From assembly GCA_028622995.1 (NCBI GenBank), contig JAJQJQ010000034.1:2046001-2110000 (forward strand): 64,000 nucleotides of DNA, in the 5' to 3' direction. The notes below the pieces were generated by a model. The model did not search any database. It worked only from the letters and a program-made list of their open reading frames with translations, and was not told the DNA's origin. This stretch comes from Panagrolaimus kolymaensis. Its lineage: Eukaryota > Nematoda > Chromadorea > Rhabditida > Panagrolaimidae. The translations under genes were made by a program, and so were the position numbers. Of this stretch, positions 1-64,000 are shown one piece after another (the stretch's first letter is position 1; the number at the start of each line of letters is the position of its first letter).

Positions 1-3000
1 TTGGCAATTTTAATTTCTTTTTCTTTAAAAATGTCTGGATTTTATACGATTTTGTCTCAAAAAGGCATTCTTATTCTATTTTGTAATCAGCAGCAAAAGG
101 CACACACGAACTCAAAATTGATTAATATGATTTTCAAAATAGAATCTTTTTTATCTTTCTTTTTATTTTTCTTGATTTTTAGTTGCTTGTCAGTCAGGTT
201 TAATCTAATTTATTTTTCTGCTTCTAAAATAAAAATTCTTACTTTTTTTTCTTCACCTTTATCAAACTCAATATTTTTTTTATATATATTTTTCAACAAA
301 TTTCTTCGGGTAACTAACTTTATTACGGTAGAAGATAAATTTAATCTAATTTTTGTCATCTTTGGCACTTTTTATTGTCTTTTTTTCTTCGACAATGTGA
401 TTTCGTAAAGCTGTATTTTTAAAAACTATTTCCAAATTTTTTTTGAAAAAGTTTTTTAATTCATAAATCACAAATTTGCTTTGTCTTATGCAAATTCATT
501 TCATAAACATACCTCTAATTTCGTCATTCTCGGAAATTGTTTATTGTAACATTGGGCTTTATATTTATACAAAAATTTTGTATTTATTTTTTCTTTATTT
601 TTTTAGAGAGCTTGGCTTTCTTTTGTTATTTGTTTTTTATGCTATAGTTTTGTTAAAAATTTTTTTATGATTCTTTAGTCTTTGACAAAATTATACAAAA
701 ATTTTATTGCTATATTTATTTTTTATGGAGCTCCTACATTCTTTATTAAGGGACATTTGAGCCCAACTTTCGCTCATTTGAACTCCGATTGTTTAGTTCA
801 GAGATGTTATTAACAGCTGAAGTGTTTTTATGTTTAATGCGTAATTATATGGTTTTAGGCGGCGCTAATAATAAGTTGTAAAACATGCAATTTTTTTTTC
901 TTGATAAAAGATGTTGCTTTTTTGGTTGCCAAGATCACTTTTTATGTTAGAAAAAAGCTATAAATATAAAATGTTGAATATGAAGTTGTCCCCAAATGAA
1001 TGCCTGAATTTTTTTTATGTGTGTAGGAAGTCATTTCAACCCACCTCCACTAATATCTTTTTATGTAATAAAAAAAAAAGATATTTATTTTTAATTTAAG
1101 GAAATACATTTTTTTGTCTAATTTTATTTTTAGTACTTCTTTTCATAGTATGGTTTCTGTGTGCCCTTCCCTTATTTATTTTTTTTTTTGCAGCAAATTT
1201 TTTATATTTTGCAAGCAAGTCTACTAACTACTGCATTGAATTCTTTTTTGCTATTTTTTTCTTTCTTTCTCGCCCATGGCTACAATGGCGCAAGAAAAAA
1301 ATAAAATAAAAAAATAAAAATAAAGCGAGACGACGACGACAACTTAGACTAAGAAAGAAAAAAAAGGATAGTAATTCTCAAAGAAGGGTGTAGTAGTAGT
1401 TGCGTCGTATTTTTTTCTTCATTTTTCTTGCATTTTATGTTACTTGCCTTTTTGGAGATGAAAAAAAATAGCGACTAAGCTAAAAATGCTGCAGCATTAC
1501 TACTACTTCTAGTAGTCAGTCGTCGGTCGTCTTTCAGTCTTCGAGCTTTTTTGTGCTTTTGTGTTTTCTTTCATCTTCTTTTTTTTAGTTTACCCTCACT
1601 TTTTTTTGGTTATTTGCGTGTAGTAGTCCTTCTTTTTTTTCTCCACCAAAATGAGACATTACAAAATTATATTTTTTGTAGTTTTATTAAAAGTTGAAGA
1701 AAGAAAAAAATTCACAAAAAAATTAAAAAAGTTTTTTCTTGGGTATTTCAAAACTTTATTTTTTCTGTTTCCTAATTTAGTGTTACCGCAGCTTAATTTT
1801 ATTTTTATTTTTTATTTCTTTTTTGCGTGAAATTACTTTTTTTTCTTTTTTTTTCGATGAAGGTCGTTTTGAGAGCATTAAATTTTACAGCTCAGTAATT
1901 AAAAGTTCATTTTCTTTTTTTATTATTTTGGACTGGAAATAAATTTTTTAAAAATTGTACTGTATTGGCTAAAATATAATACATACTTTTTAAGTCTCTT
2001 TTTTTTTACTTTTCTTTTGAAAATTTAAATTTTCAATTGTCTCTGATGACGTACAATTCTCTCAAGGTTTATTTTAACTTTTTTAAATGTATTTATATTT
2101 TTTTTCTTATCGTTGGATACTTTCCAAAAGTGTTTTTCACCACTTAAAAAAATGAGTGTTGGCATTTGTTTTTTGACAATTTGAAAAAAAAAATGGTTTA
2201 AAAACACATATCGCTTTTTTTTCTATTCCGAAAATTTATGGTGGTTGTAAGTAAGTCAGGCATATATTTTTTTTCTCCTTCCAAAACTTTTTTTCTTTTC
2301 TGTTTTAAAACAAAGTTTCTTTTTTATTTTCACAATTTTTATGTGTGAGACGACGACAAACTGTGTGCTGAACAGAGGGGAGGAATATGATGATGGGTGG
2401 TGGAAAGAAACAAAACAGGCATAAAAAAACTTCAGCGAAAAAAGAATGGGTTTTCTTTTTTTTAGTTGTTCATATTTGGAAAAAGAGAGGGGAAAGAGAA
2501 AAAACTTTTTTTATGTTTTGTTTTGCTAATCGATTTTGTTGTTGATCAGAGTTTTTATTATTTTTTCTCTTCTTTTTTAAAGTTTATTTGTAACGGTAAA
2601 ATTTTTTTTTGGTTTTTAATTGTTATTTTAAAATATTTTTAAAAAATTTTTGGCAGACCAGTTTATTTTTTATTTCTTAAAAATCATAGAATTAAAAAAT
2701 TAAATAAAAATTTTATTCTTTTTTTCTATTTTCTAATTTTCCTTTTCTGGTAGCCAATAACTACTACCGCGGAAAACCAAATTATTTTTCCTTTTAGTAT
2801 TTATTACTCTTTTTACGTTTATTTTGCAGGAAAAAAACTTTTTTTGGAAAGAGAAAAAAATATTATTTCCTTTTAAATTAGCAAAAAAAAATGTGCATGA
2901 GAATATAAATATTTGTCATCACACATCAGGCAACACCAAACAACAACAACTAGGTAGTAACGATGACAAGTCGCATGCAGCGCACTTTTATGAAGCAACC

Positions 3001-5436
3001 AGCAAAAGCGTGTATATGTATTTATTTGCAAGGATGAGAAATATGAATAAAAAAAATAAAAATAAATATATATATTTTTGCCTTTTTTAATGCTGCATCT
3101 TTTTTTGGAGAGAAACGAATATCTTTCTTTACTTTTTTTATGTCGCAAAATTTTTTCTTTTCTTTCTTTTTCTTACATACATTTTTATATTTTTTTTGCG
3201 TCATTTGAAGGAAAACATTTTTTCCTTTTTCTTCGTCTCTCTTTCTTTCATTTTCCTTTTTCCTTGGCAATGTTGTTTGTGTTGTTTGCAGAAAAAAGAA
3301 AGAAGTCGTTTTGTCGTTGCAAAAAAGCGAGATAAATAAAATGGAGAAAATTTTTTTAAATCTTGTTTAAAAATTTATTGTTGTCGTCGTTTCTAAATAT
3401 TTGTTTGAAAAAAAAGTTTTTTTTGCGTTATAATCGTGAAATATTGATTAAGTAAGTGACTGTTATGTATGTTTCTGTCCTTTTTTCGAAAAAGAATGGA
3501 AAAAAGTTTATGGGGAAACTTTTTCCTTTTTTTATAACCATAAAAGTTGTGATTTTGTGTTTCCATCATCTGACGTGGTTCCTTTCTTTCTTTTTTTTCG
3601 ATGCCCATACACATAAAATAAAATTTTTTCTTAAATTTTAAAGTTAGTTGAAAAAAGTCAGAGATCGCTTTTGATTTGAAAAAAACAAACACAAAATTTG
3701 AACTCACGATGGAAAAGTAAAATAAAAATAGTTGAAGAGACTGGTTTATTACTTTTTTTCTTTCTATTTTGCCTTTTATATTTTTACTTTCTTCTCTTAA
3801 ACTATAAAAAAACATACACAACCAGCCAACAATATTGTTGTTCCTTGTTCAGTCAATTGTCATTTTTTTTACTTTAATGTTCAATTTTTTTTCTTTTTTT
3901 TGTTACACAATTATTCAATTCTTATCTCATCATACTTTAAACACAGAAAATAATCTTCTTCCAACCCAATATTGTTTAAAATAGGAAAATATGGACAGTT
4001 TTTTTACTGCTACCTATCTGCTTTCTTTTTATTGTTTTTTGTGTTTTGTAGTATTGAAGGATCGAGAAAAAAAAACTTCCCCAATTACTTACTTTCAAGC
4101 AAAAACAAAAGAAAGAAAAGTTTTCTCTGATTGACATTGGCTGAAAAAAAAAGTTCACTAAAATCATTCCTTCTTTTTTTTCTTTTTTTAACTAACGTAT
4201 GTCTATTTTTATTACCAAAGTTTTTTAAGTTTACTTAACTCAGACATGAATTCCTATTTTTTAATACTTTTTTCTTTTAAAAAATGGTTTTATTTACTTT
4301 TTTAAATACACAAAAAAATGTAAAATATAAAAAGAAGATGACTTGATGAGGTTGGTTAGCTAAACTAACTACATATCTGCCAAATTTTTCGAGAAAAAAA
4401 GTTTTTTTTTTGCTGATGCGTGCAGACTGCTTTAAAACACAACATGATGCGTGTTGGTTGGTTAGTTAGTAGTGGTGGCGCTATTTTTTACCTCTCTCTC
4501 TCTCTCTCTTACACATCTATTTTTTTTTTGCAGCAAAAAGAAAGCAAAAGGCCCACATTGTGTTTAATTTTTCTTTTTTTTGTGTATGCATTTTTTTCTG
4601 CAATTTTTCGTTTTTCTTTTTTTTTTGCCTATAGCATTTGATCTCTCCTCTTTTTTCATTTTTGATTTTGATGGTTTATTTATATATATATATAATATAT
4701 TTGCTTGGTTTTTGTAATCACAAAATTTATAACTTGCAAAAAATGGTTCCATTTTTCTCTATGTATCGATTCGACGAGTTTTATTTTATATACTTTTTTT
4801 TGTTTTCAATCGCGTTGAATTTTTTTGTTTTTATAAAAGGTTTTAAAAAGACAGAAAAATGAATTATATTTTTTAGTTAATTAGCCAAGGCTCAAATTTT
4901 TCAAACATATTGTTTTCTTTGCATCATTATTCTTTCTTCCTTTTTATTTGTTAATTAAAAATTTTGGTTAAAAAAATAGAATATATCTATCTATTCTTTT
5001 TTTACACCACGGGTAAATAATATTAATCCCCACCACAATCAAATTATTATTGTTGTCAAAAAAAATAAGGAGGAAGAGGACAAGGCGGATAATATTTTTT
5101 TATTTGAGTTGTGATTTTTTGTAATAAAAAAAGAAGAGGCCTTCTGTGTTTTATTGGATTTTTTCCTTCTCTTTTTTGTATGCTGAATATTGACGAAAAC
5201 AGAAATTTATATTATATTTTTTCCGTAGTTGTCATCAACCCTTGTCCTTACAACACAACACATACACACGCACTAGCTGCTGCTCGCCACGTTTGGTAAA
5301 TAATATCAACAACGATTAATGAATGATTTTTTTATTTAACAAAAAAGTTTATAAAAAATTTAAATAAGAAGAGCGAACGAACTTAATTCACTTTTACCCA
5401 TTCTTGCCAAAATAAATTTGTAATTTGTTTGCAAAT
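1..5436. other. T-rich non-coding region upstream of the cGMP kinase gene
   Basis: No open reading frame here has coding character. Those present are short and made of F, L, I, K and N from poly-T or poly-A. The + strand is dominated by long T runs and pyrimidine tracts, including a TC dinucleotide run near 4491-4511, an AT run near 4682-4696 and GAC/GTC-type trinucleotide runs near 1327 and 1500. It is presumably promoter and intergenic DNA for the kinase gene on the right. I see no RNA gene or transposon. Confidence 0.7.
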
Positions 5437-8400
5437 ATGTTATCACAACAAGATTTAACCGCTGCAGCAATGAATATGTTCAGGGTAAGAAATTAATTAA
5501 ACAAAATCCTTAGTTTGGTACTATTTTTTTGAATTGGTTAAATTAGAATTTCTTAAACTATTTTTTTCCTATAAAATTTATATCTTTCTTATTTTAAGCT
5601 TTTAAAATCTAATCTTTTCTTTTTGCTTTTTTTTCTTCCTCATTTTCTACATCTTATACTCTTCTGCCTCAAACAAACAAAACAAAACCCTCTCATTTTC
5701 ATCTTGTCGTTAATCATTCAATGATGCTTTTTTATATATATCCTTGTCGTCTACATTTTCTTCTATGTTAATAAAAAATGTCAAGAACTATTTAACATTT
5801 TTAAAAAATGTCTCATTGTTATTTCTTATACTTGCTTCTAATTTCTCACAGCATAATTTTCTATTCATTTTAATTTTAATATCCGCTATTAATTTTGCTG
5901 AAATTGCCAAAGACATACATAATCTTATGAGAAAAAACACTACCAAAAAAAATTTTGATTGTTTTCTTTTCACTTTTATTCCTAAAATTTAAAAACAAAA
6001 AAGAATTTTTGAGTTTAAAAAATATCAATTAATTTTAACACTTTTACTATTATCCGCCATTAAAAAAGTGGAAAAATGAAAACTAAAAAACTCTTACTTT
6101 TTTCTTTTCATTTTTAATTTAACTCCTGAATTCAGTTCTAGAAGTCTTTACTAAGTCTTCTTCTTCTTTCTTACATTTTGTTTCAGCTTCTTTTATTTTT
6201 TGACCCTCCAAAGAAAAGAAAAAAATTGAAGTAAAATAAAAGACAAAAAAGAGTAACGACGCTCAGTCCCAAATTATTGAATTCTCAAAAGTAAGTAAGA
6301 AAGTCGTAGCTTTCTAGCATCAATCCTTGAAAGAAAAAGGCGGAGTAAAAAGCTTTCAAAGAAAAAAATAAAATAAAAAAAGCTAACCCAACGTGGAATG
6401 CGTTTTTTCTGCGCGTTGCTTGTTGTCATTTTCGATAGAAGCTTTTTGCGAGTTTTATCTTTTTTCGTCTTTATACTTGCAAAAAAAATAATTTTAAAGT
6501 CTAATAAAATTACGTAAATGCCACAGAAAAAGTAAAAGGCTAAGTTTTTTTCAAAGGTTTAAAACAATTCTTTTAATTTTAACTTTTCCACTTTGTTCTT
6601 TCTTCCTTTTTTCAAATAAAATTAATGGCTTTTTTCGAAACAAAAAAAAAGTTTTTCGCTCTTTTTTATTTTAAAATAATATTTGTTAATTATTCATTGG
6701 CTCAAAAAATAAAAGAAGAATGAATAAAATGCAGCAGCGTCATTTTCTTCCTGGATGCCTTTGACGACTAAAAACATTTGTACACCAAATGATGTCGTCG
6801 TTGTTGCTTTTATTTTTTCGATGTTATACTTACTTGCCCATGTCATCATTTAAGCGATTGTTTTTATTTTTTTGGAGAAGTCCTCTTTTATTTTGTTGAC
6901 ATTTTGACAATCGACTGGCACAGATCAGACAAACAAACCAAGGTGGTCTTTAAAAAGCTGAGAAAATCGTCTTTAATTTTGTTTTTTTGCTTTTGGAGTC
7001 TACGAAAAAATTTTGCTACATTTTTTATATATTTTGTTATATTTTATTTTTTTGTAAGATAAGCTTCTCAAAATCCTAAAATCCGTATTTTTCTTCTTAT
7101 CCTTTTTTCCTTCGACTTACTCCCTCATCGAATTACATAGCTTTTTTTGATTCCATTAAAATACGTGAATTATACTATATTTATTTTTCTTATTATATTC
7201 AATTTTTAAGCTTAAATATAATATTTTGGGGTGAAATAATAAAATATGTCAAATATGCTAAAAGGTTTTCTGCGTTATCCATGGACGGTAAGTGTCACCT
7301 CTATTTATCTTTCTTTCTTGTTGTCTTTTTTTTAATATACATTTATTGATTCTCTTTCTACTCTTCCGGATTAAAAATATAAAAAAAATTAGCTCACTAA
7401 AAAATTTTTTATGTCTCTTTTTTCTTTCTCTGAGCAAAAAAAATTTAAAAAATGGATTAAAAAATGAATGATGCAATTGTTTTTATTTTTTTATTATATT
7501 AAAAAAAATTTTTTTGTAGGTTCAAGTTGGCAGTCGAGTATATGATGCACAAGAAATTCAAAAGCTTATTCCACAATTGGAAGAAGGAATAGAAAAAAAG
7601 GATAAACAGCTGAGACAATCTCAAAGCATTATAGAAGCACATACAAAAAAAATTGGTGAACTTGAAAAAGAAGTTAAAACTTTATCAACGGAATGTGATA
7701 AATTGCGTTCGGTGTTGCAACAAACAGCTGAATCTGCTGCTTCTCCAGCTACACCAAATCAAAAAAGTTCACATACTGATGATTTGCATACAGATTTGCA
7801 ACAAGTAAGATTTTTTAATAAATTTTTAATACAATATTTTATGTTTTAATTGATTTTCTTTTCTAGAAGGCGGTGCTTCCAACCACCGAACCGCCCGAAA
7901 CAGTACGGTCAAAGAAAATGGCTGTTTCCGCTGAACCCGCTAAACTTGATCAACATAAAGGCACCCTTCAACATCATACCAAAACAGCTGGATCTAAACA
8001 ACTTATTCGAGATGCAGTTCAGAAAAATGATTTCTTGCGTCAACTTGCTAAAGAACAAGTCATCGAACTTGTGGAATGCATGTTTGAAATGCGTGCCAGA
8101 GCTGGACAATGGGTTATTCAAGAAGGTGAACCTGGAGATCGCTTATTCGTAGTAGCTGAAGGTCAACTTCAAGTTTCTCGGGAAGGCACTGTATTAGGAA
8201 ATATGGGGCCTGGAGTAGTTATGGGAGAATTAGCTATTTTATATAATTGTGTTCGAACGGCTTCCGTTCAAGCTGTAAGTGATGTATCTTTATGGGTTTT
8301 GGATCGAAGTGCATTCCAAATGATTACCATGAGGCTTGGAATGGAAAGACATTCACAATTAATGAATTTCTTAAATAAAGTTTCTATATTTGAAAACCTT

Positions 8401-9947
8401 TCTGAAGATCGTATTTCTAAAATGGCGGATGTTATGGATCAAGATTATTATGCTGGTGGACATCATATTATTCGAGAGGGCGAAAAGGGAGATACCTTCT
8501 TTGTAATTAATAGTGGCCAAGTTAGAGTTACTCAATCCATTGAAGGAGAACATGAACCTCGAGAAATTCGAATTCTCAAACAAGGTGATTTCTTTGGTGA
8601 AAAAGCTTTACTTGGCGAAGAAGTTCGAACTGCGAATGTTATTGCTATGAATCCTGGCGTGGAAGTTTTAACCTTAGATCGAGAATCATTCTTGAAATTA
8701 ATTGGTGATTTGGAAGCATTAAAACGTGATTATGGAGATAATCAACGACGAGCAACCCTCTCAGCTCGAGCCGCACAAGAACAACCACCAAGTCCAACTC
8801 GAATTGCTCAAGATAATGAATATGCCCAATTACAATTGCGTCAACTTAAGCGAATTGCCACTCTTGGAGTGGGTGGTTTTGGAAGGGTTGAATTAGTTTG
8901 TATTAATGGTGACAAATCGAGGACTTTTGCTTTGAAAGCTCTTAAAAAGAAACACATCGTGGATACTCGACAACAAGAACATATTTTTGCTGAACGAAAT
9001 ATTATGATGGAAACTAAAACTGATTGGATTGTTAGGTACGTACAAAACTTACAAAATTGGTTCCTAAACGAATTAATAATATTTTCATTTTTAGGCTTTA
9101 CACTACCTTCCGCGATAGCAAATATGTTTATATGCTTTTAGAAGCCTGTCTTGGAGGTGAATTATGGACAACCCTTCGAGATAGAGGACATTTTGATGAT
9201 TATACTGCTCGTTTCTTTGTTGCATGCGTACTTGAAGGCCTTGAACATTTACATCGCAAAAATATAGTTTATCGTGATTTAAAACCCGAAAATTGTTTAT
9301 TAACTCAAAATGGATATTTAAAACTTGTGGATTTTGGTTTTGCTAAAAAACTTGCAAGTGGTAGAAAAACTTGGACATTCTGTGGTACACCAGAATATGT
9401 TAGTCCTGAAATTATTTTAAATAAAGGTCATGATCAAGCAGCGGATTATTGGGCTTTAGGAATATATATTTGTGAATTAATGCTTGGTCGACCTCCATTC
9501 CAGGTAAAAAAAATCTCCAATAATTAGTTTGAACGTCAAAGAATTTAAAAAAAATTTTAGGCATCCGATCCGATGAAAACTTATACTTTAATTTTAAAAG
9601 GTATTGATGCCCTGGATATTCCAAATCGAAGGATTGGTAAAACTGCAACTGCGCTAGTTAAAAAACTTTGCCGAGATAATCCTGGTGAACGACTTGGTTC
9701 TGGCAGTGGTGGAGTTAATGATATTCGAAAGCATCGGTTCGCCTTTAACTTATAAATTGAAGAAAAAAAATTTAAATTTTTTAGATGGTTTATGGGGTTC
9801 GATTGGGAAGGATTACGAACTCGAGCTCTTAAAGCTCCAATAGTACCAAAGGTTTCAAATCCTGCAGATGTTAGCAACTTTGATAATTATCCACCTGATC
9901 AAGATATACCTCCAGATGAATTTTCTGGTTGGGATGAAGGATTTTAA
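5437..9947 (+). CDS. egl-4: cGMP-dependent protein kinase (EGL-4/PKG type), complete
   Basis: Exons 5437-5484, 7520-7804, 7867-9035, 9095-9503, 9561-9736 and 9785-9947 join in frame to 749 aa. The order is: an N-terminal heptad-rich dimerisation helix (about residues 20-80, with [10 protein letters not shown] and [11 protein letters not shown]); a pseudosubstrate-like segment KKMAVSAEP (about 126-135); two cyclic-nucleotide-binding domains (about 165-405, phosphate-binding cassettes [14 protein letters not shown] and [14 protein letters not shown]); and an AGC kinase domain from about 438. The kinase has the glycine loop [10 protein letters not shown], the FALK lysine, [15 protein letters not shown] and a [10 protein letters not shown] activation loop, and ends in an AGC tail ...SGWDEGF. 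In C. elegans EGL-4 acts in sensory neurons, controlling body size, foraging and quiescence. Length and domain order match that family (about 750-780 aa). The last intron uses a weak donor, GTTCGC. An alternative first exon is listed separately. Confidence 0.95.
7246..7287 (+). other. egl-4: Alternative first coding exon of the cGMP kinase gene
   Basis: ATG at 7246 opens 14 codons ([14 protein letters not shown]) and runs into a good donor, GTAAGT, at 7288. Its phase is 0, as is that of the exon at 5437-5484, so either can splice to 7520 and keep the kinase frame. Two start exons 1.8 kb apart imply two promoters and isoforms differing only in the extreme N-terminus. Alternative N-termini are known for egl-4 in C. 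elegans. The 1.76 kb between the two exons is T-rich and otherwise non-coding. Confidence 0.7.
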
Positions 9948-10792
9948 ATTAATTATCAGGATGTTTTGATTTCATGATTGATATGTTGTTGAGCCAAGTT
10001 CCTGCCCAATTATATATAAAAAAACATTTTTTACTTAGGAAATTTGTTGCTAAAATTTTTATTTTTACTCATTCTTTTTTTTTATTATGGCTTCCAAAAC
10101 GCGGTGATATAATTTTTAAAAGTTTCGTATTTTATCTTTTTTAGTTTTTTTTATTTTGATTCTCAGTTTGATTGACTTTTTTATATAATTTTTACGACAT
10201 CGATATATATATTCTAATTTTAAAAAAGCTATATATTAATTAATTAACAAAAGAAATGTAACAAACAAAAACATAAATTTAAAAGTTTTGGACAAAAATT
10301 TTGTATCTTTTTCTTGCTGTCTAAAATTCAAAAAGATGCAAATAATTATATTAAAGCTTTGTTTTAACAACAAAAATTTATTATTATTACTGTTTTTTTT
10401 AATTTTCCATGTTAAACCTTATTCTTATTAAAATTTAAATCTGCCTCTTAATAAATATGTTTATTTGATATTTAAATAATAGTGTAAAAATTATTGCTTG
10501 TTTTTTTTTTGCGAGAAATCTCAATTGTTGTTATTTTATTTGCTTTTTATAAAAATTACAAAAAAAGACATAGTTCTATCATAAAATAGAGAAAGTTTCA
10601 GATAGAAAAGTTTAAGTTTTTTTTCTTATAAATTAACTCAACGAAAAAATTAATAAAACAAACAAAATGTAAATTTGAACGAAAATGAGAATATAAAGTT
10701 TAATTTTCAAACATTAAATAAATAACCTAGCAATTTTTAACTTTTAAAAAAATTATATTTTCTTTATTTTTTTTGAAAAGGAAATTTAGAAA
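9948..10792. other. Convergent 3' regions of the kinase and the first lipocalin gene
   Basis: A+T-rich DNA between the TAA of the kinase gene and the TAA of the first lipocalin gene, which converge here. Several AATAAA-type signals are present on + (for example near 10449 and 10720). I see no further gene. Confidence 0.7.
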
Positions 10793-12144
10793 TTAGCCTG
10801 TAAAAAGTGTTGGTGCCATTTGACATGTTGAAAAATCTGCTGTTTTGATAAAATTGAAAACTTGTGAAAAATCATTGATGAGACCTTTAGCTCGTAAAAT
10901 TTGAATCGCTTCTTGCTCATATTTCTGAAAAATTTTAAATTTATAATTTCATCGAACTAAAAATTTGTTACTTACTTGTTTAAACAATTCTGGGTTTCTA
11001 GCAAAAACATAGATAGGGTAGTAGCAATCTTCAGTGAGAATTGCATATTCGTAAAATCCCGATCGATTTACTGGTCCTGTGTGAATTATATTAACTAAAA
11101 AAAATATTAAACTTTTTATTTTCTAACTGATGAATCAAATTTAATTTACCGTTTTCATTTCTTCTCATATTTCTGAAATAAAGTTCTCCCGCAGCATGAA
11201 CACTTCCAAAACCGCTAACAGTTACTGGGATTTCATTGGAATTTTCATGTTTAGTTATTTCCAATGTTTCAAAAGATGTATCAATTCCATATTGGCGATT
11301 GCTTCGATTCAGCATTTGTAAAGACATGATTCGACATTTATTTGCTGATTCTGTGGAACTATACATAACTTGATACCATTGACCCATAAATCCATCAATG
11401 TTAAAAGTTTCAGATGTATCATAAGCAAGAGTGCATTTTGAATATGATGGTTGAACATGTTGTATAATTTGGGCATTGCTATATCGCTGACGAATATCTT
11501 TTCGCTTTATTGAATTTTTTTGTTTTGCTTGATCATAAAAAAGTTGCATTTGAAGCTTTTCAAAATCATCTTTTGGATTTTCATTGTATTGGGGTAATTG
11601 GAAGCCTAAGAGATCCAATACTGAACCAATGAAACTCTCAGTTTTTGGCGCAGGTTTAGCAATCTAAAAGCAAAAATACTATTTTTTCATAAATTAAATT
11701 TAAAGTTACTTCAGTGTAGGATGGCTGTTTACGACGATATTCACGATTATTGTTAAACATAATTGGAGGAGTTCGAGAAAATTTTGGCATCACTTTTGGA
11801 ATTCCTCGAATTGATGAACCATCTTCAAGTTTGAATGTTGGTGATGGCTCTTCTCCTGATGCTTCCAACACATCATCCATTAACTATAAAAACAACAAAA
11901 AATATTTTTTAAAAACTCGTTATTTTTATTTTTAAAACATAGTGGCTAATAAAATCATTTTACTCAAATTTAAAAAAATTTATAGTCAAAATTTTTTACT
12001 ACTTACAGGTTGGATAAACGACCCTTGATCAACGCTTAATAAGTTATCATTTATTTTATCAGCTTTACTTAAACCATTTTCTTCAACACAATTGCAGCTA
12101 AATGCAAAAAGTAAAATGACGAGGGCGACAACTTTATAAACCAT
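10793..12144 (-). CDS. Secreted lipocalin-related protein (LPR family), gene A
   Basis: Exons, in transcript order: 12007-12144, 11710-11883, 11150-11663, 10976-11094 and 10793-10924, joining in frame to 358 aa. It starts with a signal peptide (MVYKVVALVILLFAFSC). A charged linker without a recognised domain follows to about residue 190. The lipocalin barrel then opens with the GxW motif FMGQWYQV, and conserved cysteines sit in NKC, EDC and STC. LPR lipocalins are secreted proteins of the nematode apical matrix, thought to carry lipid or organise luminal matrix; the ligand is unknown. Two more members lie directly upstream on the same strand. An AAAAAAGGTCA element lies 87 nt upstream of the ATG. 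Which C. elegans lpr gene it matches cannot be decided by eye. Confidence 0.85.
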
Positions 12145-12586
12145 TACTTTCTTTTCTCTCAATTTTTACTTCAGTCTTGCAACTACTGAATAAATGCAAA
12201 TGAAAAAAAGAAAAGAAAAATAACCAAATGTGACCTTTTTTGGCCCCAAGAAGGGCCCTCCATTCGACCGACCTTTATCTTTTTCGATGATCTGCTTTTT
12301 TTATTATCCGTTTTTATCTTTTCATAAGACTATTTTTTTCATATTCAGTAGCAGCGGTAATAATACAAAATAAAATAAGAACGAAAGAGAGAAAGAAGAA
12401 TAATGAGAGAGGAAAGAAATAAATGTAAAACAACAAAGATCGAAATGGAATGTATTTCTTTTTTTTTTGTTCGATGACGACGACGACAAATTAATATTAT
12501 TATTTTTTGTTGAAAAAATAAGACAAAGTTAGTTATTAAAAACACAATACGTATTTTTTACATAAAAGAAAAAGAGGGATAAAAAA
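12145..12586. other. Intergenic and promoter region of lipocalin gene A
   Basis: 442 bp between the start codon of gene A and the stop codon of gene B, both on -. It is A-rich on + near gene A and holds the sequence TGACCTTTTTT at 12231-12241. I see no other gene. Confidence 0.7.
12231..12241 (-). promoter_or_regulatory. Nuclear-receptor half-site-like element upstream of lipocalin gene A
   Basis: AAAAAAGGTCA on the gene strand, 87 nt upstream of the ATG. It matches the ROR/NHR-23-type half-site (A-rich flank plus AGGTCA). Site function is inference from sequence only. Confidence 0.35.
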
Positions 12587-13603
12587 TTAGTGCATTTGAA
12601 CAATTTTTTGTAGCGCAAGTTGAGGATTTTTAAACATATCTGCAAGGGAATTTGGAGTAGCATCGGAGGCATTTGCGGAGCGTTGAGCATTTTCATGATT
12701 TTTAAGGACTCTGAAAACAGACAAAAATGTTATGCATTTTGGGAAATATATTTCTCACCTTCGCGCAAAGACTTCTTTTTCTGATGGCCATTCACAATCT
12801 GGTCCTTGATAAATGGGACGAGGCGAATTGAAAGCAACCTTTCCACCAAATCCTGCTTCTTCAAGGAATGCCACCATTTCCTTATTATAAGTTTGGAAAA
12901 ATGTAAGTGGATCACGACAATATACAGATAAAGAAAGTCGGCTTGCATCTGTGACAACAATATATTGAATATTTGCATCTTCAAGGAGGGTTTCATTATC
13001 GTAATGAGGGCCAGCTTTGATGATGTAAACTATAAATACAAACAAAAATAAAAAAATTAGAGGCTTGGTTATAAAAGAACTAACATTGACGAGGATAAAA
13101 ATATTCTTCTGTATACATCCAATATTTGCCTGTTCCAACTTTATTTAAATCACGTTTATATGTTTCAATTGGACCATTTTTTGAATCTACTCTATATGCT
13201 TCTTCAATGGAAAATCCATCTTCACCCATAACAGAATTAGGTTTAACTAAAAAAAGATTTTTTCGATAAAATTTTTTTGTACGATCGGAAATATAAAACT
13301 TTACAGTATGAAACCGGGCAATACATTTGAGTTTTATAAATATCAAAATTTACTGCAGCTTTATATACTTGAAACCATCTACCCATAAATAGCTGAGATG
13401 GAATTTCAATGGTATCAATTGGATGTTCAATCATATGACCTAAACCACTAATAATTCCAGAAATGGTTTGAATATCAAACTAAAAATTTAAATAAAAAAT
13501 TTATAGAGATAAATAAATAAAAACTTACTGGATTATCTCCAATTCCAGCATAAGATAAAAATATTAAGCTTGAAAAGCTTATTAATGTCAGAAAACGACT
13601 CAT
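12587..13603 (-). CDS. Secreted lipocalin-related protein (LPR family), gene B
   Basis: Exons: 13529-13603, 13305-13479, 13085-13246, 12759-13029 and 12587-12710, joining to 268 aa. There is a signal peptide (MSRFLTLISFSSLIFLSYA), then a lipocalin domain beginning near residue 55 with FMGRWFQVYKAA. The domain continues through TGKYWMYTEEYFYP and YIVVTDASRLSLSVYCRDP to a C-terminal cysteine segment (GPDCEWPSEKEVFARR). It is the shortest of the three and lacks the long N-terminal extensions of A and C, so it is close to a bare lipocalin. It shares strand, order and intron-phase style with its neighbours, which suggests old tandem duplication. Assignment to a specific lpr number would be a guess. 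Confidence 0.87.
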
Positions 13604-14364
13604 TATTATGTTTAAATCTTTTAAAAGTCGATAAGCAACTTATGCAAGAAAAATCCTTTATCACAGAAAAATTATATCAAAGAGAAGAATACAATTAATC
13701 TATTTTTTACGTATAAATTATTTCTTGTTCTCCAAAACGTTGACAAAAAAGTTAAAGAAGTCAAAAAAGAGATTTTACAGGTAGGTGAATGTCAAATTTC
13801 AATTTTCCTTCTTTTTTCTTCTTTTTTTTGCTTGTATGGTTGGATTTGACGAAAATATCGGAAAAGTTTGACCTCCTTTTTTTCAACATTCAGAGTTTTT
13901 AGTCGTCGTCGCCAATCGCCCTAATTCTTAAAACCACCGTTGGAACGATTTGATACAAGAATTTAAAAGACATATATTTCAAAGTCACAGGAAACAAACA
14001 CAAAGATAATTCATTCCCAAATTAAAAAAAGAAAGAAGTTGAAATTGAGATTATCAAGTCAAGGTCGAAGATGAAAATGATGGAAAAAAATATGTTATTG
14101 AACTTGGTGATTGAAACCAAGTAATTCTAGATTTTGGATATCAGTTTTTAAATATCGATTAAATAGCAAATTTGCAAATTGTGTCTTTTGAAAAATAAAG
14201 TTTTTAAGTAGTTTTCTTTATTATTAATTATTATTATTTTAAATACAGAAAAATTAATAAAATTATTACATTTTTAAAAATTACAAATAAAAAACGTGGA
14301 AAATTATGGAAGCATGAGATTTAACTTTTTTTAAATTACATTTTTAAAGGTTTTTTTATTTTGT
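13604..14364. other. Intergenic and promoter region of lipocalin gene B
   Basis: 761 bp between gene B (start) and gene C (stop). It contains TCAAGGTC at 14059-14066 and TGACCT at 13869-13874, both nuclear-receptor half-site-like. No open reading frame with coding character was found. Confidence 0.65.
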
Positions 14365-16382
14365 TTATTTACCAAAAATTTCAAATGTGCTATCAGCATA
14401 TTGACATTGACTATATGAAGCAGGTTGAAGCATATTGAAAGCTCGAACAAAGCCATTAACAAATCCTTGATCTTCCAACCATCGCAAAACTTCAGGTTCA
14501 TATTTTCTTTTAAATGTATCTGGATCTCGAACGAGTACAGTAACAGGATATTTAACCCAATTACTAACAATTGCATATTCATATTGTTTATTTCCAAATG
14601 GATCAGTGCCTTCTGGACCAAGTTTATAAACCCAAAATGGTTGAGCATCAGTGCTTTCACTGGTGTGTAATTGAAGCATGGCATTTTTATTTCCTCCTCT
14701 GAATGCATATCCAATGGAATATCGAACTTGGCCATATTCACTTCCTTCACGATAAATTTTAAGAGCAGTAAATGTGGCTGTTTTGTCATTCTTAGTAAGG
14801 CCACCATCTAAAATTAAATTAGTTTACTTTTAGTGGCTCATTTAAATTTTTTGTATTTAAAGCTTACAATGATGGACAACGCATCGTTGTTCAGTGGCTC
14901 TAGGGCTGTTGATACCTTCAAACCAACGACCCATAAATTTGGTTAAATCAAAATCTTCTGGAGTAGCGGGAAGAAGGGCATCAGTTACATTATCAGCTAT
15001 AGTTTGAAGTTGCTCTGGTGGTAAAACATCAGCGAGAGTAGTTCCATTGGAAACTCGACGAGTAATCGAACCAATAAGATTAACAACATCAATTTGGCCT
15101 TGAGCATTACGAGGAATGCCACCGGGAAGAATAGGTAATCCAGGAATACGAGGAAGACCAGCATGAGTTGGGCCATTACCTCCACCTCCACCAAGAACCG
15201 CAGCAAGACCAGAAAGAGTTTTTTGTGCAGGACTTTGTTGTCGACGAACTTCTCCTCGACTTCCAGATGAAATGGCTGCAGCAGCTTTTTCTTCTGTGAT
15301 AGGTTCACTATCACGGCTAGCAGCAAGGGCGCCTTGGAAAGAAGTGGGTGAATGGGCTGAATGGGCTGAAGCTGAAGCAGCATCGGTGGATTCGCCAGTT
15401 CCCAAAACGCTTGGAATTCCTTGAGAAAGAGCATCAGCAACACCAGCTAAAGAATTAAACAAACATTTTAAATTTTTATAAAAAATTAATCATGCTTACA
15501 ATCTTTAACAATTTTGCGAATTGAGCTGCTTAAAAGTCCAATGAGACCATTCTCACCAGGTTTATCAGAAGGAAGGGGAACATTTGCAGAGCTGCGGAAC
15601 ATGCCAGTATTACCTCCGCCATTAGCGAGAGCATTAAGGTCGTTAGCAAATGCAGGATTTTGTTGGGCGAGAAGATCTGAAAATTTAAATAATTACTAAA
15701 AAAAAAAAAGTCTTTAGTATTTTTTACCTGATTGAGGAGCTCTGATGATTTGACCTCCAGCATGATCAGCTGGAAGACCTCCTTGAATTGGTATACCAGC
15801 AGCACGCATTTCTTGAACAGCTCCGGCAAAACCATTAGGATGTGAACCAGTAAGACCGGGAATACCAAAACTGTCAAGACCAAAGAATTTAATAAGTTGA
15901 TTTTGAACATCTGGAGGAATGTTGATTGGTGGTGGAGGTGGTGGAGTAGCTTGTTCAACCATGCGTGGAAGGAATAATTCTCCATTGGTACCATTAAATA
16001 CTGGAGTTTGTGCTCCTACAGCTGGAGCATGACCAGGTGGGTTTGCGCCTGGGAATTGTAATTGTGAATTAACCGCAGCAGGAAGTTGAGGAGCAACTGG
16101 AATATGCAACATTGGTTGCGGATTTGATGGAACTTGAACTGGTGCAACTGGGACTGGTGCAGGTTGCATTTGCTGTTGAGGAGCAACGGGTAATGGTTGA
16201 GGAGAATTATCAACAGTTTGTTGTTGAGAAACTGCATGTGGAGGACTCATGTGATTCATGTATGGTGGTTTATTGGGTCGAGGCTCCACTCGAAATACTA
16301 CAGTTCTTTCAGATATATCGTTCATTGATTGAGCCAATGAAGTGCATATTAATGCGGCTACGATTACGACTCGCGCAATCAT
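14365..16382 (-). CDS. Secreted lipocalin-related protein with long Pro/Gln-rich N-terminus (LPR family), gene C
   Basis: Exons: 15728-16382, 15500-15676, 14868-15446 and 14365-14807, joining to 617 aa. There is a signal peptide (MIARVVIVAALICTSLA). About 425 residues of low-complexity matrix-like sequence follow: Pro/Gln/Val-rich repeats, a six-proline run, and a Gly/Ala/Ser-rich part with a GGGGG run. From about residue 445 there is a lipocalin domain starting FMGRWFEGINSPRATEQRC, with KYPVTVLVRDPDTF near the end. C. elegans LPR-3, a pre-cuticle protein needed for luminal and epidermal matrix, is the obvious comparison, but orthology is inference. The spliced junction after VVHH gives tyrosine, not the cysteine a read-through of the donor would give. 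Large overlapping frames inside the repeats are shadows. Confidence 0.87.
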
Positions 16383-17459
16383 ATTTTTTTATTCGTAAAA
16401 CTTCGGCAGTAAGAATCTAGCCGAATACCCGGAAAAATAACTGAAAAATGCAAGATAAAAAAAGTTATGTAAGCAAAACCCGGAAATTAAAGCCACGCTA
16501 AGACATCAAATTTATAGAAACGAGTTTTGCTTTAAAATCACAATAAAAAAATCCTTGAAGTAAAAAAGACTATCAGTAAAATTTCTTTATGATCTAACGA
16601 CGACGAAAAAAATTTAACGCCTTTATTACAACCAATATCTTCAAAACCAAGATGCCAAAGCCTGGCCGTTCCCACTTTTTTTTTGTTGCCCCTGGCTAGT
16701 GGTGTCACCGATTTCTCATTTTTAGATAGTCCGCCTGCTGCATGCCTGCCTTCAGGTCAAGGTCTCTTGTTTTTGTGATGTCGCGCATCAGTTAGTTAGT
16801 TGTTGCCTGGCAGCTGAGCTCACGACACCCACTAACCTAAATTCTACGATATATTTTTTTTTTTGATTCACGTTTTAATGGATTGCCGCTTAACACGCAC
16901 AACCATCAACAACCGGACCAAACATATTTTAAAGAGGGATAAAGGATGAATAAATAAATATACAAAAAGAGAGAACTCTTTTTATCCTTTTTTATTTACA
17001 CGAAACTTTCATTTTTAAATAGTTTACTTTTGAAATCAATGTTTCAAAGAAAAATTAAAAGAACACCAAAAAACCAGAAAAGAAAAGATGAAATCCATGC
17101 AGCATTGGTCAAACTTTTGTTTTTTTACTATTATTGTTATGAGTGACTATAAAAAACAAAAAAGGAAAAAAAGTCGTTTATTTCATTTCTTAGTGGTCAG
17201 TTTCATTGTTGTTTTGTTGTTTCCAAGGAGAATCGATGATAAACATTCATTTTTTTAAGAAATTCATTCAAAAAACAAATTACAAATAAAAATATTATAA
17301 TTTCAAATAAGAAGAAAAATAAAAAACAAAACACCCGAGGATATATTTTAATTTTAACAAACCAAAGTTGTTGTTGCAAAATGCATAAAAAAACTTTAGT
17401 TTTTTGTTTTACATAAAAAAGAGATCACTAAAAAAATACATAAATCAAAAGGGATATAA
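16383..17459. other. Intergenic and promoter region of lipocalin gene C
   Basis: 1,077 bp between the start codon of gene C and the stop codon of the SMC3 gene. The part at 16620-16920 is clearly richer in G+C than its surroundings and contains a head-to-tail half-site pair AGGTCAAGGTCT at 16754-16765. The part at 16920-17459 is A-rich and includes the SMC3 3' end. No further gene was found. Confidence 0.65.
16754..16765 (+). promoter_or_regulatory. Direct-repeat nuclear-receptor half-sites upstream of lipocalin gene C
   Basis: AGGTCAAGGTCT holds two half-sites head to tail with no spacer, and includes TCAAGGTC, the NR5A-type core. It lies about 370 nt upstream of the gene C start. Such short motifs occur by chance, so support is modest. 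Confidence 0.35.
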
Positions 17460-21681
<4,222 letters not shown>

Positions 21682-21688
21682 TCTACTG

Positions 21689-21707
21689 TTGGCGCCAAAT
21701 TTGGCGG
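21689..21707. promoter_or_regulatory. E2F-like palindrome with adjacent half-site
   Basis: TTGGCGCCAAATTTGGCGG contains the perfect palindrome TTGGCGCCAA followed by a TTTGGCGG half. Both match the known E2F/DP consensus TTTSSCGC. It lies 8-26 nt upstream of the SMC3 start codon in a very A+T-rich setting. A role in cell-cycle expression of SMC3 is inference. Confidence 0.55.
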
Positions 21708-22006
21708 ATTACAAAAAAGCAATGAACCAAAAAAAGGTATTCAAACAATCTAAAAAATGTTTTGTTTTTATGTAAAGTTTTTTATAAAATCGAAGCAAGA
21801 TAAATTGTAACACTACCACAAAAAGTGTAAATGGCGCGCATTGTTGAAGGCATCTTTTCGTTCCAGGAAACTTAGGGCGTTGCCAAAGTTTGTTTTCCAT
21901 TATTAGTTTGCCGCATTTTATAAATTTCCTAATATTAATAAATCCTTGCTTTCTCTCTCTCTTTATTTTTATATTATCTAATAAAAATTATTTAATTGGT
22001 TTTTAA

Positions 22007-22013
22007 TTTTCAG
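22007..22013 (+). promoter_or_regulatory. Candidate trans-splice or 5' UTR splice acceptor of the SUMO gene
   Basis: AATTTTCAG ends at 22013, 46 nt before the SUMO ATG, with no donor needed for the coding sequence. In nematodes such an acceptor close to the start commonly receives a spliced leader. A 5' UTR intron is the alternative. Confidence 0.45.
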
Positions 22014-22059
22014 GAAAGCCTATTTATTAGTTATTTCTAAGCCTTAACCCTTTACAAAT

Positions 22060-22350
22060 ATGTCGGATAACGAACAACCACAAGCCCCTGCTGAAGGTAA
22101 CCAAGGCCAGGATTATATTAAACTTAAAGTCGTTGGTCAAGATTCAAATGAAGTTCATTTTCGCGTTAAATTTGGAACTTCCATGGCGAAATTAAAGAAA
22201 TCCTATGCTGAAAGAACCGGCGTCAACATTAATTCCCTTCGATTCTTGTTTGATGGTCGTCGAATTGGAGATGAAGATACGCCTAAAACTCTTGAGATGG
22301 AAGAAGACGATGTTATTGAAGTTTATCAAGAACAACTTGGTGGCAAATAA
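22060..22350 (+). CDS. smo-1: SUMO (small ubiquitin-like modifier)
   Basis: Intronless, 96 aa. A flexible acidic, glutamine-rich N-terminus (about 18 residues) precedes the beta-grasp fold: [19 protein letters not shown], the SIM-binding strand and helix, then [20 protein letters not shown] and [12 protein letters not shown]. The precursor ends one residue past the diglycine, so a SENP/ULP protease must remove a single lysine before conjugation through the E1, UBC9 and E3 ligases. The C. elegans SMO-1 precursor likewise has one extra residue. The body matches SMO-1 almost residue for residue. An AATAAA at 22436-22441 is a likely poly(A) signal. Confidence 0.97.
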
Positions 22351-22683
22351 ATTTTCTGCGAGGTTCTTTTTATAATATTCCATCACTTTTTTTTTTGTCA
22401 TGAATTTGTGTGCTTCGTCATTGTTTTTTTAATATAATAAAAAGTCAATTTTTCTGATTCTTTAGCTTTTGGTCCACATAAAAAAGTGTTTTGAAAACAA
22501 ATATATTATGAAATCAAGTTCATATTTAGTCATTATAGAAAGTTGGAATAAGAAAACAACAGTAGCAGGAGAAAAAAATTCTGCTAATAAAGGGCTGCCG
22601 TTTTTTTTATTGTCTTATCAGAAATTTAGAAACAAAAAAAGAGTTATGCATTGATTGAATAATTTGTTTTTGAAAAGCTCTAA
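22351..22683. other. 3' region of SUMO and promoter of the saposin-like gene
   Basis: 333 bp. It holds the SUMO poly(A) signal (AATAAA at 22436-22441) and about 240 bp upstream of the next start codon. Nothing else was seen. Confidence 0.7.
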
Positions 22684-23303
22684 ATGAAAAATATTCAGTT
22701 CTTTAATATTTCAATTTTGCTTATTTATGTATTAATAAGTTGCAAAAATGGAGAAGCGTCTGCTTATTCAGGGCCAAAACCAGGTAAACGTTTTTGGAGT
22801 TTTAGAAATGAAGAATATTAAAAAAATAAAATTATAGGCAATGCTCCTCTTGGTTTAACTAATAATGCAACTGGGCCAATGTTAACTCTTGGTTGCAGCA
22901 TTTGTCAGCAATTACTCAATATTACTAGCATACATTATCATTCTATGGATCAGGTAAAACCAATTTTAAACTTTTTTGTTATTCTAAAAAAAGAATATTT
23001 TAATTTTAGGCTGCTTTGCTTGATTATATAAACACCAATCATTGCGGCGGATTGGGACTATTTAAAAATATTTGTTTATTAACAACCAAAAAATATTATG
23101 AAAAACTTTATGGAGCATTTGAAGAAAATTTTAAATTGCCTGATCCAAATGTAATGCCTAATTTTCAATTAATTTGTTCGAAAGTTGGATTATGTGCAGA
23201 TAATATATATCCTGCATTTTGTAAAAGTTACTATGCCACTGAAAATCATAATCCTTTAAAAGTTCCGAAAGAAAAAATGTTTGAAAAAAAGAAAGAATTA
23301 TAA
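22684..23303 (+). CDS. Small secreted saposin B-like protein
   Basis: Exons 22684-22783, 22838-22953 and 23010-23303 join to 169 aa. A signal peptide (hydrophobic stretch FNISILLIYVLISC) is followed by a short spacer. One domain then has the cysteine spacing of saposin B folds: CSIC near the start, a cysteine pair in NHCGG and NIC in the middle, and LICSKVGLC near the end, between amphipathic helices. Saposin-like (spp/caenopore) proteins bind or perturb lipid membranes. In nematodes many are intestinal and digestive or antimicrobial. The C-terminal tail is lysine-rich (KVPKEKMFEKKKEL). I do not recognise a specific orthologue. AATAAA lies at 23338-23343. The gene converges on the PAN-ZP gene at 23537. 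Confidence 0.8.
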
Positions 23304-23536
23304 AAATTCGAGTTTGTAAAAAATCCAATCCAACAATAATAAACTAAAGCATTTATTTTATTCAAATTATTAATTAATTATTATTATTATATATTATTAA
23401 ATTAAGCTTTAAAAAAGAAGAAAATCTGGCGTTTCCAAAAAATAAATGCTGTATAAAAAAATAAACAAAATGCCAGAAAGAGATACCCAATAAAGTTGAT
23501 ATTATTAGTTTAAAATAAAATGTGTGTTTTCTTTAT

Positions 23537-26500
23537 TTATTTTTTATCTGGTACAGCTCCAGTTCGAACATAATATTGCAATTCATCATCACTGTTAAGA
23601 ACCACCAACCTTTTAGTTACTTTATGATCTCCGCCAATGGTCAAAAGTTGTTGTGAAAGTGCTAAAAATTGGTTATTAAATTTTATTTTAGTTATTTAAA
23701 ACAAAACTTACATCGATTCATTTTGGTTGTAGGCGAAGAAGGTAAAAGTGAAAGTTTTTCATGCAATGATGGATCAGCGGCTAAAGCGGCACGAATTTGA
23801 TCCAAACTTAAATCTCGTTTAGCACGAAGTCCAAAACTTCGAGAAATTAAATCATCTCTTGGACAACCATCAACTGAAGGACACGAAGTTGTTGGACATG
23901 CATTGAAAGGACAAATTCGAATTAAACAAGTATATTCAACTTGCATGGTAGATTGATATCTGAATGCTTCAACAGTCACACGAATACCATAATCAGTTTT
24001 TTGTGGTGGACATACAAGTCCAACTTGATCAGCTTGACATCCATCTTTTACAATAGGTAAAGGTTCACGTTCCCAATCAAATGGTGAACCAACAGGTTCC
24101 ACTTGGCAACCAGTAATAAACATGTACGAAGCTAAAAACATTATAATTTAATTTTTTGAAAATTTTCAAAAAATAAATTTCTTACGTGGAATTGCATAAT
24201 AAGGAGTGAAACTTAGAGTAATTTTATTTCCAACTACCACGGCTTCTGTGGGTTGACCATTATGGAAAATATCAAATATGACGGGCTGGGTTGGTTTTCC
24301 ACTTGGACTTAGACCTGGTCGATTTGTTCCAGGAGGATGGCCTCCTATTGGTTGGTTAGATGGAGGAGATGCGTCACCATGAACATGGGTTATAGGATCG
24401 ATGAAGGTTTTAGGTGGACTTGTAGGCGATGTTGTGGTAATGGTAGTTAATGGAATAGTCGTAGTCGTCGTTGTTACAGTAATAGGAGCAGAAGTAGTCG
24501 TTGTTATTGTAGACGCCAAAGTTGTAGATGTGGTTGATAAGGTAGATGGCGAAGGTGTTTGAGCTGTTGTCGTCGTAGTAGCTGGAGTCAGAGTTGTTGT
24601 TGTTGATGGCGAAGTTTCAATTTTATTTGTTGCTGGGGTAATTGGATCGATAGCATTTGCAGCTGGTCTATTTCCGGATGATAAATTTATTTTATCTTTG
24701 GTTGGAAAAGATATGCGAGTATTAAAGCTAAAAAAAGTTCTCGATGAAATCCAAAAATTTAAAAAATAAATAAAAGCAATCACGCTGGCAGCAAAAAAAT
24801 AACAAACCTAAATTTTGAATTTCCTCCTCCTGCTGTTTCTTTATTCAAACTTGTATCAATTGGATTAAGTTGTGCTTGAAATTTTGTTGTTGAAGTTTCT
24901 TTTGATTTTGTGGTAGTGGAATTATTATTATCAAATGTTGACAAAGTGAAAAGTTCCCGCGTTGTTGTTTTTTTCGGTGCATTCGATGTGGTTGTAATCA
25001 TTATTGGAATTAATGGAGTTGTTGTAGTTGTAGTCGATGAACCGCTGTATTTTGTTGTGGGTTGAGTGAACGGCAACATAAACACATCTTTGGTTACTGG
25101 TTTGAGTGGATGTAAAGCCGTTGTAGGTTTTTGAGTGGTTGCAATTCCATTAAGTGGAAATGGACCGCTAAAGAATTTTTCAGATGGTTTAACATTTGTT
25201 GTTGCACTTCCTTCAAGATCCCATAATTCAGGTGCATGTCCTGGAGCTAATGGCCCAATGGAATCTAGATTTCCCTCAAGTGCATGAGATTTAGCTTCAA
25301 CAGCCGAAAGCATTTTAATCAAATTTTTCATTGAATTTCGCTCTTGATCTGTAAGCATATCAGCTGCAAGCTTTTCAGCTTCGCTTTCAAAGCTAAAAAA
25401 AGAAAACACAAAGGTGCATGAAAAAACAAAAAGCAATAAAACCACACACCGCTATCAAAGATACTATGGGACAGTGCAAGAAGTTGAAAGAAGCTTAAAA
25501 AATATTTATTTACCTGTCTTCATTTTGGGCTTCATGCTCTGGAGTAGATACTTCTTGAATGGGACATCTAGCTTGATAAGTTAAATCATCGGGAGTAATA
25601 AAATATAAAGGTTCCACACCATCTGTAGAAAGGACAACTTCAAGAATCATATCATTTCCCTTAAAAAATCAAGAATTTATTTATAGCTTTCGAAATTTAG
25701 TTTTTTTTACTTTAAATCGAATACTATCACTACAATTTCTTGAATTAGTTGGATATGGGAATAAATATTCAAATTGACTTAATTCTTTGGGTTCAATTCT
25801 GCACGTGAAAAAATCATATAATCCATAAAGAGCTCCAGTATAAGGAAATTTAGAATTTACTGTAACTTTAATTCCATCTTTTTGACATTTGTAATCAAAA
25901 TCAAAACTTTCAGCAATATTGAAACAATTATTTTCATAATAATCAATTCGATAATTTGGATTATTATTTAATTTAATTAAAGCTGGTTTACTAAGTTGAT
26001 TTTGTTGGGATAAATGACAGCCTCCATCCGTTCGATTAAAGGAAGCACTTCGACATAAAATATCTTTGGCATTTAAACATTCAGCTAAACAATCTTCGAG
26101 GGTTTTACTGTGGACTACTCGGGTCACTTCCCGAGGGGCCATGTATCGATCGGATAAAAATGTAAATGCAAAATCACCAGTGCATTTTCGATCAGCTAAA
26201 AAAATTATGCTAGTATTTTTTCAAATTTTTTACGTTAGAAAATTACTTTTAACACAATATTTCCAATAAAATGAATATCGATCATCCGCCTCAATGTACC
26301 CATCAATATGTTGAACATTTTCTTTTGGAAATATTTGGCATTGATGTGAAAATGGATGAGGACTATTTCGATGATTAAAGGCTGAACATTGTTGGGAATT
26401 TGGAGATTTTAAAGGATTTTCATCATTGGAACATCCTTTTTTGCACACTCCAAATGGCAAAGCTCCATCGATAGCTGGATTTAAATTCAACCTTACTCTC

Positions 26501-26589
26501 GGCCATCTAACATAAATAGGGGTGCATGAAAGAGAATAAACATAAATAAAATTTAGGGCTAACAGCAAATATAAAAATAATACTTTCAT
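23537..26589 (-). CDS. Secreted PAN-ZP protein with mucin-like linker splitting the ZP module, gene D
   Basis: Exons: 26247-26589, 25711-26195, 25514-25659, 24808-25392, 24186-24727, 23712-24131 and 23537-23661, joining to 881 aa. Order: signal peptide (MKVLFLYLLLALNFIYVYS); two cysteine-rich PAN/apple-like units (about 20-115 and 118-212, the second with CLAECLNAKDILCRSASFN); and ZP-N (about 215-330, KCQKDGIKVTVNSKFPYTGALYG). A Thr/Ser/Pro-rich, presumably O-glycosylated stretch spans about 330-670. ZP-C is at about 680-800 (VGNKITLSF, YQSTMQVEYTCLIRIC). A furin-type RAKR lies near 803-806 and a hydrophilic tail follows with no membrane segment. ZP proteins polymerise into apical matrix. LET-653 (two PAN, mucin, ZP, no anchor) is the nearest architecture I know, but there the mucin part precedes the ZP module. 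Confidence 0.86.
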
Positions 26590-28008
26590 TTTTATGTTTA
26601 ATTTGGGTATTAATTACCGAGTTCTTAAAAATATTAAAATTAAAATTTATTTTAAAAAAAGATACTCGTGAACGCAAAGAAAAAAAGTAAGACTTAACTA
26701 AATTATTTTTGAATGAATATCAAAAACACAAAAAATAAAAGGTTTGCCACTTTTAAAACTCGGATATCGTGACAAAAAAATAATCTAATTCATGACGCAA
26801 TTGACCCTTTAAAAAAAATGTTGATTTAGCGAATATGTGCCAATTTTTTGTTTTCTCAAAAAAAAATAACCAAAAGTAAAACAAATAACCAAAACTAAGA
26901 AGGTATCATGAAAATATTTTAAGTGACTACTATGATTCAATGATTTTGTAACTTTGAACTAACATACATAAAAACTTTTTTAGTGGATGAGAAAAAATGA
27001 TGGATATTGAAGCGTTAAAAATCCAGTCAGTCAATTTCTGATGAAAACTGAAAGTATAGGAATAGAAAAAAAAATGAAATTTTGACCCAGTTAATGGCCT
27101 AACGCTTTTCCATTTTTATTTTGAACCGAACTCGTCAATCGTTGTTGTTCGGTCGCGCATGTCCGCAGAAAATGAAGCGACAGAAAAGTAGGTGAAAGTG
27201 ACGACAAAATGAGGCAGAATGGCTGGCTTCCTTCCTCTTCATGTATCTATGTTTGAGAGATTTAGTCCTTTTTTAGAATAATAAAAAAACTACCAAAATT
27301 TTGTTGTTGTCATTGAGACGACGACCACAATGCCGGTGGAGTATAAGGATATTATTGTCCTTGAAAAGAAAGAAGAAGAAAAAAACATAGAAGAAATGGC
27401 ATTTTTTGACTATTTCAATCAGAAAAAAAAACTTTTAAAAGATACGCTTGAATTGTTTGCTAATTTTTTCTATAGGAATCAAAGAAAACATCATTTTTGA
27501 AGGTTATCTGAGAAAAAAAATTGTTAATCAACAACCAAAAAACATGAAAGTTAATTAATATAAAAAGGTAAACAAACGAATCAATTCTCGGGTTGGCCCA
27601 AATAGGATACCATTTATCGAAGTGCGATATTGGTGGTTTTAAAAAAATGGGGGAATTATCCAAATATTTTTCGAAGAGTGTTTTTTTCTCTCAATAGTGA
27701 TCGAACAAACAACACAAACACTTACAAATACAAAAATTGCCTGATAGGTAGTAAGGAAAGAAGAAAAAAACTGTTACGGGGGCTGATTCTCGTCCTTGAC
27801 CCATGCATAAATACATTCTTGATGTGGCGATCTAGAAAATGGCTCTAAACTTTTTCATCTGACAATTGATTTTATTGTGTAAAACCATGAAGAAAAAAAA
27901 TACACCAGATAATGGGAGAATCAAGCTGCGTATTTTTATGTAAAAATAAATTTATTTATTCAAATGTATAAATTAATTTAAAAAATAAAAATAATGAATG
28001 ATAAAAGT
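26590..28008. other. Upstream region of PAN-ZP gene D
   Basis: 1.4 kb between two same-strand genes, A-rich on +, with a short patch richer in G+C at about 27115-27240. Open frames present are short and low-complexity, and no gene is supported. It presumably holds the gene D promoter and the 3' end of gene E. Confidence 0.65.
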
Positions 28009-31000
28009 TTATATATTACAACGTTCCAATCGGGGTATAGAGCGAAGGGGTTCAACATGAGAAAATGATTCACTAAAATTTCAAAATTATGGTTTTAAAA
28101 ACTGAAGCTGAGGACTTACGTATCGCAACAGCCTTCTCTTCGATGACAGCGATTTGCAAATAATGATAATGCCAAAGCTATTACACTTAATAAAAATAAA
28201 CCCAAAACAATTAAAAGATAGGCAGGATCGAGGCAGCTACCTAAAATTATTTATAACAAAATTTCAGTAAAAATTGTTTTTTTTTTTTTGCAAAATAAAA
28301 GCAGAAGATTTTTCAAGAAAAACGAACCATTTTTTCCTGCTTCGGCGCTTGCCGTGCTGTCTGCTTCAGCATCCTCATTATCCACCATAACTCTCAATCT
28401 TTGATCCACGGTAACCATGTCTTCAACTGTTGTATCCGAGGATAAAATATCAATGGGACTTGGAGCACTTAAATTAGTAGTTGTTGCGCCTCTTCGATGT
28501 CGTTTCACAACATTTTCACAAGTTTCCTAAAAGTTTTTGTTGCTTGAACTTTTTCTTTGAAACATTTAAAAAAATTAATTTTCACTTTTTGTTGGCAAGA
28601 TTTTCGACAAATAACAACATTGCAAGCAATATCTATTTGATCCGAACCATCTATTCTAAAAGCAGTTAATGAAGCTTGGAGGCCATGATCGCCCGTGAAC
28701 ATATTACTCATTATTTGAGGCATGAGGGAACATCCATTAATAATTAGCTGGACTGAATTGGGTTTAGGTTCGCGGCCGCCAACTCGAGTGGCATTGCATT
28801 CAGTTACAAGAATTCTCGAAGCTAAAAATTATTTTTTAGTTGATGGAAATTTTAGTAATCCTGCTTACTATTTACTTCACTTTCAACCAATGCAGTAAGT
28901 TTTTCACCAATAAAAACATTATTAACCAAATGATCGTCTTTCAAAATTCTTAATGCTACTTTTGTAGGTTGATCATGTTGTTTCAATGATGAAACTACTG
29001 ATTTAGGTTCTGGACCTCCAACTATCACACCTGAATGAATTAAAGCCATTTCAGGTTCATCTTTATAATCACAAGTTATTTGATAAAATAAATCATCTTT
29101 TGTTGTAACATCGAAGGGCAAAACTAAATCATTTGACATAACCAAAACCACGGTCATCATATTATCCTCAAAATTTATGACATGACAAGATAATTATAGA
29201 CAAATAGTAAAAAATAAAAAGTGAAACTTACAACTTCCAATGCATTGCACCAATTATTTTCTGATGGACGATTAATAAATATTGAAAAATCTTTTTTATT
29301 TTCAACAAATATCCTACATTGGGAAAACCGCTCAGCTGCATAAATTGCTCCAGTGTAATGCTTAAAAAAAATGATAAACGGAAAATTTTAGATGGATAAA
29401 AATGCAAATAGCTACGATCGATATTTTCTGATCCAAAGAAAAAATTTTTGCTTTAAAAAATTTGAATTTTGGATTTTTGATTACTTTTATTTTTAAAATA
29501 AGTATAAAATTTCAAAAGTGGATATTTTGGAATATATTCCTCTAAACACATAAAAATTTATGGGAGGTTCCCATCCTATTAAAGTGGTTAGTAACTATCT
29601 CAAATATACTTATATATCATTATTTAATGCTATTTATCATAATATCTTGGCTTTTTAACGATTAATTAGCATAATTTAAAGTTTTTCGCGAAAATCACAG
29701 TATTTTGACTAAAACTTTTTTTCCATCCAATGGTTTAACTATGAACTTTTGTAACGACATGTAAAAATATATATGGAATTTGATTTTCCTTGCCGTTTTT
29801 CCAATAAAACCTCTGGGTATTTCAAAATCTTCTGCACAAAATTATTTTAAGGTCCAATTTTTTTTTTCAAAAAATCAATGAAAATTTTTTGCAACATGCA
29901 TTTTCCCTTCGTTTGTCGCATTTGCTCAGTGGTGGAAGGCGGTGGATTGATAGGTGGAAGAAAGTTCGAAACATAGGAGATGTAAATTATTTTTTTGAAT
30001 TTCTTTAACTATAAAATGGAGGGGAATATTATAATTAATTATAAAAATAATTTTTGGGTATATTTGGTTAATAAATATATGGATAATTATGGAAAATTAG
30101 CATATTTTTTATATTTTTGACCCCAAACAATTATAAAACAATGAAAATTATTTTTAAAAGGGTTTTAAATAAATTTTTGCATATTTAATTATTCAAATTT
30201 GGTTGAAAAATTTACATAAATAATTGTTTTACTTACAAAATGGTGGATAAATTTGGATCTTCAAGTGAATTTGGTTAATATTAGAGCAGTTTAGGTAGAG
30301 AGCAGAGATGGTTTGTGTGGATTTTCTCTCATGTTTTGGTGAATTTTTATGGATCTTTTAATTGTTTTTAGTGGATTTTCATGGATCTTTTGGTGGATAT
30401 TAGAAGAGCTTCGGGTGGATATTTGACAAAGGTTGATCGATCTTTTGTTTTATTGATCTTTTGGGAAATGGATGTTTGGATGGATCTTTATATACCTTTT
30501 GGTGGATTATGATGGATCCTCGGGTGGATTTTTTATGGATTTTTGGGTGGATTTTTATCGATCTTTGAGTGGATTTTAAAAGATTTTTGGATGGATTTCA
30601 ATGGTTTGGGTGGACTTTAATAGATCTTTTTATTGTATTTGGTGGATTTTAATGGACTTTTGAAGAGCATCAGGATCCACGGGTGGAGAATCTTGGATCT
30701 TTTGGTTGATCGATCTTTGGGTGGATTTTCGATGGTTTTTGTGTTTATGAATTTTGGGTTTATGGATCTGTGAGTGGATTTTTATGGATTTTTACCGTTC
30801 TTTCAGTTGATTTAGAAAAATTCTTGGATTGATTTTGAATGATCCCCGGGTTGATTTTTATGGATCTTCGGGTGGGTTATGATAGATCCTTCCGCGTAAT
30901 TTGAATGATCCTTGGGTGAATTTCCATGGATCTTTCAACTGTTTTCGGTGGATTTTCGTGGATATTAGGAGAGCTTCGGGTGGATATTTGACTAAGGTTG

Positions 31001-34000
31001 ATCGATCTTTTTGTTGATCGATCTTAGGGTGGATGTATCTTTAGGTGGATTTTTATGGATCTCTTTACTGTTTTGGGTGTATTTCTCGGGATCCTTAAGT
31101 GGATGGATCTTTTGGTTGATGGATCTTTGTGTTGATTTATCTTTGGGTTGATGGATCTTTGGGTTGATGGAACAAATTCGTCACTTCAAGGGGCGCGAAG
31201 CGCCCCTTTCATTCTTTTACTATACATGTTTGGTATCAAAATGAAGCGCTCAATTTCCTTTATCTATGTGCCTATATTAATATACGTGGATCCCGTGTCA
31301 CTGGTTCTCTTTACACAAAAAAGTAAGAGCCTATTTTCCTTCCTGCTTTTTCCAACTTCATATAACCTAATTTTTTTCACAGATTCTGAATCCGTAGAGT
31401 ATGGGGATCATTATATAGTCAACAATTATCAAAAATTAGCATAAAAAAATTTTCGACCAAAAATGAGGTTTTTTGACTAAAACTTTTTTTCCAACCTATG
31501 GAATATAGCTGAAACTAGGACATTACCTGTATCAATATATAGCGAATTTGATTTTCCTTTTAGAATTTCAATAAAAGCTTTTGTGGAAAAAAAAAAGTCT
31601 ATGAATGTTGATATTTGGAGGTACAATTTTTTTTCTTCAAAACTTTCGTCAAAATTTTTTTGCAACCTGCGCTTTTCCCTTTGTCTCTTTGGCGCAATGG
31701 TGAAGGCCAGGGACTGCCAAAAGCAAGAAAGTAAGAAAGTTCGAATCCGAAGAAGTGATTAAAAATAATTTGAATATGTTTAACTATGAAATGAAAGGGA
31801 ATATTATTAAAATAATTTATGCAAATTTTTGAGCATTTAAAATATGCATAAATATGGAAAATTATCATATTTTCTACTTTTTTACACCATTTATCTATAA
31901 AACATTAAGGAATCATTTGTAAATGTTTTTTAACAATTTTTAAAATGTTTTGGTGAGGTATCAATGAAAAAATTTGCATAAATTTGATATTTTCTGAGAC
32001 TATTACTATTTTCCGTGGATCTTTAAACTGTTTTGGGTGAATTTTCATGGATCTTTTAACTATTTTAGTTCGATTTTAATGGATCCTTGGGTGGATAGAT
32101 CTTTGTTGATTTCGGGTGGATGGATCTTTGGGGATCTACAGTTGGATTTTGATGTATCTTTTAAATGTTATGGGTTCGGGTGGATGGATCTTTGGGTGGA
32201 TTTCGATAGAGCACCATATTATCACGATATACCACAAATCCCAACAAAATGAACGAAGGCTGAGGTCCGGCACGCAGTGCCGGGCCGATAGCATTCTCTT
32301 ATTCTATTAGGATATGTGGATCCACTGGTTGATGAAACAAAATTTTAAGTTTTTTTTGTATTTCTGGATTTCAAAGTAATCATACCTCTTGATTTTTAGT
32401 CATAAAAGTAACATTGATGCCATGATCCAAACACATTGCAGATAATTCAATATTTGAAATATTTATCCTTTTAATATTTGATGTTTCCATAACTCTTCGA
32501 GGTGTTTCTTCACTCAAATCAAAAATATTGTTTTTCGTTTCAAAATCTTTCGCAGTCGACGTTACGGTTTTGGACGATGAGTTATTTGAATCAAAGAATT
32601 TCTTTTTTCCATTAAATCTATTAAATGCTTCAAGATTGTTGTTGTTTAATGGAAATGGAGTTGTTGTTGTAATTAATGGCAAAGTTGAATGTAAATTTGA
32701 TGATGGCTGCTCTCTAACATTATTTGTAGCTGATTGCGTGCTTGTAATTGGAGGCTTTGTAAAAGCATTTGTTGATTCAAATAAAAAATTTCCTTCATTA
32801 AATGGAGTGCTCCCATTATCAAAATCTTCGCTATTTGAGGTATCATTATTATTTGCTTTTTGATTTGAAATATTATCAAACAAATTTGAATCAAAATTAA
32901 ACGCATTTTCAGCAGGAATAGATTGTACGGTTGTTTGAATTTTTGCTGATGTTGTTAGAGATGGTAGTTTTATAAATGGTGTAGTGCGAAAAGTTTCTGA
33001 ATATAAAGTGGGATTTGTAAACTGAGTGTAAGGTGCAGTTGTATAATATTCTAAAATAATAATAGAAAAAACTTAACATTTTATTTTAATAATTTAATAA
33101 CTCACGCTGCCTACGAGTAACTATTGGGGTGGTAGTTGTTTCTGGATGGCATACAGAACCAAGCATATAACCCATATAAGTATATAAATTATATCCTGGT
33201 CGAGGCTGGGTTATCATATCATATTGTTCATTTTTTTCTACAACCGTAGTTGAGAGTAGACAATCTCTGGAGGCAGCGCCATAAGCAAAGGTAGCACAAT
33301 TAATCTTTGCTGTCATACAAAGTTCTTTGCACTGAGTTTGACTTTTGACATTTACATGATGCAAATTTCGATATTCCAGCCTTAAAGTTCTTCCATCTTC
33401 AATGATTTTTGCTCCACAGGGGTCTTCAGGTTCAGCAGCGGCTAAAAAAAATTGTTTTTGATCGGTAAAAGTTTTACTTAAAAAAATAATTTACGTGTTG
33501 AGCGAAGCACCGTTTTAGTCTCTCTTCTTTGTGGAGCTGATGAAGTTGTTTTTCGTTGATCAAAATGTTTAAATACTGCACTTCGTTCGCAGGCAAGTTC
33601 ATATAAATCTGTTGAAATATCCGAAGCCGAAGTTGTAAGAGGATGGGTTCGATTAGCGGAATAAAGTTTGCAAGTTTTGGTTTGTTTATCATAAACGATT
33701 GAAACGCATTGATCGTCATTCAAACAATCGTCCATGCAATAATCAATTTTTGGTCCTAAAAATAATTTTAAAATTATTTTTATTTATAAAAAGTGTCAAA
33801 CACCTTTCATTTGTTTTAATAATCCTTCAGCAACTAAATTTACATTTGGAATTCGTTCAAATACATAATCGCCTGAACATGGAATATCAATGGCATTGCT
33901 AAGACAAACAGGCCCATATAAATCAACTGTTCGAGATGGAATAGACATTTCACTAGACTCTTCAACAAGGAAACACTCGTCTGTTGTTTTATCAAGTTCA

Positions 34001-35015
34001 AAACTTCGACAAAATAAAACTGTAGAATCGATACATTCTCTCATGCAATTTCGAAGGGACATAGCTCCTAAAGTAACATCCAAACCGCCTATTTCTGCGT
34101 TTTTAGTTACATAAAAATCTACTCGCTGTCCGGGGAGGCATCGATTAAGCTCTGTAAAAAATGTAAGTGGAAATTAATTTAGATATAAAAATATTTACCT
34201 TGAACGCAAGTATTTTCATAGTAATCGATTCCAGAAAATTCAATTAAACCTCCAACAACGGCTCTGCAAGTTTTATCGAGGACTTGGCAAGTACTGAAAA
34301 ATTTAAGAAAATTTTTTACCGTTTTAAAATTTTATTAGGCAAATTTAATTTACCCATTATGTTGATTAAAATTAACTGAATGACAATTAGGATTTGATAA
34401 ACAAAAATTTAAACATCGTTTTCGATCATCAACAACTATGGATTCAATGGGGGAAATAAGAAGTAAATGATCTTTTTGAAGTTCAAATGAAAAGGCGCCA
34501 TTTGTGCAATGCGATGGAATGGCTAAACATTGCTTTTCAAAATACGTGGATTTACTTTCCATGCTCGTCAAAGTATGCAATGGAATTTCATCAGCTGATT
34601 CATCATAAAATTCACAACGCTTTTCTAAATCTATTCCAATTATACTAAATCCATGGCAATCAAATAATTGATTTTCAAGGCTATCATAATTTGATCGGCA
34701 TGTTTCTGCGCAAGAAGTCAAGGACTCCATTCTACGAATAAATAAACCAGGACCCTCTTTTCGTATTTTCATAATTCGAATAAAAGTTGGAAATTCATGT
34801 TGGGTTTCGCATTGTTGAATCTCAGCAGGCTTGCTGCTTAAATTTGGCTGTTGCTGATTTCGATCAAAAATATTTTCATTTTCAAAATTTCCAAAAGCTT
34901 CTTCTACAAACAAACAATAACAAAAAATCTAACCCCAAAAATCTGGCTTACCTGCATTGCAAATAATACCCATCAACAACAAATATACAGTAATTATAAA
35001 CCTTTTTAGTCTCAT
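28009..35015 (-). CDS. Five-PAN, ZP-domain transmembrane matrix protein (NOAH/NompA-like), gene E
   Basis: Thirteen exons: 34952-35015, 34354-34903, 34199-34293, 33804-34151, 33495-33755, 33106-33441, 32386-33050, 29232-29360, 28869-29166, 28586-28821, 28328-28526, 28120-28240 and 28009-28072, joining to 1,121 aa. There is a signal peptide, then five PAN/apple-like modules (about residues 40-550, each with a C-x3-C helix such as CAETC, CMREC or CKELC). A Thr/Asn/Ser-rich linker runs to about 750. The ZP module (about 755-1,000) includes HYTGAIYAAERFSQC and IDIACNVVICRKSC. A furin site RHRR (about 1,003-1,006), one membrane helix (YLLIVLGLFLLSVIALALSL, about 1,067-1,089) and a short tail follow. 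This is the architecture of nematode NOAH-1/NOAH-2 and fly NompA, which link epidermis or sensory endings to cuticle. Which NOAH it matches is undecided. A 3,025-bp intron interrupts the ZP-N domain. Confidence 0.88.
29690..30200 (+). mobile_element. Dispersed repeat with tRNA-like internal promoter, copy 1
   Basis: This stretch aligns by eye with 31435-31990. Shared blocks include TTTTGACTAAAACTTTTTTTCCA, GAATTTGATTTTCCTT, a TTTTGCAAC block and a TTTAACTATRAAATGRARGGGAATATTAT block. At 29918-29975 it has a degenerate pol III A-box (TTTGCTCAGTGGTGGAA) and B-box (AAGTTCGAAACAT). That suggests a tRNA-derived SINE-like element, now diverged. Boundaries are approximate. Confidence 0.55.
30240..31175 (+). 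repeat. Degenerate ~22-bp tandem array (GGATC/GTGGATTTT type), array 1
   Basis: Dozens of imperfect units resembling GTGGATTTTTATGGATCTTTGG run head to tail. Many carry GGATC or CGATC cores. Units are interrupted and variable in length, so the array is old or evolves by slippage. It has no coding potential. Confidence 0.75.
31188..31208. repeat. GC-rich GNA-loop hairpin at end of array 1
   Basis: AAGGGGCGC, loop GAA, GCGCCCCTT gives a perfect 9-bp stem. The core GCGAAGC is a sequence known to form an exceptionally stable DNA mini-hairpin. The surroundings are A+T-rich. Confidence 0.75.
31435..31990 (+). mobile_element. Dispersed repeat with tRNA-like internal promoter, copy 2
   Basis: Diverged second copy of the element at 29690-30200, in the same orientation. 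It carries a better pol III promoter: A-box TTTGGCGCAATGGTGAAGG near 31688 and B-box AGTTCGAATCCGA near 31739. The T-arm and acceptor stem do not pair, so it is not a functional tRNA gene. Boundaries are approximate. Confidence 0.55.
32010..32210 (+). repeat. Degenerate ~22-bp tandem array, array 2
   Basis: A shorter run of the same GTGGAT/GGATCTTT units as array 1, again directly downstream of a tRNA-like element copy and again ended by a GC-rich hairpin. Confidence 0.7.
32264..32286. repeat. GC-rich GNA-loop hairpin at end of array 2
   Basis: GGTCCGGCAC, loop GCA, GTGCCGGGCC forms a 10-bp stem with one G-T pair. It has the same design as the hairpin at 31188-31208 (three-base GNA loop, GC stem) but a different sequence. 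Both are followed within about 10 nt by ATTCT-TTA. Confidence 0.72.
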
Positions 35016-35909
35016 TTTAAACACATAATCAAAAAAATAAAACATAAAATAATTCATTTTTTCATTTTTTTAAATTTGTTGCATTTTTCTTCTAAAAGTT
35101 GAAAAGGCTCTCTTTTTTAATAATAATGTTTGTCTTACTAATACTATTTTCCAGGATATAAAGAAAAGTCAAATAGACACTTTCCACCACTTTTGTTCCC
35201 CTCTCTTTATTTCGTTAGTAATAAGCGTTCTTCAATGCTAACGGCATTTATAAAGATTATAATAAAAAAAAAAGAGAGATAGAAACCGTTACAAAAATAA
35301 AATAGCGTCGTTTAGAAAAAAACATAAGTGGCTGATGAAGTATTCTCTCTTTCTTTATCCTCTAATAATTCATCATCATCATTTTTTTCCTTTCTTATAA
35401 ATATAAAGTACTTGAAACGAGAATGAATCAATGCAAATTTTGTTTTATTTGTTACAAAACTAGTTTGAGTCTTTCATTTTTTTATTTGATCATTTTTGGA
35501 ATCTTAATGGATTAAACTGGAGAACACTAAACTGTTATGTTCGAATCTATTGTTTTTCCAAATAATGCTTTTTTTGATTTCTTGGATTCGGCTAAAAACT
35601 AAGTTTTTTCATGCCATTTTTACAAAATATCATTAGTCAAATATTTTTTTAAAGTTACAAAATTTATTTCAATTTTTTTTTATAAATACAAAAACATATT
35701 TAATTAAAATAAAAGTAAATAAATTCCTGAGGAGTATCTATCATCCATCCATTAATATTGTTTTTTCTATAGTTAAACAATAATAATAAATTAAGCTGCT
35801 AATTGTTTGAGAAGCTTGTGGCTAAATTTAAAAAAGTTTTTAATGGAATATAAAAAAATAAGGATAAAGAAAACATAAAAGAAATTAATTTAAAAAAGGC
35901 GACTAAATA
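35016..35909. other. Region between PAN-ZP gene E and the nuclear receptor gene
   Basis: 894 bp holding the gene E promoter (right of 35015) and the 3' end of the nuclear receptor gene. It is A+T-rich, with no gene. Short CATCAT and CTCTCT runs lie near 35345-35385. Confidence 0.65.
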
Positions 35910-36449
35910 TTAAATTCGAACTAAATCGTTATAAAATGCAAAATCATAATTTGGAGTATCTGAAGTAACTCCCCATTCGCTATTATTTGTATTTGGTTGT
36001 TGTCGATCATATTCATCTGAATTGCTGCTGTAATTTGTCCAAGACATTTGGGGATTAACATTGTTATCATTATTTGTTGAAACAGATGAAGCATCAAAAT
36101 TGTCCATTTTTGCAATTTTTGGCATAATAAAATTATTATTTACTTGCGAATCATCATAGGTATTCCAAACGTTCTGTTGACTATGAAAATCATTTGACTC
36201 CATATTTGTGAGCGAAGAAGAATCATAAAAATTAATCATATTTTTCGTTTTTGGTAATACACTTTGATTTAACGCAGATGATGGGATTCGTGCATTGGTA
36301 CCATGAATGGCCAAGCCGTTACCATCTTTTTGTTGTTTTCGATAGGCTTCTGAAGCTTTATTTTGTTGGGCATCATTGCGCCTATCGAAATTACCAGGCA
36401 GCCGGCTTCTTGCTGGATCTTGACGCTTCAAGCCGGCTGCAGCCAATAG
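35910..36449 (-). CDS. Candidate readthrough extension of the nuclear hormone receptor (179 codons)
   Basis: Directly after the receptor TGA (36450-36452) the same frame stays open for 179 codons to a TAA at 35910-35912. The translation begins LLAAAGLKRQDPARSRLPG. It continues basic and Q/N-rich, becomes N/S/D-rich (NNNFIMPK, STNNDNNVNP), and ends NYDFAFYNDLVRI. It looks like real disordered protein sequence, not random A+T-rich translation, and has no better start of its own (no ATG near its beginning). Translation would need readthrough of TGA or an undetected splice. The two splice routes I could find fail (see rejected items). Confidence 0.6.
   Translation of the reverse strand, partial: LLAAAGLKRQDPARSRLPGNFDRRNDAQQNKASEAYRKQQKDGNGLAIHGTNARIPSSALNQSVLPKTKNMINFYDSSSLTNMESNDFHSQQNVWNTYDDSQVNNNFIMPKIAKMDNFDASSVSTNNDNNVNPQMSWTNYSSNSDEYDRQQPNTNNSEWGVTSDTPNYDFAFYNDLVRI
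36398..36440 (-). promoter_or_regulatory. Perfect 11-bp RNA stem-loop 9 nt downstream of the receptor TGA
   Basis: On the coding strand, GCAGCCGGCTT (36440-36430) and AAGCCGGCTGC (36408-36398) are exact reverse complements separated by a 21-nt loop. The stem has 8 G-C and 3 A-U pairs and starts 9 nt after the TGA. Position and stability fit known readthrough-stimulating hairpins. Alternative pairings exist because GGCTGCAGCC and AGCCGGCT are themselves palindromes. Confidence 0.7.
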
Positions 36450-38143
36450 TCAACTAGGCCCAAATGCTCCCTCGATAACTTGGCCCCTAAAAAGTATTTT
36501 TTTGAAATAAGGATGTTTAAATTAAATTTTTTTTGACATACTTGTCGACTTGAGTAAAGGCTGGACGTCGTGTAGTTTCAGCAACATGTTGACGTTCTTC
36601 TTGGAAAATATCACCAAATAATTCAAAGAAGAGTGGATCGACACGACGCATATTAGAGTTGAAAGTATGATCAACTTTAATATGTTCTGCTAAGTCGCGG
36701 GCCAAAAGCTACAAAAATATTTGATAAATTTGGATAGTTTTTAAAAAATTAGCTTACAGAAATTTTTGGAAGTAAATGTAAAAGTTTTGCAAATCGAAGA
36801 GGAGTACTTGCATCGCCGTTTTTATCTTTTTGACATTGCTCATAAAGGGCTGTATGAACTTGATCACGAAGTGAAGCAACAATATTTTTTCCATCAGATG
36901 ATAAGCCTCGGGCTTCTTCATTTAAAACAATGATAGCTTTGAGAAGCATGTATTCATATTCGCTTAAACTTAATTCGTGAACATTTGGAACAAGGGTGTC
37001 AATGATATTTGCAATCAATAAATGATTGACAAAGCTATTGAAAAAATTCTATTATTAGAATGGAAAATAAATTTTAGGGATAAAAATATTTTATGCCCCC
37101 TTTAAACTCCACTAACCTATTTGTTTTAACATCTTGGTTTTTGGAGACGGTTATTCCAGTTGGAAAACAAAGAAGTGATGATTCACGTGTAGCATTTACC
37201 GTTCCATAAACGATATCAAAAATAGTCAACGATCCATAACAGCTTCGTAAAAGGGCAATTTGGTCGGAAGTTGTAATAATAAATTGATTATCAAGAAGCA
37301 AACTAAGAGCGCGAATGTAATCCGAAGCATAGGTTAGAGTTCGAAATTTGCAAAAATCCATTTCTTCTTTTGTGACATTGTGCAACCGAACGCAATACAT
37401 AATTCGGGTTCGATAGGCATTCATGCATTCAGGAAAATCAAAAACTTCATGAAGACTATTAACTCCTGAAGTTTGATTGTTTTCATTGAAATCGGCTTCT
37501 TCTTGAGCTTTAGCTTCAACATCGCACATTTTTGCAACAAATTGAACTCCAGCACTATTTGCCTTTTTATGGGAAGGTTGATGTTGATGATGTTGGGGTT
37601 GTTCATTATCCAATGGCATTTCAGGTGAATTTTCAGCTGTGTGAGGATGCTTTTTAGGTTGGGATGGTTTTTCATCTTTGCTCATACGAACGGATTCAGG
37701 TTGCATTCCAGCTCGAAGGCAACGTTGGAAGCGACAAAATCGACATGCATTTCGAGCATTAACGGTAATGTTGCAATTTCGTTCATATCGGCAAACATAT
37801 TGGGCTTGTTGTTTGACTGATCGCCAAAAGAAGCATTTACATCCATGGCATGCAGCTACACCATAATAATAATGGGAGCATGCTCGATCGCCACAAACGA
37901 CGCACTAAATAAATTATTTTTAGATTTAAAAAAATCGAAATTTAAGCTTACATTAACCAATCCCATTGAAGGAGGTGATGCGGCTGAAGTTTCAGAAAAA
38001 TCATTTCTTGAACTTTGTGTACGTCGTACAGAATTATTATTACTACGAGATTTTCGTCCAATCGCTACGAAAGCGTCGGCGTTTGAAGGTTCGTCGGTTA
38101 ATGAAGAACGTTGATTGCTTGATGGGCTTGCACCGGATGCCAT
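36450..38143 (-). CDS. Nuclear hormone receptor, up to TGA stop
   Basis: Exons: 37952-38143, 37117-37904, 36758-37034, 36542-36708 and 36450-36486, giving 486 aa to TGA. A Ser/Asn-rich A/B region is followed by a C4-type DNA-binding domain from residue 65. Its first finger, CVVCGDRACSHYYYGVAACHGC, leads into CFFWRSV. Its second finger has CRYERNC, then CRFCRFQRC. A hinge rich in H/Q/P/K (about 135-185) and a helical ligand-binding region (about 195-450, ending in DPLFFELFGDIFQEE, which resembles an AF-2 helix) follow. The P-box helix CHGCKCFFWRS departs from the usual CxGCKGFFRR. Nematodes have hundreds of such receptors and I cannot name the orthologue. The last 12 codons to TGA (...GQVIEGAFGPS) lie in a separate exon that continues in frame past the stop. 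Confidence 0.88.
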
Positions 38144-41100
38144 TTTTATAGGTTATTATTTTAGTATTGGAGGGAAACTCCAAAACTTTTTGTTGATGAA
38201 AATATAGTTTTATTTCGCTTGTATCCAGCGCGATTCGAAGTTAACTTTATGTGGACACTTTAAAATAAAAATGACCACAAATAAAATCTTTCAATTATTC
38301 AAAAGTTTCGATAAAAATAACTAAAAAAAGAATTAATTAAATTTAAGTATTTATAATTATTTTATTGAATCGAGTATGATCAAAGAATTCTGTAAAAAGA
38401 CGCGGCACACAAAAATAGCAAAAAAGGAAGATGGGAAAAAGTGTTGCTGTTAGAAAACTGAGCTAACAAAAGATAACAATGTAACAAAAAAAAGCGGTCT
38501 CTGGCATTATTTAAAGGAAGACGAGAATGGTTGGTTTTTTAGCTTTTTTACGTCATTGCTCCTTGGCTTCTCTTACCTCAAAGTTAGTCAGTCACTCGGC
38601 TGCTTGCTTGGTTTTTGCACTTGCTAATGCTGCAAGTTTTTTTGATAAAATTTTTTTGGGCTTTTTGCAACCTAGACAAGTTTTAAAGATTGCTACAATG
38701 CTAGTCGTCTCAAATTTTGATACTCAATTAATAAAATTTGGAGGATAAAAAAGTGACGACAGAGAGTAAAAATTTAAAAAAAAAAGTTCAAAGATTAGGC
38801 ATAAAATTAAGCATAAAAAAGTATGAAAAAAAAGTTTACTTAAAAAAATGTAGGTTTGTGATAAAAATTTAGACGAGGTCGGTCCATTTACCGCTACATT
38901 AATATCAAATGTCAAAACTAATTATTAAAACAAAATGTTAAAAAAAATATAGGTGTAAAAAAGCAGACGATGATAAACTCTTGTGTTAATTGAAACAAAA
39001 AAATGATTGAAAACTTATTCGAATAATAACAAAATACTCTGTGAAAAAGATTAAAAAATTGTCAACAACTTCTTGTTAAAGAAAATATTATTTTTATTTT
39101 TTACAATTACATTAAAGCAAACATCAAAAAAATGCGCAACGTTAAAGCGTTCAAAATCAATATCAATAACTATTTTAGAGTAGTGGCAATAACAATCATG
39201 TGATTGGTACTGAGAGAACACACGTCTAAAAGAAGCTGGGGCAGCAAACTTTGGGTTTTATTATTTAACGATTAACGATGTTATTTTATTATTATAAAGA
39301 ATGAAGGAAAGTTCAAGAATGAAGGATGGAAAAAACTGCGGTGGTAATAATTAGAGTAAACAAAAAGGTTAAGAGTAAAAAAATTCTATCAACCACACAC
39401 TTTTTTTTCTCTTCATTTTTTTGTGATCGGAAATCATTTTTCATTTTTAATTATTGGAGTCGATGGTGAACGACCGAAACAAAAAATAAATGTCATAGGA
39501 GAGTGAGACAGTTCAAAAGCACAATCTCGGGCGATTTATTTTTAAATTTTTTTTTATGTATAAAATATTATTTTTTGTGTTTACTTTTTTTTAAATCCAA
39601 AACGAGGAGCCACTCCGACTGCTGCGAGTCCAACAAAAAAGTAGAGGAAATATTAAATTGCTGGTATTTTTGTTTTAGACTAACAAGGCGTCGGAAGAGA
39701 AAAAAATTTCTTATCATAACTTTGATTAAAAAACTTAAAACCCAGAAATGTATCTTTGATGCATAAAAATAACATTCCATCATGTGACAGGAAATAGAAA
39801 GTAAAAAAAAGGAACGCGTCGTTGGCAAAGTCTTCGAAATAAAACAAAGAATTTATAAATAATATTGCGTCAAAAAAATAGAATAAAATATATGGTAGAA
39901 TATAAAAATGAGATAAAGAAGATTATCGACATTTTATATGTATTTATAAGTATCTGTTTTTAATAAATAAGCCTTTAAACTATTTACTTAGGAATAGCAT
40001 CTTAGAAGTTATTTTTATAAAAATATTATGACAGAAAATGGAATTTATTGAGGCCTCTGAGATTTTTTGGATATTGAAACAATACAATTTTTTTTCGAAA
40101 GAGTAATGATAAAAGACAAAAATTTTTTTTTGCTCGAGATTAAACGAAATCCAGAATGGATGAAAGCTAAAATGAAAATTGCATTCACTTTTTTTTCCAA
40201 CACAAATCGCGACTGTGGCTTCAACACGATTTTTGCCTTGAACAATAAAAAAATGGTTATATGACACAACGACGCCTGTATGTGTAAATCGTAAACGCTC
40301 ACTTTTCATAGTCAAAAAAATATTGAAATGGAAATGGAAAAAACGATTTTCTATTTATTTTGATTTGAAGAAATTGCAATATTACCACATTTTACAATAA
40401 AACTAACTAACTAACTGTCCATTAAAATGGATACACAAAAAAACCGAAAAATTGGAAGAAATGAAATGCGCGAAAAGAACTAAAATCAAACATTTTTTTT
40501 GTTGAAAAGAGAGATGGGAAATAAAAAAAACATAAACCTAGAAAAAATAAAACGTGAACGTGCAATGACACTCATCAACGCTAAATAAATTTTAACACAA
40601 ATGAAAATGTTATCTATCTAAAAAATGAAGAGAAATAAAAAAAACTCTAGGCGTTTCCTGCTGCTCATTCATCATTTCATCGTTTAGAGACGCATATACC
40701 CAATAAATATATATGGTGTGTTATAACCCATAGTTAGAGTTCTACGATCGTGCGCACAGGGAAAAAAATAAAAGGAAATAAATGTATTTATAAAATGATC
40801 AATCACAGAAAATAGTGGCAAGGTATCGGTTAGTTTATTTAAAAAATGTGTCTGGTGATAATTAAATAAAAGAAGAAAAAAAGAAGTTGGAAATGTTATG
40901 TAAAAAATCAAAATAGATAGGCTCGTCAAAATTAGTTTAATTTATTATTAAAACAAACAAAAAAAAAAGACGAGACAAGGAAACGCTAAAAAATTTTAAC
41001 TTTTGATCAATGAATCATGAAACACCCGGAAAACATGGTTAAAACCCAAGACATTTTATTTTCAACTTCAAAAAATTTAGTGGTTTTTACTTTCGATAAT

Positions 41101-41742
41101 TTCCTTTGCATTCTTTTTATCGATTTAAAAGTAAACATTTTTCTAAACAAAACAAAACCTTCCAGACAAATAAATAATCCAAACGAAAACTTTTTTTTAT
41201 GAATGTTATACATACAAAAATGTTTGTCCTTAAGTAGTAACACAGACATGAACAAAGTCTTTAAAAAATATTTTATGCGTGCACTTTCTACTTTTTTGCT
41301 ATAAACTAAATTCAAAGATCGGCCAACACGGGAAAATCATCACCACACAACAAACTTTTTACTTTTAGAAGCAATTAAACTATTGGTCGCATATCATATC
41401 TTAATAATAATAATAATTTTTTGATATAAATAGACTCATTTTTAACTCATCAACCCATAAAAATTTTTAGTTCATGCGTCATAATTCTTGGTCTTAATAT
41501 ATTAAGGACCTTCCTAAAATAGATACGATAATGTTTCATAGTTGTAAAAGTAAAAAATAAAATACACACTTTGACCCTAAATGTTGACTTTATAAATAAA
41601 ATTTGTGTTTAAAATATTTTATTGGGAATAAATAATTTTTTGGATAAGTTTAATATTATAATTTACAATAAATAAACACGGAATAAATAATTAGATAAAA
41701 AAAACTTTGATGGGTGAACTCTATCATTTTTAGAAGAAAAAT
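38144..41742. other. 3.6-kb A-rich intergenic region upstream of the nuclear receptor gene
   Basis: No coding exon could be supported. Open frames are short and low-complexity. The + strand is A-rich, so the receptor coding strand is T-rich. A short (AACT)n run lies near 40400. It presumably contains the receptor promoter and the 3' end of PAN-ZP gene F. Confidence 0.65.
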
Positions 41743-44700
41743 TTATATTTTGTAGCGGGCTACGCTCACTGGAGGAAGTATTGAAGACGTCGGTGTGGCC
41801 CTAAAACATGAAACAATTTATTATATAAAATGTTTGCTTCTTTATGTCTTTTATTTTTTTTACCGTTGTTTTTGTTGTTTGTGAACATTACTTTCAATTT
41901 CTGTAAAAGGCAATGATGTTCGAGAAGACAAATGGTCTGAAGCTACAAGAGACTCTAAAATTTTAACATACATTAAAAAAAATTGGGTATTAAATTATTT
42001 TAAATTTCATTTTTAAAAATGTGCATACTTTGACTTGAAACCGAATTATTTGTTATTGATTTACGTCGATCATAAAATTTTTCCTTTTCATCATTTTTAT
42101 GTATATCACTTCCGGTCCCGTGGTTGGGGTAGGGTTTTTTCTTTTGCTGATGCATTTGGTTAAAATAAGCGCCGCCGCTATAATATTCTGCTGCATTCGT
42201 CGTTGTTGTTGACCCTTCAATGTGATTGATGTTTTAGTTAAAAAAACCAAAAAAAAAGAAGAGAAGCGTATTTAACAAACAACAAACCAGAATGATGATG
42301 CGCAAGATGAGGAGATGCAGAAGATGAAATGGATGAATTTTCACCAATAAATGTATTATATTTGTTATATCGATTATAAAAACAATTTACAATTATAAAT
42401 ACTTGAATGGTTGAAAGTAAACCAAGAAGAATGATAATACAAATAAATGTAGCTCGAGGCAAACTAATTTGATTGGATTTTGTTGATTTATCTGATGAAA
42501 GATCTAAAAATAAAAGAAAAATAGACAACCGGAAATAAAGACTTCGTCATTTCAAAGAGAAGAGTTTGACAAACAATAAATCAATACAAACCTATGCAAT
42601 CATAAAGTTGTGTTGTCGCTGCTGCTCCTGATTCACCATTATTTCCCATTAACAAAGTTTTTGAAAGATTAAGTAAATTTAAAGTTTCCACGGATGATGA
42701 AATAGGTTTAGGTTCTTGATCGATTGGGACTGATAAAGATTTGGAGGAATTTGTTCCTTTTGCTTCTAGAGCTTCAGTGTGACCTTCAAGAATTGTGTAA
42801 ATTCCTGTTATTGTTGATTGCTCTATTGTAGAACCTTGACTTCTATCTTCCTTAAAAAAATTTATTTCTTTGTTTAATTTCCTTGTGGATCAAGTTTTCA
42901 GTTTTAATAAAAGCATACTCTTTCATTTGGTTCTTCACCCAATAAAACATTGCCACTTAATTTAGCATCATGATATTTTTCTAATAAAGCTTGCAAATCT
43001 CCAATGGTTTGACGCTTTTTTCGTTTTTTACCAAAACTTAAAACTGAATTGAAATCTCGGTCAGATTCGCATGTAACCTAAAAAAATAATTATTTATTAC
43101 TCTTCTCTTCTTTTTTTTGAAACACACCGGTTCACAACGATCAACACAAATATTAACTGCGCATCGAATTCTCACTCTTCTAGAACCATCAAATCTAAAT
43201 GCTTTCATATGAGTACTGTAGCCTTCATCAATTTCAATAATGGGATAACGCATTAAACGATTTCGAACTTTTTCATCTGGGCATCTAAGAAACAAACAAA
43301 AAATTAACTTTTTATGAAAAAATAAAGCCAAACCCTTGATAAATTAGCCTCAATGGAGCTGGATCTGGAGGTTGTCCATCCAACCTTTCAGCAACGCATT
43401 CATCAATAAAATATCCATATTTTTGTTGGTTTGTATTATCTTCATTTTTAAAATTTTCTATCATCCATTTTAATTCCAATTCTTCACCTAAAGATACGGT
43501 AGTTACGGGTTTACCATCCCTTAAAATGGACATTTTTATTTTTCCTATAGATTCTTCATTTGGTTTAGCTGTTACAAATACTTCTGATTCTTGATTTGAA
43601 TCAAATTGAGGCGAAGAAACTGCAGTATTTGAATAATCACAAGTTACATTAAAAATTCGATCGGATTCTGTCATCAACGATGGAATTCCAATATTATTTT
43701 TTTGGATCACAACAATAAAAGACCATAAATTTGGCGCTAATTCAATTCCAGGGCAATCAGGATTTGAATCCACGGAAGATGGAAATGGGATTTCTAGTTG
43801 ACTTACAATAATATCGTTAAAAACTTTTCGACACGTCGAAGAATGATCTTTGATAAATAATGCTCCAGAAGTTGGCTCTTCAAAATGTGCAGTAATTATT
43901 ATTCCATCTAATCGGCATTCAGTTGCCAAAGCTAAAAAAGAAATTTTTTTTAGAATTTTTCTATCAAAAAAGACTAAATAAAATTATTACTTCCTTTAAC
44001 CTTTTCAACTGGTGGCTCACGTAAAGGTTGAAACACCGGCTTCTGCCTTGTTTCAGAAGATTTATTATTTTCTTTGCTATTTGCTTCTTGAAAACTGTAG
44101 ATTGCTTGATCGATTCTTTGTTCATTTAAAATTACATTTGTGGATTCATTATCCATTAAAAATGCATTTTTAACTGGCGGTGGTGTTTCTGTGGGCGGCA
44201 AAGGTAGAGTTTCATATTCGCAAATATTATCGTAATAATCCACATTCATAGCTGAAGTAAATAATTCTGGATCAGAATATTGACTTTTTTTATTTAATAC
44301 ACATTCATTCTGCAATAATAATTTTTTTTAGGGGTTTAATTTTTTTTTTGCGAAGCTTACTTTTTCTTTAAAAAACATAGCTGAAGTGCAATTCTCAACC
44401 ATAATTAAACATTGTTTTAAACAATGCGCAACGGATTTAGTTTCAAAAACATTTTGAAATGAATTTATCATTCGGTCGGGAATTAGCTCAAAGCTTGTTT
44501 CCTTGCACTTTGTTGAACCTTCAATGCAATATTTTTCATAATATTGCCCTGCATTTATTGCGCTTAGTTCCGCATTGAGCCGATTGGAAGTGGCAGCATC
44601 ATCATCAGAAGTGGTAATAGGAGTCGACATTTTCCTTGTTAGACCACTTTCAGCCGTTAAATGACATTCTTGTTTAATCGATGAATAAACAAATGCTTTA

Positions 44701-45671
44701 CATGGAAACATTTCAGCTCCAACCATATTTTCTATGCAAGCTTGTTTGCATTCTTCGACGGTTAAACCATTTAAAATTACATCCTTTTCAATTCCAATAT
44801 TAAAATCTTCTGCTCGAATCCAATGTATTTCAGCACTTCCAAAACAAGTAACTAAAAATATTTTATTTTTATTTTTATAGGCCAAAAGTAAAAAATAAAT
44901 TATAATTTTACCATCATAACAATTATTTTCAAAATAATCAACTAATTGAAATTTTGTATCATTCGTAAATTTTTCGGATGGTAAATCTTTTTTAGTTTCT
45001 CGATTTAATATACATTCGCCCGTTTCATAATAAAACATTAAAGATCGACAATCAAGTTTAAGCTTTCGTTTAGCTTCCAAACATAGACTCAGGCATTCAG
45101 ATAATCCATCAGTTGAAAATGTTTCAAGGGTTTGGTCCTTCAAAATGTGCTGGGGGAAGCGTTCAAAGGAATATGGAGCAGAACATAATTCTTCGCCTAA
45201 AAATAAAATTTTTTAGCGATAAAAGGCAATCAAAAATAAAAATAAAATTTTTGGATAAAAAAACATACTTGCTATGCAAATTTGTTGAAAAAATGAAATT
45301 CCTGCTTCATTTGTATTTGCTACAATTGAAGGACCAAATGGTTGGCCTTGAGCTGATTGAAGCGAACACATTTGACTTGCAGCATTATATTCAAATGAAT
45401 GACAATCCACTGCATTATTTTTAGATGAACAGTGTTTTGCACATTGATTTAATGAAACTGCTCGAATGGTACTTCGAGGTAATTCTTGTATTCTCATACC
45501 TTCCGATCTTAAATAACTCGTTCGATTGAGATCATCACAGCCTTGAATTGTTTCGGCATAAGAACCCAACATTGATATGGTTGGAGCAAGGGGTTCTACG
45601 GCAAAAATAAATGATGGTAAAAATAAATAAAAAATTAAATTTAATTTCATTTTAACTGATTTTGAAAACAT
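41743..45671 (-). CDS. Four-PAN, ZP-domain transmembrane matrix protein (NOAH-like), gene F
   Basis: Twelve exons: 45269-45671, 44912-45196, 44361-44851, 43991-44309, 43334-43931, 43128-43284, 42919-43077, 42592-42850, 42288-42503, 42029-42214, 41864-41954 and 41743-41800. They join to 1,073 aa from the first ATG; a second ATG at 45650 (MKLNLIFYLFLPSFIFA) is an equally good signal-peptide start. Four PAN/apple modules (C-x3-C helices CAKHC, CLSLC, CKQAC, CLKQC) fill about 30-450. A Pro/Glu-rich linker follows, then a ZP module (about 503-755, ATECRLDGIIITAHFEEPTSGALF ... IRCAVNICVDRC). A strong furin site KKRKKR (about 768-773), a Ser/Thr spacer, one membrane helix (about 905-930, FICIIILLGLLSTIQVFIIV) and a 140-residue cytoplasmic tail complete it. 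It is a diverged paralogue of gene E on the same strand. Function by family: anchoring epidermis to apical matrix and cuticle. Confidence 0.87.
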
Positions 45672-46967
45672 TTTAAATTAATAATAAACAATTTTTTTAA
45701 TTTTATTTCCAAAATAAAAAATAAAAATTAAATTAGCCCCAAAAATAAGGAACCAAACCAAAAAAAAAGAAAGGAAGAAAGAAAGTTCTTTCTTTCTTTT
45801 TCCCTTCTGATGTCCTCCTTTTTTGAGGTAAAGAAAAAAAAATTGCGTTACTTTTGTTACTCAAACGAAATCTACGGCGAGGATGAAGAAAAAGTAATTA
45901 TTATTAGACGCCTCTTTTAGCAGCAACACAATAATCATCATCGAATATATTGCATGCATACAGTCAATTAAATGCAACAACTACTTGAAAAAAATGAAAG
46001 AAGAAGAAGAAAAGAAAGAAAAGAGAGAGAATATCGGTTTCGGAACTTAACTTCTTTTTTACGCGCAGCTTCAGTTACATTATTTTGGAAAAAGGTTTCA
46101 CACAAAAAATTCGGAGAAAAGTAAGTATCATAGATTGCATATGCCTATTTATTTTTTAATAAGAGGAAAGTAATTATCCATGAAAAATAAAAATAAAAAC
46201 TAAAAGTGAGTAAAAACGAAAGTATTTTAAGACGTTTTTTTAAATATTTTTTTGGAAATAAATAAAAAGCAATAACTTAATTTTTTCAACGGATCGATAT
46301 TTTTTTGTTGTTCATAACTTAAACAAATATCATTAGCTTGATTACATCTTTCATGGAAGTTATGTTAATTTTTACTATGACCTCGTTTTGTAACAACACA
46401 CACAGCATATTTGGAGAAGATGATAAGATACAGTAAAATCAAAAAAATTTCTTTTACTTTTTATTTATAAAAAAAAACAAGATCTGCCTTTTTTCATTAC
46501 TTAAAAAAGTCAAGCATTAAAAAGTTTATCAATAAAGGAAGTAAATTCGAATTAACTACTAAGAAAATTATTATTATTATTGTTTCTTTTTGTATCTTTT
46601 TTTCTTATTTTCTCCATTGCAATTTATAATGATCAGCTATAGTCTATAGAGAAGAAAAATGCTTTGAATTTTAAACTTTGCTATTTTTTTCAGTACATGG
46701 TTGCCCAAAATGGAGTAATAAAAAAATTAAATCCTTTGCTTAAAAAATTAATATCATTAAAAGGGTTTGAAAATAATAAATTCTAAAAAAGGTATACATT
46801 ATTGTGAGTTAAAGCTCGAAAATGAGTGCTTCCACCAAGATTCTTTTTCTTAAAACGAAAAAAAAATTATTCGCTGGCTGGCTTGCATTGCGATTTGGTT
46901 TCGATTGTTTCATTGCCATTCATAAGCAGAATTAATTTTAATTAAAAATAGTAATTTCTTCATAAAA
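45672..46967. promoter_or_regulatory. Divergent promoter region between PAN-ZP gene F and the BCL7 gene
   Basis: 1.3 kb between opposite start codons. Near gene F the + strand is purine-rich, and an exact 11-bp inverted repeat AAGAAAGAAAG/CTTTCTTTCTT with a 2-nt centre lies at 45775-45798. No other gene was seen. Confidence 0.6.
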
Positions 46968-47569
46968 ATGTCACGAAGTCAACGTGCTGAAACTCGTAAT
47001 CGTGCTAAAGATGATCTTAAACGAGTAATAAATGCGATTGAAAAAGTTCGAAAATGGTATAATTTTTTTAATGAATTAAAGAGGCTAAATTTATTATATA
47101 TTACTTCTAGGGAAAAACGATGGATTGTTCTTAAAGATACCCAGCTAGTTGTTCCTAAATGGCTTCCTGTAGCTGCCTCATCTTCATCGGGTATTACAAA
47201 AGCAACTACATCAGCTACAGCAACCGTTAATATCACTTCCAATACTTCAACGAATATTGAAATTATGAGTAAGCAAAAATTTTTATTTTTTGTTTTTATT
47301 AAATACCATAACTTTATGAAACCCTCTTTTCGATTAACATAACTTAGGTTTATTAATAATAAATATTTTTTATAGATACAAACACAAGTTCAACCACCCC
47401 AATGAATGAGGATTCCAATATCTCATTTGCTGCAGAAGAATCCAATCAAACCCAAACTATGGATCCCCTTGAAGAATATAATAAAACCACTGTTAGCGGA
47501 TCAACTGATTTCAGCACTTTAGAAAATGAAAGTGTTACTGAAAAATCAAACGCTGATGAAGCAGCATAA
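46968..47569 (+). CDS. BCL7 family SWI/SNF (BAF) complex subunit
   Basis: Exons 46968-47056, 47111-47268 and 47376-47569 join to 146 aa. The first 50 residues, [20 protein letters not shown] then [20 protein letters not shown] and PKWLPV, are the conserved BCL7 N-terminus. That region contacts the SWI/SNF core and nucleosome surface. The rest is a disordered Ser/Thr/Asn/Glu-rich tail, normal for the family. It is a nuclear chromatin-remodelling subunit. C. elegans has a single BCL7 homologue. The gene is convergent with CCDC47, with only 248 bp between their stop codons. Confidence 0.92.
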
Positions 47570-47817
47570 ATATTTGTATCTTTCTTTTACTAACATATTT
47601 ATCTCACCTTTTTTGTCTGTTTGAGTAATTGTATTTTATTTTTTCCAAATACTGATGATTTCGTTTTTGCGTCCTTTTTATTTTTTTGTAATGATGTTTA
47701 TAAAATATTTCTGTCCAAACACATAATTTATTTAAACAAAAAAAAGACACCAAAAACAAAAATAAAATCAAAAAACTGATATTCATTCAAAAAAAAACAT
47801 AAGTTATGGCAGCTAAT

Positions 47818-49427
47818 TTACTTAAGTCTAAGTTGTTTCATTTTTGGAGCTTTTGCTCGCTGTTCTCGTTTATCTTCAAGTTTTTGAAGGCGACGTTGCT
47901 TTTCTGGGTCTTCTTCTTCGAGGAGCCGTTGCTTTCTTTCTCGAGCTTGTTCTTCTCGTCGAGTTTGCATGGCTTCTTGACGTTGTTGATGGGTAACTTT
48001 GAGGAAAGAATCCGCAAAACTTTGTCGCTTCTTTTCTGCTTTGCCTTTTCCTTCTCGGCTAAGTCGATAACGGCGTAATTTATCAATGACATAAAAAGTA
48101 AAGTTTAAGAGAGCTTGATTGATTTCCGAACTATCGGCTGAATCAATGACATTGTAAGTGAAAAACATGTTTTCTGATGTATCGGGTAAACGAGTGTAAG
48201 TTTCACCTCTAAAAATTATTTAGTAAGCAAGCAAACTCATGCAAAAAAAAAAAGAAGAGGCAAACATACTCTTGAAGTTTGACTCCACAAAATTGATCGG
48301 TGATATGAATAAAATCAATATATTTTTCATATTTTTGTAAATGTTGAACAACAAATGGATCAAGGATAGCTGAAATGGTTTCAGCACTTTCTGCATAAAG
48401 AGCAAAAGATGATGGTAAACCATATCTTTCAAGTCCTTTTCTTTCATTGGTATACGTTGCCTAAAGAATAAAAATAAGTTTTATGGAAAATAAAAAATAT
48501 ATATATAATTACCAAATCTGCATAATCTTTGAAAGCTTTTGCTACACTTTTCTTATTACCCATAACAAAAACAATTGGATCTATTTCATTTTTATCCAAA
48601 TCCACTTTGTGAGTAACTCGATCCATTTTCGGTTTAAACCAATTAATCGCGATTCCAATAACATCTTGACGTTTGAGCAATTTCAATTGACTAAGCATTC
48701 CACTAACACCTACTCGACCTGAACACCATACAAGATATGAGCTATCCGTTTCCTTGATAAGGGTTCCATCAGGATTTTCACTAACTCCATCATCACCAAC
48801 AAGGGCAAATTGTTCTTTCAAAATTCCAACATTATCATCAAACCAACGATAAGCTAGGGATTGATTACGTTGTTTTCCAATAAAATAATTCAAGGTATAT
48901 ATAAGGATAATAAAAAGGGCAATAGCTTCAACTTGATATGATGACCAATTGGAGCGGAAATGCATAGGAATCTAAAAATAAAAATGTATGCAAAAAAATC
49001 AAAAAATCGTCATACATCAGCAAAAGTAAGGGGCTTAATTTCGAGAGTTTTCTTTTCTCCAACATTTTCATCAGTTTTTGCAGCATCAAATGAATCAAAT
49101 TCTTCTTCTTCTGCAATATCACTGAAATCATCCTTAACATCGTCTTTTGCAACCACCTAAAATGAATCAATATAAAGTCCATTTTTAAAAAGGTATATAA
49201 AATATATTTACTTTTTTATCGGTTGTTTCAAATTCAGCAAAAGCTTCCTCATCTGGGGCTTTAATTTTTGGGGTTTTATCTGGTACTACTTCACGTGTAG
49301 TTTCAATCTTTTTTTCATCAGCTACTTCAAATTCCGCAAATTCATTATCTTCTTCAAATTCATGACCATGCAAGAATGAAAGACATATAGCAAGAATCAT
49401 AAGGTTTATAATCCATTTGATTTTCAT
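47818..49427 (-). CDS. ccdc47: CCDC47 (calumin), ER membrane protein
   Basis: Exons: 49212-49427, 49016-49156, 48513-48971, 48270-48460 and 47818-48208, joining to 465 aa (human 483). A signal peptide (MKIKWIINLMILAICLSFLHG) precedes an acidic luminal segment rich in E and D that fits low-affinity calcium binding. One membrane helix follows (about 133-151, VEAIALFIILIYTLNYFIG), then the conserved cytosolic domain (YLVWCSGRVGVSGMLSQLKL) and a Lys/Arg/Glu-rich C-terminal helix that reaches the ribosome. In animals CCDC47 forms the PAT chaperone complex of the multipass translocon and supports ER calcium homeostasis. An upstream in-frame ATG at 49448 is less likely, because starting at 49427 gives the proper signal peptide. 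Confidence 0.94.
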
Positions 49428-49643
49428 TATGGAAATCTTTAAAAACAAAATAGGTAATAATTATAATACGTTACCAATAAATAAAAAAGCAAGCGACGGG
49501 AAAAAAGTATACAATAAAGAAAAATAAAAATACGCAAGTGGAACTTTCACAAGCGAAAGAACGGCAAAAAATAATCCTAAAGCGAATTTTTTTAAGCAAT
49601 TATCCAAACTTCAAAGTTTGTCTGCCTTTTTTTGCTTTTGAAA
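49428..49643. promoter_or_regulatory. 216-bp divergent promoter between CCDC47 and GatB
   Basis: The start codons of two housekeeping genes face away from each other across 216 bp, so a shared core promoter region is likely. No specific element could be identified beyond A+T-rich sequence with scattered short GC patches. Confidence 0.5.
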
Positions 49644-51559
49644 ATGAAATTGCAACAACTCAAATTTATTCCAAGCATTTTTTCTAAAAGATTTCAAAGT
49701 TATACAACTTCAAAAGATGTACCTAATGAATCGCAACAACATATTGAATTTATTATTGGTCTTGAAATTCATGCACAACTATTAACTAAAAGCAAATTAT
49801 TCTCTCTCAGTCCTGTGAATAGCGATGCTGCTTCAAATAGTGTTGTCTCCAATTTTGACCTTGGTATTCCTGGTACTTTGCCGAGTTTGAATAAAGAATG
49901 TGTTCAAGTGGGTTTTTATTTTTAATCAGATAATGGGAATGAATAATTCATCTACAATTTTTTAGAAGAGTCTTTGTGCTGCATTGCTATTAAAAAGCGA
50001 AATTCAACCAATGTGCAGATTTGATCGAAAGCATTATTTTTATCCTGACATGCCTTTGGGTTATCAAATTACTCAACAAGATTATCCTATAGCTCGTGGG
50101 GGCTACTTTGAATATTACTGGGATGATGCAACAGAGGTATGCGTTTTTTATCTTCATATTTATGTTACATCATATATCTTTGTTTAGAATTTTTCTTATT
50201 CATTGCGTAAGGTTCGACTCAAACAAATTCAACTAGAAATGGATAGTGGTAAAATTATTAGAGCTGATAATGATAGGTTATATGTTGATTTTAATCGTGC
50301 TGGTGTTGGTCTTATTGAAATGGTTACTGAACCTGATTTACGATCAAGTGCTGAAGCAGCTACTTTTGTGGATCAATTACGACTTCTTTTAATTCAAAAT
50401 CAAATATGTGCTGGTGAATTACATAGTAAATTCTTCCATCTTTATTCTTTGTTTTTTATCTACAGCATACTTTTTATAGGAGGAAATATGAGAGTTGATG
50501 CAAATGTTTCATTACGTATTGATGGAAAAGATTACCCAAGAACAGAAATAAAGAATATCAGTAGTATCCGATCACTGGAGAATGCCATTAAGAATGAAAT
50601 AATACGACAGAAAAATATCATTGAAAATGGTGAAACTATACTGCCAGTTACTCTAAACTTGGATGATAATGAGTAAGAGTTATGTTACATACTTTACTTT
50701 TCTTATAACTTTTTTTATAGCAACGTTTCTGTCGTAAGAGAAAAGGGTGATGGTCTTGATTATCGTTTTACTCCTGAACCAAATTTACCACGACTACGGA
50801 TGGAACAAGCATGGATTATTGATGCTCAACAAAAGGTAAAGAATGTTCCTGAGTATTTTGATTATATTCACACATACCGTATGAAACCTTCCGAAGCTAT
50901 TGAACTTGTGGTAAGTATCAAGATGGTCTAATAATGTGTACATGTTTGCTTTTTCAGAAAAATACTGAGAAGAATGAATTTGTTCAAAAAACATTACCTC
51001 GAATTCCTCTTTCTGCTGATGAATATTTTGCATGGCTGATAGAATTAGAATATGCTTGTGAACATACTGAAACAAAGTTTCCTCCGAATATGTAAGAAGA
51101 AGAATTATTGTTAACTGTGTTATTTGCTTGTTATTTTTAGATCTTCTTTTCATCAGCATTTCGTTGATCTTGTAAATGGTGTTTCAAACAAACTTATTAC
51201 TAAACTTACGTGTATTGACTTAATGAAACGATATTTGAAAGATGAAATAAGTGAACCCGTAAATGAAGTAAATTTTCTATTTTCACTATTCATCCATCAC
51301 AAACATACTTTTTTGATTTCAGATAGTTGAAAAAGAATGTTTGAATCAATATTCAATCGATAATCCAACGTTTATTGAAATCTTTGATGAAGTTTGTTCA
51401 AGTAATACTAAAACTGTGGAGAAAATTAAAATGTCAAATGGTAAACCACTGCAAAAAGCTCTCAACAAACTTCGAAATGAAATAATATCAAAATGTGCAA
51501 AGAGAATTAGCGTTCAAGATGCCGAGCTAGCAATATCTCGTAGATTTAACAAACCTTAG
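49644..51559 (+). CDS. gatb: Glutamyl-tRNA(Gln) amidotransferase subunit B, mitochondrial
   Basis: Exons 49644-49907, 49966-50136, 50188-50425, 50480-50672, 50721-50910, 50958-51091, 51141-51267 and 51323-51559 join to 517 aa. A basic, hydroxylated N-terminus ([20 protein letters not shown]) fits a mitochondrial presequence. GatB motifs follow in order: [80 protein letters not shown] and [14 protein letters not shown]-terminal YqeY-like helical tail completes it. With GatA and GatC it converts misacylated Glu-tRNA(Gln) to Gln-tRNA(Gln) for mitochondrial translation. A GTAAAG inside the exon at 50837 could be a weak donor but is read through in frame here. A poly(A) signal lies at 51597-51602. 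Confidence 0.95.
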
Positions 51560-53936
51560 GTTTTTATTGTATGTAATTTAGTTTTTAGTTTATGTTAATA
51601 AATTGTTATAAATCACTTGTTTAACTCTTTTATTGCTTTTGTAAAATTTTGGGACATATAATCGGCAACGCTAAGGGTGACAGTATCACCTTGTTATAAA
51701 ATTATGGTAAACCATTTTTTATCGAATTTTAGGGTTTAGTTATTTTTGTATTTTATATTAAGGGAAAACAAAGGCACTTCAAGACCTTAAAAAGACGTTT
51801 AGAAACTGTCAAAAAAATAAACATCTTGATCATGTATATTTTTTATAAGTGAATGTTCAAGTATCTGACCTTGCAAAATTTAATATTGTTTCAAAGAAGT
51901 ATAAACAAACATTGGATTTTCTTTTCAGTTTTATTTGGTTTAAAAAAATAAATAGATGACAGATTTTCACACTTTTATTTTGGATGCGCGCGGTTGCTGA
52001 TTCTTATCTTAAATCCTCGTTTTTTTAAGTTCTTTTTTTACTTTGCACGTGGCATAGCTTTTGATTCTTTTTTTGGTTTTGAGGTTTAAAACCTCCTCCT
52101 TCGTTTTCTTTCATAATAAATGGCGCCATAATTATTGCAAGAAAAATTTTTTTTGAAAAGATTTTTGTTGTTTGTTGTTAAATTGGTTTTGCAATTTTGA
52201 CAGAAATTTTGTATGCCTCGAAAAGAATTCGACTCATCCAAGTAATTCTTCCTCTTTTTCCGTAAAGCTTGAAGGTCACTTTTTAAAAATTATGCACAAC
52301 GATATGGCAGGAACAATGAGGCTCATTTTCATCCTCCTCATTGTCGACGGTTTTTTTATTCTTCTTTTTCACTTCAAACAAAAAATCATGGCTCACTTCC
52401 GATGAGGCTCTCTCTCTCGGCTCGTCGTGTGCCGCCGATCAAGTATCGCAGCAACCTGGCCACAATAAAAAAAAGAGTCGAGGGCAATTGTCTCAATTAG
52501 TGCGCAACTGTTGACACTCTCCTTTTGTATTTAATTTTTTTGTTGTGTTTTTTCATGCTTTTTTAATAATCAAAAAGAAAGAAATCTTTTTTCCTTCCTC
52601 TTTTTTTTGTCTTTGCACTTTTTTACAAAAATGTTTACTGTTTTTTTTTGTTTTTGATGGAAAATAGAAAGTGTTTTTTTATTATTATTTCGATGTAGGT
52701 AAATGGAATTTTCTTCCATGTATTTACAGGTCATCCGGAACTAATGAGTGACAGGTTTTTTCTTTCTTAATTTTTTTTTTCGATTTTTGATAGAAGTTTA
52801 TGCTCGTGGCATGAAGAAGAAGAAAAATACATATTTATTGGTGGTAGCAACGTTCACTGCCTTGTATCTATCACCTCCTTCCTCAAATAAAAAAATAAAT
52901 GCGCGTCTTAATCCTAAATCGTTGAAGCGCATCCTTCTTTTCTTTTTTTATTTCTTCTATCCGCCTTTTTTGTGTAATTTGTCCAATGAAAAAAAAAACA
53001 CAAAAGTTTGCATTTCTTTTTTTCTTTCCTTTTTTTGATGTTTCCTTGGAAGAAATAAACGCATCAACAATTTTTGCAATTTTGCTTACCTTCTTCTTTT
53101 TTTTCATTACCTTTGATTTTTTATATTAAATCAACATGGCAAAAAATAAAAAAAGAATCCCATATGCCTCTTTTTCAAGCCTTATTTTTGAACCAATCTA
53201 TCAAAAAACAACAATGGCACATTTCACATCTCATAATTACCACCGCAACCATTCGATATACCGGATGCAACCAGCTACCCGTCTACCGTTGTTGTTGTTG
53301 GACAGGTGTTTGCGCTATATATTTTTTCCCCACGGCCTTTTTTTCTTTGTTGAAAAGAGTTAGTTTTTTTCTATCCTCTTTTTTCGATGAATTATTTTTT
53401 CCTGCGCGGTCCTTTTCTGGGCATAAAAAGCTACATATTATTAACTGAGAGCAACAAAAAAAAAATAGCCGACGAATGACTGACTAAAATCCCATTTTTG
53501 GTGGTGCCAGTCTCAATTATTATTAATAATGAGGACGATGCGAGAAATGATGAGGGAAGTCGAAGAGATACGATCACCGTTCTTTTCCTCTTTTTTGTTT
53601 ACAATCTGGATTAATTTATTTTATTTTTCTGAAGACATTTCTTCTTTTTTTCTTTTTGACGCCTATATGTTAAATATTTGCATGAGCCGCTCGAACTCGA
53701 TTCGGCTCTGTGTCACCTATCTTTTTAAAACTTTTTTCCCTCATTTTTTTCTTTTTCTTTGTTTTTGCTTTTATGACATTTGAATGAGCGACAAACGACA
53801 GCGGCGGCAAAACCTTTTTGAGATTTTTTCTTTCGTTTTTGTTTTACAAGAATCAAATATGTTTTTGCCCTTTTATAAAATTTTTTCCTTGACAATATTG
53901 TTTTAGATAGTAGCTAGCGCCAAAAAAAGTTAAATT
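51560..53936. other. T-rich upstream region of the cadherin gene
   Basis: 2.4 kb containing the GatB poly(A) signal at its left edge, then strongly T-rich DNA. Open frames are low-complexity. A patch richer in G+C lies at about 52380-52500. A TTTTAG at 53901-53906, 30 nt before the cadherin ATG, could receive a spliced leader. Confidence 0.6.
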
Positions 53937-56900
53937 ATGATAGGCGCATTATTGTGGATTTTATTCTTTCATCGATGCTTTCATTTAACCAGTGCTTATT
54001 CTGAAACACGTTATGAATTTTCTATTGTTGAAGGTAAGCTTGCTTTCTTCCCGTCAAAACTCAATTCAAATTATTTATTTAGAATCTCCAAAAAATACTT
54101 TTGTTGGTCAAATTAATTTAAATCCAAATGAAAAATATCGAATAAGCGCGCCAAATCCATCGATAAAAGATTTATTTTTTATTGATCTCACAAATGGAAA
54201 TATTAAAACTTTAAATAGAATTGATCGAGATAGCCTTCAACTTTATAATAACACCATCGATCTCATAGTTATTTCCCAATCAGCTTCATTAATTTCAATT
54301 CACATCCATGTTTTGGATATTAATGATAATGCTCCAGTATTTTTGCAGCAATTTTATGTATGCAAATTTTATTTTTTTCTTAAAACTTTTTTTGTTACAA
54401 TGTTTCTTTTACAGAATATCAGCATTGTTGAAGGAGCAGTTATAGGCAGTCGCTTTCCATTTCAAACTGCAAAAGATTTAGATTATGGGATGAATGGAAC
54501 AATAGCCAAATATCGCCTTAAATCATCCGCTTCAATGGATAATCCAGAAATTTTAAATTTATTTAAACTTAATCGAGTCACAGATATTATTGGTGGTGAT
54601 GCATTATTTATTGAACTCATTGGAAATTTAGATCGAGAAAAAATTGATAGTTACACATTGGAAGTTGAAGCCATTGATGGTGGACAGCCAACATCACTAT
54701 CCGGAAATTGCATACTTTATATTTCGATTTTGGATGTAAATGACAATGTTCCAATTTTCCAAAATCCTTTTATGAATGTTACTGTAGAAGTTAAAGGAAA
54801 AGAAAATGAAATTATTGCATCTATGAAAGCAGAGGATGCTGATGTTGGTTTAAACGCAGAATTAATTTATAGTTTAACCGATGATATTGGAGGTCAATTT
54901 GAAATTAATTCAATTACTGGAGAAATAAAAAGAAAAGTATGCACATTTTTTAAAAATAAAATATTTTTTGATAGAAAAAAGTTTTGTTTTAGACAGCGAT
55001 ACTGAAATGCAATAAAGAATCATGTCCTCATTGCCTTCCAAATATTTGTGTAATTTCGGTGGAAGCTTCGGATAAAGGTGTACCAAGATTAGTCGGAAAG
55101 GCTTTTTTAAATGTTCACCTTAATAATCATAAATTATTTGCGCCACTAATAAATATCAAGTAAGTAGTCTTGGTTTCTAAAATTTACACTTTTCATAAAA
55201 TCTAAATCTTGGTTTTTTTAGAACATACCCAACAAACAACGAATTTTTGGTCATTGATGAAAATACTCAAATTGGCTCAACTTTAGCTGTATTAACAATA
55301 ATTAATTCCCATCAAAATTCTAATACTTCTACAAAACTTTCAATTATTTCTGGAAATGAAAATCATGTTTTTGAATTGGAAGAAGGCCATGGTTTTGGTA
55401 TTTTAAGATTAAATAAAAAAGTGGATTATAAAAACCAAAAAGAATATTTACTTCTTTTTGAAGTTTCTGAAACAAACAATACTTTGGCAAAATCACAAAA
55501 AACTTTGCAAGTTTATGTTCGAAATGCAAATGAAAAGCCGCCAATTTTTAAAGAAAAGCATTATGCTGCAAATATTTTGGAAACTTTATGGGTCAACAGT
55601 CCAGTATTAAAAATTGAAGCAGAATCAGAAAATAACAAAGTTCAATATTCCATTATTAATGACGCTTCTCTGCCTTTCAAAATTAATGCAATTACTGGCT
55701 TAATCAAACTTATTCAAAGCCTTGATCATAATATTAAAAAATTTTATGAATTCGAAGTCAAAGCAACAAATCCAGCTCCAAGTTGGAAATTTTCAGTCAC
55801 TAATGTTCGAATCAATATTCTCGATAGTAATAATCATTCACCAAAATTTTTTGATAGAAATTCAGAAATTACTGTTAAAGAAAATTTTGATATTTCTCTA
55901 CCAATTTTTCAAGCAAAATGTTTGGATTTGGATCACGACGAAAATGCTGAAGTTCGATATCGGCTTTTAAATTCTGGCGCAAATTTACGGATAAATGAAG
56001 AAAATGGAAAAGTTTATTTAAAAAAAACGCTCGATTATGAAAAAGAGCCAATGTTTATTTTCGATATTATTTGTGAAAATAATGAAAATTCTAATTTATT
56101 TGATATTCATAAAGTTGCAGTTTTTGTTGAGGTAAGTTTAAAAAATTTGCATAATTTTCTAATTTAATTTTTATTTTTTAGGATGTCAACGATAACTTTC
56201 CATATTTTGAGCAAACTATTTACCACGTCAACCTCCACAATTATGATCCCATAAATACTGAGATCATTAATATAAAAGCACACGATAACGATCAAATTGA
56301 CGAAAATAACCTCACATATTTTCTTCTCAATTCCCCGATAGGTTATGTGGACATTGAAAAAACAACTGGAAAAGTTTATACTCTTAAAATAATTGACATT
56401 AATACTATCGGATCATCTTTTAATGTAAGTATTAAAAAAAGAAAAAGAGAAAAGGGCTAATCCCAGCCAAATTTGCATCCATGTTATTTTTTTAGGTCAC
56501 AATTGGCGCAAAAGACTCTCAAAAACATCTTTCAACCAACAATGCGGTAATTATCGTGCATGTAATAGATAATTATTTAAATGAAAATCTTTTATTTAAT
56601 CTTGCACAATGGATTGTAAAAATTGAAGAAAATACAAAAGCAAATTATTTAATTGGACAATTTACTGCTTCCGCTGTTAGCAATGTAAGGGACAAAGACA
56701 AGAATTATAATTTTTAACTTTTTTTGTTAAAAAATAATTTTTTTTTGATTTTTAGGATTCAATCGAATATTTTTTGATTCAAGGAGAAAAATATTTGGCA
56801 ATTGATATAAATACCGGAGAATTAAAAACAAAAACAATATTGGATTTTGAAGACGTTAAAGAAATTCCATTTACTTTGATGGCAAAAGCTAGCAACAGTG

Positions 56901-59900
56901 TGACAACCAAAAAGGGAACAGTAATTGTAATGGATGTAAATGATAATCGACCTGAGTTTATTGGTGAAAAACATTTTACCATTGATTTATCTGAGATTGC
57001 CATTGGCGCTCCCATTGGAAAAATTACAGCCATCAATGTTGATAGTGGAAAGAATGGCGAAATTTTTTACTCCTCTCAAAGTGAATTTTTATTGATGGAC
57101 AACAAAACTGGCGTTTTTTGGTTGAATTCGAAACTCGCTAGCTATGAAGAAAATCAATTACAAGTTACTGTAGAAGCCATGGATAAAGGAATCCCCCGTT
57201 TATCAACCTCCGTAACTTTGATTATTGACATTATTAAAAAGCCTGAATCAATCATTTTGCCATCATTTAATCAAATATTTTTATCAGAAATAGAAAATTC
57301 TATTTCTTTGAGTAATGAAAGTTTTCCCAGATTTCGATTTTCGGAAACTGCGAACGTTTCGGATTTCGCTGATTTTTTATCAAATGGTGAAATATTTTTT
57401 ATTCCCAAAGAGCATCATTTATTTTATAAAATTCCATATCAAATACAAGATTATAAAAGGAAATCAAAATACTCGGAAGAGATAACAATATATCAAAAAG
57501 TTTGTGATTTTTTACAGAAAGGCTAATCATTTTTTCGTTGTTTTTAGCTTTCACCAAGCAAAGAATTAACTTGCTTGCCAAATATTGTCATTAGCATTCC
57601 CGAAGATGCTATACCAGGCTCAATTTTTTATTCTCCAATTATTTTTAATGATCAAATTGAAATTATAAAATTTAAATTATTTAATAATTATGAAACTTTT
57701 ATGATGGATATTTCAACAGGTTCTTTAATGGTTTTAAAGCCACTAGATGCTGAAGTGCAACAATATTTTAATTTAACCGCAGAAATTACCAATAGACAAA
57801 ATCTTAGAATAAAATGCATTCTTAAAATAATTGTGGAAGATGTCAATGATAATTACCCAATTTTCGATAACCTATTTTACTATGCTGAAGTTTACAATAA
57901 TGTAACTGGTACTATCGTTACTGTGAATGCCATAGATTTGGATGCTTCGGAAAAGCATAATAAAATATTATTTTCATTAGTTAAAAATGAAAGACACTTC
58001 AAAGTAAGACACTAAATAGATTTTTTGTATGAGATATAAATAATGATTTTATAGATAAGTGAAACAACGGGAGCAATTAGTGCCATTGCAAATCTCGAAG
58101 CAAATAAACTTTACAATATTTCTGTAACCGCCAATAATATTGACTTAACAAAACCCGTGAAAACATTTGTGCTAATTAAAGTCCTCCCAAATTTATATGA
58201 AATCCCTTTAATTTTGGTTCCACAAGAAGTTGAAATCTCTGAACTGGCACCTCTTGGTTCAGTGGTTGCTTCTATTTCTGCTTCAAGTGAAACTCAAACA
58301 GTTTCATACAAAATAATGGATGGAAATCTGTTTTCAACTTTTGAAATCGATCCACATTTTGGAAGAATTATTCTTGTTCGTTCATTGGATTTTGAGAAAA
58401 CTCAAGAGTATACTCTTACAATATTAGCTGAAACTCCATTTACTAATGTGACATCGAAAATAAAAATTAATGTGCTAAATGAAAGAGATGTTGTTCCATT
58501 AATTTCAACAATAATTTTAAATGTTCAGGTAAGCTTTCCCTTTTCATACCAAAAAAGAAAACTTAATTTTCTTTAGGAAAATCAGCCACCTCAAACTCTT
58601 GTGGGCTCTATTGAAATCGAGGACATTGAAGCCCGTCCAATTTCTGATCTCGAAGTTAAAATTCTTTATCAAATTCCTCCAAATGGACGCTTTTATCTCA
58701 ACAATAAAAATCAGCTTTTCTCTGGTGATTTGCTTGATCGTGAAAAAATTGACACCTATCAATTATTGCTCCGCGTCACATATCGAAAAGATAAAAACTT
58801 AACAAGCGAACGACACATTACAGTAAAAGTTGGGGATGATAATGATAATATGCCTGAATGCATTGATTCGTCGGCTTTTGTGATACCGAAAAACGCCAAT
58901 TTTCCTTTGAAATTCCAAATTCATTGTACCGATCGAGATTCTGGGTTTAATGCTTCCATTGGATATAAAATGATTAATAAGTCGAGAAATGTGAAACTTG
59001 ACTGGGCTGGAAATTTAATTATTGAGGGTGAACTTGATGAGCCATTAACAGTAATAAATTTTGTGGCCACAGATAGGACTTCCATGGAAACTAAGTAACT
59101 TTCATTTTTTATTTTTTTATTTTTTTATTTCTTTTTTTAGAAATGTCGCTGACGCTCTTCGAATGAGTTCAAATTCAAAAATTATTTTATTGAACGAAAA
59201 TGAAGGGATAATTTTTTCTCGTTCCAAATCAACTTTTACAATATCTCGAACATCGACGCCAATTACATCTGTAATTGGTACTTTACCAATTCGAAATAAA
59301 AACACTTCTCGTTGTTTTATGGTTCACCAAACAACGCAAACAAATATTTTTTCATTGTCGTCGTCTGATCGCCATTCATCCGAATTGCTTCTTATAAAAC
59401 CATTGCCGCTGTTGCCGCAAAAAAGCAGCGGCTCAAAAACATTTCACCTTGATGTTATTGGTTTTGATTCTGTGACTCATAAAACTCAAATCCACAAGGT
59501 AACTATTTTTTTTTGAATGGCAAATGAAAAAACTTTTTGTAAATATTTCTAAAAAGAAAAAAAGCAAAAAAGGATATGCGAAATTTGATATTCTTGTTTT
59601 TTTTTTGATGCTCATCTTTGGCACTCACTACTCAAATGTGTGCGTGCACCTGTTTTCACCTTTCCTTTTTAATACATTTAAAAAAATATAGAAACAGATG
59701 TCTTTTATTTTTTTTATTTTGACATTTGCCTTTTTTACAGTCAAATATAAAAAAAGAAAAGAAGCTTTTTTTGCCGCTTCAAATATGTAATTCACAAAGG
59801 GCAATTAAAAAAGCACACAACAAAATTGAGGGATGTTTTTTTAAAAGAAAAGAAAAAATTTTAAATCATGAAGAAGAAAAACAATTGGTTACGCATCCTT

Positions 59901-62900
59901 AAAATAAAAAAACCAATAAACAAACTCTTTTCATTCACAAAAAAGAAAATCGGAAAAACAACAAACCCAATTAAAAAATCTTTTTCACGGACAATTTAAT
60001 TTCCAAAAAAAAAGATGCAAAAGTTTAAATTTCAAAAAAAAATACATGGAAACAAAATTAAATTTTTTAAATTTAAGGTGACAATTGAAATTGTTGATGA
60101 TGACCATCCAAATGACCAATTTCTTGTTCCTGTTATTGCATATGAATTTTATGTGAATGAAAATATTTCAATTGGTGAAACTTTTGAAAAAATTCAAGTA
60201 CATGGCATAACAACAACCACGACGACAACGAAAGCAAACAATAATAATACTCTTAAATTCCGGTTTCATAATAATAACAACAAAGAAGATGAGGACGCGG
60301 TTATTCCGTTTCAAATTAATGAAAAAACTGGAGAAATTTTTACTAAAAGGGAAATAGATTATGAAAAAGTTAGTATTTTTTTAAACGCGATAAAAAAATG
60401 CAAAAAATATGCAAATTTTTTTAGAATAATTTTTATCAAACCGAAGTTATCATTTCATCCAAAGCTCAAACAGTTACAGTGCCTGTCTACTTTTTCGTTG
60501 TCGATATCAATGATAATCCACCAATTTTTTCTCAAAATCCTTTCAACTTTTTTATTCGAGAAAATGCAAATTCTGGTGAATTTGTTGGGCATTTTATTGC
60601 CACCGATTTGGATAATAATGGAAATGATAGAGTTCGATATCAGTTAATAAATGCCCCAGCTGGAATTTTTACTCTTGATACAATTTCTGGGATTTTAACT
60701 TTGAGCGGTAAAATTGATCATGAAAAACAAGCATTTTATGAATTCGAAGTTCGAGCATATGATTCTGGAGGATTGGAAACTAAAACAATTGTTTATATTT
60801 TTGTTGAAGATATAAATGATAATCCGTCAGTTTTTGATGATGAAGAAATTATTGTTTCTGTTAAAGAAAATGCTGAAATCGGGTCACTTGTATGTTCATT
60901 GGAATTTAGTGATGCCGATGTTGGTAAGTTTGGCTTCAAAAAAAGTTTCCAAAAATTTAAATTATTACATTTTTATTTTTTTAGTTAACAATTTTAATTT
61001 TGAAATTGATCCTTCTACAGATGGCTTTGGTCATTTTCGAGTAGACAATTTAGGCAATATTTTTGTTAACAACTTATTGGATAGAGAACACATTTCTGAA
61101 TATCTTTTAACAATTATCTTGAAAGACTCATTTTATCCTTTCATTGGTAAGCTAGCTTCCCTCAAAGATAATATTTGAATAATTTTATTTTCTCAAAATT
61201 TAGTACATGAAACAAGAAAAAATATTACTATATTGATCGAAGATGTAAATGATAATCCTCCATTTTTTTCATCAAATTTCACTTTTGTGGTGAATGAAGC
61301 TGCAGCAATTGGAACTGTTATTGGCACAATAATTTCCAATGATCCTGATTTGAGTTCTTCTGGCTCAAATTCTCAAATTCAATATCGCATAGATCCATTC
61401 ACAAATCCCCATGCTGAATTTATAATAGATCCACTTTTTGGTTATATTATTATCAATAAAAAGCTTGATCGAGAAACAAAATCAAATTATCGCTTGCTTG
61501 TTATTGCTGAAGATAACGGAAATCCAAAATTATCTTCTACTATTCCAGTTGATATTATTGTTACAGATGACGATGATAACAAACCAATATTTTTGGCTTC
61601 AAATGAAGAAATTTATTTTGATGAAAATGTTCCAATTGGCACTCTTGTTACTGTAATGAAATATGAAGACCTCGATGAAGGCTCAAATGCTGCAGTTATT
61701 TTTGATATTGTTTCTGGAAATGATGATGGTTGGTTTAAAATTAACCTAATGACTGGACATATTTATGTTAATCGAGAACTTGATTATGAAACAATTAATA
61801 ATTTTGTATTAAATATTTCGATGGAGGCATTTAGTGGTAAATATGAAAAAAGTTTTAAGTAAGATAATTCTTGTTAAAAAAATAATACTAAAAAAATTTG
61901 TTTTTAGTCAAATTACTGTATTTTTAAATGATAAAAATGATGAACGCCCCATTTTTGTTGATGGAAATTTTATTGAAATTGAAGTGGCTGAAAATATTAA
62001 TGCTGAGTACCCTTTGTTTATCCATGAATTTCTTGCAACAGATAGAGATGCAAATTCCAAAGCAATTTACAGTATAATTTCTGGAAACGCCACTTTATTT
62101 TCTCTTAATTCTACCACCGGTGAATTATTTTTAAATAGTCTTTTGGATTATGAAAATGAAAAAGAGCATGAAATTGTTTTGAAAGTTAGTGATGCTGAAA
62201 ACCATTTTTTATTTTCACAAATAATCATCAAAATAAAAGTCATCGATGTAAATGACAATGCTCCTATTTTTGATCAACCTTATTATATGCTAAATATTCC
62301 TGAAAATGAATATTTTAACCATACTTTGTTAACCATAAAAGCAACCGATGCTGATAGCAATGAAAATGGAGAAATTTATTATACCTTAGAAAACAAAGAA
62401 ATTGTGCCTTTTATTATTGACTTCATAAGTGGCGAGCTCAAAGCTACAAAAGCAATTGATTTTGAAGAAGAAAGTTTTTATAATTTAAAAATTAGAGCAA
62501 CGGATAATGGAAAATTTATTCAAAATTTTAATGATGCTGATGTTAGAATTCAAATTGGAGACAAAAATGATAATTCTCCGATTTTACGAAGCTTGAAACA
62601 AGATGATGTTTTTATTAAAACGGATATTTCCAAAGGTAATCAAATTTTTTCTAAAAACTATGAAAATTTAGAAATTTTTTTTAGGAAGCATAGTTTATGT
62701 TGTTGAAGCATTGGACATCGATGAAAATGACGAATTGACTTTGTCATTAAAAGGACCCGATGAAAAATATTTCACTATTGACAAAAGAGGAGTGATTAGA
62801 GCCAAAACATTTTTGCCAAAGCAATCCGAATATTCAATTATTGTTATTGCTCGAGATTCAGCGAATTCCACGGCTTCTTTTCCTCTCATTTTTTATGATG

Positions 62901-64000
62901 CTTTTGATAATGCATTTCCAATATTTCAAATGAATGAAACAAGATTTTCTATTGCCGAAGATAAAATTGATTATTTTGTAACCAAAGTGTCAGCTTTTGC
63001 TCCAAATAATGAAAAATGTGTTAGATATTCGATAGCGAGTGGCGATCCTTATAACTATTTTGAATTGGATCCTTTTAAAGGAGAATTAATTGCGTAAGTT
63101 TTAATAAAAATATTAATGAAAAGAAAATTGAGAATTATTGGTTTTTATTTTTAGAAAACATTTGGATTTTGAAAAAATTCAAGAACATCATTTATACATC
63201 GCCGCCACAAATTGTCAAACTCCAAGCTATACTTCTTTTTATGCCATTGTGGTTAGCGTAAAAGATGTAAATGACAATAAGCTGAAATTTGAAAAAGTTG
63301 TGTATGAAACAGAAATAATGGAAAATCAAGAACCAAATAAAAAACATATCTTTCAAGTGATGGCAAAAGATAAAGATAGAAAAGACAATAATGCTATTAC
63401 TTACCAAATAATTAAAGGCAATCATAATAATGCATTTGAAATTGATGCAAATAATGGAAAAATCTATCAATTTTTGGAATTGGATCGAGAAGAACATGAA
63501 AAATACAATTTAATCATCGAAGCTTCAGATAATGGAACGCCGCCATTAAAAGAAATTTGTGTTGTTAAAGTAAGAGTGCTTAAAAAAATTTCGGAAGAAA
63601 AAACCATCTAAATTTTTAGGTAACTGTCTTGGATGAAAATGATAATGCCCCTCGATTTTCACGTTTACTCAAAACTAGTATTCGTGAAGATGCAAAAGTT
63701 GGAGATTTTGTAACTCAAATTTCCACTTTTGATGCTGACTCGCTAACAAACTCTAAGAATTTCTATTCTCTTTCAAATGAAGGCGAACAATATTTTAATA
63801 TTGACACAATGAGTGGCAATATTACTGTGGCTAAGCTTCTGGATAGAGAAAAGGTTTAGTGAATTAAAGAATAAAAAAAACTAATAAAATTAATTTTAGA
63901 ATTCTGTTCACAAAATAAAAATTTACGCCCAAGATCAAGTGTGGAGAGTTTCAGCAAGTATGACTATTGTCGTCGAAGACGTGAATGACAATGCTCCAAC
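53937..64000 (+). CDS. Giant cadherin (Fat/Dachsous type), 5' part, continues beyond window
   Basis: Twenty-one exons all keep frame: 53937-54033, 54083-54357, 54415-54936, 54993-55159, 55222-56131, 56182-56424, 56496-56684, 56756-57499, 57548-58003, 58055-58528, 58577-59094, 59141-59498, 60078-60368, 60425-60923, 60985-61146, 61204-61858, 61908-62635, 62685-63093, 63155-63569, 63620-63853 and 63900-64000. They give at least 2,815 aa. A signal peptide (MIGALLWILFFHRCFHLTSA) is followed by about 20 or more extracellular cadherin repeats. These carry calcium-binding linkers such as DINDNAP, DVNDNVP, DVNDNRP, DVNDNPP and DENDNAP, with DRE and DAD motifs between. Several linkers are degenerate (NEKPPIF, NNHSPKF, DAFDNAFPIF). 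Large unbroken cadherin arrays are typical of Fat and Dachsous, which act in planar polarity and tissue organisation. No transmembrane or cytoplasmic part is in view, so the class is not settled. Confidence 0.93.

Follow-up and report, generated by a model that had tools for sequence, protein, structure and literature searches.

The last exon of a nuclear receptor gene in Panagrolaimus kolymaensis reads GAFGPS TGA CTA TTG and then continues in the same frame through 179 sense codons to a TAA, which raises the question of whether the worm makes this receptor in one form or in two. The gene and all features below belong to the minus strand of a 64,000-bp stretch of DNA that was analysed as a whole and is called the window here. 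The initial annotation had described the TGA CTA TTG and the in-frame extension of 179 codons and had placed them at 35910–36452. We confirmed this reading on the minus strand, and the coordinates are exact with the TGA included: the stop occupies 36450..36452, the extension 35913..36449, and the TAA that would end a long form 35910..35912.

We first describe the receptor itself. The gene has five coding exons, and the spliced short form comprises 486 residues. Exon 1 (37952..38143) runs from the ATG and is defined by its open frame, a GT donor and conservation in the four genomic copies described below. Exon 2 (37117..37904), delimited by its splice sites, encodes a C4 zinc-finger DNA-binding domain (Pfam zf-C4, 2.5e-21), the hinge and the start of the ligand-binding domain, which occupies exon 3 (36758..37034) and ends in exon 4 (36542..36708). 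Exons 3 and 4 were placed by the four-copy comparison, and the spliced protein matches Pfam Hormone_recep at 1.1e-18. Exon 5 up to the stop (36453..36486), which follows the acceptor TTTTTAG, contributes GQVIEGAFGPS, with which the short form ends, and aligns with the C-termini of relatives from other species.

In a comparison with PDB, the top match of the short form was HNF4-alpha (2.2e-30), carried mainly by the DNA-binding domain. When the query was restricted to hinge and ligand-binding domain, ultraspiracle matched at 1.1e-8 and RXR and HNF4-alpha at 1.6e-8, which is nearly equal, and HNF4-alpha was the first structural match of the predicted structure of one relative (P0001). With its two predicted domains, for DNA binding (C4 zinc finger) and for ligand binding (hormone receptor), the protein is a nuclear receptor of the HNF4/RXR type; we use this double name because the ligand-binding domain matches ultraspiracle, RXR and HNF4-alpha about equally, which does not settle HNF4 versus RXR. 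Upstream of the stop, codons 36604..36633 encode LFFELFGDIF (residues 445–454), a likely AF-2 motif. A match to PPAR-gamma stops at query residue 454, the last residue of that PPAR-gamma chain; therefore LFFELFGDIF is probably the AF-2 helix (helix 12), and the short form would be a complete receptor. In the predicted structure of P0001, the AF-2 candidate falls within the last helix (429–449, moderate confidence).

How improbable is the open frame behind the stop? The initial annotation had assumed about 75% A+T and about 9% stop codons and had arrived at a chance of 1e-7 for an open run of this length. These values need correction: the window contains about 70% A+T, stops make up 5–8% per codon, and the recomputed chance lies between 1.6e-6 (intergenic rate) and 1.4e-5 (window rate). 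The earlier estimate was too low, yet what was concluded from it holds. When the bases of the tail itself were shuffled 20000 times, the frame was interrupted in every case. Across all six frames, the window has 22 stretches between stops that span 179 codons or more, a raw count that includes the receptor tail and in which exons are not set apart. With so many runs of this length, the length of the tail alone would not be decisive; the decisive point is that the tail is conserved in all four copies and also beyond this species.

We searched the genome (265.8 Mb, 807 contigs) with the last exon and obtained four matches, on contigs C33 (the window), C362, C75 and C37, the last two with 90% identity across 641 bases. 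Searching with the tail as a protein returned the same four copies and no further one. TGA CTA TTG, both arms of the hairpin described below and the open tail down to the same TAA are present in all four. Within the tail, every gap is a multiple of three (18, 9 and 3 between C33 and C75; net gaps of 15 and 9 between C33 and C37), while outside it the gaps measure 1 and 3 in the introns and 18, 4 and 1 in the 100 bases past the TAA. Identity to C33 amounts to 95–96% in the tail, 94–99% in exons 1–4, 89–92% in the 37 bases that end with the TGA and 71–93% in the introns (71–73% in intron 4, 92–93% in intron 2), and it falls to 84–87% beyond the TAA. The copy on C362 (C362:7800-12000), a contig of 27 kb, has zero coding differences from the window copy and is perhaps an unmerged haplotype.

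Coding constraint behind the TGA, a check proposed in the initial annotation, is borne out by the frame, open in all four copies, and by the conservation of the tail protein, but only weakly by dN/dS. For the tail, this ratio is 0.37 in the comparison with C75 (p 0.06) and 0.47 with C37 (p 0.10; both p values by random substitution placement), for the receptor 0.11 and 0.10. Read in the two wrong frames, the tail gives 0.71 and 0.98 (C75) and 1.28 and 0.44 (C37), the value of 0.44 (frame 2) being as low as that of the true frame. Five nonsynonymous changes and one synonymous change separate the tails of C75 and C37. As evidence for a coding tail, the substitution test between copies is therefore weak.

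This weak signal would suit a decaying tail, that is, an ancestral constitutive C-terminus that the TGA severed and that has since been drifting as 3′UTR, and so would the Steinernema and Ditylenchus models with a continuous longer C-terminus. Yet a stop was created in the tail in 73–76% of 5000 runs in which the observed substitutions were placed at random, whereas the copies contain no stop and only gaps of multiples of three. Moreover, the TGA is common to all four copies, and the proteins of relatives, for example Panagrellus P0005, terminate there as well, so that we regard the chance of such a decay as close to negligible. A separate observation concerns C75 and C37, for which dS is 0.16 in the receptor, like any pair, versus 0.009 in the tail (region 35801–36550); this difference suggests that the near-identical tails arose by gene conversion or recombination close to the last intron.

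The second line of evidence comes from other species. With a query consisting of receptor plus tail (residues 200–666), we collected 13 database relatives. Four of them (P0002–P0005, among them Panagrellus P0005) terminate in the stop's own column, three with YDPS, YDPS and YDQS opposite AFGPS/AYGPS here, and another two (P0007, P0008) have ends within about five residues of it. Six run past the stop column, all as protein models alone: P0001 and P0006 from Panagrolaimus, P0011 from Ditylenchus, P0009 and P0010 from Steinernema and P0013 from the distant Toxocara. P0012 is garbled in the alignment. When bacterial and archaeal genomes were scanned with P0003, nine pattern matches came up, and none of them was confirmed.

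P0001, a gene model of Panagrolaimus sp. ES5, matches the tail in 52 of 142 columns (pairwise E 1e-18). Used alone as a protein query, the tail yielded 71 candidates, none at E ≤ 1e-3. We then built a tail profile with pieces of P0001, P0006 and P0011, and its sole hit among 1401 candidates was P0014 (E 2.7e-28 in 5.8 billion), a tail-only ORF of 144 amino acids with six member sequences from a JGI source. P0014 and the P0001 tail are identical at 88 of 133 positions. Smith-Waterman scores of our tail against P0001 and P0014 are 181 and 170, whereas the highest scores among 1000 shuffles for each were 74 and 72. The conserved core, DGNGLAIHGTNAR at tail residues 42–54, follows the pattern DGNG(L/I)...GT(N/D)AR. 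A conserved coding frame past the stop, one of the criteria for readthrough, is thus indicated by the homologues P0001 and P0014 and by the gaps in multiples of three. Orthologues lacking such a frame, which according to the initial annotation would speak against its proposal, are countered by the tail conservation in Panagrolaimus and in the JGI relative. A Pfam search of the tail detected no domain. FYNDLV near the C-terminus of the tail resembles an AF-2 motif but is absent from both P0001 and P0014, for which reason we did not retain it as a second motif of this kind.

That P0014 was predicted as an ORF of its own and that nematodes possess operons would both fit a separate cistron for the tail, whose translation would depend on reinitiation or on a downstream mRNA formed by trans-splicing. 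The tail, however, lies in frame directly behind the stop in all four copies, and the first Met is residue 71 of our tail and residue 99 of P0014. Since the first Met stands beyond the conserved core, we consider a separate cistron very improbable. The first residue of P0014 aligns with tail residue 2, from which we infer an ORF caller that began after an in-frame stop.

A long form could also arise by alternative splicing, if the donor of the last intron were joined to an acceptor beyond the TGA. The P0001 model would agree with this, as it connects receptor and tail without a stop and leaves out the residues that would align with the 5′ arm of the hairpin; this join may reflect either a detour of the predictor or a real intron. 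In addition, an acceptor, TTTCGATAG (exon from 36381), is in phase with the donor at 36541 and identical in all four copies. We therefore scored 50 frame-keeping pairs that skip the TGA, with donors from exon 4 on and acceptors up to 220 nt from the TGA, by splice matrices trained on the same 12 introns (from three copies) that were used as comparison. The best pair sums to 2.7 (donor 9.1, acceptor −6.5), whereas the 12 real introns reach about 20–30, their acceptors scoring 9.6 to 18.9. The remaining 49 pairs sum lower, with 1.1 for the best other acceptor among those listed, which is paired with donors of −4.3 to −6.6. Splicing to 36381 would furthermore delete ARSRLPG-FD, which is present in P0014, and any such intron leaves the CTA and the hairpin unexplained. 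Alternative splicing as the source of the long form is accordingly unlikely in our view.

What would then allow ribosomes to pass the stop? Type II readthrough sites consist of UGA followed by CUA or CGG, mostly with a stem-loop, and 3′ readthrough structures typically start about 8 nt past the stop, as described in PMC3542737. At our locus, UGA is followed by CUA in all four copies, and the element CTATTGGCT (36441..36449), which comprises the CTA context and a 9-nt spacer, is identical among them. Behind it, the RNA is predicted to form a GC-rich, perfect 11-bp stem starting 9 nt downstream of the TGA, in which GCAGCCGGCTT (5′ arm, 36430..36440) pairs with AAGCCGGCTGC (3′ arm, 36398..36408). 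Both arms were found by stem scan and folding and are identical in all four copies; since they are invariant, the hairpin shows no covariation. It is absent from the initial annotation, which had called TGA CTA the best-established readthrough context in animals and had named the human vitamin D receptor (VDR) as one example. The likeness to VDR holds for these two triplets, but the base after CUA is U here and G in the vertebrate motif, UGA CUAG (PMC5868278).

The hairpin folds at −24.6 kcal/mol with a z value that varies with the stretch folded: −2.5 for the hairpin (3 of 200 shuffles equally stable), −4.1 for a segment of 101 nt (0 of 200 as stable) and only −1.66, or −1.7, for 100 nt counted from the TGA (14 of 200 as stable). 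A scan of the 64 kb for perfect stems with 11-nt arms, a GC content of 60% or more and loops of 3–40 returned this hairpin alone; run without the GC condition, the same scan gave 10 stems in the window. Predicted structures accompany 9–10% of mosquito and fly readthrough candidates versus less than 1% of other transcripts (PMC5100048).

A stable hairpin nearby, and a wider fold in which the TGA itself is paired, might also hint at another kind of recoding, namely selenocysteine insertion or A-to-I editing of UGA to UGG. Against the former, no SECIS element occurred among the Rfam matches at E ≤ 1 in 35000–38500; against the latter, an A with a 5′ G is a poor ADAR context. We give such recoding hardly any weight.

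Taken together, the frame shared by four copies, the conservation of the tail protein, the lack of a good TGA-skipping intron and the hairpin support the readthrough interpretation of the initial annotation. On this sequence evidence, programmed stop-codon readthrough is, with good though not complete confidence, the way in which the receptor tail is made, and the worm probably produces the receptor in two forms, with the stop sometimes read through. Most ribosomes would halt at the UGA and release the 486-residue receptor, which is complete up to and including the probable AF-2 helix. Some would decode the UGA as sense, aided by the CUA and by the 11-bp stem 9 nt downstream, and would append a probably disordered tail of 179 residues. 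In the predicted structure of P0001, residues 448–599 have a pLDDT below 50, and the model therefore says only "disordered or unknown" for its tail.

Among the closest known systems is the readthrough form of human VDR, VDRx, which also combines a nuclear receptor, a UGA CUA context and a largely disordered C-terminal extension after the ligand-binding domain (PMC5868278). VDRx adds 67 amino acids via UGA_CUAG, compared with 179 amino acids, UGA CUA U and a hairpin in the nematode. Strong selection on the VDRx extension beyond Old World monkeys was argued against (PMC5868278), whereas the nematode tail is conserved with Panagrolaimus ES5. VDR readthrough was measured, at 6.7% in reporters (PMC5868278); in the nematode receptor we infer readthrough, its rate and the function of the tail from the DNA. 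VDRx responds more weakly to ligand than VDR (PMC5868278). The type II viral sites resemble our locus in UGA, CUA and a stem near 8 nt downstream, but they extend replicase or coat proteins (PMC3542737), whereas here a chromosomal nematode gene would yield a receptor.

For the function of the tail, HNF4-alpha offers an analogy. Its C-terminal F domain represses transactivation and is changed by alternative splicing (PMC10438950), whereas the nematode tail would come by readthrough. The position of the tail past the predicted last helix fits the placement of an F domain, a region past AF-2; it is by position that the two are likened. By analogy to HNF4 and VDRx, the tail would most likely dampen or redirect coactivator binding, and the long form is likely weaker as a receptor or wired differently. 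As for its age, we lean somewhat towards an old readthrough switch, common to tylenchine nematodes, in which CUA and a stem-loop add an F-domain-like tail to an HNF4/RXR-type receptor.

Few nematode readthrough genes are known. The five C. elegans candidates include C18B2.6, with a predicted stem-loop after the stop, and resemble our gene in that readthrough was inferred from conserved post-stop coding (PMC5100048 and PMC3609751). The terms "nuclear receptor" and "hormone receptor" are absent from the main texts of PMC5100048 and PMC3840789. Among the best literature matches listed, which test absence weakly, none dealt with readthrough in Meloidogyne or in any nuclear receptor of a nematode. 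The only nuclear receptor we found for which readthrough was measured is human VDR, whose extension is young. If the switch is indeed old, this nematode gene would, to the extent of these searches, be the first case of a nuclear receptor whose readthrough control is deeply conserved, a switch possibly tuned by development or stress. A long conserved extension together with both known stimulators would make it a clean system for testing readthrough regulation of a transcription factor.

Such an extension would also be a warning that automatic gene models may truncate readthrough tails or splice around them. In the Ditylenchus destructor model P0011, the receptor is fused to an astacin peptidase, probably a gene-prediction error. 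The Steinernema hermaphroditum models P0009 and P0010 have a continuous longer C-terminus with SSFGPLNA near the position of GAFGPS-stop-LLAA, and judging from these sequences the tail may be constitutive in that species.
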